From Venturia oleaginea (Eukaryota > Ascomycota > Dothideomycetes > Venturiales > Venturiaceae), in contig JABMLP010000026.1 in assembly GCA_013176395.1 (NCBI GenBank), forward strand, positions 310,001 through 374,000: DNA of 64,000 nucleotides, read 5' to 3'. A program made the position numbers and the translations under genes. The notes under the pieces are model-generated. The model made no database searches. It was given only the letters and a program-made list of their open reading frames with translations, and was not told the origin of the DNA. Shown one piece after another: positions 1 to 64,000 of this stretch (positions are counted from its first letter, which is position 1; every line of letters begins with the position of its first letter).

Positions 1-381
1 GGCCATTGTGTCTGATGGGTCCCTATGATGGTGTTTAAGTGTAGTTTAGGAGTCGTCGTGATGGTCAAAAGTCGGGAGAAGTTCAAGGTCTCGAGGACTA
101 AGCCGAATCGGACCCATCTGATTGGCTCCATGGACATCGCGACTTTCGCCATCATCTCGACCATACAACTATCCGACAGATAATCTACATTCTTTTGGGA
201 CGAGTAGAGCTGAGAGAGGCGTACTTGACTTGGCTGATCCTTGGATTATACTCTTCATCTGAACTCGGCAACCTCCTCTCTCACGAATATCCTCAAAACC
301 CACCCCTCCATTTCTCTTCTCACACCTTATCATTAGACCTGAATTCCCGAAACCAAATCCGAGCCACCAGGGATCACCAAG
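1..381. other. Upstream region of PYM, no gene seen
   Basis: No convincing coding or RNA gene is visible. The last ~100 bases are pyrimidine-rich and CCA/CTC-rich, as is common in fungal 5' leaders, and probably form the promoter and 5' UTR of the gene starting at 382. Confidence 0.4.
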
Positions 382-999
382 ATGCCATCAGAGCCCCCGC
401 CGGAATCAAGTAAAGCCGGAATAAAGACAGACAAAGACGGCAACCGCATTATCCCAACGTCAGTCAGACCGGACGGCACACTACGAAAGGCCATCAAGAT
501 CAGGCCAGGATTCACGCCACCGGAAGACGTCGAAGTATACAAGAACCGAACGGCAGAGGCATGGAAGAGCAGAGGCAGAGGCAGCGTACCAGGCGCAGAG
601 TCTGTTGACAGCGACAAGACCAAGGATGGTGCTGCGGGCAAGAATGCTAAGCGAAGGGAGGCACGGAAGAAAGCTGCCGCCGAGAATAAAGATGAACCGG
701 TGAAGAAAGAGGAAAAGAAAGCGGAAGAAGTCGTGGATCCCGAGGTCGAGAAGCAGAAAGAAGTCAAGAAGCTGGTAAAGAAGCTGAAGCAGGCCAAAGA
801 CTTGAAGGACAAGAAAGAGCAGGGTGCTGCACTGCTGCCTGAGCAGTTCGAGAAGGTTATCAGGATCAACGAGTTGATACGGCAACTGGACAATATGGGC
901 TTTAATCTAGAGGGCGAGAAAAAGCAGACACCTACGGTGGATGGCGTGGAAAAGGATGCAGTCAATGGTGAGAAAGAGAAGGGAGATGCGAATACCTGA
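382..999 (+). CDS. PYM homologue, partner of Y14-Mago (exon junction complex disassembly)
   Basis: Single-exon gene of 205 residues. Residues ~12-45 form the Mago-binding signature of the PYM/WIBG family (core DKDGNRIIPTSVRPDGTLRK, then IRPGFTPPEDVEVYKNR). In this family that segment binds the Mago-Y14 heterodimer and helps strip exon junction complexes from mRNA at the ribosome. The middle (~85-150) is Lys/Glu-rich and probably helical or coiled. Residues ~150-175 (LPEQFEKVIRINELIRQL) resemble the short C-terminal conserved helix of fungal PYM. The length fits the family (about 200 residues). The start is the first ATG before the conserved block. Overlapping frames on the other strand have no family signature. 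Confidence 0.9.
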   Translation: MPSEPPPESSKAGIKTDKDGNRIIPTSVRPDGTLRKAIKIRPGFTPPEDVEVYKNRTAEAWKSRGRGSVPGAESVDSDKTKDGAAGKNAKRREARKKAAAENKDEPVKKEEKKAEEVVDPEVEKQKEVKKLVKKLKQAKDLKDKKEQGAALLPEQFEKVIRINELIRQLDNMGFNLEGEKKQTPTVDGVEKDAVNGEKEKGDANT

Positions 1000-1512
1000 A
1001 AGCCATACAACAAGGATCTTGATCTTGAGATTATTTCACGCAACATCCACAACGACACTTGCCTTCGTGGAGTGGAGCCACGTTCAGCTAGTATTCCTAC
1101 ATACTTCCGTACCAGAGATGGTTTGAGGAATCACAGCTAGCTGTAAGATATATCCGGCACAAGAAGGAAAAGAGAAAGCATCACGGAGAAGATTGAAAGC
1201 CAGATGTACCAGGCATAATCTATCAAGAGCAGGGTAGACGTATATGGAAGAGCAGCCATTTTCGGGAGGCTGAAGTGGACGACTGCAAGATGGAATTCCT
1301 GGTCAACCGGACACTATCTGGTTCATAGAATAGGGCGACAGGATGATAATGTTTAACTCATTTCCACCGAATCACACTCCAGACAGCTTCTTATAGGCTG
1401 AGCTTCCCCTGCACGACCGTCCACGGTCATCGCCCCACAAAAACGAAAAAATGCACACCGCATCCACAGAAACTCACTATCATCAAAATCACAATTCAAA
1501 ACAGAAAAGAGC
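1000..1512. other. Intergenic, PYM 3' region
   Basis: No gene is seen. It lies between the PYM stop and the pol III terminator of the minus-strand tRNA gene, and probably holds the PYM 3' UTR. Confidence 0.3.
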
Positions 1513-1517
1513 AAAAA
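1513..1517 (-). terminator. RNA polymerase III T-run after tRNA-Glu
   Basis: Five consecutive T on the minus strand, about 25 nt past the tRNA discriminator base. Runs of four or more T terminate pol III. No T4 run occurs on the minus strand inside the gene or its introns. Confidence 0.6.
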
Positions 1518-1542
1518 GGAGTCCCTGGAGAACTATATAATC

Positions 1543-1737
1543 TTCCGATGCCGGGAATTGAACCCGGGCTGAATATTTTTTAGCACTATGTAGGGGCATG
1601 TCGACAGCTGATGATAACGTACCCTACCCGGAACATGCTCGTTGATGAGAGCGGGTAATCCTAGCCACTGAGAAGCTTGTTAGTCGTTGTGCAGGTTGTT
1701 TGATGGGGTTGTGTTTACTAACCTAGACCACATCGGA
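1543..1737 (-). tRNA. tRNA-Glu (anticodon CTC) with three introns
   Basis: Exons on the minus strand are 1737-1723 (acceptor 5' strand, start of D arm), 1667-1646 (rest of D arm, anticodon 5' stem, CTC, A37), 1631-1623 (C38, anticodon 3' stem, variable loop) and 1568-1543 (T arm, acceptor 3' strand, discriminator A). Joined, they give 72 nt. All seven acceptor pairs (TCCGATG with CATCGGA), all five anticodon-stem pairs (ACCCG/CGGGT) and a perfect T stem (CCGGG/CCCGG around TTCAATT) form. The D arm GTCTAGTGGCTAGGAT and the loop CTCTCAC are standard for eukaryotic tRNA-Glu. The 14-nt intron 1645-1632 sits at the canonical 37/38 site. Introns 1722-1668 (55 nt) and 1622-1569 (54 nt) are in non-canonical places and have spliceosomal ends: GTTAGT/CTAAC/CAG and GTACGT/CTAAA/CAG. 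A pseudogene with insertions is possible, but the exact restoration of the cloverleaf argues against it. Confidence 0.85.
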
Positions 1738-4314
1738 TGTTCATAGATGCGCCATCCTGGGTTTGGTCTTGATAGACCTTTGCGTTTGGCGCAAACAGCC
1801 TTGAGCTCGACTGCGATCAAGTGTCTTCTCGTTCCCAACAAGCACGATCATCTTGGACAACGATGACGTTTATCAAAACCTTTTCATCAAATCTTCACCG
1901 TCCAATCTTTTCAATTTTCAGCGATACAGGAAGCACCGTTTCATGCACATTGTAATGGGACGGAGTCCAATACTTTTCGTCCCGACAAGTTTCAACCACC
2001 ATTTTTTCGAGGCTTGGTCGAGTGAGAATGCCTCTGCGGTTACAACTCGTTTTTATAGCTCAACTTGCAGGTTTTTCACTTGAGCATTATTTGCAACATG
2101 CCGCGCGTATCTGTTCAATGTCGAGGAACCTTTCATTAATTGGAAGCGTAGCCTTGTGGGTCGCGAGGCCACAGCCTGATGTCTGATTCTTAGTAAAACC
2201 ACCCGATTATTACACGTCTCTAGAGATCCTGAGGCTTCTGCCTGGTTTCATTCGTGTACACGTCGTACATTCGGCCTCTCTCTCACTTTCTCTTTCTTCA
2301 CATTATGGTCAGGCTGAAAATATCGTGTCGAATCCCGTCCATTACATCACGCATTACATCACGTTACAGGCAAGCCTGCCATTTGGCGAAGAAAAGACGC
2401 TTTCGCCAGTTCTCAACACCTTTATCCATACCCAGGCTCGCTTACAAGCTGCATGTCGTATGGCATCTTCTACACTAGTGCCTCATCTTCAGAAGCCACT
2501 TACTTATGTTGAATTCGGAGGCAGCGTAGTCATCTCTTTAGAACGAATGTGATGCTGATTTTCTCTAGGATTTGTTCATCGATATCCGAAGACCACAGCA
2601 ATTCGAGTGACTTTGCTACTTTACTACTTTGGATCACTAGAAGTTCCCATGGTCATGTCTCGGTATTGCTGAGAGACTTTATACTTGGTTGGCAAGATTG
2701 CGATGGTAGAGCATTGGCATCTGAGCAACGAGATGGTTTTAGTCATGGAGTAAGTATCTCGGGCCTGCTGGTGAGGCTGCCCAAAGTCAATCAGAGGTTC
2801 CACTCACCCATTCAATTTAACCTCAGCGTCATCGAAGATACAAGTAAGGAACGAGATATTGCAGACGTGCGCACCAGAAACGATAGCCTCATCGAAGAAT
2901 CGTAAAACTCCGACCCGTTGGAATGGTGACAGTCTTGTCTTGTCAGAGGGAGGTGAGAAAGGAAGTGAAACAAGCGGATTTTCCCTCGAAATGAGAACGC
3001 CTAAAGCCAGGAATACTCTTTCCTCCTATACCAGAAAGTATACCATAACAGCCTCGGTCCAGAGGAGGAAGAACTCCGCCAGGTTGCATGAGAGTATAAT
3101 CTTGCAGCAAGGCTCGCAACGAGTCAGCGATTACATAGCTTGTAGGCGGCATGATAGATATCTTCGCCCACATATCTCTTCAACAAGAGACATAATTACC
3201 TAGTCTAACTTTCTCCCCAAAATCGCAGCCAGCAAAATCTATTCCCTCATCTTTTCCAGACGATACAAGATCCTCGGACATGCCTCACTCTATCTTCCGC
3301 CCCGGACAGTCCGACCCGACCATAATTTCCCAGGAAGAGGAGATTCCGAATACCACGAAGTCAAGGCAAGTAAAAAGAGAAGTCCCCAAAGACGGAGGCG
3401 TGGTCTGAAGTCGCCGTAGATCGAGTCGCTGAAAAGGAGCTCACTAGCGAAAGTCGTGGCGTCGATACTACCAAAAGCGGTATGTGTCTGCATCGAACCC
3501 ATATCCTGATTCATGCATCGAGATGAAGCATCGAAACAATGGAAAGCTAGAGCTATCGTCGAACTCGATTCCATAGAAGTTTGAAAATACATTTGTCGCG
3601 TGGGAAGTTGAAGGGGTTGATGAGTAAAAGGAGGAGGAGGTGAAGTTCGACCTGGACGTCTTTTGATGAGTAGGTGGTGGCCTTTTGGCTGAGGAAGGAG
3701 GGTTCTGGCATGGAAATGGTACTGAAAGGTATATTACGTGGTTTTGAGGGAGTTGATAAGGGGTGGGATGGTGTTTGGCAGTTAAAGTGGCTTGTATGAG
3801 GTTACAGACATCGTGGTATTGTTCCTTCCTCAGCATTGCTTGCTCTCAAATAGTGGCCCAAGCCGATTACTTTTTACTAATTAGACTCTTCCAGCTCAAG
3901 GTCGCTATCAATAAATTCCTGGCGATTTTCAGAAGATGAACTGCCGAAAGTTCAGGAGGAATAGACCAATGATCTCGAAGAAGAAATGGGGTTCCGATAT
4001 CTAGTTCGATTCCGAGTTTCCGACGGAAATGAGCTTCTGAGTCTCCAAATGCTACTAACCTAGGTGGAAAGTTGTGGACGAAAAAGAGGCAAGAACAAAT
4101 TGTCAAAATTTCGTAAAGTCGACAGACTTCTGCAAGATGCGCACACAGCATTGATGAAATGCCTTATCTGCGTTAATCGACGTCGCAGGTATCCGTTCAT
4201 CCGACATGTTGACCGAAACCCATCTCTTCTAATCCAGCTCCATCTATCATTGTAACCACGTAGCCACATAAACAAGTCGTAATCTACCACACCCACTGCC
4301 GTTGAGCAGATGTC
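1738..4314. other. Long intergenic stretch, no supported gene
   Basis: About 2.6 kb without a recognisable gene. Reading frames of 60-120 codons occur on both strands (for example 2549-2905 and 3468-3836), but none has a domain, signal peptide or splice-linked extension. No tRNA-like T arm was seen. It may hold regulatory DNA for the tRNA and the 3' UTR of the carnitine carrier. Confidence 0.35.
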
Positions 4315-5391
4315 TCACACTTCTTTCTTATCCAGAAATTTTCCCATTGCTTGCTGCGCCAGCTCCACACCCAAGAACGTTGCGGCGTTCGCAGGAACTG
4401 CTCTTGCCATGGCTGGTGCCATGCCAGGGAAGAATGCCTTCAGTCCACCGTTGGCATACAAACCTCTGACTACACCTCCAATGGTCGGGTTGCCTGGCAT
4501 ACTTTGTAACCTGCTCTTGACTGTATCCACCGGGAAAACTGGAATCCACATGGCTACTCCAGCTGTCGCACCAGCAGCCATAACTGCCGGCAGCGAAAGC
4601 GAACCTGGTAGTCCCGTGTCGGGGTCCTTCGGCGTCAACTTCCTCTTCACAAGTTCATATGCGGCGAAGTATGCTGCTGATCCTGGACCATCTCTTGCTA
4701 ACGTCATGAATGTGCCCCTGTATACACTCTTTATGCCTCCTTCTCTGTATAATTGTTTTCCGCAATCGAATGAGCCGCTGTATTTTGGTTTCTCGCCTGG
4801 TGCTAATTGCCTCTGGCCCTGGATTTGGAGGAGGACTTTGACGCGTTCCATGGGTGCTGTAACGATGGTCATGGGTATGGCGGAGAAGAAACCTGCTGCT
4901 GAGATTTGGGCGATTGTGAAGGGTTGATTTGGTCCTGTATGCGAAAACTTTTGGACAAGCGTTTTGCCTACATCATATCCCTAAGATTGTATCAGCTTCT
5001 ATTTTCTTACCTGTTCTCAGAGGCGCCGTAAACATACCCAAAAACTGATAGCGAACATGGGCGTAACTCCAAACAGCGGAGCCGTGACACCAGCATACAA
5101 ACCCTTCGGCCCATTTTTGGCCATGATCTTCTTCACGACATCCATGGCGCCATTGTACTTTCCCTTCTCGGCCGTCTGCAAATGCACCTTTACCAGATCA
5201 AAAGGGTGGCCAGTCAATACGGCGCATACACCACCAACACCTCCAGCCGCGAGAGCACGAAACGATTGTACGAGCGACGACGTTGCCTCGACTGCAGCTT
5301 CCTTGACATCTTCCCTTGCTTCTGCGGCTGAAGGGAGCTTCTTCTCCAGCTCTTGGGCCCTCTCTTTTATCTTTTCGGTTGTCGAGGACAT
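4315..5391 (-). CDS. Mitochondrial carnitine/acylcarnitine carrier
   Basis: Two exons, 5391-5038 and 4980-4315, join across a 57-nt intron (GTATGT...TTAG) to give 339 residues. The three mitochondrial carrier signatures are present in order: PFDLVKVHLQT in the first repeat, PMERVKVLLQIQ in the second and PVDTVKSRLQ in the third. The family exchanges acylcarnitine for carnitine across the inner mitochondrial membrane to feed beta-oxidation. The SFWGYDVGK segment across the splice junction and the PMERVKVLLQIQGQ motif point to the carnitine/acylcarnitine subgroup (yeast Crc1, Aspergillus AcuH). The N-terminal ~35 residues are a charged extension (MSSTTEKIKERAQELEKK). The start is the ATG after which the frame is clearly conserved; an upstream in-frame extension looks like leader. 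Confidence 0.9.
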
Positions 5392-6256
5392 TGTGTGAAG
5401 GAGGTTGGCGGGGATCCGAAGGTCGTGTTCAGGTGTGTCTCTTGTTTCAATTAGGAACACAGCAGTAGTATGGATAAGTTGACAGCAGTCCAAGACAAGT
5501 CGAGGGTTGGAAAGGGTTTGTGTGTATTATTGACTTTGTTTCGCGCGCTGCGTGCATATGCGACTTCGGGCCGTCGGGAGCTCTCTTGAGGTGATGATCT
5601 TCCTGACCTCGGTTCACGATGCTCCCCTGGCCATTTTGCTTACAACTATCCATCTTCGGCTTGACCTGGTACTCTACTGACACCTGATGGTGCTGACGAC
5701 TTCACTTTTTCACAACATGAAAGATGAACGTCTCGACAGCTCATCAGTATTTCCGCGAGAAGATCACATGACTGTCATGGCTGGAAATATCAAGAGCTTG
5801 CTCCCTTCTTGCTTTCTGATCATTATCATTAAGCAATCTCCAAAACCACCATCCTTTCCACAGAGAACCCTCTGCCTTCCAACTGCGCCGTTTCCAGAAA
5901 ATGCTTGTGGCCACTGATCCCAGCATCTGGTTCCTGTGCATCTGGAAGAACTTTAGATTTATCTCAACCGTGGTTGAGACCTCAAAGCTACGGAGAAAAT
6001 TGCAAATGTTCCTCCTTCTAGAGAATTCAACACCATACCTTCCTAAGACAAAAGATAAGAAGGATTATAATGGCAACTTCAACTTTCATCAGAGGGACGC
6101 TACGACTATTAAAGGAAATGGTATATAAACAACCTCCAGGTCTGATAATGTGGTCAAACAAAAAATCTCGACGACACACTATCATGGCCTCCCGCAACAT
6201 GGAACTCGCCGAGATTATTGTACCGACAGCATCCGCCTTCCTTGGTCTCGCCTTCA
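5392..6256. other. Promoter region of the carnitine carrier, no gene seen
   Basis: Holds the minus-strand 5' leader of the carrier gene. No coding frame here has supporting features. Confidence 0.3.
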
Positions 6257-6561
6257 ATGCCTTCAGATCGGTGCATCATACATCACCTCGAAAACTCCCG
6301 CACGCTTCAAGACTTCAGAATGGACATGGCTGAACTACGTCGAAACCAAATCAACCCTCAAATCTACCAAGCACGTCTTGAATTCAAGCAAGATACGCTT
6401 ATTTCCAAGGTTGATCAAGCCTTCGAGTTAGTACTACCCAGGTACCCATTATCATCTCATTACTAACTCAAATCAGAAATCGTTGCACATGTCCCAAACA
6501 TTCCTCAGCCGGTAATCAAGGATCTTCAGCCGATATTCAAGGGTGGTTTTGGAAACACTGA
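6257..6561 (+). CDS. Small hypothetical protein with predicted helical segment
   Basis: Candidate two-exon gene: 6257-6426 and 6477-6561, with a 50-nt intron having GTTAGT, TACTAAC and TCAG, a textbook fungal pattern. It encodes 84 residues. The core (LQDFRMDMAELRRNQINPQI and onward) looks amphipathic and helical; the tail contains CTCPKH. Just upstream, from 6184, another frame reads MASRNMELAEIIVPTASAFL, which resembles a transmembrane start. Joining it to the core would need a +1 frameshift near 6265, so the gene may be longer and broken. No family was recognised. The splice signals are the main support. Confidence 0.35.
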
Positions 6562-7490
6562 GTTGAAGGATGGATGAAGGAAAGATAGGACACACACACA
6601 TGAAACATGGAATACCGGCCGTAGTATAAAGAAATTGAAAATTTACTTTTTATCCAAGTCTCATGTCGTAGCCACGAGTATCTTCCGTACGCTTCGATTT
6701 TAAGTATGAGAGAGAGCCAGGGTCAGCATCGAGGAAATCTACCCAGATTCATCGAAGCCATCGTCCACCCATCTACTAAAGTTCTGGTCTAAAATTGTCG
6801 ATAATTCATTCTAACCAGAATCACAGGGGATGTCCTACGAATGTATTGGCACTTCGGCTCTACCCATTAGTAGGTAAGGGGTAGAACATACGCAGCAGGG
6901 TCTCACTTAAGCTTTAGCATCGATATCGGTACATGTCACAAAGCAGTAATTCTTGCCCCCACCACCAGGGGGCTTCTATAATATCATATCAGCTAGATAG
7001 TAAAACAGCCTGCAAGTGGTTGGGCAACGTACGATTCCTTTTAACCCAGCTTTACGGCAAGTACCGTAGACTTTAACTGTTCAGAGTCCTGCAGCACGGG
7101 GTCTAATACTGGTACTATCGGGAGATGAGAGCTCTGGAATAGCAGATGCAGTGACTTGCTGTACGGCGGCAAGGATGACGGTCAAGAGGTAAAGTAGTGA
7201 GAGCATATTAAGAGTTGATTTGATTTTGAAAGTTTGATTTTTGGAAATTTCCACGGGTCTTTGTTAAGAATATATACTGTTGTACTTCCGAGGTGGTTGA
7301 CGAGGCCATGTGTAATAGATAATCGAGTGGGTTTCTGAAAGCTAAGATAGTAGTAGATTATTGCCGTTGGTGTATCAACGTGGACATTCCAACATTCTTT
7401 AACTGGTCAGATCTTCTTTTCCAGCAGTTCTACCGCATGGCAGTGAAGCCTGGCCGAAACACGTTGATCAATTAATTTCAAACTTTAGGT
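6562..7490. other. AT-rich intergenic stretch
   Basis: No coding or RNA gene is seen. At 7371-7390 it holds a partial copy of the end sequence (ATCAACGTGGACATTC) of the inverted-repeat element that starts at 7491, which suggests nested or repeated insertions. Confidence 0.35.
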
Positions 7491-7901
7491 ATTGTGGTTT
7501 TTGCATCAACGTGGACATTCGAAAGCGTTTGACTGACTGACTGAGTAGCGTACTACGCAATTCTGATCTGCGCCGGGGTAATGATGGATCAACGGCTAAG
7601 GACTCGTATAGGACTGCTCTCCTCAGAATTGATTGAAAGGAGATTTGGTTAAAGACAAGGATTTTACCAATGGCGTTGTCCTTGATGATATCACTGCACT
7701 CTACCTTGATAGTTAGATAACCTATTTTCAGAGGAGATCTTACTATGAATGGGTAAGAATTCACTGATCTACGTGTTCCAGCTATTCCAGGTTCCGCTGT
7801 GGGGTAGAGCTCTCAGAATTACTCAGTCATTCAGTCAATCAGTCTCACTTGAGAATGTCCACGTTAATGCACAAACCACACGTTAATGCACAAACCACAA
7901 T
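7491..7901. mobile_element. Non-autonomous inverted-repeat element (MITE-like), ~0.4 kb
   Basis: The left end (7493-7546) reads TGTGG..., ATCAACGTGGACATTC, then GACTGACTGACTGAGTA. The right end, read on the minus strand from 7901, gives ATTGTGGTTTGTGCATTAAC, GTGGACATTC and GACTGAATGACTGAGTA. The terminal inverted repeats are therefore about 55 nt with some mismatches. The right end carries an 18-nt direct duplication of its outer part. The ~280 bp interior has no coding frame of note. No clear target-site duplication was found. Confidence 0.5.
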
Positions 7902-8219
7902 AAGACCTACATGATTTCCATTCGATTTCCATTCGATTCTTCTGATTAACAGCACGCCCCAGCAGGTCGATTTTAATAACGAATGACAACAGGTCTCCAT
8001 CCGGGTTACTTCACCCATTAGTGACATCAGATAGATCTTGAGATTTAACATGCCAGTCAACCACCGACCGATATATCCTAATTAGTAATCAAACCCGTTC
8101 GAATCATCCTGTGGCGCGCTGGTAAATCTTGGAGATTTCACACCGCAGAATAGGAAGTATGTGTGGCATATAATCATATTTATTCGACAGATCTCAGCAA
8201 GATTTTCATCCTTGGCTAT

Positions 8220-8641
8220 CTTGGGGCCTATTCGTGAATTTGCGATTTGAAGCATAATGTAAGATACATTGTCTGCATCAGCTGCATCGCCAACAGGGGT
8301 CTGTTCGTGATGAAATAGAGATTCTCAATGTAAATAAATCTCAATGTACTCAACGTTCCTGCCAGCGCGGCTAATCGTATTCAACCAATCAGGATCTACG
8401 ATCAATCAACTACATCAAGTAAATCCAAAAAAATCGACGTCGTATACAATGCAGCTCAATGCAGCCGCTCCCCACTAAGCCTTGCCGTAGAAACCGTGGG
8501 CACCCCTCAAAACTTCGAATACATTGAGACTCTCAATGTGTATACCTTTTAAATTCCTACAAACACGTCGTCGCATTGGCAGTCTTTAACTATTTTAACT
8601 GTATTGTAAATTGAATTCCGGATTCACGAACAGGCTCCAAG
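8220..8641. mobile_element. hAT-like MITE with 20-nt terminal inverted repeats and near-perfect 8-bp target duplication
   Basis: The left end 8220-8239 is CTTGGGGCCTATTCGTGAAT. The right end read on the minus strand (8641-8622) is CTTGGAGCCTGTTCGTGAAT, 18 of 20 identical. The flanks are TTGGCTAT (8212-8219) and TTGGCTTT (8642-8649), a 7/8 match. Eight-bp duplications are typical of hAT transposons. The 422-bp interior is non-coding and contains further copies of the TCTGTTCGTGA and CTCAATG motifs. Confidence 0.55.
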
Positions 8642-8679
8642 TTGGCTTTCAGAAAACATGCAAAGTAGAGTCGGGTAAA

Positions 8680-8733
8680 TACTGTCAGCCCACATATATC
8701 GCAGATTATGACAATCGCATACATCAAATTACA
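8680..8733 (+). repeat. MULE left terminal inverted repeat
   Basis: About 54 nt starting TACTGTCAGCCCACATATAT. It matches the reverse complement of 11496-11549 with differences that are transitions. Confidence 0.75.
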
Positions 8734-8973
8734 ATTGCATACATTGCAATTTAGCACATACATTGGTGTATGTTAGGTCTTGGCATGTATGTCCCGAGTA
8801 ATTTGATGTATGCGATGATATATGCGATATCATCGCCGCATCCACTTGAGCAGCAAAAAGGTAATCGCGCTATACCGCATTGGGCCGATGTATAGCATTT
8901 TTTTTGTTACGTTTTTGAGCGATTTAGAGCGATTCAAAGGCCAAACACCTTAAATTCAAGTAATATATACAGT

Positions 8974-11266
8974 TTAAAAGAGACTTGCCCCCATCGATTC
9001 AGGCCCAAAGGCTGCCTCCTGTACACCCTGAGGCCGCCCTCCTTGTTTCTCCCAGTCCGGGCAGTCACAAATCAAGCGATTACACGCTGCACACGGCTCA
9101 AGTGGGCATTTGGCCGTGGTATAGCCAGTACGTTGGCATGACATACACTTCGTAGGCTCCCTACGAGCCCTCTTTTGAAGTGGTAAAGTTGCTTGCGAAG
9201 GGACTTCGTTGTTTGCTGTACGGCGTGAATCTATCATACGCTGGTGATATGACGATGGCTTATTGCCCTGAGTAGAGTTTGAAGCCGTGTTCGAGGGCAG
9301 ATTTGAAGCGGAGTTCAAAGCTGTTACCGCCGTAATATCAGCCTCTTACGCAGCCTCCTTTTCTGCCCGCTCTTCCAGAACTTCGTTGAACTCGGTATCC
9401 TTGGCGGACGTGGTCTCTTCGTCAGTCTCTTCAAATACGGCTTCATCCGACTCTGACGATGATGAGGACTCTGACGAGATAAAAACAGTGACGTCTACTC
9501 TCTGGCGGCGCTTTGTAGTGGTTTTGGACCGTAGTTTTTGAGTTCGAGTAGATCTATTGGCGGAAGTAGAACCCTGGCGTTTGGCATCCCTTCGAATTCG
9601 AGTTTTAACGTTATCCTTGCGATATCTGTTGTGACAAGGCCGTCCAGGCTTGCAGCTAGCCTCATTTGGTAATGTCCTTTTATCAGGAATGAGATTTTTG
9701 AGTAGAACTGGGCCAAGAGAGGCTTCGTATATATCTCGCCAAGTCTGGCGCTCATATATAGACGAAAGGCCATTGTTGTAGACGAGAGATATATCGTACT
9801 TATGGTGTAGCATCGCTGCAAAGGCGTGAGCGCATGGTAACCGTAAATCTTGCCACTCTAGGCATGAACAGTGTTGTTCATAGACGTCTACAACTCATCC
9901 TACAGCGCCGGGTGATTCATGAAGCCTTACGATCGCCACTCGCTCATTGGATGGGTAACAGAGCATCCGGCGGCCGATATTGAGCCTATCAGTTTGGTGT
10001 TGAGTGCCAAATTTTGTGAATCTTTGCCCATAGAACTCCTCCTTACCGTTATTGAACGACTTGCGCTCATAACAGGTATACATGTACTTGGTCCAGAGAG
10101 CCTCAAGCATATGTAGAGGGTTGAGCTTTCTTTCTTTACGAAATCGGCTGTTCATAGACTCTCAAATATTGGAAGTTGTATGACCATAGCGAGGATATTC
10201 AACCAAAGGCGCATAGGCAGAACAATACCGACCTTTGTCGCCAATGCCGTCAATGTAGGTAACTGCCGCAGGGTTGAGAGCACGAATCTGATCGATGAAT
10301 TGAGCGTGTTCACTAACCGAAGAAGCCTGCATCGCCTGGCGAAAGAGAGCCTCAACAGGCTTACCGAAACTACCTGACACGTTCTCTGCAAGATGCTGTG
10401 TACAATAGTAGTGAAAAGCATACGGTTCTGGGAAGAATTTGTTGATCGCAGGGTCAAGGCCTTTGCCTCTATCAGAGATAATAGCAAAGCGAATGTCATC
10501 TTCAGCTTCTTGAGCCTCAATTGTCGTGTATGGCTTTAAAAGGCGCGGCTGAAGAAGCTCAAAGAACCAACACCACCACTCCTTTGACTCTGTTGGAACG
10601 AGGGCCCAACCAAGGATAAGCACGTTCTCATTAGGGTCAATAGATGAGGCAATGAGCAAGATGCCTCCAAAGGTAGATGAGCAATGCGCACAGTCAAGGA
10701 CGAGAAATTTGCGACCGAAATGCCAAGCAAGAACCGAGGCCGTTGGTAATACCGCCGCGGCGAGGAAGACATCGTCCTTGGCCGTTGCAAAACGAATATA
10801 TGGGCCATTGTATGTACCGTCTTCGTATATTGCGTCAATTGTGTCCTGGGTAATGCGTCCGCCTTCGAGTAGATTTCCATGTTGCTTGATAAAGGCCAGC
10901 ATCGGTCCAATAAGCTGAAACTGCTCCTCCTCATCGCCATCTAGGTTAAGAAGAACCCGTTTGATCGTACGATGGACTTGAGTATATAACAGCTTAACAC
11001 CAGTATTGAGACAAGTATTACTGCGTATTGTTCGAGGAGCGAATTGGCGGTCGTTGGCAATAATGTCAAGATTATGCCGTGCTTGGTATTTAAAGCTTCG
11101 TGGAATCACCCAATCTAGATGATCTGAGGCTTGGCAAGTATGGGGCCGAAGGATGCGGAGTTTAGGTAACGGCTCGTCGGCGTAGTAGGCAACGCGCACC
11201 TTACGATGTTAGTGAATTCAAAGAGGGAGAGACATCTGCCCCGGCCTTGAGCGATTCAAACTCCAT
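8974..11266 (-). pseudogene. MULE transposase with three in-frame stop codons
   Basis: From 11199 to 8974 one minus-strand frame is open apart from three stops: TGA near 10158, TGA at 9895-9897 and TAA at 9346-9348. Reading through them gives a typical MULE transposase. It has a DDE core with LVLDCAH and AIISDRGKGL, the HYYCTQHLAENV segment with the MULE C-x2-H motif, a SWIM zinc finger (CSC...CAH, around 9830-9860) and a C-terminal Cys-rich knuckle (CMSCQRTGY...CAACNRLICDC). The stops fit CGA-to-TGA (two) and CAA-to-TAA (one) changes, all C-to-T. The N-terminus is unclear: an ATG at 11266 opens a short frame (MEFESLKAG...) that must change frame to join at 11199. This copy is not functional as it stands. 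Confidence 0.85.
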
Positions 11267-11495
11267 TCCAATTGTAAGGGTAGGGTAGAGGGGCCTGTGG
11301 GCAGGCGGCATTACATAAGGCTGAATTGAGAGCGAAGTATTAAGTAACAGCAACGACGACTTAGTAGTGCTGAAGGTTGAGTTGATGTTGTCACAAAAGG
11401 TGTACTTAGTTGACCAATCAGAGAGATGTATGCGTACGGCAAATTATTATTCCGAGATGTACGTGATTGTCATATCAAAGGCGATGTATGCAGGT

Positions 11496-11549
11496 GTAAT
11501 TTGATGTATGCGATTGTCATAATTTGCGATGTATGTGGGCTGACAGTAC
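11496..11549 (-). repeat. MULE right terminal inverted repeat
   Basis: On the minus strand it reads TACTGTCAGCCCACATACAT and continues in step with the left repeat to ...CATCAAATTACA. Confidence 0.75.
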
Positions 11550-11554
11550 TTACC

Positions 11555-12502
11555 TAAAAGTAAATTTGTCTTACAATTTATTTATCCTCGTTATAATAAC
11601 TTCGAAAGCACAAAAAAAATAGGTGCACCGCAATCGTAATCTGGAGTTGCTGTAAATATACACTCCACATGAACCATCTCGCCGAACTCCGAGATCCCTG
11701 TAGATACGGGTCGTTTACCATACGTAGTAGTACCTATTACAAACCCGCGAATGCGATTACGAGGAAATGAAGTGAAATGAATCTGATAATTTAGCCAGCC
11801 CGTCTTTCGACAAGGCTATCAGCGGCGCAGTCCAAGGCTCATAACCGAGTGTTTCAAAGTCTGCAAGGGTATTCCGTCCCGCGATCTCGCAGCTGGCCCG
11901 TCTCGATCGCGAAAGCAAGGGATGCGGTAAGTTCCTGGCGGTTTGTTGCGGGCGTGACTAGGTGGTGGGAGAGGGAAAACGGAAGGACGTCCAGTCATGG
12001 AGGAAAGGAAGTTGAAGTGTGAACGAGAACGAGGGTATCTCTCATTCATTCCGTCTATTTGATTTATATGCTCCTTCATTGATATACACAAGTTTTCTGC
12101 CTCCCTTCTGTTCTGTCTCTATCCTGACCTACACGACCGAAGAGACAAATATACAATACGATTAGTTGCAAGTACAAACAAGAATGGTATAACGCGTTTT
12201 GGTGTCGCAGGATACCAAAAAAGAAAAACGCCAGTAAATCCGGAAACGATGAAGCCCTTCGACCCTTTACGGACATGAGAAAAGCGATGACCAAAATGAG
12301 GTTGTTTGTACAGAGGGAGTCGAAAAAGCGGCGCGTTCGTACAGATGTAACCACCCAAACGCCAGCAAGTGAGACAACAAGGAAATTCTTCGCCGTGCAT
12401 GGAGGAGGGATGTTCGAAAGATCCGTCGCGTAAAGATTCCCAAAGAAAGAAGTGCGAGTCGCCAACGTCAGCTGTTCAAGTTCCAAAATACCATGCCCAC
12501 AC
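11555..12502. other. Intergenic, 3' region of ApsA-like gene
   Basis: The first 250 bases are AT-rich transposon flank. The rest probably includes the 3' UTR of the minus-strand ApsA-like gene. Short reading frames here show no protein features. Confidence 0.35.
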
Positions 12503-15500
12503 TCAGAATCCCCTGAATGGATCAAAAGCATCAAACTCCTCAGAGTAAACCATCCCACTCCTTCGAGGATCACTTCCAATACCACTCCACCTCAAATTCC
12601 GTCTCGCATCATGGCCAACACCAAGAACAATGGAGGAATCTTGGCTAGGACGATGTCCACCTCCTTCACCTTCAACAAAGGCTTCCATTCGTACCGTTCC
12701 TACACCTCCATCAGGAAAGTTGGAGACCAGCGGTGAACGATTCATAGATGCTACACTTGTGCGGCCGGAAGAAGGGATGAAACTGACATCTCTAGCTCCA
12801 CTTCCATGATCTGAGCTGGCTTGGCTGGCATAGCTAGGCATGGGTAGTTGTGTGCATTGCACGTTGCGGATAGCAGAAGAGGGCATTCTTGGACCAGTGT
12901 GACTTCGTTTCCGACCATGAGCGAATCGGGGCACGGTGGGGGCTTCCGCTGCGTCGGCAATGGCATCGCTGTCGAGGCCGCCAGACATGGCCATAGCGCT
13001 GGAAGGGCCAGTGGGGCTGCTGTGAAATTCTTGGATGACGGGAACCGGAGGTGTTTTCGATTTACCGTTGGGGTTTTGTCTGGCTTTGTCCTTGGCAATT
13101 CGAACAGAGTCGCGGATTGTTAAGCGACGGATTGATGGTTGTCGGTTTCCTCGAGCGATGAGCTCGGCTTCGGTTGGCTCGTCAGGTGGTGGAGGGAGAG
13201 ATGAAAGGCCTGGAGCAAGAAGAGGAGAGTGCGCCAGGAAGGAAAGAGCTGTTAGCCATGAGTAATGTCGATCTCTAGACATGGCTGTAAATTTGAGTGC
13301 GCGTGCTGGTGTTAGGATTAAAATGGAGCGATTGAACGGCTCAGCAATGCCATGATTCTTGGGCAGTGGAGTGTCGTCGCGCACATCGAGAACAGATTGT
13401 ATGATGACTAGACATGGGTTAGTCAGGATAGAACGGCTGAGTCAAAGATATCACTCACGTTTGCGACCACTCTTGCCCATGAGAGCAGAATTCGACGACG
13501 GCTGCTTAGTACTCCACATGACAGCACGTTCATACGGTGAAAGCCAAACCCATCTCTTATGTCGCACACCGTTTCCAGTCACATTCACAGAGCCATCGGT
13601 GCCAGGGCGGCCAAAAGATTCCTTTTCAGGATCACCAGCTACACCGAAAGACTTTCGTCTTCGCACGTACTTGAACATCCACTCCCCAACCATAGTCGCT
13701 GCGATAGCATCGATAACAGTGCCCTGGGATGCTCTCCCACCCTGAGTTTTACCGTTCACGTCAGTCATCTCCGCTGCCAGTAATTTCTCGCCTGACTTTT
13801 GCGAAGGGTACACCTTAGGTGGTTCGGCAACATGATCCTTTGGCAAAGGAGGGAAAGATGGGCTAGCTGGCTGGTTTAGAGACGGCGATCGGCTGCGATT
13901 GCGACCTATTGAGTTATTTCGTTGGATGGTAGTAGCAGATCTAACCTTGCGCAAACTGTCTTTTCGTACAACCTGACGAGGCGTAGGACCGCGACGCTGA
14001 CCAAACAAACCTCCTCCGCTCTTTGGAGTGGGACTGGAGGAGCCTTCACTTTTGCTGTGAGAGAATAGCATTCGTGAGCTTGCTCTGTCTGGAACAGGAA
14101 AAGGTGGTCCAACGGATCCGTTGCTCAACCGACTGGAGCCTATACTGGCAATACTCGGAGTTCTAGAGCGATGGGCGTGAGAAGCAGCGCCACTCTGAAT
14201 CATTGCTGACCGCCTTATGCTTGTAGCTTTCTGTTTCCCGTTGGCACGAGACTTATCAAGCGAACCACGTCCAGAACCGTTCTGGTCTTGCTGGTTTCGT
14301 GGTTTGATCCTGGTCTCCTTTTCTTCTGGCACCGGCGATGGACGGTTACCAAAGTTTCGCACGTGTTTCAGGAGTCTGCCACTTGAAAACGGTGTTTGGA
14401 AGGACTGCTTCTCACTTAGCAGTTCTGTCTCTTCGTCGTCAGCCTCGAATCCAGCAAACAGACTGCTGTCTCTGAATGGGCGTCTCGGTAGCGCTTCCTT
14501 CTCCGTTCAGAGGTCCATTATCGTTGTTTCCAGGATATCGGTGCTCGATGCCTGTTGGTGAAGGCATCGGCGGAGGTGATGAAGGAATGTGATCCGTGGC
14601 CGGAGATCCAGATTGTGGAGGATAGAAGGCAGGCCTGTTCATCGGCGACTTATCGCCGACAATGCGTTGTTTTCCATCTGGCGTTGGTGGATTGGAAGTC
14701 ACGAATGAGGGATGAAGATGTGGAGGGAGCTTTTGCCATAATCTCTGGTCGGCTCGAATTTCCTCCGTCTGGATACCAATTGATTCCATGATAATAGCGA
14801 AGGGCGTCGTTTGGCAGCTCACAGTTCTGGTTCCTGGAGGCAAGACCGCTTCCTTAAAGGTAGGAGAAGTTGGTGCTGACAAAGGGGGATGGATTGCAAT
14901 GGAAGGTATAATTATCGGGCCGGGTATTGAAGCACTAGGACGAAGAGGAGTATCCACGAGGAAAGCTGGTGACTTTTTCTCCTCGGAGGACTCCGTTTGT
15001 GTCGATATAGAGGCCACTTCGATCTTGGGTGGAGGAAGAGCAGCAACAATGGGAGAAGTTGGTGGAGTTATGACCTTGGGAGTTGCTGGCGGACTCATCG
15101 GACGCTCTTCCATCGTCTGAGAACCCGATGAAACCATGGTAATTTTCACGGGTTTTTCGTCTGGAATTGGCGACATCTGCTGTCCTCTATCGATCACAGG
15201 TGGTGGCGATACAGTGACTCGCTTCTTGCGCTGGTTTGCCTCAATTTGGTCATCATAGGATATTGGCGCCACTTCCGGTAGCTTCTCCGAATCCTTAACA
15301 ACAGCAGTTACAACAAGGGAAGGTGGTGGGGAAAATTGTACACCCGTATCGACATAGGCAAGTCTGGAATCAGCGTTGAAATCGATCGAGCCGGTCTGGT
15401 TCTGGAACCTGCGCTCCTCCAGGTCAATTGGTCGTTGCAGGCCTCCCATGCGGCTTTCCGACACGAGGCCGAGTATCCTTTTGGCCTTGTCGTCCTGATA

Positions 15501-16583
15501 TTGCGATTGTTGCGAATCGAGAGCTCTGCGTGCTTTGATCTCATGCTCTGGGAAATCCTCATCCTCATCCTCTCCTGCGGAGACCTCGTCCTCTTCGTCC
15601 AGTTGAAGCTCATCCGCAAGGCTGATACCATTGCCCTTCAATCCGTCACCGCCTGTGGCGCTTTGGACCGAGAACCTCTGGAATCTATTCAGACTTCGAC
15701 GGCTGCTTGCACTAGGTGACCTGTGGTGTTTAGTCCTGCGCATTGGCGAACACTGGGCGCTCGCCGTTTCGCTCCGGTCATCTCCAATTCCGCTATCTCT
15801 CAAACCATCGTCACTTTCACCATCAACGCCGTTAGCTTGAAGCTCGGTCACCTCATGATGGGCTGCAAGCTCCACAAGCACTGTCTTCAGCCTCGTCTCA
15901 GTTATATGGACGCGTCTCTCATATCCACGTTTTTCCATCTCCCAAGCATGTTTCTCCTTCTCCCAGATGGCGTGTCTGCGCTCCGAGTCCTCTTCCTGGC
16001 TCTTGATTTTCTTCTGCGCTGCCTCCAATTTATTCTTCATATCTGCACAAGTACTCTTGGCACCATCGCGATCCTTTGCTAGTTCCTCCAGCGCTGCCAG
16101 GGTCCCATGTTCAAGCTGTTGGAACTGTCTCTTCAATTGACGACGATCTTTATCGCTTGCTGCAAGCCTCTCGTTCAGTTCGTCGCTCTCATCCCGAGCG
16201 CTCTTCAAATGAACTTCTAGATCCTCGATGAATTTGTGTTTTGAGTCCAGTTCTCTACGGACATTCAAAATCTCGGAAACAAGCGATGCGTGTAACGTCG
16301 GCGTAAATCGTCGAGGATCCGTAAGAACGTCATCATCGCGTCCATGAGAGCTGTTCTTGTAGTCGTCGCCATTGGTAGCTGGAGAGGAGCCTGGCATGGG
16401 CGGCGGAGACGATGATGGCATGAGCGGAGGAGAGGAGGATCCGTTTCTTGAATGACTAGCATGGCGTGAAGACCTCCGCGAGTTGGACATTCGCGGAGTT
16501 TGATATGGAGTGTCCGAGAGGGAAGGAAATGATGGCCCGAAGCCAAACCCTTCAAGGTCGCTGAAGTAGTCCTTTGTCACCAT
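12503..16583 (-). CDS. ApsA/Num1/Mcp5-like cell-cortex protein with PH domain (nuclear migration)
   Basis: Starts at 16583 (MVTKDYFSDLEGFGFGPS). A low-complexity Ser/Pro N-terminus is followed by a coiled coil at ~105-215 (RRELDSKHKFIEDLEVHLK onward) and a long disordered middle. A C-terminal PH domain of the Mcp5 type reads TVIDAIAATMVGEWMFKYV...RHKRWVWLSPYERAVMW...SGRK, LIIQSVLDVRDDTPLPK and FTAMSRDRHYSWLTALS. Family members anchor dynein at the cortex to position nuclei. A clear intron is 13458-13408 (GTGAGT...CTAAC...CTAG). Between ~14530 and 14440 the frame changes. Either a 55-nt intron with a weak GTTTGC donor removes this part, or there is a one-base indel; the second frame (LPRRPFRDSSLFAGFEADDE) looks protein-like, which favours an indel. 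The tail after the PH domain is ~270 residues, Ser/Pro/Gly-rich. Confidence 0.85.
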
Positions 16584-18781
16584 GGCGGAAAGGGATCAGA
16601 GGCCCTATGAGAAGATCGAACCGCTTCAAAAGCGCATCTGTTCTGCAGGCCCAGTTGATGCAGGAAATCAGAAGCGCTGAAACATTACCATCCCAGTATG
16701 CAATGCCAGGATGCGGTGGTTCTGACTAGGAAGTCCCAGCCTGTCGTACTCGCCGATCTGAGCGGCTGTGCGATCTCCTACGAGGGTATTTATCTTGTCA
16801 AACGTCCACGATAAGGGAGATCCGTTCGAGGTGCCAGCGCGGGGTATCGTGTGCGGCGATGGTCTGTCAATTTCTTGCTTGTCCTGCAAGCTGACAGAAA
16901 TGAATATCCAGGTCTTTGGGCTCCGGAGTTTGTGGAGGGACAAGAGTTGCACAACGGTACAAAGCGTTGCTCGACAGATTGATTTCTCTTGCTCCCACGG
17001 GTTCTTGGAAGAGAAAGCCGAAACGATTGTCAGCTCGACGCAAGTCAATAGACAACGTAGTATGCATATGCTTGATACATTGCATAAGCACGCGAGTTGG
17101 TAGTTGCCCTTGATGTGATTTCGGACGTACCTTGATTGCTAAGGAGCGTGGAAAGTATTTTCGAAGGCCGTCAAAGGCAATTGGTCAAATCCAGGACCTT
17201 GGTTCAAAAGCCGTACGCAGTCAAGATGACGAGTTGTTTGTTAGAAGGAGAAGGTCGAGTTGTTTGTCCACCGTCACGTCTCGTGCAAAGGCACTGCTGG
17301 CTAGGAAGAGATTTGGGGCTTACATTTTAGAGAGTAAAAGGCATAACAGGCGTTGACATGAACGCCAGGTTCAATGAAGCTGCACGAGCCATGAACTCTT
17401 CACTCAGGACAACCCTAGCAATCTTGACCTGATCAAGACGGGTGGCGTCCAAGAGGACGACCTGACGAATAGTAGGGGTTCGGTTCAGGCGGAGCTGCAC
17501 AAAAGAAATGTCCCAAGTACACAAGTAGTATGGCTCGTCCGCGTGCGGATTGGCCCTGGGCTTGTGCTCAATGCATCCGGCACCGTGCAATTGGCGATCG
17601 CATGGAAAAGAACTGTTACTGCACACTCTTCAGGAGAATCACAGGATCAGTCTAGCGAATGGGAAATGGTGTGCAAATAAAGTTCCGAGATTTCGTTGGC
17701 TCGTGTGGAAGCTTGGTTGTTTCACAGCTTTGGCTGAGGAAATCCAAGCAGTTAGACTGTGACTATGATTGGGATGGTGCTGTGATTATGATTGGGATGG
17801 TGCTGTGGTTGATGAGAAGGACATCTCGGCTCGGGTCCTGGTATCAATTCCATCTTCAGCCAGTCAGTCTGCACGGTTGCAGAATCTGATGACTGCCACG
17901 GCCTGCATGCATGCGGCATGCCTGTAGCTGCCAGCCTGCGTCAAGATGCATGCAGCCGTGCTCTGCGTGAACACTTCAATCTTGCTGACCCGATGCAGTG
18001 GCCTTGGAAGCTGTCACTTTGCCTTTCCACTTTGTTTGCCGTGCTGAAGCTGACTTTTGCAACTCAAAATCCATCGGGGAGCCAACGCCCCAGCACTAAG
18101 GAGCAACCACGGTAAATTGAATATCAACCTGCGGCTTGCCATGCAACTTCGTATTTTCCGTCTCGTGGCTTGCCATGCCGCTTCGTATTTCCTGTGTCGT
18201 CAACTTTCCCCAAACTTTACTCCGTACCATGTGAAAACAGAGCTCCCTGTACGGCGATGCGGCAGAGTATGATCAGCCCTACGGTGGTGGTGGCCAAGTA
18301 AGTATCACACATAGAGCGGTGGAGACTGCGAACAGACTGATTTTCAGTCAAAGATGACCTTTTGCTTCCTTTCAAATTGACTGTCCCCATGATTCCGTAA
18401 TATATTCACTATCACATCGTTCTCGTTGACAACCGGACCTCGTCGGATCGTCGGGTCAAGTTTGGTAGGCCGTTGCCGTTTAGTTCTATCGAAGGATCGG
18501 CCCGAGACAAGAGGAATTGCAGGGGGTTTCAAGCTGCAAGCTTCGTCCTCGTCCTCATCCTCGTCCTCGGCCTGCTGCGAGGCATGGATTCGCCGAGCAC
18601 CTCAACACCGTGTATACTTTGCGGATGTTGAGGCGTGAGTCGTGGTTGAGGATGAGTAGCTGCCTGCGAAGAAGTTGTTGCCCGTGTTGCTATATGAATG
18701 CGCTTACCTTCTTGCCAAAAACACACAACTGTTCAAAATTCACCCTACACTGTCAGAGCATCATCTCTGAGCGAAATCATC
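16584..18781. other. Long intergenic stretch between divergent genes, no gene seen
   Basis: About 2.2 kb separating the ApsA-like gene (minus) and Cns1 (plus), so it contains both promoters. At 17766-17810 a 21-nt unit (ATGATTGGGATGGTGCTGTG) is tandemly duplicated. Short frames have no domains or signal peptides. Confidence 0.4.
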
Positions 18782-20163
18782 ATGTCTCGTATCGAGGAAC
18801 TCCCCGACGATTTCGATGAGAAGCTCCATCTTAACAAGCCTTCAGCAGGACCAGGACCAGCTCCTCCTCCAGCTCCAGCTGCAGCCCCCGACTTCATCGA
18901 CCAGATACTGGCGGCGAATCCGTTTCCTTCGAAGCCCAGCGGGAAGCCCTCTGGCGATGAAACCGGACCAGCGTTACCGCCAGCCATGGAAGGCCTGCGT
19001 GGCCACACAGTTGACGAGGTGTACAAGATGATCAATCGGACACCGCTCTTCATGACCACACTGGATGAAACGGACGGCGAAGGGGGCGAGAACGTGGAGC
19101 TGGAGGCTATCAAGGCACTGATGCACGAGGGAACTACTGCCGAGATTGCTGGTAACTTCAGGGAGCAAGGGAATGAGCAGGCGAAGGCCAAAAGATGGAG
19201 GGACGCGAAATCCTTCTACGATCAGGCTCTTACGGCACTGAAGAACCCAAAGAGGAAGTTTGAGGCCGAGGAAGGAGAAACCGACTTGGATGCGGTGGAG
19301 ATCGATGAGCAAGCAGAGGCACAAAAAGAGAGGCAACTGGAAGAGGCCTGCTATGTGAACAGAGCATTGTGTAATTTAGAGCTGAGTACGTACACCCAGA
19401 TGCCACTGATGTCCTCCAACCGTTCTGACCATGCGATGCAGAGAATTATCGCTCTTGCACGCTGGATTGCGCTGCCGCCCTTCGTATCAACCCCCAAAAC
19501 GTCAAAGCCCTTTTCCGCTCCTCCTCCGCATGCCTCGCCATCGACAAAATACCCGAAGCAGAAGATGCTTGCTTACATGGTCTGGCTATCGAGCCAACAA
19601 ACACTGCCCTGAAGATCATTAGTGACAAGATCCGGGAGCGCAAAGTCCATCTTGCTGAAATGCAGACTAAGAGACGAGAACGTCTGGAACGGATTGCTGC
19701 GGAGGAGCGCACCCTGAAAGAGGCCATCAAAATCCGGGGTATCCCCACCAAGACTACAAGTAGACCGCCAGAGACAGAAGATGCTGTCATGAAGCTCGAA
19801 GATCCGCTGGATGCGCAGTCGATGCTCAGCATTCCAACGATTTTCCATTACCCAGCACATCTCCAGAGTGATTTCGTCAAAGCATTCGAAGAGAACCAGA
19901 CCATCACCGATCATCTCTCATACATCTTACCACTACCCTGGGACCAACCCCAAGAATACAGATCAGCAAACGTGGAATGCTATATGGAGACAATTACTGG
20001 CGGATTGATCAAAGCGGGCAAGAAAATACCTCTGCTCACGATTTTGACATTCGGTAAAACAGAACTGGTCGACCGAATGCTACGTGTATACATCCTGCCC
20101 AAGGACAAAGTTGCTCCCTGGATCGAAGAATGGAAAGCCAAGAGGGGCAGGAACGTGATATAG
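18782..20163 (+). CDS. Cns1/TTC4-type TPR co-chaperone of Hsp90/Hsp70
   Basis: Two exons, 18782-19385 and 19442-20163, with a 56-nt intron (GTACGT...TGCAG), give 441 residues. The N-terminus is Pro/Ala-rich (residues 22-40). TPR repeats span about 115-270: FREQGNEQAKAKRWRDAKSF, YVNRALCNLELKNYRSCTLD, CAAALRINPQNVKALFRSSS and EAEDACLHGLAIEPTN. The C-terminal half contains the family's wheel-domain segment (TIFHYPAHLQSDFVKAF, WDQPQEY, VECYMETITGGLIKAGKK, LRVYILPKDKVAPWIEEWK). In yeast, Cns1 is essential and links Hsp90/Hsp70 to translation elongation factor 2. The AAG lysine codon is split by the intron, restoring the TPR. The start is the ATG of MSRIEELPDDFDEKLHL; an upstream ATG would add a non-conserved leader. 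Confidence 0.92.
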
Positions 20164-20825
20164 CACCAAAAATCTACTTCAAATTATGTCCAATGGCAAA
20201 CAAAATAAACCGTTGCAATGGCACGCATGCCAGGGCTAGCCCTTTCGCAGGGAATCCCGGTCTTGTTTTTCGTCGATCCTCGAATTAGCATGGTTTGAAA
20301 CAGAAAAGAAAGAAAAGAATCCTTGATAACACTGGACCCTTTTTCGCGGCTTTCCCTTCTCACGACTAGACTTAAAACTCCGGCATGAAGTACCTCAGGA
20401 GCAGGTCCCAGCCTATCAGCGGGAGTAATAAGCGGCTCACCTGGGGCACCTCGAATCCGTTACGAAAATCAAGCACTGCAATGAGTAAAATAAAGCCTTA
20501 AAGGGATGTAGAGATGTCTTTGACTTCTTCTTTGGAATTATTACGACGCTGTTGGGTGGTGGAATCGCGAGGGGAGGGCGGAAATTGACATGAACAATTG
20601 AGCCGCTTGTTCCCACTTACAGGTGTGTATAGCTCAGCTACAAGGTTGTGCATGGACCAGCTTGCGAGTAATGTCAACATGGTCCGCAATGCCTATAAAA
20701 AGTACGGACGATGGTCCTGGTGATATTCGGGATGGGGAAATCTTGTCCACATATGCTTAAGCTTGCGAGAGGTGTGTGAGACTTAGACATTCAGTTTTGT
20801 CTAGCAGACCGATTACGTCACGGGA
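20164..20825. other. Cns1 downstream intergenic region
   Basis: Probably the 3' UTR of Cns1. No coding frame is supported. Confidence 0.3.
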
Positions 20826-21483
20826 ATGTCTGGGGAAGACGTAAACAAAGACCAAGACACAGGAAGTCTTGACGCTTCATCCGCGACAATCTCCGAATTT
20901 AGTAACCCGCACTCGCTGAAAAGTAATTCCTCTCGCCTTCTGGAGAATTCGTCACATCCCCAGCCGGAGAGACAGTTCCTCTCAGGTAATGAATTTATCA
21001 GTGTCAAACAACCATTCCCTGGCATCAGCAAGACCGCAAGGTTACCTAAACACCACGCGAAGCCATAACGCTTATCAAGCCATCCCCTCACGACTTCTGC
21101 ATCTCCACACCTGCCGCCCAAGCCATATAGTATTATCCAGCGGCAACCTGCAGGTAAATTACATACGTACCCAGCTATCCGTGAGAAACCCACACAAACC
21201 CCCCTCAACCCTTCGGCTATCGACCGAGGTTCTATACCAGCATAATACAGGATCGAGTTACACAACCTCCGGAACCCAGGCCAGGTCCTCCACGTTTCCC
21301 CCCTCCTTCCTCGGCAAGACTTCCATCCACCGTCCATTTACCGGCCCAAATCCCAACGTTGATCTTTCGGCAAGTCCGACGACAGACTTCAACCTGACAA
21401 CGTCGGTTCGACCTTCAGAGGACGCAACGACGTCTAGACGTCACTTCGGCAAACCTTTCCTGTGTGAGATGGTCTGGTTGTAG
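20826..21483 (+). CDS. Possible two-exon gene of unknown function
   Basis: Two frames join in phase over a 43-nt candidate intron (20986-21028, GTAATG...CATCAG), giving 204 residues from MSGEDVNKDQDTGSLDASSA to the stop at 21483. The product is Ser/Thr/Pro-rich, with no domain, membrane segment or family I recognise. The intron lacks a strong branch site, and codon use does not clearly mark it as coding. It may be a chance open region. Confidence 0.25.
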
Positions 21484-22772
21484 TTTAATCCGACGTCCGC
21501 CGACGAGGAATGCGGGTTGCATCAATAGGTACATCGCGAACTCAATCCCCGCTTTAAATTCCGAGGTCTCAAACAGTTGTTATCCTCGAAAAGCAGGCGT
21601 GTGTAGGTGGGGAAACCTGGAGATATCTCACCCTTTGTTTTACCCTCAATTCTTGGGCGGGATGGATGGCCTTGTTTTTACATCTGCTTGTGGAGTTTCC
21701 ATGCTATGCGTCCATGCCAAACACACCTGCGCACACAATATCCCAAGAAAGCTTTCCCAAATCCCTACCACCTTCCCTTTCGAAACCATCAAAATCGACC
21801 GCATGCTTAAATAAATCACTCACCAATGCTCCTTCCAAAAACTCAATCTATCACTCCAGCACCGAGTATTTATGTGAAAAAACAAACCAGGAGTTTTCAC
21901 CTACGACAATACCATCCCACGCTGTCAAAACTGTATCAGACTACTATGTAGCATTCACGGATAAATGAACTGCGCAGGCAAACAAAGGAGCAACGTTCAA
22001 TCGCGCTACTAGATGGCAAGGTTCGCATCGAATCAAGGCGACATTGATAAGACATTATACATAGTGTGGCAAGAAATGATGGGATCAAAGGATCAACCAG
22101 ATAGAACAGTGACCCGTACGGAGGAGATTAGATCCTCGATCTCAGGCCGAAAGTATGGGGTCCGACGTTCCACAAATACAAAGGACAACTCCTCTATCAG
22201 TTAAATTATCAAGACCTCATAGTCCGGATATGTAGCCCTCAAGTCGACCTCTACATTTTCAGTCCCTGACCGAGATCGGAATCTCGATGATACCTAGCTA
22301 GCATAGTGTGCCAAACACTACTCTCGCATTCGGATGTCTTGTTCTTCGTCCTCGTAAAGTATACAAATCATCTGAAACTGTGAAGGATTATATTGATCGG
22401 TAACAAATACAAATAAAAAGTGTGCCCTCTGGGTATAAAAGGTCCTCATTATTCCGAATTGAAATCAACCGCTTCTGCCCCCGAAAAGTCAAAGCCCTTC
22501 CAGATTCCTGTTCCCCATCCATCGTTCCGAGCATCATACACCTGTGTATCATGTGAACATTAAGGCAACCACCATTATCATACCATTGTAGCTCTTGGCC
22601 TCTCCTTATCTCTCGAATGCTCCGGCATGCAAAAAACACAAAGCATGATCCGCTTAACGATTCTGCGGGTATGGCGAGTAGAATCGTGAGTCGGACCGCT
22701 CCATAACAATCTTGGCCGTGGGCATCGCCGTAGGCCAGTATTCGCAAACCCATCATTACATCCATCTGCAAA
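21484..22772. other. Intergenic, no gene seen
   Basis: Rich in short repeats and stop codons in all frames. It probably includes the 3' UTR of the minus-strand F-box-like gene. Confidence 0.3.
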
Positions 22773-23972
22773 TCATTCTTCCACATATAGTTTTAGCTTT
22801 CTCGTGACCTCCTTCACGACAAGAGCCTTCGAATCCTCATGAATGCGACTCGGAGCATGCCAATAGTAGGTGTCGTTCACAGGCTGTTTCATCTCCACCC
22901 TGTCCGCCTTGAGCTTGCAGAGGTACTCAAGGAATCTCGCGTCTGTCATTGCCAACGCTCTTCGGCCCCAGAAAGTGAGCGTGACCTTCTTCAACTGGGC
23001 CTGCTTAGCCAGAACCTTGAGACCTTCAATAAGGTGTCCATCGTGTACGTAGCGGCGCTCTTCTGATCGTTTCAAATGAGGGGTGGTGCTGGGCGTCGCG
23101 TCATCAAAGCAGAGCCATAGGTGGCGCATGTACGACACATTGCTTGGGCCAACAGTCTGGAGGAAGAGACGTAAATCCTTGTAGCCAATCTCTTTCCGTT
23201 CGCCAGCCCAGAATGGTCTTCGCATCTCTTTGTTGCGGGCAAAGTAGAAGGTATTTTCTCCGTACAGAACCGTGCGGCCTTCCTCGTATATCTGTTTGCA
23301 GCTGCGCAAGAACGCGGAGGAATGTTGGAGGTTTGTGGGCGAAAGGAAGTCGAATTTGGTTCTGTCCTTGAAGACGAGGTTGTACACCTTGTTGCGTAGC
23401 TCTGGAGGCAGCTTTAAGAATCCCATTTTGCTATTGTCGGCTTGTCTGCTTTCCACATTACGTAGCTGTCCAATCGCTCCCATGGAATTTTGACTCCTCG
23501 TACATAGAGGTACGTTGGAGAGATTCAGCTGTACCTTCAGCGGCCCGCTAAATCCGGGCGCGATGTTGAATGTGAGGTTGATTGGCTCGAGGTCGTGCAG
23601 GTACAGCTGCGGCCGCGCATCTGGCTGGAGAGGTTCCGGACTACCAAATCGAGAAGGAGGATCTTCTAGAGGGAGAGGTGACAGAGGCGGTGGTGTCGGT
23701 GACGGTGACCGCCTTCTGATCTTCCGCTTCTTCTTGGGAGGTTCGTCTTCGTCTTCCTCCTCCTCAAGTTCTCTCAGCTCATCATCCAAGAGTAGATCGT
23801 CACCAAAGTCGCTGAGCTCGTCATCCAAGACTTGAAGATCGACGAAATCCGGACCAGGACTCTTCTTCTTGCCAGCGCAATTGCGAATTGGGCGTCCGTT
23901 TCGGTTGTACTTGGTTGCGAAGTCGCCATCGGCCAATTCGAGACTCGCAGCGCGCCGATGTCCAGGAGGCAT
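22773..23972 (-). CDS. F-box/2EXR-like nuclear protein, unknown function
   Basis: Single exon, 399 residues. The N-terminus carries an acidic stretch (DDELRELEEEEDEDE, ~52-80) followed by a basic KKKRKIRRR segment that looks like a nuclear localisation signal. At ~185-200, GFLKLPPELRNKVYNLVF is the short F-box-like motif found in large fungal families of unknown role, followed by SSAFLRSCKQIYEEGRTVLY, also standard for this group. The remainder (MRHLWLCFDD, LKKVTLTFWG) continues the same fold. Such proteins may be substrate adaptors, but no substrate can be inferred. Frames on the opposite strand are shadows. Confidence 0.75.
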   Translation of the reverse strand: MPPGHRRAASLELADGDFATKYNRNGRPIRNCAGKKKSPGPDFVDLQVLDDELSDFGDDLLLDDELRELEEEEDEDEPPKKKRKIRRRSPSPTPPPLSPLPLEDPPSRFGSPEPLQPDARPQLYLHDLEPINLTFNIAPGFSGPLKVQLNLSNVPLCTRSQNSMGAIGQLRNVESRQADNSKMGFLKLPPELRNKVYNLVFKDRTKFDFLSPTNLQHSSAFLRSCKQIYEEGRTVLYGENTFYFARNKEMRRPFWAGERKEIGYKDLRLFLQTVGPSNVSYMRHLWLCFDDATPSTTPHLKRSEERRYVHDGHLIEGLKVLAKQAQLKKVTLTFWGRRALAMTDARFLEYLCKLKADRVEMKQPVNDTYYWHAPSRIHEDSKALVVKEVTRKLKLYVEE

Positions 23973-24056
23973 TGTCGTTCTGTGGCACCAGATCAGCTCA
24001 GTGCCTACGACGGCGATGGCAGTCTTGGGAAGGTTTGTTAGAGGTGATGGAGAGTT
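23973..24056 (-). promoter_or_regulatory. 5' flank of the F-box-like gene
   Basis: Short leader between the start codon at 23972 and the minisatellite at 24057. No defined elements were identified. Confidence 0.2.
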
Positions 24057-24154
24057 GGAAGGTGGTTGTAGGAAGGTGGTTGTAGGAAGGTGGTTGTAGG
24101 AAGGTGGTTGTAGGAAGGTGGTTGTAGGAAGGTGGTTGTAGGAAGGGGGTTGTA
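24057..24154 (+). repeat. 14-bp minisatellite, seven copies
   Basis: Seven tandem copies of GGAAGGTGGTTGTA, the last with one change. It lies 85 bp upstream of the F-box-like gene's start codon, so within its promoter or 5' leader. Confidence 0.9.
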
Positions 24155-24417
24155 GAAGGCTTGTAGAAGGCTTGTAGAAAGGACGAGTGTGTGAGTTGAC
24201 GGCACCAAGGTGTTGGGCCCGTGTGATGGCACGTCAAAGCGAATGAGTCGATGGATCGTTTGATGTTCCGATGGAAAGCTCCGTGTTGTATTGAAAAGGA
24301 TGGGGCTAATGCGGAGGCCAAAAAGAAGTGGTGACTTACATTGTTGTCGCACTTGAGATGGGGCCTTTTTGAATGCCATCCAAGGCAGGTTGAATGGAGT
24401 TGAAGGGAATGTGTTGA

Positions 24418-24494
24418 AGGATTGAGGATTGAGGATTGAGGATTGAGGATTGAGGATTGAGGATTGAGGATTGAGGACTGAGGATTGAGGATTG
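24418..24494 (+). repeat. 7-bp tandem repeat, eleven copies
   Basis: Eleven copies of AGGATTG, one changed to AGGACTG. It is 260 bp beyond the 14-bp repeat. It is not the usual fungal telomere repeat (TTAGGG). Confidence 0.9.
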
Positions 24495-24693
24495 GAAAGG
24501 TTCGGCGATAATGACTTGGACGGGACTTAGGAAATTACGCTACAGCGCAGAAGGAACGACCTCGAAATAGGAAGTCACCCAGGCCCAGGTGCCGGCCCAC
24601 GTCGATGGCAGGGATATCTATGTCTGTCAACACCACACAAGGACGGGTCGCCGGTGCAGAGCGCAAGGAAGAAAAACAAAGGAGAAAGAAGTT

Positions 24694-24779
24694 TGGGCTG
24701 GCTCGAAAGGAACTCGAAGGTTGGGCCGGCTCAAAGGAACTCGAAGTTCAGGCCGGCTCGAAAGGAATTTGAAGCTGGG
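24694..24779 (+). repeat. ~28-bp tandem repeat, three degenerate copies
   Basis: Three copies of a unit like GGCCGGCTCGAAAGGAACTC followed by GAAG and a variable end. Confidence 0.7.
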
Positions 24780-26044
24780 AAAGTGAAAACGGAGAGCGGA
24801 TCTCTCTGGCACTTGCAAGGCGATGGCGACGGTGGGGCAGAGTTGGCGTCGGCGTCCTGCTGCAGAAGTCTGGGACTGGCAGCTGGCTAACAGGAAGAAG
24901 GGCGCTGGTGGAGAAGTCCAGTCCAGTCGAGGTGGCAGAGTGCAGACGGCCAGGTCAAGACGCGCGAAAGACCCGCGACGCACTTCTTGCCTCACCCTCC
25001 TACACTCTGGCGGCGGCTGTCTGCGAGCTGGTGGACGTGGAGGGAGTAGATTGCATTGGAATTTCCAGGGCGACCCTATATGCTGATTTCAACCATTAAT
25101 TGCCATGGTAAGACGGTCCCTGTCCATCTGTCTCAATCTCAAGAAATGACATGGAGATATAATCCGCTCGGCGTATTGCACACGTCGCAAAACAACAGCT
25201 ATATGTCTCAGCCATCTCTAATCCTGCCGCCATGGGACGAAACTTGGGAATCGAATCCTCCCAGCTCGATCCACGGCGCGCGAGGCACGTTTAGGCACTA
25301 CAACGTCAAGATTCCATCGGATTCAATCAAATTGTGCCCCAAAGGTGGTGTGGGCAGGCACATATCAGCAGAACCCGCGTCCATGGACGAGCCACAGAGC
25401 GAGGATGTGTGTTGAGTAGGCCAATCTCGTCATCTGGAGTTTTAGTTGTGAAGAACAAAAGAAGCCGGCGCGGGCGAGAGGGAATGGCAAGTCACGGAGC
25501 GTTATACGGTACAATGAAACTTTGCGTGTATGATGTGGAAAAATTGCAAATACGAGCTATAATACCAACCCCAGCCAATTGGATATCGACACGTGATAAT
25601 CTATTGCTCTCATAATCAGTTTCCAGTTTCCAGTTTCCACACTTCCGCAGGCCGCACACGCAATCAACAGCCCTAGGATTCGAATCCCTCTCCAAGCCTG
25701 GCATTGCATCTGTTGCTATTGAGTTCAATCAAAACCAAAGCATCCTCACTTCGATTTAGTCTCTAGAACCTTAATGATGACATGTAGCTGCGCTCCGTTT
25801 ACGTACCGGTAGCTGGTAAGATGCATTGCAGCTTCGCCTGGGAATAGAATCATCAGAAATATTATACATCAGCACTTCTGAGCTGCAAAGAAAACATGGA
25901 CAGAGTGTGAGCCAACGAAGATGAATACCGCGTACTAACCCTTGCTTGACCCCGATTCCAAAGCCGGCGCTAGCTCTCGATGCGAGGCAAACTCTCATAA
26001 ATACCTAAGAACCACTTCTCTCTGATCCTATTGCCACTGTAAAT
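24780..26044. other. Intergenic upstream of SHMT
   Basis: No supported gene. It holds the promoter of the SHMT gene in its last few hundred bases. Two short T-arm-like motifs near 25245 and 25680 do not build a tRNA. Confidence 0.35.
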
Positions 26045-27965
26045 ATGGCGTCGTTCAGAGCAAGCTGCAAGGCTTCGCGCACATTTCTTTCCTCCAGGAC
26101 CAGACCCATTAGTCTGAGGAATGTCGCTGTCCGAACACCGCAGTGGCGGGGTCTATCCAATGACGCGCAGATGAAGGTGAGCATTGCTACTTACCTACTA
26201 CGCGATCGTGCAGTGTCTTTTTGCTAATCAGGTACAGCTGCTATCTGCACACCTACAACAAGCCGACCCTACTGTATACGGGATAATAGAAAGGGTGCGC
26301 CTCGAATCCCTCCCACAAAACGCTGAACACGATACATCATGTCTAATTCGAGATCGATGTCGATAAATTTCTGGCAAAGTTGAGAAATGAATTGTCAGAA
26401 GTTTAGCGATATCCATCACGAACTGCGCAGATAGCTGGATCCGGAGGCAGAAGAAGGGACATCAGTTGACCTGACCTGCATCTTTAGGAGAAACGGCGAC
26501 AGAAGCATTTCATCAACCTGATTCCGTCGGAGAATTTCACGTCACAGGCTGTTCTCGATGCTTTGGGAAGTGTTATGCAGAGTGTGTGCTTCTACTGGTC
26601 GTCGTGGTGGCATGGACTGACAGTGTCTAGACAAGTACTCGGAAGGATACCCGGGAGCACGATACTACGGAGGAAATGAACACATCGATGAGGCTGAGAC
26701 GCTGTGTCAACAGAGGGCTCTCCAGGCATTCAGACTGAATCCAGAAGAATGGGGTGTCAATGTGCAGCGTGGGTAGTCTCTATCTATCACCATCGTTCAC
26801 AGAAGTTAGCTTACACGCGACAGCATTATCTGGGTCTCCCGCCAACTTGTACACTTACTCGGCACTTCTAAATACTCATGACCGCTTGATGGGTCTCGAC
26901 CTTCCTCACGGTGGCCATCTCTCTCATGGCTACCAGATCCCCAACAAGAAAATATCTGCCATATCCAAATACTTCGAAACCCTACCATACAGGCTAGACG
27001 AGTCCACAGGTCTCATTGACTACAACAAGCTGGAGGAGCAGGCATTGTTGTATAGGCCTAAATTGATCGTTGCTGGAACATCGGCATACAGCAGGTTGAT
27101 AGACTACGCCAGGATGCGAGAGATCTGTAACAAGACAGGCGCATATCTTCTGAGCGACATGGCACACATATCAGGTCTGGTGGCTGGCGACGTCATTCCA
27201 TCGCCATTCCCATTCTCAGACGTTGTTACCACGACCACCCACAAATCGCTGCGCGGACCTCGAGGAGCCATGATATTTTACCGAAAAGGTGTGAGGCGAG
27301 TGGACAAGAAAGGCGTTGCAGAGAAGTACGATCTTGAAGGTCCGATCAATGCTTCAGTCTTTCCAGGGCATCAAGGAGGTCCGCACAACCATACAATCAC
27401 GGCGTTAGCAGTGGCACTACAGCAAGCCATGGCACCGGAGTTCAAAGAATACCAAACGACCGTTCTGGCCAACGCGAAGGCACTCTCAGGACGGCTTGGT
27501 GCATCAAAAGCCCAAGGAGGCCTCGGATATAATGTTGTCAGTGGTGGCACGGACAATCACCTTGTCCTGATTGATATGAAAGACAAAGGTGTCGATGGAG
27601 CCAGAGTTGAGCGCGTATTGGAACTGGTAGGCGTGGCCAGCAATAAGAACACAGTCCCAGGTGACAAGTCTGCAATGAAGCCAGGTGGATTGCGCATGGG
27701 AACACCAGCAATGACTACACGTGGTTTCCAGCCAGAGGATTTCACTCGAGTGGCTGACATCGTACACCGTGCTGTCCACATCACCACACAGGTGGACAGA
27801 TCGGCAAGGGAAGCAGCCGAATCCAAGGGCCGAAAGAATCCTGCCAGTGTTGCTGCTTTCAAGGAATACCTTGGCGAGGGCCAGGACATAACCGACATTG
27901 TCCAATTGCGACGAGAAGTCGAGGACTGGGTCGCCACATTCAGTTTGCCTTGGGACGACTCGTGA
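26045..27965 (+). CDS. Serine hydroxymethyltransferase, probably mitochondrial
   Basis: Five exons (26045-26176, 26232-26294, 26488-26581, 26631-26768, 26824-27965) encode 522 residues. Residues 1-36 are Arg/Ser-rich with no acidic residue, as in a mitochondrial presequence ([20 protein letters not shown]). Family blocks follow in order: [75 protein letters not shown], and the PLP-lysine motif [14 protein letters not shown] with Lys at residue 283. The C-terminal [15 protein letters not shown] is also present. The enzyme interconverts serine and glycine and supplies 5,10-methylene-THF. Intron 1 ends ATCAG followed by GTACAG, so two acceptors 6 nt apart are possible. Intron 2 is 193 nt, longer than its neighbours, because it contains a palindromic insert. 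Confidence 0.96.
26356..26413. repeat. 58-bp palindromic element inside SHMT intron 2
   Basis: The arms GATGTCGATAAATTTCTG and, on the other strand, GATATCGCTAAACTTCTG are imperfect inverted repeats (18 of 22 over the full arm) around a ~14-nt loop. They are related to the element at 28041-28100. Confidence 0.6.
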
Positions 27966-28040
27966 TGATTGCGACGGGGCGAGGTTGCGGGTTCCCTCCA
28001 ACCTTATTACTAAATCTGAATGAACACTACCAGATTATGA

Positions 28041-28100
28041 TAGATATCGCAAAATTTCTGGCAATCGCGAAGTAAATCTCCAGAAACTTTGCGATATCTA
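28041..28100. repeat. 60-bp palindromic element downstream of SHMT
   Basis: The 21-nt arms start TAGATATCGCAAAATTTCTG and pair with one mismatch around an 18-nt loop. The same arm sequence, diverged, occurs in SHMT intron 2. Confidence 0.7.
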
Positions 28101-31088
28101 TTCGAGTTTGAAAAGGTGTTAAGGAAAGAGTTTCGGGAAGGCGCGGTGTTCAACAGCGCCAGAGTAAAAAATGACAGAGTTGGCGTACCACTGGCTCAAC
28201 GAGGTGCAAAGGCGATTGTTTTTGGGCCACCACGGCCTTGGTATTGTAGCTCGTCGTCACAATCGCAGTCGGAACTCTAGCGATTGTAACTACAAGAATC
28301 AGCAGAGAATTACTGAAAAACAATATGGCTATGTTTGCGATTGTCCTTGACGACATCAAAACTTCGAAAGTAGCTTTTATTACCTTCGCCTCATTTACTA
28401 TCTTTTCTTCGCTTCTCTCTTGACTTTAACTAGCACTCACATCATTATTGACTACAGATATCTTTTTGATGGCAATGTCTATTTGAACATCTACTCATTT
28501 TGTTCACCATCATCACATTCTTCTCTGTTCCCTCTCTCACGATCTCTACGACAAACTCGGCCGCTACGAATACCATCGATATTGCGAGCACAACAGTCAC
28601 AGCTCGCAACAACCAAAACCACACTTCAAGCTACTCCCCAGCAACAGCAGCAGCAACAGATACCAAAAGCATCGAATCCGTCACTTCAAATCGACACTTC
28701 TCATCCCACCTCCCACCACAAAGGTCACACATCAACCCTCTCACGACGCCAACATTACCTCTTCCAACCACTAGAAAGCTACTCAGCAACCCCAGCGTCC
28801 GATATCTTCCCCACTCCCACTGCGACAGACTTAACACTTCCGATGGGTTGACAGCTGATGGCGGAGAGAGGAAATGGGTTGGAAAGCAGGGGGTTGATGT
28901 AGCCACGTGGGTGATTTGGTTATACATCGTTGCGTCTGTTTTGGGGTTGTGGGGGAAGGGGGTTATTACGAGGACAGGGGATTGGATTGGGTGAGGAGAG
29001 AATGGCTATGGGAATGGTGGAGGTAACGGAGTTAATGGGAATTGAAGGGATAGATGGTGGAGGAGGTTGGGACCTGGGGAGTTGGAGAGGTTGGGGTTTT
29101 AGTATGGGTTTTGGGTTTTGGTGGAGGTGATGGGGATAGGGATGAGTAAGGCTAGAAGTGAACGCCGATACTTGGAAAAGAACAGTCGAGATCTTGTGGG
29201 CTTGACGATGGTTTTATTTTGCTGGATTAAGGATCAGATTTTGAAGGCGGTGCTTATGATTTACGAAAAATGGGTTAGGTGTACATACACCGTCGACTCA
29301 TATGGAGTATGGATGGAGGCCGTCGTGCTGCTGGACAGCCACAGGGGATATTTCGGATCAAAAGAGGCAAACCAAGAGCCACATGCAGTAAGCTTTTCTC
29401 CAAGCCCCCAACGCTTCAATCGCGTTTCATCAATGTCCTCGGTAGTAGATATCCTAATGAGTAGTTAAAAAACCCCGAAAATTCCGACATAAGGTTTACC
29501 AACTTCAGACCCTCGGCATTGATGGACGGCTTAGTATAGTTAGTAAAGAACCCGAGATCTCGTTTCAGATCCAAGGATTCTTGCGAACTGCGGCCGGAGA
29601 TGGTCGTGTATCAGTAAGACTGGTAAGGAAGGAGAGGAGGATGGCTGGATTCTACGGTCCGAGTACTACGTATAGGGAAAAGGGAGGTATCTACTGCGGT
29701 AGGATAACTCAATGCTAGTTTTCAAGGGTCAAACGGCCGACTCTGAGCTATAAGGATTCTGCTTCCCGCTTGGAATGCTTTTAGGGGATATATACGAGGA
29801 GTGGGAGGAAGAATCCTGTATATAACCGGGCCCTTCGCTCGACGCTGGACCCTCTCCTACCTTCAGATTCGTTCCTCTCCTTTCCTCCCTTGGAGAGACC
29901 GAGGAAAGCGTCGACTCGAAGGGAGAGGGTGCGGCGTCGAGCAAAGGGCCCGATTAAGTCCTTTGCTTAGCACGTCCACATGCCGCTGGGAGGCTTGAGG
30001 ATTGAGAACTTATTCTCTCCGCCGACCAAGATGAATGTAACCGTGGATCTTCCAAAAGTCCTGCCCTTATTCGGCCGGTTCGAACGAACGGCAGTGCGCG
30101 TACTTTGATGGATAGGGAGGTGGCCATCGAGGCATATCATTGCGGGAGAATTAAAGCTGTTTCCCGAGGTTGTAAGGCGACCACGTTGTAGAAGGATTCG
30201 TTGCCTTTGCCAAAGCAGCCGAGACGTATTGAGTAGTTTTCTAGGCGGCCAAGAAAGCAGCAGAACAGGAACCGTAGGATCTTTATACGAAGTTGACAAG
30301 ATTCTACTCACAGAGCAGGAAGCAAGTGGGGCAACGTTAAACGACGTGTTTCAAAGAGATGATCTAGTGGCTTTCGGATTTTGGAAAAAAAGGTCTGTTC
30401 GCATCTGTCGTCGTCAACCTCGATTCAGCAACCCTGTCTACTGTATAAAATCTGCCGAAGTGTGTCACGAACAGATACGTTCTTTGGCTTGGACACTAGA
30501 GGAAGTTCTTAGGTAGTCGGTTGGGAAAGGAAATGGTAACTGGATGATGACCCGGCAATAGACTCATTTTGCATCCATTTCTTTCTCGCGAGATGTTCCG
30601 GCGATGTTCCGACCAAATCTAAAGAAGATTTAGGGCGGGCTAGATTAGGAAAAGACGAGGCTTTACACGCCCTCTCTCTTGGGTAAGGTAGATAAAGAAG
30701 GGGAGAGGAGAGATAGGCCAAATTTCGAGGTTTAAGAGCGTAAAAGCGGCGAGAAGCTGAATATCTACTTAAATATTCCGAGGATCGTATACGATATTCC
30801 GTAATAGGCTTAGATTCTCCTCTTCCCGTATAGGCAGCTAGGAGAAGCTTACTCCTAAGAGTTCTGTAGAATTACTAGGAAAGGCTCGCCTCCAAGAACG
30901 GGGATAATCTCGCTTCTGTTTTAGGTTCTGCCAAAATACCGCCGAACATCATCGGCACATGTTGGAGCAAAAAAGTTGCAAAACGAGTCTAATATCACTG
31001 CAAGTATAAGTATGGTTGTTGTATTAGAAGGATCGAAAGTAAACATCCTCTACTCGACTTCCTCACAGATCTTTTAGAATTTCTAACA
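28101..31088. other. Gene-poor 3 kb stretch
   Basis: No supported gene. Plus-strand frames at 28420-28994 are dominated by Thr/Ser/Pro/Gln low complexity; one ends in a hydrophobic segment (ATWVIWLYIVASVLGLWG), but without splice or domain support I do not call a gene. From ~29000 the strand is G-rich (GGTTGGG runs). An inverted repeat lies at 29827-29952. The rest may be decayed repeat DNA. Confidence 0.4.
29827..29952. repeat. Inverted repeat with 31-nt arms
   Basis: The left arm CGGGCCCTTCGCTCGACGC... (29827-29857) matches the reverse complement of 29922-29952 at about 28 of 31 positions, with a ~64-nt spacer. Confidence 0.65.
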
Positions 31089-31309
31089 ATGCATATCCTA
31101 TCCACTGCCCTTACTAGTCTTATCCTTCTCCAAGGCATCGCAGCTCAGGAATGTGGCGCGCCACCAGCCAACTGTTCTCCTATAAACGTACGAGTTCCTA
31201 TTCCTCCATCTTAGAAGGCGAACTTGGGCTAACTTAACAGTAGTGTTTCAATTTCAGTCCCAACCCCTGGGCCAGTTGTAAAAGCAAGGTCGAGTCTCTC
31301 TTACCTTAA
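31089..31309 (+). CDS. Small secreted cysteine-rich peptide (candidate)
   Basis: Two exons, 31089-31187 and 31244-31309, joined over a 56-nt intron (GTACGA, a GCTAAC branch site, TAG acceptor), encode 54 residues. The first ~19 form a clear signal peptide (MHILSTALTSLILLQGIAAQ). The mature part has four Cys in a C-x6-C-x4-C-x10-C spacing (ECGAPPANCSPINC, then FNFSPNPWASC). Small secreted Cys-rich peptides are common fungal effector or defence candidates; no specific role can be assigned. The downstream acceptor choice (CAG versus TAG three bases later) decides whether the frame stays open; TAG is chosen here. The gene could continue into the open region at 31392-31839. Confidence 0.4.
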
Positions 31310-32321
31310 CTTACTCTTTAGAAAGCCAAACACTAGCTATCCATATCTCCCACGAGAGCAAGTCTCGAAGTTAGAACTAGAGTCTAGGGAGCTCAGCTGC
31401 CGCTTCTTGGAGCGATGCATTCATCTTTTGTCGGGATGGCAGGTGTTCGACTTTGGCCGCGATATACGATATACTTTTATGGATTCGATGGGCTGACGAG
31501 ATGGATAGTGCAAATATTCTCCCCCTCGAGTCGCTTGCTGCGCTCAACGAGTCTTGTATTGCCCGCCACGCTGAATGGGGAGGGAAAGGTGAGACTCATA
31601 CTGTGAATCTTCATCGCCAATTTCGTATTCTGATCTGTAGTAGTGGTGGTGTTTTCAAGACCTGCTTCTTCTGTTTGGGAGTGAGCGACTGTTTAGGGGA
31701 GGTGGAGAAATCTTTTGGTTTTTCGACGATGGGCGAAGTTGAAGAGTTGGAGGTTTGGCTTCAAACATGGAAATATTTCTCCCCGTATACGAAAATCAGA
31801 AGGGAGGCATATGTCTATCAGCAGTTTCATGAACTATGAATGGAAGCTCTTCCTCGGTTTGTCTTACAAGTGAGCTAGAAATCCGTCTTATTCGAACTAA
31901 AATTCAGAACTTGTGAAGCCTACACTACATCTTTTGTTACTGTGTAGCATGAGGCTGAATGCAGTGAAGATACCGCGTACAGGTACAACACGGAAGCATG
32001 CATGGCCAAGGACGGTCTACAGGTAATCACTGGACAATGCAAAATAAGGCCATCTATCCTCTGCTGACACTTCGAGAATCCCAGCCCCATATGGGGCGCA
32101 TTCCTGTGTAACCTAGAGACCTACTTATGAAGGCTTCTCTCATCCATAATGGTTGTTAATCTTATACCGTCCAACTGTTTTCGCAATTCGTCCTCCCTCG
32201 TTCTTTCAACCTTCTTTCAACTCTCAAACCCCTCTTAAAATTCCTCAGCGCCCGCATTATACCTCCGAACACTCTTTTATAGCCTCGGACACTCTCTCAA
32301 GGGACGGCGATAACGACGGCA
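31310..32321. other. Open, coding-like but unassigned region plus intergenic
   Basis: From about 31392 to the stop at 31839 one plus-strand frame is open for ~149 codons with balanced composition (SWSDAFIFCRDG, IYDILLWIRWADEMDS, LESLAALNESC, WLQTWKYFSPYTKIRREAY). It has no ATG near its start, so it would need an upstream exon, or it is a remnant. No family was recognised. 31840-32321 looks intergenic. Confidence 0.3.
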
Positions 32322-33051
32322 ATGGCGACGGTCTCCAATATTCTAGGCTACGCTTACATGGGATGCTTTGACGACACCAGAAACCGCATCCTCGACGCAG
32401 CCCTAAAAGTAGACAACAAACTCACCGTGGAGTCCTGCGGACGATATTGCAACGGCGGCATCAGTCCTACCCGAAGCTATCCCTACATGGGTGTAGAAGT
32501 GGGAGTTCAATGTTTCTGCGGCAGTAGCTTCAACAAAACGCTTCAACCTGTTAGCGACATTGCATGCAACCAGAAGTGCGCTGGCAATGCTAAAGATTTC
32601 TGCGGCGCGGAGGCTTTTATCGCTGTTTATACTGCGACGGTGTCGGCGCTTGTGGGTGCGTCTTCGACTTCGTCGGTGTCGCCAGGTGCGCCTACATCTA
32701 CGCTCGTAGATCCGAGTAAGTCTACCTTCTCCATTAAGAACGTCTGAAGTTCTACTTACATTTTCAGCAACATGTCGGAACTCTCCTACTGCCGTCATTG
32801 CTATTGCCGTCGTCGCGGGTGTGCTTCCGTTAGCACTTTCCGGTGTCGTGGCCTATCTGCTCATGAGTAGGAGGAAGCCTGAAGGCATCAATCAAATGGC
32901 ATCTGTGGTATTAGCATCCGAGAAGTCGACGCCCCCAAGTGAAATGGAAGATGCACGTCAGGCTTCGAGGCAGTACAATGTGGCGGAGCTCGAAGTTACA
33001 CATCCTGAGTTATATGGGAGTACCGAAGGAAGAAGATTTTTGCAGCAATAG
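32322..33051 (+). CDS. WSC-domain single-pass membrane protein
   Basis: Two exons, 32322-32715 and 32768-33051 (52-nt intron, GTAAGT...TTTCAG), encode 225 residues. Residues ~9-103 are a WSC domain with the expected Cys pattern (LGYAYMGCFDD, CGRYCNGG, YMGVEVGVQCFCGS, CNQKCAGN, FCGAEAF). A Ser/Thr-rich linker (~107-130) and a transmembrane helix (VIAIAVVAGVLPLALSGVVA) follow, then a ~70-residue cytoplasmic tail. This architecture resembles cell-wall stress sensors, in which WSC binds glycans and the tail signals. Oddly, no signal peptide precedes the WSC domain. Either an upstream first exon was missed or the true start lies elsewhere. Confidence 0.75.
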
Positions 33052-33363
33052 ATTGGTGATTTTAGAAAAAGTGCCGCGAGAAGAGTGGGTAGTCGGTGGA
33101 GACAATAATCGTATACTGCCCATACGGTAATCATACCCACGGAATCAAGCCATGTGTTTAAGTCGGCAACTGACGAAGACTCGACGATATGCGCGATCGG
33201 ATCCACAACGAGCCATCCCACCCTCTCATGGCCCAGCCTGTCTTAACAGCAATACTCCCAAATCGCGCCGTCTATTCATTCCAAGCAACGCTCTTTCTAT
33301 ATGATCCAAATCATCTCAATATCGTACAAGCTCACCATCCCTCAAGCCAATACCAGACCCGAT
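33052..33363. other. Short intergenic gap between convergent genes
   Basis: Shared 3' UTR space of the WSC gene (plus) and the DHCR24-like gene (minus). No gene is seen. Confidence 0.3.
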
Positions 33364-35073
33364 CTAATCTTTCTTCCCACTCTTAACCTCCCCACTCTTA
33401 GAAACCACATCCATCTCCCCAATCCTCACTCTCCTCGCAACTTTCCAGTCCCCACTCAACATACCCTTCCAACACCCATACAAACCCGCAACAGGCCAAA
33501 TCCCCAACACCCTCGCCTTCCACCCCTCCATCTCTTTAGTCTCCTTGACGACATCGACATGCACCTTCTGCCACACATCCGGCAAATGTTCAGCCCTATA
33601 CTTCTTCCTAAGAGCATCATACCAATCTTTCGGATAGTATTTCCAGAATTCGGCAGCAGTGTAGTACGTACGTGAATACAGCCACTTCAAACCCTTGAGC
33701 TCATGAAGCGTTTTCTCCAGCTTCTGATTGAGTTGTACGTAATCTTTGTGAGTTTTTGCGGTGGGAGGCGGAAGACCCCAGAGGCCTATGTTAAGCATCG
33801 GTTTCATTTCGTTTCCATCTGCTAGCCAAGGGTGAAAACTTTCTTTGCCGACATTTGCTGGCGATTCTTTCAGTGGACAGAGCCAGAGAGGGTAGATTTG
33901 GAACTCTTTGTCTGTAAACTCGACGAATTTGGGTGCTGTTTCGTATGGAAGGGCGAGATCTTGGACGACGTAGCCGATGACGTTTTTGGAGGCGTGGAGA
34001 GCCCTGTATAACATTCTTGTGTGGAGGAAGTCATCGAGGAACCAGCGGGTTAGACGATTGAAGGGGAAGTGCATGTATTTGAATGCTGATCTTCCGACCC
34101 AGAAGCCTCCTCTGTCGTAGCGGAAAAGGTAGTCCGCGATTGGGATGTAGTCCACTGCAGGCCCATCCGTCGATTTGGCATTAGAGATGCGTGATTGAAC
34201 ATGCATATAATACCACGGATCCCACACGCCGCTGAATCTCTGCGGCCTCCTATCCCCAGGAATCTCATTCGTCAATCTCCCCATCACAACAGCACCCTCA
34301 GTAGGACTAAACATAATCCCATCCAAAAAATCCAACTCCCCGTTCCCCAAATTCTCCTTAATCATCCTCGTAGCCTCCTCCATGCTCCCCACCCTCACAA
34401 AGCTCGTCTCCACAAACCTCTTCGCCTTCTCCAACCTCACCTCCACAGCAGTAACAACCCCAATCGTCCCCATCGTACTCGATAACCTCTCAAAAAGCTC
34501 TTTCTCGCTCCCCTCAGAAGCCTCAACAACCCTCCCATCAGCAAGCACAACCTCCGCCCTCGAAACCAACCGATCAAAGAAGCCCCACTTGAAAGAACTA
34601 GACTCGCCCGCAGTCCCAGCATAAGCACCGCCAACAGTGATGCCCGGAAATTCCGGAACAACCGCAGGAATCAAGCCATGTTCAAGCGTCGCCTGCACCA
34701 ACGAATCCATAGCCACATTCGGTTCCACCAAGACCGTTTTCTCCTCTAAATTGAACGAAAGTACGCGATTGAGCATACTAACATCGATGCTCTCATTTTT
34801 CTTGAGAACATTTTGCCGCGTTGAGTTGGTGTGGCCGTGGTATATTCGAAAAGGACGTTTTTCGGCAAAACTCTGCTTCACGGCTGCGGCTACATTTTGA
34901 GTGTCTTTGTTGTGCGAGTCGAGTGCAGGGTTTGATGACATTTGATGAGTTTTTGAGAAATTGCGGAATGACCAGGCGAAGCAGAGTCTGAAATGGATTC
35001 GATTTGATGGTGGCCACGAGGCAGCTACAGTTCTCACTGCGCGTGTAGGGCAACGAGCGAGTGAAGGGGGCAT
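33364..35073 (-). CDS. DHCR24/DIMINUTO-like FAD-dependent oxidoreductase
   Basis: Single exon. From the ATG at 35073 it encodes 569 residues; an internal ATG at 34941 (MSSNPALDSHNK) would remove a 44-residue Arg-rich leader that might be a mitochondrial or membrane signal. The FAD_binding_4 (PCMH-type) region is clear: FRIYHGHTNSTRQN, VLVEPNVAMDSLVQATLEHG, PAVVPEFPGITVGGAYAG and ESSSFKWGFFDR, followed by TMGTIGVVTAVEVRLEKAK. The C-terminal part (GGFWVGRSAFKYMHFPFNR, NVIGYVVQDLALPYETAPKF, FQIYPLWLCPLK, YTAAEFWKYYP) matches the Delta(24)-sterol reductase family. Many fungal members are not experimentally defined, so a sterol substrate is inferred, not shown. Confidence 0.85.
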   Translation of the reverse strand: MPPSLARCPTRAVRTVAASWPPSNRIHFRLCFAWSFRNFSKTHQMSSNPALDSHNKDTQNVAAAVKQSFAEKRPFRIYHGHTNSTRQNVLKKNESIDVSMLNRVLSFNLEEKTVLVEPNVAMDSLVQATLEHGLIPAVVPEFPGITVGGAYAGTAGESSSFKWGFFDRLVSRAEVVLADGRVVEASEGSEKELFERLSSTMGTIGVVTAVEVRLEKAKRFVETSFVRVGSMEEATRMIKENLGNGELDFLDGIMFSPTEGAVVMGRLTNEIPGDRRPQRFSGVWDPWYYMHVQSRISNAKSTDGPAVDYIPIADYLFRYDRGGFWVGRSAFKYMHFPFNRLTRWFLDDFLHTRMLYRALHASKNVIGYVVQDLALPYETAPKFVEFTDKEFQIYPLWLCPLKESPANVGKESFHPWLADGNEMKPMLNIGLWGLPPPTAKTHKDYVQLNQKLEKTLHELKGLKWLYSRTYYTAAEFWKYYPKDWYDALRKKYRAEHLPDVWQKVHVDVVKETKEMEGWKARVLGIWPVAGLYGCWKGMLSGDWKVARRVRIGEMDVVSKSGEVKSGKKD

Positions 35074-35636
35074 TCGAATGTGCAAGATCAATTAGTAGGT
35101 TTTATGAAGTTGATGATGATGGGAGGGACTCGAAGCGGAAGTAGGTAGTTGTGTTTGACGCTACGGAGCTCACTGCCACCGAATCTTCTCATGACAATAC
35201 AAGTTATGGGTCAACTCGGTGTTCTTCAATCGTCCTGAATCAACTGATTATCGATACTATAGAAAGGGTCAAAAGTCGAGGAGGTAGTGCTATTCGCCGA
35301 TGCAAATATGATAGTACATAAAAATGTATCAGCTCCGAGTTCTTGAACCTCCGCCTCACTCTTGTACATATGCTCGGAATCGAAAAAGCATGTTCATTGG
35401 CTATCATACCGGCCTGAGCTCGTCTCGGGCATTGCGCTTCAACATAATCTCGTGGTATCTCAGCCCTCTCATCAATTCATCCGTCCCAATTCCAATTCCC
35501 GATCTAATCTACCACCGCCCAGGAGACAAGAGAAAGTGTCCAACAAGCCATAACAGATATGCATGCCCAAAGCGCCGCCCAGCTGAACTGTACAGAAAGT
35601 TATCAAAGGAAAGGAGGCGAAATCGTCGTTCCCTCG
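35074..35636. other. Intergenic
   Basis: Promoter side of the DHCR24-like gene and 3' UTR of NCS-1. No gene is seen. Confidence 0.3.
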
Positions 35637-36801
35637 TCAGACAAGGCCATCATACAGAGACAATGCCGATACAATGGTCTCGTCTCGTTTACTGCCCTCC
35701 TTGAACTCGGCCATATCCAATGAGCCATTCTCGTCCTTGTCCATCATTTTGAATATCTTCTTGACGCGCTTCTCCGGCGTGTCTTCGTCTTCTGGCAACT
35801 TGACCATGGAGCCCACCTAGAAATCACCATGTTAGCAATCCTCGTTCTGCGCACAAGAATAATACTGCCTAGACTGTGACCTACCATTTTGTAAATCGCG
35901 CTCACGATCTTTAACATCTCTTCATAAGAGATCTTGCCGTCTCCATCGATATCATATAGCTGAAACGCCCAGTCCAGCTTGTCCTCCATCTTTCCACGGC
36001 TGGTAACGCTCAGGGCGCAGATGAATTCCTTGAAATCTATCGTGCCCGATTTATCCGCATCGAATACATTGAAGACATAGTCCGCAAAACTGGAAGGGTC
36101 GCCGAAGGGAAAGAATTGCTTGTAAATCTTCTGGAACTCCTCTTTGGAAAGCATGCCGCTGGGACAATCTTTGAGGAAACCTGGTACATCACAACTGCTT
36201 AGCTGTTGAAAAACTAGGGACATGCTTGGGTAAAACTGCGCACCTTTGTACCATTGCTGTAACTCTTTCTTATCAAAGTGTGTTGCCTTTTGTAGGTCGC
36301 TGAGTTCCTGCTGCGAGAGCTTGCTTTGGCTATGATGGGCAAGGAGAGTTAGCGATTGATCAGAGATGGTTGCATGGTCGATGCCTTGGTTTGGAAAGAG
36401 TTTGTGCTCGAGATGTCGCATCGCAATCTCAATTGCCAGGTTGCGATGCTTCACGTAGCCTTCATAGCCTTGCTCTTTGTGTGTGGGAATATGACCGCGG
36501 TGGGGTCGCGCAAACTTGATAGGCAGGCTGAGGTGGCAGTCGCAGTCGCTGGGAGGCATGAGGGGTTCTGGTCATTTGACGGAGTCAAAGTGCGGTAGGA
36601 TTTTGTGTACCATGGCGGATGCAGGTATCTTTGTCGAATCTGATTATGAAGATGGATATGAGAGCAGCGCGAAGGAGCAGATATATTCTCCGTGACGTGT
36701 TTCCTCTGGTGCCAGTTGCCGAAATATGTATGAAAGCAACAAAGGAAGGTGTTTGCGACAGGTGTACGGGGAACAAGAGTGTGTACTCACGATTTCCCCA
36801 T
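35637..36801 (-). CDS. Neuronal calcium sensor 1 (frequenin) homologue
   Basis: Four exons on the minus strand: 36801-36791 (11 nt only), 36329-36244, 36180-35885 and 35816-35637. They encode exactly 190 residues, the family length. The N-terminus MGKSQSKLS is a myristoylation site. EF1 is degenerate ([13 protein letters not shown]), as always in this family. EF2 [14 protein letters not shown]3 [12 protein letters not shown] and EF4 [12 protein letters not shown] have full calcium-binding loops. [20 protein letters not shown] and [18 protein letters not shown] are diagnostic. NCS-1 recruits and activates phosphatidylinositol 4-kinase at membranes and supports calcium signalling and growth. 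Introns are 461, 63 and 68 nt; the first is unusually long for this window and starts after only four codons (three complete). Confidence 0.97.
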
Positions 36802-37681
36802 GGTGAAAGTGCTGGAGGGGTGCTTCGCGGCCTGAATGCCAGTGGATGGTGTGCGTCGGGATCTAGGGAGACTCGTAGGTATTCTTTGTTTGTATATGCA
36901 ACAGGAGCATGCAGTATATAAGTAAAGATTAAGGTGGTTGTCGAAGAGGAACTGTCACTGCCACTGCCCAAATGACGAAGCTTTGAGATCGACGTTGATC
37001 CTAAAGCGGCGGGCGGCGGCTTGGTCACTTTACTGCGCCTCCCTCCCTGAAAAGGCAGCACAACGCCTCGGCCCTATTAGAGGGTCGACACAAATCACAA
37101 CAAGTTTGTGGGGATACATGTCGCGCTGAGGATGAAAGATGGAAACAGATTGAAGCTGTCCAGAATCACAGCGTGGAAGGGCAATCATCTGATTCGATTA
37201 TGCAACCACTGCCCCATCTATCGGGCGAATTATATATATCTTTACCATCTTCTGACTCCCTAATGCCCCCTTTCCCCAATTGCTGCCTATCAGCTCCCTT
37301 GGCGTGAACCATGTGCAACTCCATAACATTCCAGAGAGACAACCATACATGCATCTCTCGCAATCGGGTATTAGTCAAGAGACCACCAGAAGCAATTCCT
37401 GTCTCCCATAGAACGCCGTGTATCCCAATGCTGGCCGCTTCGAGCGTTGCCGTATGAACAAAAGAAATCCCAAATGAAAACAAACAACACCCGAAAATAC
37501 ATGAAATGCATATGCGATGCAACCAAGTAAAGTATAAAAAATATTAAGATGCTCTCCGTCTTCGAAGTCCCGGCTCCTCCTGTCTCGTCTGCTCAATGAG
37601 CTTTATCGTGTCTCCGTCCGCATTTGGTGTCGTGGTACCATCTTCAACCAGCATCTCGGTATTGAGATTGGATCGTGTGGC
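36802..37681. other. NCS-1 promoter and 3' region of the demethylase gene
   Basis: No separate gene is supported. Confidence 0.35.
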
Positions 37682-40600
37682 CTAAAACTTCTCGGCACTC
37701 TTCGGCGATATGCTGTTCGTCTTGCCATTGCTGATTCGCTTGGTTTCCGTCGCTGCAAGGACTGGTATCTCCAGCTCTGGCGAGATGGCTCTGGGAGTGA
37801 TGGGGCTGATAATGCCATTCGCAAGCACTGGTGAAGTGGGGATCCTGATGTCAAGCTCACCAAGTGGCTGCACTTCAAGGCAGTTCGCTTCTGGTGCTGC
37901 TTGATCTACTGCCAATGGCTGCGTCTCCGCATGCGCAATTCGATACCTGGACATCTCGCCGTAAGCTTCTTCAAGCGAAGGATCGATGTTCGACATTTGT
38001 GCATCTTGTTGTGTGGCGTGGTTGTATATCTCTTCTAACGAAGGATCGATATTCGAATGCTGGGTTTGGTCTGACGACTGCTCGTAGGCTGCTCCCAACG
38101 AAGGATCAATATTAGACATCTGCGCGTTCTGCTCTACCATTTCGCAGTATGATCCCTCCAAGGAGGGATCGATGCTCGACATTTGTAGGTGTTGCTCTGG
38201 AACGTCGCCATATGCTTCCTCCAAATTTGGATCAAAACTCGACATTTGCACGTCTTGCACGTCTTGCTTGGACGTCTCTTGTTGCAGAAGCATTCCAATT
38301 TGCTGCATACGCAAATCACTGTCCAGGGCTTCCGCGGCATGGAAAGAGTTAGACCGAGTCTGATGGAGTTCCAAGGAAGGCTCGTTGAGTGCATCATGGG
38401 GTATACCATGGTTTGTGAATTCTTGTTGCTGGCCATCATGGAAAACTGCATGCGTATGAGCTTGCACATCGGAAGGCCGGTCCTCTGCATCCATAGGAGC
38501 CCATCCATTCGCCATAGGTTCTCGATCAACGCCAGGAGAGATGCTTCTCCAAGGTACCACCTTACCCTGCACGACCTCGAAGTTGGGGGAAGGCGCAATG
38601 GTCGACTCCCTAGCTGACTCTTCAAGCAATGCTGGGTCGAGAAGCGCATCTGCTGCAGTGGCCATGGCCTCCAAAGCAAAATTTCGTTCGGGATTTGCCT
38701 GCTTAGCGGGCATCGAAGACTCGATTGAAGGTGCCACCGTGTCAATGGAGTGTGATTCTTGCGCGTACGCCAACTCAGGCGCAGAGCTCGTGTGATTGAT
38801 CATCGAATCATACAGCGACTCAGCGGTCTCCATCTGGCGATCGTGAAACCACGCATTCGATTCGTAGTTGGACTCCTCAGCGTTGGCGCCAGGTAAATTC
38901 ACGGTACCAAAATTTGCAGGGTCCATGAAGTGCTCCAGTGAAGCGGTCGATTCCGAAGCTGTGGGCTGTTGATTCGCATCGAAAGTATACGTGTTTGGGA
39001 CATCATTGTGCGACTCTTTCTTGACCCTCTTTGCAGCGGAGTTCTCGCCAGTGGGATGGTTTTTGTTCTTCGGCTTCGTTGGACCTCGAGGAATCACCGG
39101 CTCATTCTGCTTGACGGGATCAATGTTGCCGAACTCATCATGGATGCAACGACGCTATCGACCTTTAGTTTGTGTACTTGAAATTCATGGCAAAATGAAC
39201 TGACCTTGGAGTTTCGGCAAGACTGACACGCCTTACTTCTGCCTTTCTTCCCATCCATGCCGTCGGAAAGTTGCTTCACGAAATTGTGCGCGCTTTGTTG
39301 ACTGGTGATGCTGTCTGCGTGAGGTCTGGCTAACGTGGTCTCCGTCTCGTGGACGAATGTTTGCACAAATTTAGGGCTGGGTACAAAGAGCGGTGCGGCA
39401 AGTGGAGCACCAGTTATTGAGGTAGGAGGCGACGACTCTAAGTGCTGATAGAATTGTGCACTGCCTTCGCCGGCTGCTACAGATCCATTCTCGGCGTGTT
39501 TGCAGCGCATTTTTCTGCGACGGCAAGCATCGCAAGCAGTACGTCGTGGTCCCAGGGATGAGGTTTTGGGCGTGCTGGACAACACGAGGGAAGCATCTGT
39601 TGAAGGAGCCACAGGCTGGGAAACAAAGCCATTGACTTTTGGCTTAGTACCTAGCTGGCAGTCAGGAGTGCTGGCTGCTGTCCGACTTCTGAGTTTTTTG
39701 AACTGTGCATCGCTGAGTTTCTTCTCCGGGACGTCTTCTGGTCTGACGGGGACCATAGCACTGGGATGAGCCCACTCAGGAATACCTTCGTTACCTCGCT
39801 TCCACGCAGTCCACATTGCAAAGCGTTTGGCTATCTCCAGAGGCTCGCCACGACCTTTTGGGATGCTGTCGCTCACGGACTTTCGACTCTCTTTGGTGAT
39901 GCCTTCCAATCGATCCATGAATATCATTACGGTTCTGAAGATGTAGCTAACCATATCAGGAAGGCCGTCCAGCTCTGCTCGAGCGTAGTATCTTGCGTTG
40001 TAGTTTTCAGGTCCGGGGTCAGAATTGTGCCCGAATTTATTGAACTCCTGCCAGATAGCCTTCTCGCGGACAAATTGATGTCCTCTCACGAAGATCTCGC
40101 GAACCGATTCAGGCAGGGGATCCTCCTCAAGATATTGTAAGACTGCATACCACATCACCTTTTGAAATCTGGGGTACTTGAACTTTGGCGAAGTCTTGTT
40201 AACACGTTCCACCTCAGCCACTTTGAATTGCATTGAGTAGTTGAGCCGAGTGAGAAAGTTGCCGCCAATCACCAAACTGTCTTCAGGAGTCCAGACAGCA
40301 TGGATCCATCCTGAAGGGATCAACATCGTGTCGCCCTCGGATAGGTCGACGCGGTAACATTCCTTGGTCTTGGTCTGGCCTGGTAGCCATGTCCAATTTT
40401 GCGATGGCATCATGTTCCACTCCTGGTATTTCTGAAGGTTGCTTTGTGTAGGAGGAATGAAAAAGAAAGTTTTCTTCCCCTTCACAATGTGATAATAGAC
40501 TGATGATCCGCCAAAATCGATGTGGAAATCCGTGTAGCAGTCCGCTACGGACATAAGCACGTAGAATCCGACCATTTTTCTCGTTTCGCCTTTTGGCCAC

Positions 40601-42999
40601 ACTGAGTCCTGTAGATCGAGATCACGGACGACTTTCGGGCGGCGTATGAGACGACCCAAAGGTGTAGGAGAGCACTCCAGACTGATGACGTTGCGGATGA
40701 TTCTGTCACCAGTCGAACCAGCTGTGGCCTCATAGTAGTCAGCCCATTTCTCGACTGTCCACTTCTTGCGATCTCCCTCCTGCGCTTTCACGTCGATAAC
40801 TGGAATTTCCCATTTTGGTCCAAACAGGTTGGCAACTCGGCGAACCGTGAGACCTTGCGGGATGACCATGTCCAATTTATCCTGCCCGTCATCAGGAACC
40901 ATCTCTACCTCGTCACCTGAACCAGGCACTCCTTGCACACGGTTTTTTTCATGACGATCATCTTCAGCCTCATCTCGCCCAAAAGGTCTGTCTCGCCCAG
41001 GGAAATTCGGCCGCGAATTCAATGCAGCGGGGATCACAATTGGCTCATCAAACCTGCTTTTCTCAAAATAGTCTGCCGTAAGGTCTTCAGGCGCCATGCG
41101 AGGAAAAGTCTCCGGTACGAGATCGATGTTGTTTTCCTTGATAGGCTTGATGTAATGATGTTCAGGGTTGTCATCCGCTGTTCTCAGCACTCCTTCATTC
41201 AGACCCGCATAGTCGACGGTATTGTGAACCCGTGTAGATTTACGTTTCCCTTTTCTTGACGTTAGCGGTCTTGTATTGGACGAACTCGGATCTTTCACGG
41301 ACATACACGTCGTACTGCCAAATTTGGGTTTGCAGCCTTTACAGTAGTACTTGTCAATACGCTTGGTGTCAGTTTCTGTAAAACCCGCGCATGCAGCATG
41401 ATACCACCGATCGCATCCATCACATTGCAACCAATTCACTTTGTGGGACATCGAATCTGCAGCGAAGTTACATGTAGGGCATATTATACCCTGCTCATGA
41501 AGACTTGACGATGCGCTCGATGCCAAAGGTGCTGGAATTGGCACCTGTGCTTCGCCTGACTCTTCAGTGATTTTGTCCATCGATTCTGGTTGTGCCCGTC
41601 CGTCGGGTAGTATAGCCATTGAGTTATCTGGTGGAACGGAGAAGGTTCGAAAGCGCACGTCGATATCTGCTGATTGAGACTCATTTGCAGCACCTGCTTC
41701 CGAGTTCCTCCTCTTCCATAGAGGTTGTGATTTCTCTACGACCTTGTTGGTGTCTCTCGTGTCTAAGGCGCGGGGCACTTGATGGACGATTTCGGGAATT
41801 GGCGACTGCTCTTTGTGATTTTCAGCCGATAAGCTCTGAGGCGATTCCAGCTGGGAAAATTGACGCGCATGGCCAATTCTGATCCCGTCTGTGCTAGGTA
41901 ATTCCTCCAATCCATTTGCGACATTGTTTACGGCGGTCTGATCATCTGCCATGTGCACATCTGGATCTGCAGCTATTCCCAGACCTGTTGAATCTTCGGG
42001 CGGGGTGTATATCTGAAAAGATAATGCCTGCCCAGAGGGTCCACTTTCAGCATGGAATTCTTTCGGATGCGAAAATCTCGGTGACGCAGGATGTGATGCA
42101 TTTGGGTCGGGCTTGCCATCAGGAGCAACACCATCCTTGCTCTTGACTCCTTGACCGGGGATTACGAACGGAAATGGTGGTAAAGGCGGTGGGAGATTAT
42201 GATTGGAATCTGAAGAAGGATTCGGTTCTGTCGAAGGATTCGGTTCTGTCGGCCTCCCCTGATGGGTGTCATTCCGAGACGAGACACTTCCGCCTCTAGA
42301 AAAGTTGAGAAGTAGTTCTGCTGCTTCCGCAGGATCGCGCTCACGCTGGGCAAAAGAGTGGCTGTCAAAGGACGGTGAATGTCCCACCATCCTTTCGCGT
42401 CGGTCTATGCTCTGCTCGACATCGTAACCCCAACCAGAATTGTAGCTAGTCGCGGGTCTGGTTCCATTGTCAAAATTGGGAGACGTTACTATAGGTGAAG
42501 GCATGGCCTCGCTGCGTGCTCGCTTTGCAGGTCGATCCTCGAATGCCTCGTTCCACTGTCCGCCGGCGGGGTGCCCATGGTGTGCTGCAAATTGTGAATA
42601 GAAAGAAGGAGGGCTATTGAAGGCAGGGCTTTGTGCTTCAAAAGCGGCGACGGAAGCCAGTGAGTCCAGCGGTGACTGAGGGGGTAGTACTGCGTGTGAG
42701 CTGGACGTGTGAACATGTCGCGATGAGGCCGCTTGGGCATTTCTGGAGCTTGCTGACTGGCGCACTCGTTTCGTCTTGCTACGAGCTTGCTTCGGCCTCG
42801 AGCTCTTTTTAGGAGGCGCTTTCGAGGGTTCGATTGAGGAGGGCGCGGGAATCGACAAGAGGGTCAAAATGGATGTGACCAGGCCGCTGTTTGGGAGCAG
42901 CTCCACAGCATCGTACGGGCGAGTAGGGGACTGCGGAGTAGGTTGATCCGGATCTCTAAACTCTCGCCTGAAAGAATTGGAGAATGGTATCTCGTCCAT
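37682..42999 (-). CDS. PHD finger and JmjC histone demethylase, JHD1/KDM2-like
   Basis: Exons 42999-39205 and 39154-37682 (50-nt intron) encode 1755 residues. Order: disordered N-terminus; PHD finger ~505-560 (ICPTCNF, WLQCDGCDRWYHAACAG, YYCKGCKPKF); JmjC domain ~750-920 with the Fe(II) ligands in FHIDFGG (~826) and GWIHAVWTP (~898), plus YYHIVKGKKTFFFIPPT, whose Lys should hold 2-oxoglutarate. This matches JHD1/KDM2 enzymes that remove H3K36 methyl groups. Farther on are two C-x2-C-x6-C half sites, CDACRRRKMRC (~1155) and CQSCRNSKRRC (~1257); the intron interrupts the second between K and RRC. The last ~490 residues are disordered with Ile-Asp-Pro-Ser-Leu repeats. The start is the ATG of MDEIPFSNSFRREF. 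All catalytic residues are present. Confidence 0.93.
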
Positions 43000-43991
43000 G
43001 ATGGGTTGTGGTGTATTTGCGGAGCGCAAGACGGAGGTGCTGGGTTGACGGGTACTTTGAGTTTTAGAAGCGCCGTCTACTGGCGAGGAGAAAAGAGCTT
43101 GAAGTTCTATTGCAATAGCTCATTTCTCCAGAGTACGTGTGTGAGGGGGTTTCGAAGAGTTTTGGAGGGGTGGGTTAGGATTTGGAGTATGTTGGTGATG
43201 TACTTGAGTTAGGCGGGTAACTCGACTTTCGCCGAAGGCGAGTCGCAAAATTTGGATGCTTCACAATTCTTTTCACCATTGAATTATGGCAACTTTGTCA
43301 AGGGACCTCAATTGATCTGCTATGTGTTGCTCTCCTACTGCAGAAGAATCTAACATAGCGAATATGCCTGGTTTCCCTACGCTCGGTTACATACGTGCAG
43401 GACTCGTAAACAGCGCGACATTCATGATCTGAGCCTTTTGAGGGCATCGGTTGGTAGGAAGCCTCAAGTTGAACTCGCTATCAAGATGGATGGATTTTTG
43501 ATGCCTAATTCTCAGAGGCATACTGCTAGCACTGGTACCTCTTAAATCCTTGCCAAGCTAAACATAACACAGCATATATAACTGCAGAATCTAACGGGGA
43601 GTAATGCTGTCGAAACGAAGGCTAACTGGTTGACTATGCTCAAGATCAGATCAATGAATGCTCCAACGTGCTTAGTCTAAGACGTCTCCTCCGGGATGTA
43701 TTCCATGATCTGGTGTTGGATTCCAGTTCAGTCTGTGATCCAGTCTATTGTATGAGGATGAAGTGTGTTGAAAAAGAGTCTGGTGAAGGATAGCGTAGGT
43801 GCCCATCACTGCAGTGCCTTCGGAAGTTGAGGTCTTTCTCAATTGCGCATTCTGGAGAAGTGAAATCGGGAAAGACGGCGGGGTTGTAAGCTAGAGCAGT
43901 ATCGTGAAGACATTTGCGCTGAGTTTGAACCATACCAGATATACCGCAGGGCGATAACTTATACCGGAAATGCTAATCATTTCGACCGTGG
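43000..43991. other. Intergenic upstream of the demethylase gene
   Basis: The demethylase promoter is here. No further gene is supported. Confidence 0.3.
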
Positions 43992-44021
43992 TTGATTGAT
44001 TGATTGATTGATTGATTGATT
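43992..44021 (+). repeat. (TTGA)n microsatellite
   Basis: About seven uninterrupted TTGA units. Confidence 0.85.
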
Positions 44022-44500
44022 TTATCCTACTCGGTTGCAGCCGCTTAATCAGGCAGCTATGTCCGGTTAGGAGGACTTCATCAGACAGCCGACACGTGAT
44101 AGATTATATAATCCACCGCGCCCCACTTCGCCCCGTTCACTGAAACAAGACCAGCTGTCCCCTCGGTCCTCCCTCTTTTCCCTTAACCAGTATCTCCAAA
44201 TGCTCGCTGGCTCTTGTAGATACTGGTCACTCTGCTAGTATATCTGTCCTATGTAGACTCAAGAGGCAATGCCTCGTGTTTCGCTATCCTTCTACCTACA
44301 GTCTCCCTCTAGTGCTCAGCTTTGTCTATCTGTTTCGCCTTATCCCTCAAGGCCAATGGGTTCCCTAAGTATGTTTCTGCTTGTGAAAGTTGCCTTGCAC
44401 CAGATTCCCATGCGGCAGTGTATTTGGTTGTGTGATGCTGGAGACAATAGTAACCATCGTAGTAGTGATTTCGCTGCTTGGGTGTGATACTCCGGGTATG

Positions 44501-45216
44501 CCCGTAGACGAGGCTGTCTGGTAGCTGCCGTATTGTATGGCGCCGATCGTGCTATAGACCTGCCGTCTTATAGTCGGAGCCTACCTGCTGCTAGTCGCTC
44601 TCCCTGCTTGCTATATCGCGCTCCTACTCTTGCCAATGCCATAACTGGGACGCAACAGTCTGGGGAGAGGCTCAAGGCTACGTCTGCTGGCTTGTAGGGA
44701 GGGGATTTGCCGCCAATAAGCTCCTTCTATACGTCCTTACTGCTTACTGTGTTGCGCACCTACTCTTGCCAATGCCATAACTGGGACGCAACAGTTTGGG
44801 GAGAGGCTCAAGGCTCCGGACATCAGCTTGCAGCAGGACGGTTTGCGGAGACGATAGTAGATGAGGTTCTCTAGCAGCTGCCGTATCGTGTCGCACCGAT
44901 TGTATTGTAGACCTGTCGTCTTATAGTCGGAGCCTACCTGCTGCTAGTCGCTCTCCCTGCTTGCTATATCGCGCACCTACTCTTGCCACTGCCATAACTG
45001 GGACGCAACAATCTGGGGAGAGGCTCAAGGCTACGTCTGCTAGCTTACAGGGAGGGGATTTGCCGCCAATAGGCTCCTTCTATGCGTCCTTACTACTTAC
45101 TGTGTCGCGCACCTACTCTTGCCAATGCCATAACTGGGAGGCAACAGTTTGGGGAGAGGCTCAAGGCTCTGGGCAACAGCTTGTAGCAGGACGGTTTGCC
45201 AAGACGTTGGGAGAGG
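44501..45216 (+). repeat. ~353-bp tandem duplication with nested ~60-bp core repeats
   Basis: Two adjacent units of about 353 bp (CTGCCGTA... at 44525 and 44878) are ~90% alike. Each contains two copies, 131 bp apart, of a core reading GCCATAACTGGGACGCAACA then GTCTGGGGAGAGGCTCAAGG. Core starts are near 44618, 44754, 44972 and 45108. A third partial unit may begin at 45219. In one frame the core reads YSCQCHNWDATVWGEAQG, but stops interrupt the units. Confidence 0.8.
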
Positions 45217-45794
45217 TTGTCTAGTCGTTGCAGTGGTGTGTGGTGCCGATTGTTGCACACCGGGCGTCTGGTGTTTGAGTTGTGTTGAAGGTATTGCCGT
45301 TCTAGCAGTGACTCGTCGACTCGGAGCGTTGCAGTGTCATCTGGGGTGATGGACTAGCCGGGAGATAGTGACTAGATGGTTGCTGTTGTCTTTGGTGGAC
45401 GCATCGTTCGTGTAGCTTGCTCATGTATTCGTCTGCTTGCTCTACCGTGGCCGCGACGGCGACTCTAGAGGTATCTCATCGACGCTGAGGGACGCGCGAT
45501 GGCCTCTAGAGGCCGGAGCGGCCATTGGCAGAGGTGTTTTGATGATCTTTAGATGATACTTCTGTAAATTCCAAAAATTGAGTTCTCGCTGTGTGTGCTG
45601 TTTTTCGTCTCGACCGTGGTGAAGTCTAACGTTCATATTCGCATGATGGAATAATGGATCACATGACTACTGTAAGACCCGTCCATTAGTTGCAGTGCCT
45701 TTCATTGAACATCCGATTCCGCCGTCGCTCTCTCTCACCAATCTCCAACGCCCACCATCCAACAAACCAAACAACCGTACTACCTAGCCAAGCT
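45217..45794. other. Intergenic upstream of SF3b14
   Basis: Possible degenerate end of the tandem repeat, then the SF3b14 promoter. No gene is seen. Confidence 0.3.
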
Positions 45795-46346
45795 ATGATC
45801 CGCAGTGGAAAGCAACTTGCTCCAGGTGCGTGAACACTCCCCCCGCCAAAGTGGCACACGATCAATCGATCCAACTCTTGCTAATCATCCTTGCAACGTA
45901 CAGAAGTCAACCGAGCTCTCTTTGTGAAGAACTTGTCTTACAACGTCACTCCTGAAGAGCTCTTCGAACTCTTCGGCAAATTTGGCCCTATCCGGTACGT
46001 CTCACGCCCAGGCACTTCTCCAATGCAGCCGTGTCGCAACATACACTGACAGCCTATGTAGCCAGGTCCGTCAGGGTATTGCCAACGCTACCAAAGGTAC
46101 CGCTTTCGTCGTCTACGAAGATGTCATGGACGCCAAGCAGGCCTGCGACAAACTAAACGGATTCAACTTCCAGAATCGCTATCTCGTTGGTTCGTCTTGC
46201 CCTCACCTATAACGATTTGGAACTCAGCTAACCATGCAACAGTCCTCTACCACCAACCAGAGAAGATGACCAAGTCAAGTACAGAAGATCTCGAAGCCCG
46301 CCAGGCGAACCTAGAAGCCCTCAAACAACAGCACGGTATCGATTAA
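45795..46346 (+). CDS. SF3b14/p14 (SF3B6), U2 snRNP branch-site protein
   Basis: Four exons (45795-45825, 45904-45994, 46062-46189, 46243-46346) with introns of 78, 67 and 53 nt encode 117 residues. A single RRM fills most of the protein: RNP2 is LFVKNLSYN and RNP1 is KGTAFVVYE. The family-specific [13 protein letters not shown] and the terminal helix ending [11 protein letters not shown] match p14, which contacts SF3B1 and lies at the branch adenosine in the spliceosome. The length (about 120 residues in the family) supports the TAA at 46344 as the true stop. The same frame, however, stays open for another 117 codons (next entry). Confidence 0.93.
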
Positions 46347-46700
46347 CAATTTGCGGGTCTGCAGTCCACCACAACGGCAGACCCAAAAACTGCCAGCGCG
46401 TCGCCAAGGACAAAGAAGACTTTGAAGCCCAAGGCGAATATGGAGGCGCAACCAGGGAACGGTGGTGGAAAAGCCATGTCGACACCAAGACGTGAGCCCA
46501 TGGCAAAGAGCGTTTCTTTTCAAACGGAAAAGAAGGATCATTCTATCTTTGCGATAGCAGGTGGCAGACGCAGCTCTACTTCAAAGGGCATTGTTACTTC
46601 TACAGGAACTGCTATGACGAAATTGACGACTGGGAGGAAAGGTGTTCCGGGTCAGAAACTATTTACACGGTTTCAGGCTGTGGCGTTGGGGAGGGGTTAA
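46347..46700 (+). other. In-frame open extension after the SF3b14 stop codon
   Basis: Directly after the TAA (context TAA CAA TTT) the same frame stays open for 117 codons to 46700. The product is basic and Ser/Thr/Lys-rich (SPRTKKTLKPKANMEAQ, RREPMAKSVSFQTEKKDHSI, KLTTGRKGVPGQKLFTRF). It could be a readthrough tail, a separate short gene (ATG near 46438 or later), or chance. No domain was recognised. Confidence 0.35.
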
Positions 46701-47699
46701 TCAATGATTCACAGATCGAATAAACGGATTGCGTGGCATACGATATAAGATGCTGCTTTTGGCATTGTCTAATTTCGTTGACGGGCGTTTGTTATTTCAT
46801 CTAGACTGGCTCCTGTTCAGTAGAGCCTTTCTTATATTGCCTTGACAAATCATTATCAAGGCAGGAATCCATCATCATCACTCTTTCATGCATCCATCTC
46901 CTTCACCGGTGTCGCTGAGTATCGGATTCTCCAATTGTCTCCCACTTTCTCGCAACCGTTGCAAGGCAGCCTCCTCCTGATTTCCTCCACATACAGCACC
47001 GCCATGCCGTTGCGACCCGAAGAAGGATACTTGAAAGTATTGCGTGATCTGATCTGATAAGATAGCGTCGCCTATTAGCTCGGCAGACAAGTAAAAAGTG
47101 GACACGTCGAGACCCCTCGACCCTCTAGCCAGGGAGATGGCCTGAAGATTTCGGAAATATACGTACCCGCTAGTTGTACTTTTTGAGGGGTAGTTTTAGT
47201 TTGGACTTTGATGCCACCTGGGCGTGATTAGCCAGTTGTTTTTGCCAATGCAATGAGATTTAATTGGTGAGGTCTAGAATTCGTAGGGTAGAATTTTGGA
47301 AGATAGTTTTTGATGTAGGGCGAGCGCGTGAACGGCGCTTGGAGTTATTGTAGTTGTACCATTCGGATGATTTAGTTTGTGACGTGCATAAAAGATAGGA
47401 CGTGGTAAAGTTCATGAGAAGAATTGTATTTGATTGAGAAGTATGAAGAAATAATGGTATGAATCTATTTATCAAATACCAATCGAGAAGCGAAAAGAAA
47501 ATATATATACAATATATGTGATCCGTCTGTGCAGTCCGATCAAAAAAGGGGCGCTATTGGTGATATGGCCAGCCAAGCAAAAAGCAGTGTTCCAAAGTGT
47601 CTAATTCTTCATGAAATGCTTGGAAAGAATTGGGGCGATTCCCTCGTGTGTTCTTGGAGGCTGATCCGATGAACTAGAAGCTACTCAGAGCGCGAGCGC
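46701..47699. other. Intergenic, no gene seen
   Basis: 3' UTRs of SF3b14 and of the secreted protein gene (minus). Short frames only. Confidence 0.3.
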
Positions 47700-48488
47700 C
47701 TAATAAAGGTAGCCCGTTGGCTTTGGGACGAAGCCTGTACCGTAGGCTTTTCCGGTACCGTGAGCCTTGCCAGTGCCGTGAGCCTTGCCGGTGCCATGAG
47801 CTTTGCCAGTTCCGAATGGCTTTCCGGAACCAGTTGGGTAGACGGTGCCACTGGTGACGGTACCGTTCCAGTTTCCTGTCCAGCTCAATGATGGTGCTGC
47901 GGAGGGGATTGCTGGTGCGGCAGCAGATGAGCTCGCCGATGGAGAGTAGTAGTGAACCTTTCCACTGTAGGAAGGGTCGATGGAGGTAGAAAGGGGCTCT
48001 TCATCCTCACAGTCCTCGCTATCATCTTCTTCCTCTGGGACAACAGAACTGGTGGCAGATGCGGATGCAACTGGGCTAGCCTTGGCGGTTGGAATTGACG
48101 AAGTAATCATTGGAGTAGCAGAGCTAACGCGGAGGGTAGAGATGACAGTGGTCGTCCCACTATAAGAGGTGGTTGGAATGTCGCAGTCTTTGTCTTCTAC
48201 TGTGACGTAGATTGTGGTTGTCGCTGCGAAAGAGCTGGTCATAGAGCTTGAGGATGATTCGCTCTTCATGGTAGGTTTGGGAGCCACGCTGGTGCTGTTT
48301 GTGTATTTTGGGCCCACGGTTGGGTATACAATTTTGCCTGTGCTGCTGACTCCAGTCTCGATGGGAGCAGTACGGAGAGGAGCAGTGCCGGTAGGATAGA
48401 AACCAGCGATGTCATAGCCATACTGAGGTGCGGCGACAACAGCGGAGGCAAGGGCGAGGACCGCCGTGAGGGAGGCGAATGAAGGCAT
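47700..48488 (-). CDS. Secreted Ser/Thr-rich protein with GTGKAHG repeats
   Basis: Single exon, 262 residues. The signal peptide is MPSFASLTAVLALASAVVAA (an ATG three codons upstream, MFE, is also possible). The mature chain is Ser/Thr/Pro-rich and probably heavily O-glycosylated. It includes an ATTTIYVTVEDKDC segment typical of fungal wall proteins and an acidic patch (VPEEEDDSEDCEDEEP). The C-terminus holds five repeats of the type GTGKAHG (GTGKAHGTGKAHGTGKAHGT). There is no GPI signal. Probably a cell-wall or extracellular protein of unknown role. Confidence 0.7.
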   Translation of the reverse strand: MPSFASLTAVLALASAVVAAPQYGYDIAGFYPTGTAPLRTAPIETGVSSTGKIVYPTVGPKYTNSTSVAPKPTMKSESSSSSMTSSFAATTTIYVTVEDKDCDIPTTSYSGTTTVISTLRVSSATPMITSSIPTAKASPVASASATSSVVPEEEDDSEDCEDEEPLSTSIDPSYSGKVHYYSPSASSSAAAPAIPSAAPSLSWTGNWNGTVTSGTVYPTGSGKPFGTGKAHGTGKAHGTGKAHGTGKAYGTGFVPKPTGYLY

Positions 48489-48683
48489 TTCGAACATGAA
48501 TGTATAGATATAGTGCCTGAAGATATCTGTATGGGATATCAAAAACAGGTAACCAGACCAAAAGAGTGTGACTGCACAGCGTAAAGAACGTGATGGCAAA
48601 AACGAGCGTGTTGGACAGAAGGCTGGTAGAGAGAGAATAAGAAATGGGGAGAGCTGGGCTTTATCCATACAAACAAGATGAAC

Positions 48684-49330
48684 TCATTCAACATACTCGC
48701 CGTCGACCAGGATGAAACATGTTCGGATCGGGATGACAGGCCCTTGGGAGATGGCTGTAGAGTTGCTGATCGTCACGAACGGCAACGTGCAAAGCTCTCT
48801 GCGTCTTTGATGAGAGCTTAAGAGTGAGGGCCTTGTTGGAGGCGCCGTCAACTCCCATCTCCTGGCAGCGAGTAAGTTTAGCCTCACCGCTGCGGCTTTG
48901 TCCATATGGAGTGCAGATCTTTGGAGAGATTGCTGGGTCTGGTGGAAGAAGTCCGGAACAGGTTCGCTTTGTGGCATCAGAGAAATGGGTTAAGGATGGT
49001 TGTGGAGTGGTACTTCCCGCACGGCATGTCCAGGGGTTTATTCTACGTAGCTTGATGGGTACCAATCCAGCGATTGTGAAGAGAGTGCGAGTGGACTAGT
49101 CTGCAAGATGTCGAGACGAAGACCAGTCGACGAAGTATACGAGACGTTGTAGTTGAAGTCCTTCAGAGTTCGAGACAGGCTCCCGCGATGGTGTTGATGG
49201 CAGCTGGGGCGGGAGATATGTCCGACCCCTGGAGCTGTGAAATTGCTGCTGTCTCGAAGACGGTGATGAGGCTTAAAGGGAGAACGGTGGATGAGACGTG
49301 AAGAAGAAGAAACCTCAGGGCCTGCCCCAC
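48684..49330 (-). pseudogene. Possible broken gene for a small secreted protein
   Basis: Four minus-strand segments in alternating frames each look protein-like: a hydrophobic start (FLLLHVSSTVLPLSLITVF, then SDISPAPAAINTIAGACLE, near 49300-49165); KDFNYNVSYTSS; a long Cys-containing part (LFTIAGLVPIKLRRINPW, TKRTCSGLLPPDP, LTRCQEMGVDG); and a hydrophobic end (FVTISNSTAISQGPVIPIRT). No GT-AG introns fit the junctions, so frameshifts are implied. The family is not recognised. The reading depends on pattern judgement. Confidence 0.3.
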
Positions 49331-49809
49331 TACAAAATGCTTCTTCTGTACCTCGATACGATACCGATGCGACAACAAATCTGGAACAACAACAACAAAT
49401 TCCTCACCATCCCCCTCCCATTGCTTGCTTGCGACTGCTCTTTTCTTCTGCATGTCTTCACAGCATTCACCCATTCCAGGAACAGCATGTCGCTACTGCG
49501 AGTCACTCTCTCAACGGCAACGGCGACCCCCCACTGGCTGCGATTCCATTTGTGAACCGTGGCTATCTGTCCTGGGGTCTACCTCGTAGTCATTCCGGCC
49601 ACTTTCTTCTCCTGCTGCAGTCTAGCTTTCTTCTGTCTACACAAACACCTTCAGATCAAGATCTACGTCCAAGGGTGAATTTCGGTGAGACGGTAGTATA
49701 CACCGGACGCGATGAGGACGAGGTAATGATGGGAAACATGAGAGTAAATCTGCCAAGACGATTATACTCTTCCTTTATCCTTTATCCTGTCTTCCTTTTC
49801 AATAACAAC

Positions 49810-50690
49810 ATGTCCTTGGATATTCCTTCGAAAGACCAGGTTTTCCATCTCCCCTTGGAAAGAAGGCCACCCACCAAGGGATGTAGAGAACTCCTGCACG
49901 AATACAGTAAGATATCGTCGGACAAGGTAGACGAACACATATTCAAGGTGCGGCATTTAGCCTGGAACGTTCATCCGTATTCAAGCATTGGACTCTTGTT
50001 GTTCCTTGACCTCGGAGTTTCGGGGTTTCTGGCGATGATCTGTCTCCATTGGGCTCTACCTCTCCTGTGGACCATACCTCCAGTACACCAAAACAGCATA
50101 CGCCAAAACAGTCAAGAAGTTGGAGTCAGGAGGCAAGTTCCTTGACATCGGATGCATGTTTGCCCAGAACCTCAGGAAATTAGCGCATGACGTGCGCTTG
50201 TAAAATCTGTATACGGCACTGATTTGCGCAAAGATAATCTCGAACATGGCTATCAATTGTTCAAAGCCCAAGCTATCATTCTTCGCGGCCATTTCGTTGA
50301 GGTGGACATCCTTGGCACTGAATCTCAAGGCCTGAAATTCCTAGAAAGAAAACTAGATGTCATCAATTCAACACATGTCATCCACGTATTCACGTACGGG
50401 GACCAGATTCTCTTCATCAAGCCGATGGTTGAGATGCTGAAGGGCGAGAAAGGTGCAATGGTCACAGGAAGAATGACGGGAACGACAAGGCTGGATACCA
50501 TGCACCTCAGGGCGGCAGTGCTGCTAAAGTAACGACCAAGAGCGGCGGCGCTATTTGGGAGCACATCGCCGAGCTTCCGAGAATTATGGGAGAGAGTTGC
50601 GGAGAAGACGGGCACCAAGTGGGACTTGAAATGCTGGCTGGTAAATCTTTGCTTCTATTTTTGTTCGTTGTTTCTAGCTAATCATACCCG
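49810..50690 (+). pseudogene. Broken SAM-dependent methyltransferase (fungal secondary-metabolism type)
   Basis: Segments of a fungal class I methyltransferase are recognisable: MSLDIPSKDQVF, WNVHPYSSIG followed by FLDLGVSG, TVKKLESGGKFLDIGCMFAQ (motif I), NLYGTDLRKDNLEHGYQLF, VINSTHVIHVFTYGDQI and LWERVAEKTGTKWDLKCW. They do not share one open frame: the frame changes near 50025, a TAA at 50201-50203 interrupts the core (the expected codon is probably GAA), and the frame changes again near 50490. This family often modifies fungal natural products. The gene is not functional as read. Confidence 0.65.
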
Positions 50691-51402
50691 TAGTGGTAAT
50701 CCTCGACCCATGCTGCGATTCCTGGTGACGCGAGCTGGATTCGGACAGAGAAGAACGGTATTTTAATTTTCATTGCTACAGGAATTCAAAAGCCCAAGCT
50801 CTTGTGATTGCCAATAGTACGTGAGAATTGTCATGATGTCAAGTCCTCTAGTCAAAAACGGTCGATCATACTGGCAGTTTTTGAAGGGTGAGGTACTCAC
50901 TCCAGCCTCTGGCAGTACAACAGCCAGCCAATTATGACCTGAACTAAAAAAATTGTTGCATCTCGAGTCCCCGACAATTCCAACATTGTACCTGACGAGT
51001 ATTCGTAGCCATGCAGGTCCAACTTCCAGCGTCCCGCACTATCGCCACTTTCCAATTTGGACTAACGGATACTAAAACGTTCGTTCGAAGCTATGTACAC
51101 CTGCATTCCTCATAACCGCCGAACTCCCCGTCGCGTTTCCAAATTCTATTCTGCCCCTTTCGTTTCGATCGTCGCAAGCTCTATCTTCGCTTCCAGTTCG
51201 GAATTATTCTGGAATCATTCTCTTGGGATCTCAAATCACTCCTTTAAGCGACGATCCAACCAAAACTTGTTTTTTTTTCTCTCAACGCGATCACACCTCG
51301 CCTCCACTGGAACTCAACAAAGCAGATAGATGCCAGTCGCTTACCTCCCACCAACGCACACCATCGTTTCCACAGTACCAGAAAGAACATTGCGAAATCG
51401 AA
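50691..51402. other. Intergenic, GH128 promoter
   Basis: No gene is supported. The last part is pyrimidine-rich leader. Confidence 0.3.
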
Positions 51403-52385
51403 ATGCGCACAGAAATCCTATTGCCACTCGCTGCACTAGTCACCCTAACTCAAGCCCAAGCAGAATCATCAAAACGCGGCCTCATCTACATCCCAAATCC
51501 AAAACACAAAAGCGACGACAAAATCTGGTCCTCCACCTACGACCTAACCTGGTACTATAACTATGGTCTAAAGCCCTCCCCCCAACTGTCGAGCTCAAAA
51601 CTCCAATTCGTGCCTATGCTTTGGGGCGCGCCCAAATCACCAGCCTCAGATACAACGTTCCTCGACGGCGTCACGAAACTGATCCACGATGGGACACCCA
51701 TCCCCTCCGTCCTCGCCTTCAACAAACCAGACGGCACCTCGAAAACAGGCGGTTCCAACATCTCCCCCGCCGTCGCGGCAACAATATGGATCCGCCAGAT
51801 CGAACCCTTAAAGAAATTCGGCGTCAAGGTGGGCAGTCCGGCTGTTACGGGGAGTCCGATGGGGATGACGTGGTTACAGAATTTTTTCACGGCGTGTGAC
51901 GGGCGCTGTAATCCCGATTTCATGGCTGTGCATTGGTATGGGGATTTCCAGGGGTTGGCCAGTCATTTGGGACAGGTTACGGATACGTATCAGAATATTA
52001 GTGAGGTTTGGGTTACGGAGTATGCGTTGGCGCATGCCAGTTTGGAAGATTCGAAGAGTTTTTATAATCAGAGTGCTGCGTTGTTGGATCGGTGGGCGTA
52101 AGTTCTTTCTTCGCAAGTTCTCGTTGTGAGATGTTTTGCTAATGTGTGTGTGGTAGGAATGTGACGCATTATTCGTACTTTGGGTCTTTTCGGAGCGATG
52201 TTTCGAATGTGGGACTGAATGCTGCGATGCTTACGCAGGATGGAAAACTCACTGATATCGGTGCGTGGTATCTTGCTGAGACGGCGACTGGAGCGATACC
52301 GAAGGGCGCGGCGGGGGGTAGGAACTCGATACCTGCTGGATGGGTGTTGCTTTTGTTTGCAACGGGAGCATGGTCACTGTTGTGA
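51403..52385 (+). CDS. GH128 endo-beta-1,3-glucanase-like protein, GPI-anchored
   Basis: Exons 51403-52097 and 52157-52385 (59-nt intron GTAAGT...TGGTAG) encode 307 residues. The signal peptide is MRTEILLPLAALVTLTQAQA. The Asl1/GH128 catalytic domain is shown by KRGLIYIPNP, WYYNYGLKPS, FVPMLWGAPKS, VLAFNKPDG (where family members have N-E-P or N-x-P), SPAVTGSPMGMTWLQNFF, DFMAVHWYGDF, VWVTEYAL (with the catalytic Glu) and HYSYFGSFRSD. The C-terminus ends in a hydrophobic GPI-attachment signal (AGWVLLLFATGAWSLL). Likely acts on wall beta-1,3-glucan. The start ATG gives a clean signal peptide; upstream in-frame sequence is leader. Confidence 0.9.
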
Positions 52386-52431
52386 TTTTCAGTTTCTTGG
52401 ATAGAAATAATCGATCACCATTTTTATCAGC

Positions 52432-54439
52432 TCACTGATATGCGATTAGGGTATCTTCCACTGAAATTGCGACCACAAGGACGAGCCAGTAGCAGCATGA
52501 GCAGGGGGATCCACCGCCCGTCAGAACATCAGAGACATAACCGATAAGATCAAAGTTGCACAGCAACGCGATTGGTCTGGAACCTTGTAGTATTGGAATC
52601 AAAAGCGAGCATGCCATGCTCAAAATTCCAAAAGCAATCGTGGTATACCTTGACGACAATCAGCTGACATTCATGCGATCAAGGGCCGGACTGATCAAGA
52701 CTCACCAAACATATTGCAGAGCATCAGCATAAGCCCATTGCGTCCCCTTAGCAGCAGCGGCCAAAACCGCAGGAGTAACACCAGGAATCTTTGCAGCCTG
52801 CGCCGGCACCCTCAACAAAGTCTCTACGAAACGTTTCGCCGATGCTAGAGGCACTCCAGCTTGAATCGCATACTCAGTGATACGAGCTGGGAGCTTGACT
52901 TTAAGTTTGTTGGCGAAGATGTTGTAGTAGATGGAATAGCCGATGCTGCCGCCAACAGCTCTGACACTGAGACTGAGTGCCGCGCAGGTGGTTATGAGAG
53001 CATCTGGGGCAGCAATCATAGCTACCGTTGCTGACGGAACGATGAGGCCGCCAAGTCCGATACCACCAATTGTACCCATTGCGATGACGATTGTCTCATT
53101 CTCAGGCGTGACGACGGCCATGGCGCCAGCGAACGCGGTGTTGATTAGACTGGCGAGGAAGAGAGTGTATCTCGCGCCACCTTTCCACGTACTCAACATG
53201 GAATTGAAGAATATCGCGCCGACCGTTACTGCTAGGGCGGGAGCAAATCCTCGGAGACCGACTTGGACTGGATCTGGTGTCCAGACATGCTGGATCATGA
53301 GGGGCCAGAAGTTGAGGATGGAGAAGAAGTTCATGCCTGCTACGAAGGCGACGGTGTAGGCAAAGGTTACGACTCTTTGGCCTTTGAATAATTCAAGTGG
53401 AATCATGGGGTGCTTAGCTGCCTTCCATTCCCAGAGGCACCAGGCAATGATGGTGAAGAAGCCGATGAGCAGGGTGCAGAGGACGTACGCGCTGGTCCAT
53501 TCATGAGTGTAGCCACCGGCTTGTAAAGCGACGAGGAAGAGCGTCAGGCCTACGATTGACAGGAAGGCGCCGAGGAAGTCGATGCGCTTGAGGATGGCAC
53601 TTCGAGAAAGACCTTCTGCTCTCACATGGGCATGTGGAAAGTAGGTGACGGCGAGGCCAATCAACGTGATGCCGTTGTAGATGAGTGAGATCCAAGGACC
53701 CCATCGCCAGGTAGCACGTGTGCTCAGAAGTTGCGCATACATAACGTATGGTGTGAATGGGAACACAAACGCAGTCAAAATTGCAAGTGAGTAACCACGC
53801 TGGCGGACAGGGACGGCCTCTGAGAGACTGTTCGTATCGTTTAGTAGTGAAGATAAGACAATGCTGTCAAGAACATACCCTGCGAGACCAGTGAGCTCCC
53901 CGATACCAGCTCCGGCTCCAGCAATGGCCATCCCAGCAACTCCTTGCCCGAAACTATGCGCTGAACCTAACACAGCACATCCGACACAGAGCAAAAGTGC
54001 ACCAAACAAAGCCATGTATCTTTTACCAAACATATCCTGGAGATAACCAACAAAGGGGCACACAGCCGCAATCGCCAACGTATTCGCAGTAGGAAGCCAT
54101 CCAGTCCCACTCATTGTCCCAAGGTCCTCGACGATGAAAGAGAGACTGCCACCTGCGAAGTATAGAAGGATTTGCGAGCCTCTTGAGTAAAGACGTTAGC
54201 AGATAGCTTGTTAAGATAAGAAAGGGTTAATATGTGTACAACATGCACAGAAAGCCGCAAGCTAGAAGCTTTCGTGCATTCCATTCGACGACTCCGTCGG
54301 AATCATCGCCTTTGAATGCGTGGCGATTCGCACGGTCGACGTGTTCGAGAGTCTGGACTTGCTTGAGGTCGTTGTTGATAGGGGAGTCTGTCTGTCTGGT
54401 GTTGATCTCTTCGAGGTGAGAAAGCTCTTGCTTCTCCAT
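52432..54439 (-). CDS. Major facilitator transporter, TRI12/siderophore-type 14-TM family
   Basis: Exons 54439-54240, 54181-53879, 53827-52706 and 52648-52432, with introns of 58, 51 and 57 nt, give 613 residues in the open frame. A hydrophilic N-terminus (MEKQELSHLEEINTRQTD) is followed by 14 hydrophobic segments. Family marks include GTGWLPTANTLAIAAVCPFV, LQDMFGKRYMALFGALLLC, RWGPWISLIYNGITL and MIPLELFKGQRVV. Near the end (52560-52600) another frame reads FQTNRVAVQL and then stops at 52550, matching the usual C-terminus of this family, whereas the annotated frame runs into a Cys/Ser-rich tail. A single-base deletion near 52583 is likely. Substrate unknown; the TRI12 family exports toxins or takes up siderophores. 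Confidence 0.8.
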
Positions 54440-54929
54440 GTTAACAATCTTCTTGCTATCCGAATGCTGACGGGTGTTGTCCAATTAAGGATAGAGGATG
54501 GAATGCTGCTCAAATGCCTTTCTTTTCCCACAATGAGAAAAGCTAAAGCCTAGCTACAAGGTCAGGATATCCACGCGACTAATTAGAGAACAAAAGTCGG
54601 GAAACGTTTTCACCAGCCTTGTTACCCCAGATTCTCAGAACGGGTTTACACAGTAAACCACCTGAGATTGGTCCTTGGCAAAGGACTTGCTGCCTATTCA
54701 AGTTATAGCCGTAAACAGCCTCACATGGAATTGGTAACCCCACAGCGGGGAAAATCTTGAAGTTTTGCGGGGAGAGCGCCACGATTACTCGCTGAGGTCT
54801 GTTGCTAGCCGGAGAGCAAGGCTATTGGTTCCCGATCATGAAAATCAATGGGAAGATGCATTTGTTAGCTGTTAGGTCTAGACTGTGAAGCTGTTGATAA
54901 GCCGGCGTTGCGTATAGAGTAGTGATATC
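54440..54929. other. Intergenic
   Basis: Promoter of the minus-strand transporter and 3' flank of the aldoxime dehydratase remnant. No gene is seen. Confidence 0.3.
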
Positions 54930-56093
54930 CTAGATGTCAATATCCTCCAAAGGCATCAATCCTGTTCCCTCTCTGCAGCCGATGTATTCGGCATCCAAAT
55001 CGCCAGACTTCAGAACGCAAATCTCTACGAAAAGAACTGCTTTCCCGACTTCGCTCATCTTCCCGCCGGGGCCATAAATCTCCTGGAATGGAATTGTCAA
55101 TGTACATTCATGTCAGTCCTTCCTTTCATGTGCCCTACCATAGTGTTTTTACGCAACTGAACGTGACCACGATGAGCTCTGCCGGCCTGCTCAAAATGCG
55201 CCAGGTCAAGGAAGTATACAAGCTGGTTAGTTTCTGCAATGGCTTCAGTGTCCGTTTGGAGATCGACAGAAGGGTCGAAGTTCTTCGCATGGGCAGATGT
55301 TCTCATGGACGGCTTCTCGTGGCCGAGGTGGGTAGTGAACGACACCACACCTGTCTTCTCACGCTCAGTGTCAAGATGCTCCATCCATGATCACGCATGA
55401 GGAGCAATACTTTCGATCCAAGTGTCACGCTCGTCCTTGGAGATATTTGGTTGTCGTTGGCCTTCCCGAGCAAAGAGCAAGTTTTTTGGAACTTTGGAAA
55501 GGCGAACGCGTCCAGATCTGATATTAGCAGACTGGGTTCTGGGAATCGTAATGACCTTCTTCTCTGGATCAGGCTTCGACTTTGCCGTTGTGACGTATGG
55601 CGAGACGAACTTATCGTCTGGATCCGTGTATTGGTCTGGGTTTGCTGCAAGTCGGTGCCGATACACTCCCCAATAGCCCTCGTCGTTTGACTGCTTCAAC
55701 TCGAGGAGATGGCCCATCGCACTCTTGACAGGCTGACTAGAAGCGTGCATAAAGCGAGACTTGGGAATGAATAGTCATAACCTCGCACCAAACACCAGCA
55801 GCATCGTCAGGAAGATCGTCCCAGAACTTCCTGACAGACTCGGTATCCTTCCAGCTCTTGTAATCCACAGAGCGAAGCCAATATGCAACAAATGTTGTAG
55901 AATGTGGCCCATCGTTTGGTAGTCCATGCTTTTCGTCCTGTAGGTGATCGAGACGATCAGCCGACTGCTGAAGAAGGCTGTATAGCGCTGCGATTGTTGT
56001 CCTCTTCTCCACAGTGAGAAGCTCGTGCTGAACTCCGAGAATCCCGATGGTAAAAACTCGCTCTTCTCCCGCAAAGTCAATTAAGAACACCAT
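54930..56093 (-). pseudogene. Aldoxime dehydratase (phenylacetaldoxime dehydratase type), broken
   Basis: Haem-dependent aldoxime dehydratases turn aldoximes into nitriles. The family is recognised by VFTIGILGVQHELL, TTFVAYWLRSVDYKSWKD, FWDDLPDDAAGVWCEVMTI, KSRFMHASSQPVKSAMGHL, DEGYWGVYRHRL and, near the C-terminus, YFLDLAHFEQAGRAHRGH, which carries the expected haem-ligand His region, then HECTLTIPFQEI and DAEYIGCREGTGLMPLED. Four lesions are visible: a one-base shift near 55765 (before PKSRF), a TGA at 55391-55393, a shift near 55120, and a TGA at 55113-55115 where Trp is expected (L-W-H-E). The end is the TAG at 54930. The 5' end is unresolved; a possible first exon near 56190-56330 reads EIPSANSRTPRAISFGSANF. 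Confidence 0.7.
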
Positions 56094-56629
56094 TGTGGTG
56101 ATGGCTAAAGTGAAGTGAAGCACAAAATCCGAGTAAATTGGGGACAAAATAAAAGATAAGAAAGGTCGCTGTCGCACCTATTGGGTTTCGAAGAATCCTC
56201 TCAGATTGGTCCCTCAGATAGCATAACCGTCGATCCAATACATGTGCTGAAATTAGCTGAGCCGAATGATATTGCTCGTGGAGTCCTGCTGTTTGCGGAT
56301 GGGATTTCCGCAACGCGCGTGAAATCGGCTAGCTGGCCGGTCAGCCATGTCCCAGGTCTGAGTAGTACGAATCATATTGAATTGAAAGGATGGGAGAAAT
56401 TAAGAGGCGGTAGTTGGGCCCGAGTATGGCTGTGAAGTGAGTACATACTGATAGGATGAAGAAAAGTAGACAGGATTTGAAGGGTATTAACCGTCACTAT
56501 CCGAGTCACGTGTATAGATCACCAACGACGGCGGCGTTAATTCAAAACAGGTTACCCTCAAGAAAGGTCCTACTTGTTCATTTCATCGCGACGTCCAGCC
56601 CACTATTCGAGCATCGATTGCTAGACATA
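56094..56629. promoter_or_regulatory. Shared promoter region of divergent aldoxime dehydratase and Zn2Cys6 regulator
   Basis: Lies between the two divergent genes and probably includes the first exon of the dehydratase. It contains a palindromic CACGTG near 56507 (TCACGTGT) and several CGG/CCG triplets near 56525-56533, the sort of half site Zn2Cys6 proteins use. No exact site can be assigned. Confidence 0.35.
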
Positions 56630-59058
56630 ATGGACTCTACGGCCGTCTCAAGGACGCAAGGACGGACAAGGATTGCGTGCGAAGAATGCCGAAAGAATAA
56701 GCGGAAGGTGAAGTCCGCAACCTCAATCAGAGTTGCTTGGACTCATTGGCTTCTAGTGCGATGGAGACAAGCCGATTTGCTCGTTATGTAAGAGGTCAAG
56801 CAAGACGTGTGTCTACCAACCAGAGACCTCCCGCAAGTAGGCTTTCTTCAATCACATGTAGCTGGCCGATAAGCTGATACATCTTTCCAAGACGCAAGTA
56901 TGTCGATGAACATCTCATCACTCGCTTGGAATCACAGGTCGAAAGTCTGAAATATGAGGTGATGCAATATCGAAGGATATATGCTCCCAAAGAGTTCCCT
57001 GGCGGTAGGTCAAATCTATCATTGAATGCGGCAAGTGAAAAGGACTGATTATGATAGGCTCCGGACTCGCTTCGAAAACAATCATGGACGATGTAGGAGA
57101 AAGTGGCCTTAAGTCTACCTCCAAAGATGCTTCTCTGTCTTCATTCGCTAGAGGACACCCCGTCGATGCTGTTGATGTTCGGTCGCAGACTGCAATGGAG
57201 GACCTAGCTTCTCTTATGCTTACTATGGATATCGAAGATCGAGGAGAACCTTCTTTCATGATTCCTTCAGCTAAAGATGAGACCGTCAAATCACCTCAGT
57301 CCTTCCACGGCTTACAGCAGCCACCAGTTGCAGCACGCAGCTACCGAGCTTCAGAGATGCCCGGGCCCAGATCCGCAATCTCTCGTACGGGAAAACTTGA
57401 TCCAAGACTTCACGAACACCTTCAATGTTTTCCACCACTTTTTAGAGTGCGGCGATCCAATATACACGACAATCAACGATCCAAAACAAGGAGGATTGGA
57501 TCTTCAATTTCGTAATCATGCTTTGTACGCTGTCGCAACGTATTTCTCGCAAGTCTCGAATAGTGAGGATCTTGGTATCCAATATGCAGGATTTGCAGAA
57601 AGCATAGTGCTCAGATGTATGAGGGAGACACCCAACGACCTAGTTGCGCAAGGATTGACTCTTCTGGCCTGGCGAGAGCTAATGCTTGGTAATGATAGTA
57701 TGGCATACAACTACATTGGTGAGACCAGTAAAGGCTCGTTTCTTACAATCTTTCCGTCACTGATCCCATACGTAGCAATGACAACAGGTCTCATCCTTCA
57801 TCTTGGACTCCATGTCTCAGCCCACAGTCGGATTGCCGGAACTACAGATTTTGATAATAACCCTGGCCTACGACGGCGAGTGAGATCATTTTGGGCGTAC
57901 TTCTCCGTTGATAGGTAGGAGGATGCTCTTCAAGACAATATCGACGACATTTATTATACTGACACTTTGCGTAGGTTAATCACGGCCAGCCTAGGAATGA
58001 ATTGCAGTAAGAACTCTGAATTCATTGCTGACTATTTTCTGTGCCCTAATCGTTTCCCAGCAATGCACTGGCAGCGCGTGAAATCGCCACCTTTTCTGAC
58101 AATTTTGGAAAAGACTCCAACTCTTGATGAAACGGCGCATGATCAATTTTGCCAACTCTGGCATCTGTGGGATTCCTGCATGGATCAAGTGTATGCTTTC
58201 GGCTGGTCCGATTTGTCTCCTGATGAGCGTAATCGACTCGTCACTCGATCACAGTGAGTCTGCTCGCATTGCCCACAAAACATAATACTCTGACACAGTG
58301 CCAGCGACGCTCTCGAGGACTTCTATCGCCAAGTAGATGACCGATTCAAACTTCGCAACATGGGGGACTCAGTATTTGCTAGCAATATCTGGTTCAATAT
58401 GGCGTACCACGCGGCTGTCTTGCTCATCCATCGCCCGTTTCTCAACGAAGCAGCCGGAAGTTTCACACTCAATTTTGCAATGCGATGTGCCACCAGTGCG
58501 GCCGCAAGTATTAGTAACATTGTTCGCATGTACTCAAGAAGTGCAGAATTCTGCGTCGTCGCGCCACAAATCATCGACTACATTATGAGCGCCTCTGTTG
58601 TACATCTGCTCAACGCGACCTCAGGTAGAACAGCACTCGGCCGCCAATCTGCTAATGGACTGAAGTCATGCATGAACGCCCTGCTGGAGATGCAACCAAA
58701 GTGGCATAGTAGAGTACAATTATCTATCAGAAGGATACAGGAGCTGGCACACAAGTGGGAAGTTGTATGGGCACTCCCATTGCAAGCAAGCCAGCCCCTT
58801 GATCAGCAGCAGCAACAGCCAAACAAGGAACCTGACTGTACTACGGCCGAGGCATACTTCGTTCCTACCCTGGGGTCGGCATCTTACGACATCGCGAACT
58901 TTGCAGAAGATACGTTGGCAGATAATACTGCTTTCGGCATCAATTCCTGGAGCACGAACCAGTATGGCTCTGCCTTGGCCAATGTCCCAAGTGATTTCCA
59001 GGAGAATTGGAATTTCGACTTTCTTTTCGACCAGAATGGCAATCTTGTCGACCTTTGA
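56630..59058 (+). CDS. Zn2Cys6 fungal transcription factor with fungal_trans domain; one frame break
   Basis: Seven exons: 56630-56707, 56757-56836, 56892-57004, 57058-57914, 57975-58006, 58061-58253 and 58299-59058. The zinc cluster is assembled across intron 1: IACEECRKNKRK, then CDGDKPICSLCKRSSKTC, with all six Cys. A short coiled linker follows (EHLITRLESQVESLKYEV). The fungal_trans region includes TTGLILHLGLHVSAHSR, RRVRSFWAYFSVDR and LITASLGMNC. Within exon 4 the frame must change between about 57277 and 57365, with no GT-AG intron that fits, so a one-base indel is implied. Placed divergently from the dehydratase and just before the nitrilase, it is probably the local pathway regulator (inference). 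Confidence 0.75.
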
Positions 59059-59575
59059 GTATCAGTTTGCTGGGTAGCCTCGGGTTCACTTAACGCACCG
59101 CAGCATTGCGCAATCATCTCCCCGCTTCGGTTGGATGTTATCAAATCTTCGAACATCGATTCTCTGCAGGTTCTGGACTCGTTTTCCCACAGACCCCAAC
59201 ACTGGGAGTTCTGGAGCAAATGCAGGCCAGAGCGACAAGCTCAACTGGGGAACCCCACTTTCTCTCTCCACATTTGGTAAAGTGCGCTGCGGGAGTTTGT
59301 TCCGCAAGCCTGATAACAATAACAACATTCATGCTCGCATCTGAAGACTAATCTTAGGAGTAAGACTTCCTGCGGACACATTCCGAATATCAGGCCCACT
59401 CAACAAGCCCCTGAATCATCATCTCGCACCGGCGTCTGCATATAAAGCTCGCGTGGATCCAGTCAGGCTCAGCTTGTGTAGCTTTGGTGTACTTTTTGGG
59501 TACTTCACTAAGCTTGAAACCGACACTTTTTCGCCCTGAGAACGATCAGCTCTTCACTTTGACTTATTTCTAGCT
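59059..59575. promoter_or_regulatory. Intergenic, nitrilase promoter
   Basis: 3' flank of the regulator and promoter of the nitrilase. A TATA-like TATAAA occurs near 59441, 130 bp before the nitrilase ATG. No gene is seen. Confidence 0.35.
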
Positions 59576-60708
59576 ATGGCCACCGTAAAAGTCGCCGTCA
59601 CCCAGCTCGAGCCAGAATGGCTTGACCTCCAAGCGTCAGTCGAAAAGGCATGCAAATATATCACAGAAGCTGCTACTATTGGCGCCCAACTCGTCGCATT
59701 TCCCGAAGGTAATACTTTAAGGAAAGATGGCTTCAGAATTCGATTAATAAAAACCAGCCTTTATCCCAGGCTATCCAGCTTGGATCTGGACTCGTCCCAT
59801 AGACCCTGTCCTCTCAACTCAATACATCAAGAACTCCCTCGTCGTCGATTCCCCCGAAATGCGTATCATCCAATCTTGCGCCGCCCAAAACAAAATCGCG
59901 GTCTCGCTTGGGTTCTCTGAAAACTCAAATCACAGTCTTTACATTGCCCAGGCCATTATTGATTCCGACGGCTCACTACTAATGACGAGGAGGAAATTGA
60001 AGGCGACACATGGAGCGGACGATTTTTGGGGACGCTTCTGGGAATTCTTTGATGAATGTTGTTGAGACGAAGGGAACAGGAGGGAAGAGGGTTGGTGCGC
60101 TTGCGTGTTGGGAACATACGCAGCCACTTTTGAAATACCATACGCTTCATCAAAGGGAGGAGATCCATTGTTCTGCTTGGCCTCCTATTGTGCCACATGA
60201 CGGGAGTCCTGGTTTATTTAGTATGAGTAAAGAGGGTAAGTTTGTCGCACAATTTTAGGATGGTGACATGTACTGATATGATACAGGTTGTCAAGCTCTT
60301 TCACAGGTTTACGCTATGGAATCGCAGACCTTCGTTTTACATGCTACGACTATCATCACCGACAAAGGGATCGAGGCCATGTCTACCCAGAGCGGTGCTT
60401 TGATGTCTAAACCAGCAGGTGGATGCTCAGCCGTTTTTGGTCCTGATGGACGACTTCTCACTGCACCTCTCGAATCGACAGAGGAGGGCATTTTGTACGC
60501 GGAGTTGAACTTCGATGCAGCGATCTTTGCAAAGAGCTTCCTCGATGTTACTGGACACTATTCTCGTCCTGATCTGTTATGGCTTGGAAGTGATACTCGC
60601 GAGAAGAAAATGGTGATGGACCATGAGGGCTTTCACAAGGTGGAGAAGATCGCAGGGAGAGGTGAGAAGCCGATGACAGAAGAGGTGTTGAAGAATGGAA
60701 CGGCTTGA
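59576..60708 (+). CDS. Nitrilase; one frame break
   Basis: Exons 59576-59708, 59770-60235 and 60287-60708 (61- and 51-nt introns). The catalytic triad of the nitrilase superfamily is present: Glu in LVAFPEG, Lys in TRRKLKATH and Cys in [13 protein letters not shown]. Also conserved are [27 protein letters not shown] and [17 protein letters not shown]. Nitrilases hydrolyse nitriles to carboxylic acids and ammonia. Between RRKLKATH and MERTIFGDA the frame changes at about 60008; the expected spacing suggests loss of two bases (AT) in ACACATGG or gain of one. Lesion aside, the length (~340 residues) and motifs fit an aliphatic or arylaceto-nitrilase. Its neighbour is an aldoxime dehydratase, which makes nitriles. 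Confidence 0.82.
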
Positions 60709-61189
60709 ATTGTGGCACAGTAGGTTCAACATATTCAATGCTCCTGTGGGGTGTTCCAACGGCGAAATGTGAGCTACGAAAATTCTCTTCTCGACGTGGA
60801 TCACTGCCGCAACTGCCTTTTTCGTGGGATCGTGACAATTCAAAGATCAAGCATCATGCTACCAACCTCATCAACGCCGCTGGTTCGCCTGACGCATTTG
60901 TGGAAAATTCACCAAAACAATGTCGGCAGCTGACAACCGCCTTTGTAACGTGGCGACAATACATCTATTTAACAAAGAGCGCAGCAATACATGACTCCAA
61001 CACCATCCCCACGCGCCAAACCCACCAACTCGATAAACAGACAGCCATAAAAAGACGACAAAATCCCTCAATCCAAGATGTCAGAACTCCAAATCACCAT
61101 TACTCGTACACGCACGACGGAAAAGAAACCTCCCTGTCCAAAGACAAAGATCCATACTACGACCGTACGCGTTCATACTAGCCAGCAAA
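60709..61189. other. Intergenic
   Basis: No gene is supported. A few short frames lack features. Confidence 0.3.
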
Positions 61190-61393
61190 ATGTGTCTCGT
61201 TCAAGTCACGTACAAGTGCGGGTGCGAACATTTTCGACGGCCCGCTAATGTCGTCTGTTCTTGTCGCGTTTTGTTGAGGGACTGGAATGGTTCTTCGTGG
61301 AATGGGTCTTCGAATAGGAAGTGTAGGATTTTGAAAGTAGAGGAGCGATGTCCTGCACATGGAGGTGTCGGAATTTTGGTTTTCACTGCATAG
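61190..61393 (+). CDS. Small Cys-rich protein of unknown function
   Basis: 67 residues, single exon, starting MCLVQVTYKCGCEHFRRP. It contains C-x-C and further Cys/His (NVVCSCRVLL, KCRIL, RCPAHGG), a spacing seen in small fungal zinc-ribbon-like proteins that start MC-x-x-x-V-T-Y-x-C-G. No signal peptide. Function unknown. The shortness limits confidence. Confidence 0.4.
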   Translation: MCLVQVTYKCGCEHFRRPANVVCSCRVLLRDWNGSSWNGSSNRKCRILKVEERCPAHGGVGILVFTA

Positions 61394-64000
61394 AGGGAGG
61401 GCGATGGCGTAGTTTTGATTATGAGTTTGGGTGGTCAGCGGTCTAGACTGTAGTTAAAGGTTTGATAATTTGGTAATTGCGATGAAATTTTTGGAGAATG
61501 GCTGGCATGGATATGGAGGATAGTACTGGGATACATTAAACAGAGCAACATCTTCAGTATTGACTTTGCATATGTAGCATGACTGCGCAGAAACAACTGT
61601 CTCAGTCCTACTCATATGTGAATCTGTCTATGACCACATCTGGCAGATACTGCAATAGAGCCGAATGTCATTCCGATGCAGCCTAGAGCTTCATAAGCAT
61701 GGACATCCGGTTCGGCTTTCATGAAGCCGGTATCAATGGAACAAAAGAAGGGGGAGCAAACAGGCTGAGCGAGATTTAGATAGTCATTGCATTATACCCT
61801 ATGGTGTTGTTGGCACTATTGATGTTAATCTGCAATGGAAGCCTGAATCAATTGTATATGACAGTAGTATCAAAGTGCATCTTCATAAGCTTGGTCTTGT
61901 TTGATGACTTCGTGAAAGAACTTGTGCGCGGTTTTCGCTAAAGGGGGGCACTTGATGGCCAAGCGCTTGGAAGCAATGCCATCGACGAAGTTCATCTCCT
62001 GACCTGTTCGAGCTGATGGACTTCTGCCTGCTGTCAGTGTTATTGAAGGATTTTCACTTGGCGTGAAGAGTTGTGGTCGAGATCCGTATGGGAAGAAGGT
62101 GGATCCAGCCGGGGATAAAACTTGGCGCTCTCAACGTCGAACGACAAAGTCAACCTTCTTCATTCACCTAACACAACTCCAACCATCAAACAACAACTCT
62201 TTCTATGGCCTTCATACGAAGATATATGCTCTGAGTGATTTATAACTTAGAGTTCATGACTTACCCCCTGACAGCGATAAAGTCGTACCCTTACGCCAAG
62301 CCTCCACCGTGACTTCTTTCAACGGCAGAAGTGATGATGGAACGGATTTTGATCTGCTCTTTGAAGCCAGAACAGCTACTTCAATCGCCTAAGTGAAATC
62401 ATATGCCAGGCTTCCACCATACCCTCCATTCCTGGTCCATCTATCCACCACATCATTTTGGCTATAGGCTGCCGAACCATCGACTTCATTCCGCTAAACT
62501 TCTGCTTCCAACACCAAGCAGAATCGAGGAACAAAGAAACACAAAGAGAGAGGGAAATTTCGCATTGGAAGGAGATTTTGCCTCTGCCTCTGCCACTCCG
62601 GAGAAAAACAATTGACTCTATGCAAAAACGTACAGAAGCTTCCAGGAAATCAGCAAATCTCTTCTTCACCAAAGGATTGGAAGTAAACTTGGGCCGTTCA
62701 ACTGCGGAAGTGTGGCTGAGCGTCAGCTTTGTCAACGTGGCACACTGTCACGCGCTTTTCGAAATCACTGGCGGCCACGTTAATCTCGCGGCTGAGAAAA
62801 AATATGGGCGCCTCTCTCCAAGATTCAAGACGCGCATCTGATCGATGGACTGTGTTGGAAGAAAGTGGGGTGACCGGTGAGTGTTGTGGAACCAAATGCG
62901 AACTGGGGGAAATGCCAAGAATTAGTTTCGCTTTGAAAAAGATGGCAGTGTGGGAAGGGAGAAAGAGGAAATTTGTTAAACACTGGGTGGTAGGTGGTTG
63001 TGGTTTATAGATGAAAGGATTGTCTTATGTGTTCATATGCCCTCAGCGTAGGCGTCATGGTCTAAGTGATCGGGCTGCAAGACTACCTAGGCATATGATA
63101 AGGATGTAGACCGTAAGCCTGTGGGATAGCGAGAGTTAGTCTCCAAACCCCGAGCATTCACTTGTGAATAGCATATCGGGGCGTCGAACCTTTTTGCCAT
63201 GTGGGTACATTTTCCTTTGCTTCACAGGACGGAAAAGAGTCTGCTCTCATCCACATTCGAACCATTCGGTCATTGTTGGATCCTCCATTTTGTTGCGATC
63301 CCGCTCGCGTCATTGTTATTGTTTACATTCACCAAGCGTCGTGTCTGACCTCATGAGCAACACTATGGCATGGACAGCTCAGGAAGAGCTAATTAGAGTA
63401 TATCACTTTTGATGGTCACTGAGCAGTGAAGAGGATAGCGAGATGTGGTAGTTGGCTGTTATTCCACTGATATTACCTAGGTAGGACGATCAGCTTTCCA
63501 CGACCTCGCTTTGATCTTCATGTACGATTTATCGCCAAGAACCGACCAGAGCTGACGACACATCACTTTACTTCGACCTTGCATATTTAGATTGACGAAG
63601 GATATTTTTTCCGGGAATCATGTGGTATCAATTGGTGTGGAGGCGGGAAAATTGTTCTAGCAATCTCACCCTATACACTGCTCAGAGGTGGCAGCATCGA
63701 TACACGAATCTATTCTAAGATACGAAGGTTATCTGCACCACTATTCGGTCATTTGCTCATCCGCCATCAAGAGTCTTTGACCATCAACAGTCCATCGTCA
63801 CCCTAATCTGAAGAGGTGCTCATTCTACCAACGCTTGCAGGTCATTTAGCCAAGAAAACACCCCATCACTGAACTTCAAGCTCAACAAAAAAGTGAATGT
63901 TGCCGTCTTTCAGAAATTTCAAGTGGAAATGTGGATTTGGCATAAGGCATGTCACACAGTCGGTTACCCATGAAACCTAGGCCACAATGACTGCTATCTC
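61394..64000. other. Terminal stretch, no gene seen
   Basis: About 2.6 kb without a supported gene. Frames of up to ~127 codons (62458-62841) are Lys/Arg/Glu-rich low complexity without domains. No tRNA or long repeat was noticed. Confidence 0.35.

Follow-up and report, generated by a model that had tools for sequence, protein, structure and literature searches.

GT-AG introns in a tRNA-Glu(CTC) gene and in other tRNA genes of Venturia oleaginea: tRNAs that probably require two splicing systems

The tRNA-Glu(CTC) gene in the window (the whole stretch of 64,000 nt that was analysed, C19:310001-374000) is interrupted three times, by the canonical intron between bases 37 and 38 and by two introns with GT-AG ends (Table 1). 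The labels C1-C60 denote contigs of the same genome, which comprises 46.08 Mb in 61 contigs. The anatomy of the gene, its splice signals and the differences between its paralogs were read directly from the DNA. The gene is very probably a real one, transcribed by RNA polymerase III (Pol III), with D-loop and variable-loop insertions that would be excised in the nucleus by the spliceosome as ordinary short U2-type introns, and a 37/38 intron that would be excised by the tRNA splicing endonuclease (TSEN) and tRNA ligase. It appears to be one member of a genome-wide set of tRNA genes with spliceosomal introns: window included, 22 tRNA genes (two of them decayed) with 32 GT-AG introns were found in the Glu, Leu, Ser, Arg and Gly families. 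Because many tRNA genes of V. oleaginea, which is related to the scab fungi, carry introns of the protein-gene type, the maturation of these tRNAs probably needs the mRNA splicing machine in addition to the usual tRNA-splicing enzyme.

Table 1. Positions of the parts of the tRNA-Glu(CTC) gene (window numbering) and of the two intron-bearing U6 copies (contig numbering).
Feature	Position	Strand	Remarks
tRNA-Glu(CTC) gene, three introns	1543..1737	minus	1543 is the discriminator base A
Exon 1	1723..1737	minus	acceptor 5' strand, D stem 5' strand, bases 14-15
Intron 1, GT-AG	1668..1722	minus	55 nt; D loop (15/16); GTTAGT...ACTAAC...CAG
Intron 1, branch-point motif ACTAAC	1679..1684	minus	sequence motif; predicted branch A at 1680
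Exon 2	1646..1667	minus	remaining D arm, anticodon stem 5' strand, anticodon CTC, base 37
Canonical 37/38 intron	1632..1645	minus	14 nt; TSEN type; able to pair with the anticodon
Exon 3	1623..1631	minus	base 38, anticodon stem 3' strand, variable-loop bases 44-46
Intron 2, GT-AG	1569..1622	minus	54 nt; variable loop (46/48); GTACGT...GCTAAA...CAG
Intron 2, branch-point motif GCTAAA	1579..1584	minus	sequence motif; predicted branch A at 1580
Exon 4	1544..1568	minus	base 48, T arm, acceptor 3' strand
Pol III B box GGTTCAATTCC	1554..1564	minus	sequence match; uninterrupted
T5 run	1513..1517	minus	likely Pol III terminator
Intron-bearing U6 copy	C12:1178080-1178260		U6 search
Intron-bearing U6 copy	C36:59830-60020		U6 search

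Removal of the three introns leaves a product of 72 nt in which all four stems are complete (acceptor pairs 7/7, T-stem pairs 5/5). A preliminary description of this DNA had claimed that the same excisions yield a perfect 72-nt tRNA-Glu, and this was borne out both by reading the letters and by a scripted re-match. It had also placed the middle segment correctly, directly after base 37, and the D-loop position of intron 1 stood as well. The second outer intron, described as lying at the border of variable loop and T stem, was found to be inside the variable loop, one base from the T stem. The GT donors, the CAG acceptors and the CTAAC and CTAAA motifs near the 3' ends were all recovered. GT-AG ends occur in one of the three product-equivalent registers of intron 1 and in one of the two of the 54-nt intron, and are thus unique to one register in each; the introns end 12 and 11 nt after the predicted branch A, respectively. 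The letters of exon 1 are identical in the Glu-CTC copies on C9, C1 and C56, and the last 21 letters of exon 4 are present in these copies too. A group I or group II identity was rejected: at the gathering score Rfam gave no such match in the window, and the introns measure 54 and 55 nt.

Neither ARAGORN (tool settings) nor Rfam (gathering cut-off) reported a tRNA in the window, and with long introns permitted ARAGORN miscalled the locus as tRNA-Cys. After both GT-AG segments had been removed, ARAGORN returned tRNA-Glu(ctc) with a 14-nt intron at 38. Genomes of this kind may thus hold tRNA genes that escape the standard finders, as the window gene escaped both programs.

The preliminary description had put the ends and lengths of the two outer introns on a par with those of protein-gene introns in the window, and a partial comparison was made. 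For these protein genes, a crude frame-joining scan kept 12 candidate introns of 45-86 nt, the four top-scoring of which measure 45-57 nt; the exon matches of an MFS gene are separated by a homology-defined gap of 52 nt. Among named proteins, the MFS protein (52702-54111) is matched best by one of Venturia effusa (Venturiaceae, Dothideomycetes), at 88% identity; a Tothia fuscella protein is 76% identical. Open frames with a Mago-binding domain (382-999, plus strand, near the tRNA gene) and with a MULE transposase domain (10162-11199, minus strand) were also seen.

Ten anticodon groups are represented in the genome-wide set of at least 22 tRNA genes, one of them by a relic only. Each gene has between one and three GT-AG introns, and together these occupy nine or more positions in the D loop, anticodon stem, variable loop and T stem. 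A 37/38 intron is present in the same gene in 14 of the 22, including that of the window. The set was reached in several ways. A Glu 3'-end pattern that contained no intron motif (at most one mismatch) matched eight places, which comprise four genes with GT-AG introns, three without and one relic. The interrupted ones are the window gene and those on C9 and C1 (all CTC, same D-loop site) and a TTC gene on C23, in which the D-loop site is further on; genes on C56 (CTC), C3 and C9 (both TTC) have the 37/38 intron only. The preliminary description had advised a search for further tRNA-Glu(CTC) copies, and such copies were found on C9, C1 and C56. The relic, a tRNA-Glu 3' end at C23:1233764-1233784, lies right after CTCAG, as if it came from a copy with a variable-loop intron.

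With the corresponding Leu pattern, again without an intron motif and with at most one mismatch, all nine places that matched were inspected and all carry GT-AG introns: Leu-AAG on C2, C9, C8, C24 and C59, Leu-CAG on C5 and C11, Leu-CAA on C14 and, on C34, a relic of Leu-TAA that lacks the D arm. The Leu-AAG gene on C59 holds three such introns (D loop, anticodon stem, T stem) next to a 37/38 intron of 34 nt. A second Leu-CAA gene, on C4, was reached through a D-arm search. The Rfam tRNA search of the genome gave at least 58 matches (63 of 1697 candidates scored): 14 on C38, two on C58 and 42 elsewhere. All of these 42 were inspected; 37 are without GT-AG introns and five have them, namely Arg-TCT (C6), Ser-AGA (C20 and C13), Ser-GCT (C17) and Gly-CCC (C10), in each case in the T stem or at the border of T stem and loop. 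The census of tRNA genes is partial, as the Rfam search missed, for example, the Glu-TTC genes without GT-AG introns. C38 (92 kb), with its 14 of 58 matches, is probably the mitochondrial genome. C58, a contig of 18.9 kb, carries two tRNA-Arg(TCG) copies in opposite orientation between 9000 and 18500 and is possibly of mitochondrial origin. Identical odd tRNA-like sequences with identical flanks were seen at C19:646000-646636 and C60:820500-821200, one of them near a contig end; they are probably a repeated decayed tRNA.

Patterns built on intron motifs added Ser-GCT on C15, which has a second GT-AG intron in the anticodon stem, Ser-AGA on C27, the stems of which are mismatched, and a second Arg-TCT gene on C20. 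Pattern A gave 14 matches against 22 in the reversed control, six of the 14 being nuclear tRNA genes and two more lying on C38. Pattern B gave 21 against 22, and four Leu genes (C2, C5, C14 and C59) were first recognised among its matches. Pattern C gave four against five, three of the four being the Glu-CTC genes, and pattern D gave 21 against 53, with one tRNA gene (L092) among the three matches inspected. Counted in this way, the patterns show no excess over their reversed controls, and the finding rests on the tRNA exons that adjoin the matches. Four introns from loci found through an intron motif only (T-arm introns of L061, L066 and L092, anticodon-stem intron of L061) were omitted from a subset of 28 introns. 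Thirteen loci (L057, L058, L062, L065, L067, L070, L075-L079, L091 and L093) proved on inspection to be something other than tRNA or undecided. A covariance model run on 25 loci matched the interrupted tRNA genes weakly or partially. In the viral, bacterial and archaeal contigs that were scanned the exact tRNA patterns had no match. Chance or an assembly artefact was ruled out, because the pattern is repeated on different contigs and in several tRNA families, namely in three further Glu genes and in 18 genes outside the Glu family.

The splice signals were evaluated over all 32 introns. Exon boundaries had been chosen by eye, with attention to tRNA structure and to GT-AG alike, and the scripted matching demanded GT...AG; all 22 entered genes passed, the C23 Glu relic and the discarded loci having been left out. 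Each cut allows two to six product-equivalent registers (mean 2.9), and exactly one of these has GT-AG ends in 32 of 32 introns, the chance expectation being 0.36 (0.31 for the subset of 28). Of the 32 introns, 27 contain CTRA at a distance of 9-13 nt from the 3' end; shuffling the intron cores 2000 times gave a mean of 1.6 and a maximum of 8. The subset of 28 behaved similarly (25/28; mean 1.5 and maximum 7 in shuffles). The length is 47-57 nt in 31 introns and 89 nt in one. The anticodon-stem intron of Leu-AAG on C59 makes a good test: the 3' AG required by the tRNA is not the first one past the branch motif, but it is the one that lies 11 nt behind it. Judged by their ends, their constrained branch motif and their short fungal length, the GT-AG introns of the tRNA genes appear to be of U2 type.

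The transcription signals suggest that the interrupted genes are read by Pol III. The B-box core [AG]GTTC[AG]ANTC is present in all 22 unspliced genes and the full GGTTCRANTCC in 16. T-arm introns adjoin the 5' edge of the B box, and at position 52/53 the terminal G of the intron replaces its first base. A run of four or more T residues follows within 60 nt downstream in 20 of the 22 genes; such a run was absent from this distance behind Arg-TCT on C6, and less than 60 nt was inspected behind Arg-TCT on C20. The A box, by a simple consensus, was matched in 14 of the 22 genes. It is split in the three interrupted Glu-CTC genes, by intron 1 in that of the window, and in Leu-AAG on C59. TTTT, a possible Pol III stop, occurs within 8 of the 22 unspliced genes; the unspliced window gene contains no T4 run. 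Selection against TTTT inside the introns was not significant (5/32 against 7.6 in shuffles, P = 0.18).

A precedent for spliceosomal introns in a small RNA exists in the same genome. Seven U6 hits were obtained, of which four measure 103-109 nt, one 63 nt and two are long (160 and 166 nt). The two long copies contain GTAAGT...CAG introns of 52 and 58 nt at different sites; in each, 12 nt separate the branch A from the intron end. Exons of 7-15 nt within a Pol III transcript would be unusual substrates for the spliceosome; U6 and U3 are the precedents.

Could the interrupted genes be pseudogenes that are never matured? After GT-AG removal ARAGORN gave the right isotype for 21 of the 22 genes and the right anticodon for 19; on the unspliced genes it made any call in 5 and the right isotype in 2 of 22. 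The spliced Leu-AAG (C9) and Leu-CAG (C11) received the right isotype with a wrong anticodon, and both Leu-CAA genes were called Leu(caa) when only the GT-AG introns had been taken out. Leu-TAA on C34 and Ser-AGA on C27 are clearly decayed, and the Leu copies on C8 and C4 have doubtful changes; with the copies free of such introns that serve Glu, Ser and Leu-CAA, these genes speak for the pseudogene explanation. Against it, all acceptor and T-stem pairs (7/7, 5/5) are kept in 19 of the 22 products, the exceptions being Leu-TAA on C34, Ser-AGA on C27 and Leu-CAA on C4. Moreover, mature sequences are identical despite different introns in Leu-AAG on C2 and C9 and in the three interrupted Glu-CTC genes; between the latter the mature identity is 100%, and the D-loop introns agree pairwise at 51, 53 and 61%, against 46-49% (SD 4%) after shuffling of the same pairs. 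Copies without GT-AG introns exist for Glu-CTC, Glu-TTC, Ser and Leu-CAA, and such paralogs agree with the predicted products at 81/81 and 78/81 (Ser-AGA), 77/81 and 73/81 (Ser-GCT), 70/71 (Glu-CTC) and 80/82 positions (Leu-CAA); the D stem of the Glu-CTC copy on C56 contains a mismatch, C12-A23, and in the Leu-CAA copy G1 pairs with U72. All Leu-AAG and Leu-CAG genes that were found are interrupted, and intact Leu D arms were recognised only for TAA and CAA: a search for an uninterrupted Leu D arm with at most one mismatch matched Leu-TAA on C20 and Leu-CAA on C34. With at most two mismatches 31 matches were obtained against 32 in the reversed control; two of the 31 are exact and represent these intact arms, one, on C4, runs into an intron, and the remaining 28 were assessed from the letters of the match alone. 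The preliminary description had considered that a lack of spliced mature reads, together with intact copies lacking the introns and a decayed ortholog, would make the window gene a pseudogene. A copy lacking the GT-AG introns does exist, on C56 and with its D-stem mismatch, but general decay is not seen, the pattern being present in 22 genes most of which are not decayed. That the interrupted genes are pseudogenes is thus very improbable.

Two other explanations concern the nature of the insertions. These could be one mobile or introner-like element family with incidental GT-AG ends, as might be suggested by the positions common to paralogs, the similar sizes and 3 of 16 pairs of same-site paralog introns, whose likeness (59-62%) exceeds that of shuffles by over 2 SD. 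However, the other 13 pairs lie within about 2 SD of shuffles, the few alike pairs are also compatible with common descent, and an element family would itself still consist of spliceosomal introns; this explanation appears extremely improbable. Alternatively, TSEN might cut the ectopic introns through a bulge-helix-bulge (BHB), and ectopic D-arm and T-arm introns are indeed known in archaea, Cyanidioschyzon and nucleomorphs (Yoshihisa 2014, PMC4090602, consulted part). The preliminary description had regarded a BHB at all introns of the gene as a sign of TSEN-only processing. BHB was not enriched in the 32 introns: a 4-bp central helix was possible in three against 4.9 ± 2.0 in shuffled sequences, a relaxed BHB in one against 1.4, the window introns not being among the relaxed matches, and a strict BHB in none. 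As the 14 canonical introns were also negative (0/14), so that the test had no positive control, this result is weak by itself and does not alone exclude TSEN. BHB introns, however, have no reason to start with GT, to end with AG or to keep a near-fixed CTRA spacing, and cutting of the GT-AG introns by TSEN is considered very improbable. The proposal of the preliminary description that one pre-tRNA would be served by two splicing systems gains support from the unique GT-AG registers, the branch spacing and the short intron length. The divergent introns between conserved exons, the close paralogs free of them, the two U6 introns and the lack of BHB enrichment point in the same direction.

The spliceosome would remove the GT-AG introns as lariats. 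In 11 of 14 genes the canonical intron is able to pair with the anticodon, as expected for TSEN substrates; this count has no shuffle control. Four Glu and Leu-CAA copies without GT-AG introns (L009, L017, L018 and L089) retain the 37/38 intron, and Leu-TAA on C20 has neither type. The retained introns fit a spliceosome-first order but do not prove it. Every gene found for Leu-AAG (5/5), Leu-CAG (2/2) and Arg-TCT (2/2) needs GT-AG removal, in a partial census in which an intron-free gene of deviating sequence could be overlooked. It is probable that in this fungal lineage these three tRNAs are made only via the spliceosome and that pre-tRNAs such as that of Leu-AAG on C59 pass through two unrelated systems in a set order, the spliceosome acting first. 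If this is true, translation would depend directly on the mRNA splicing machine, as whole isoacceptor groups would have no other route, and a single transcript would require two splicing systems. Such very short, structured Pol III substrates would then form a natural test of what the spliceosome requires. Paralogs with and without introns that have the same or nearly the same mature sequence provide a clean system for the study of intron gain and loss without coding constraints.

Among the open-licence PubMed Central titles and abstract starts that were listed, a collection mostly outside subscription papers and wholly outside bioRxiv, no report of spliceosomal introns in tRNA genes was found, which is not proof of novelty. 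The consulted parts of PMC11782384, PMC3978253 and PMC4494063 hold no counter-example.

Several known systems resemble the present one in part. Fourteen of the 22 genes have an intron of the canonical nuclear tRNA type (37/38, TSEN), which in the window gene is the middle one; the GT-AG introns, by contrast, lie elsewhere and carry spliceosomal signals. Spliceosomal-type GT-AG introns also occur in ascomycete nuclear rDNA, likewise a non-coding RNA gene; rDNA, however, is a Pol I transcript and has no TSEN step. Several introns per tRNA gene outside 37/38, including the D and T arms, are described for archaea, Cyanidioschyzon merolae and the Guillardia theta nucleomorph (PMC4090602 and PMC3978253, consulted parts). 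Those introns are either explained by BHB or unexplained, and the nucleomorph ones measure 3-24 nt, whereas the introns described here combine the GT-AG and branch signature with a nearly uniform length and show no BHB enrichment. According to the consulted part of a 2017 paper (PMC5832005), frequent interruption by an intron is known, among small structured RNAs, for U3 and U6 only. The introns of fungal U6 snRNA and U3 snoRNA are like those of the tRNA genes in their GT-AG ends, their CTRAY-like branch motif, their small structured host RNA and the existence of paralogs with and without introns; in U6 the host is a Pol III transcript as well. The present case differs from both in that the hosts are tRNAs of several families, in which one gene can hold as many as three GT-AG introns and in which 14 of the 22 transcripts also include a 37/38 intron. 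If spliced as predicted, nuclear tRNAs would join U6 and U3 as small structured RNAs that are served by the spliceosome.
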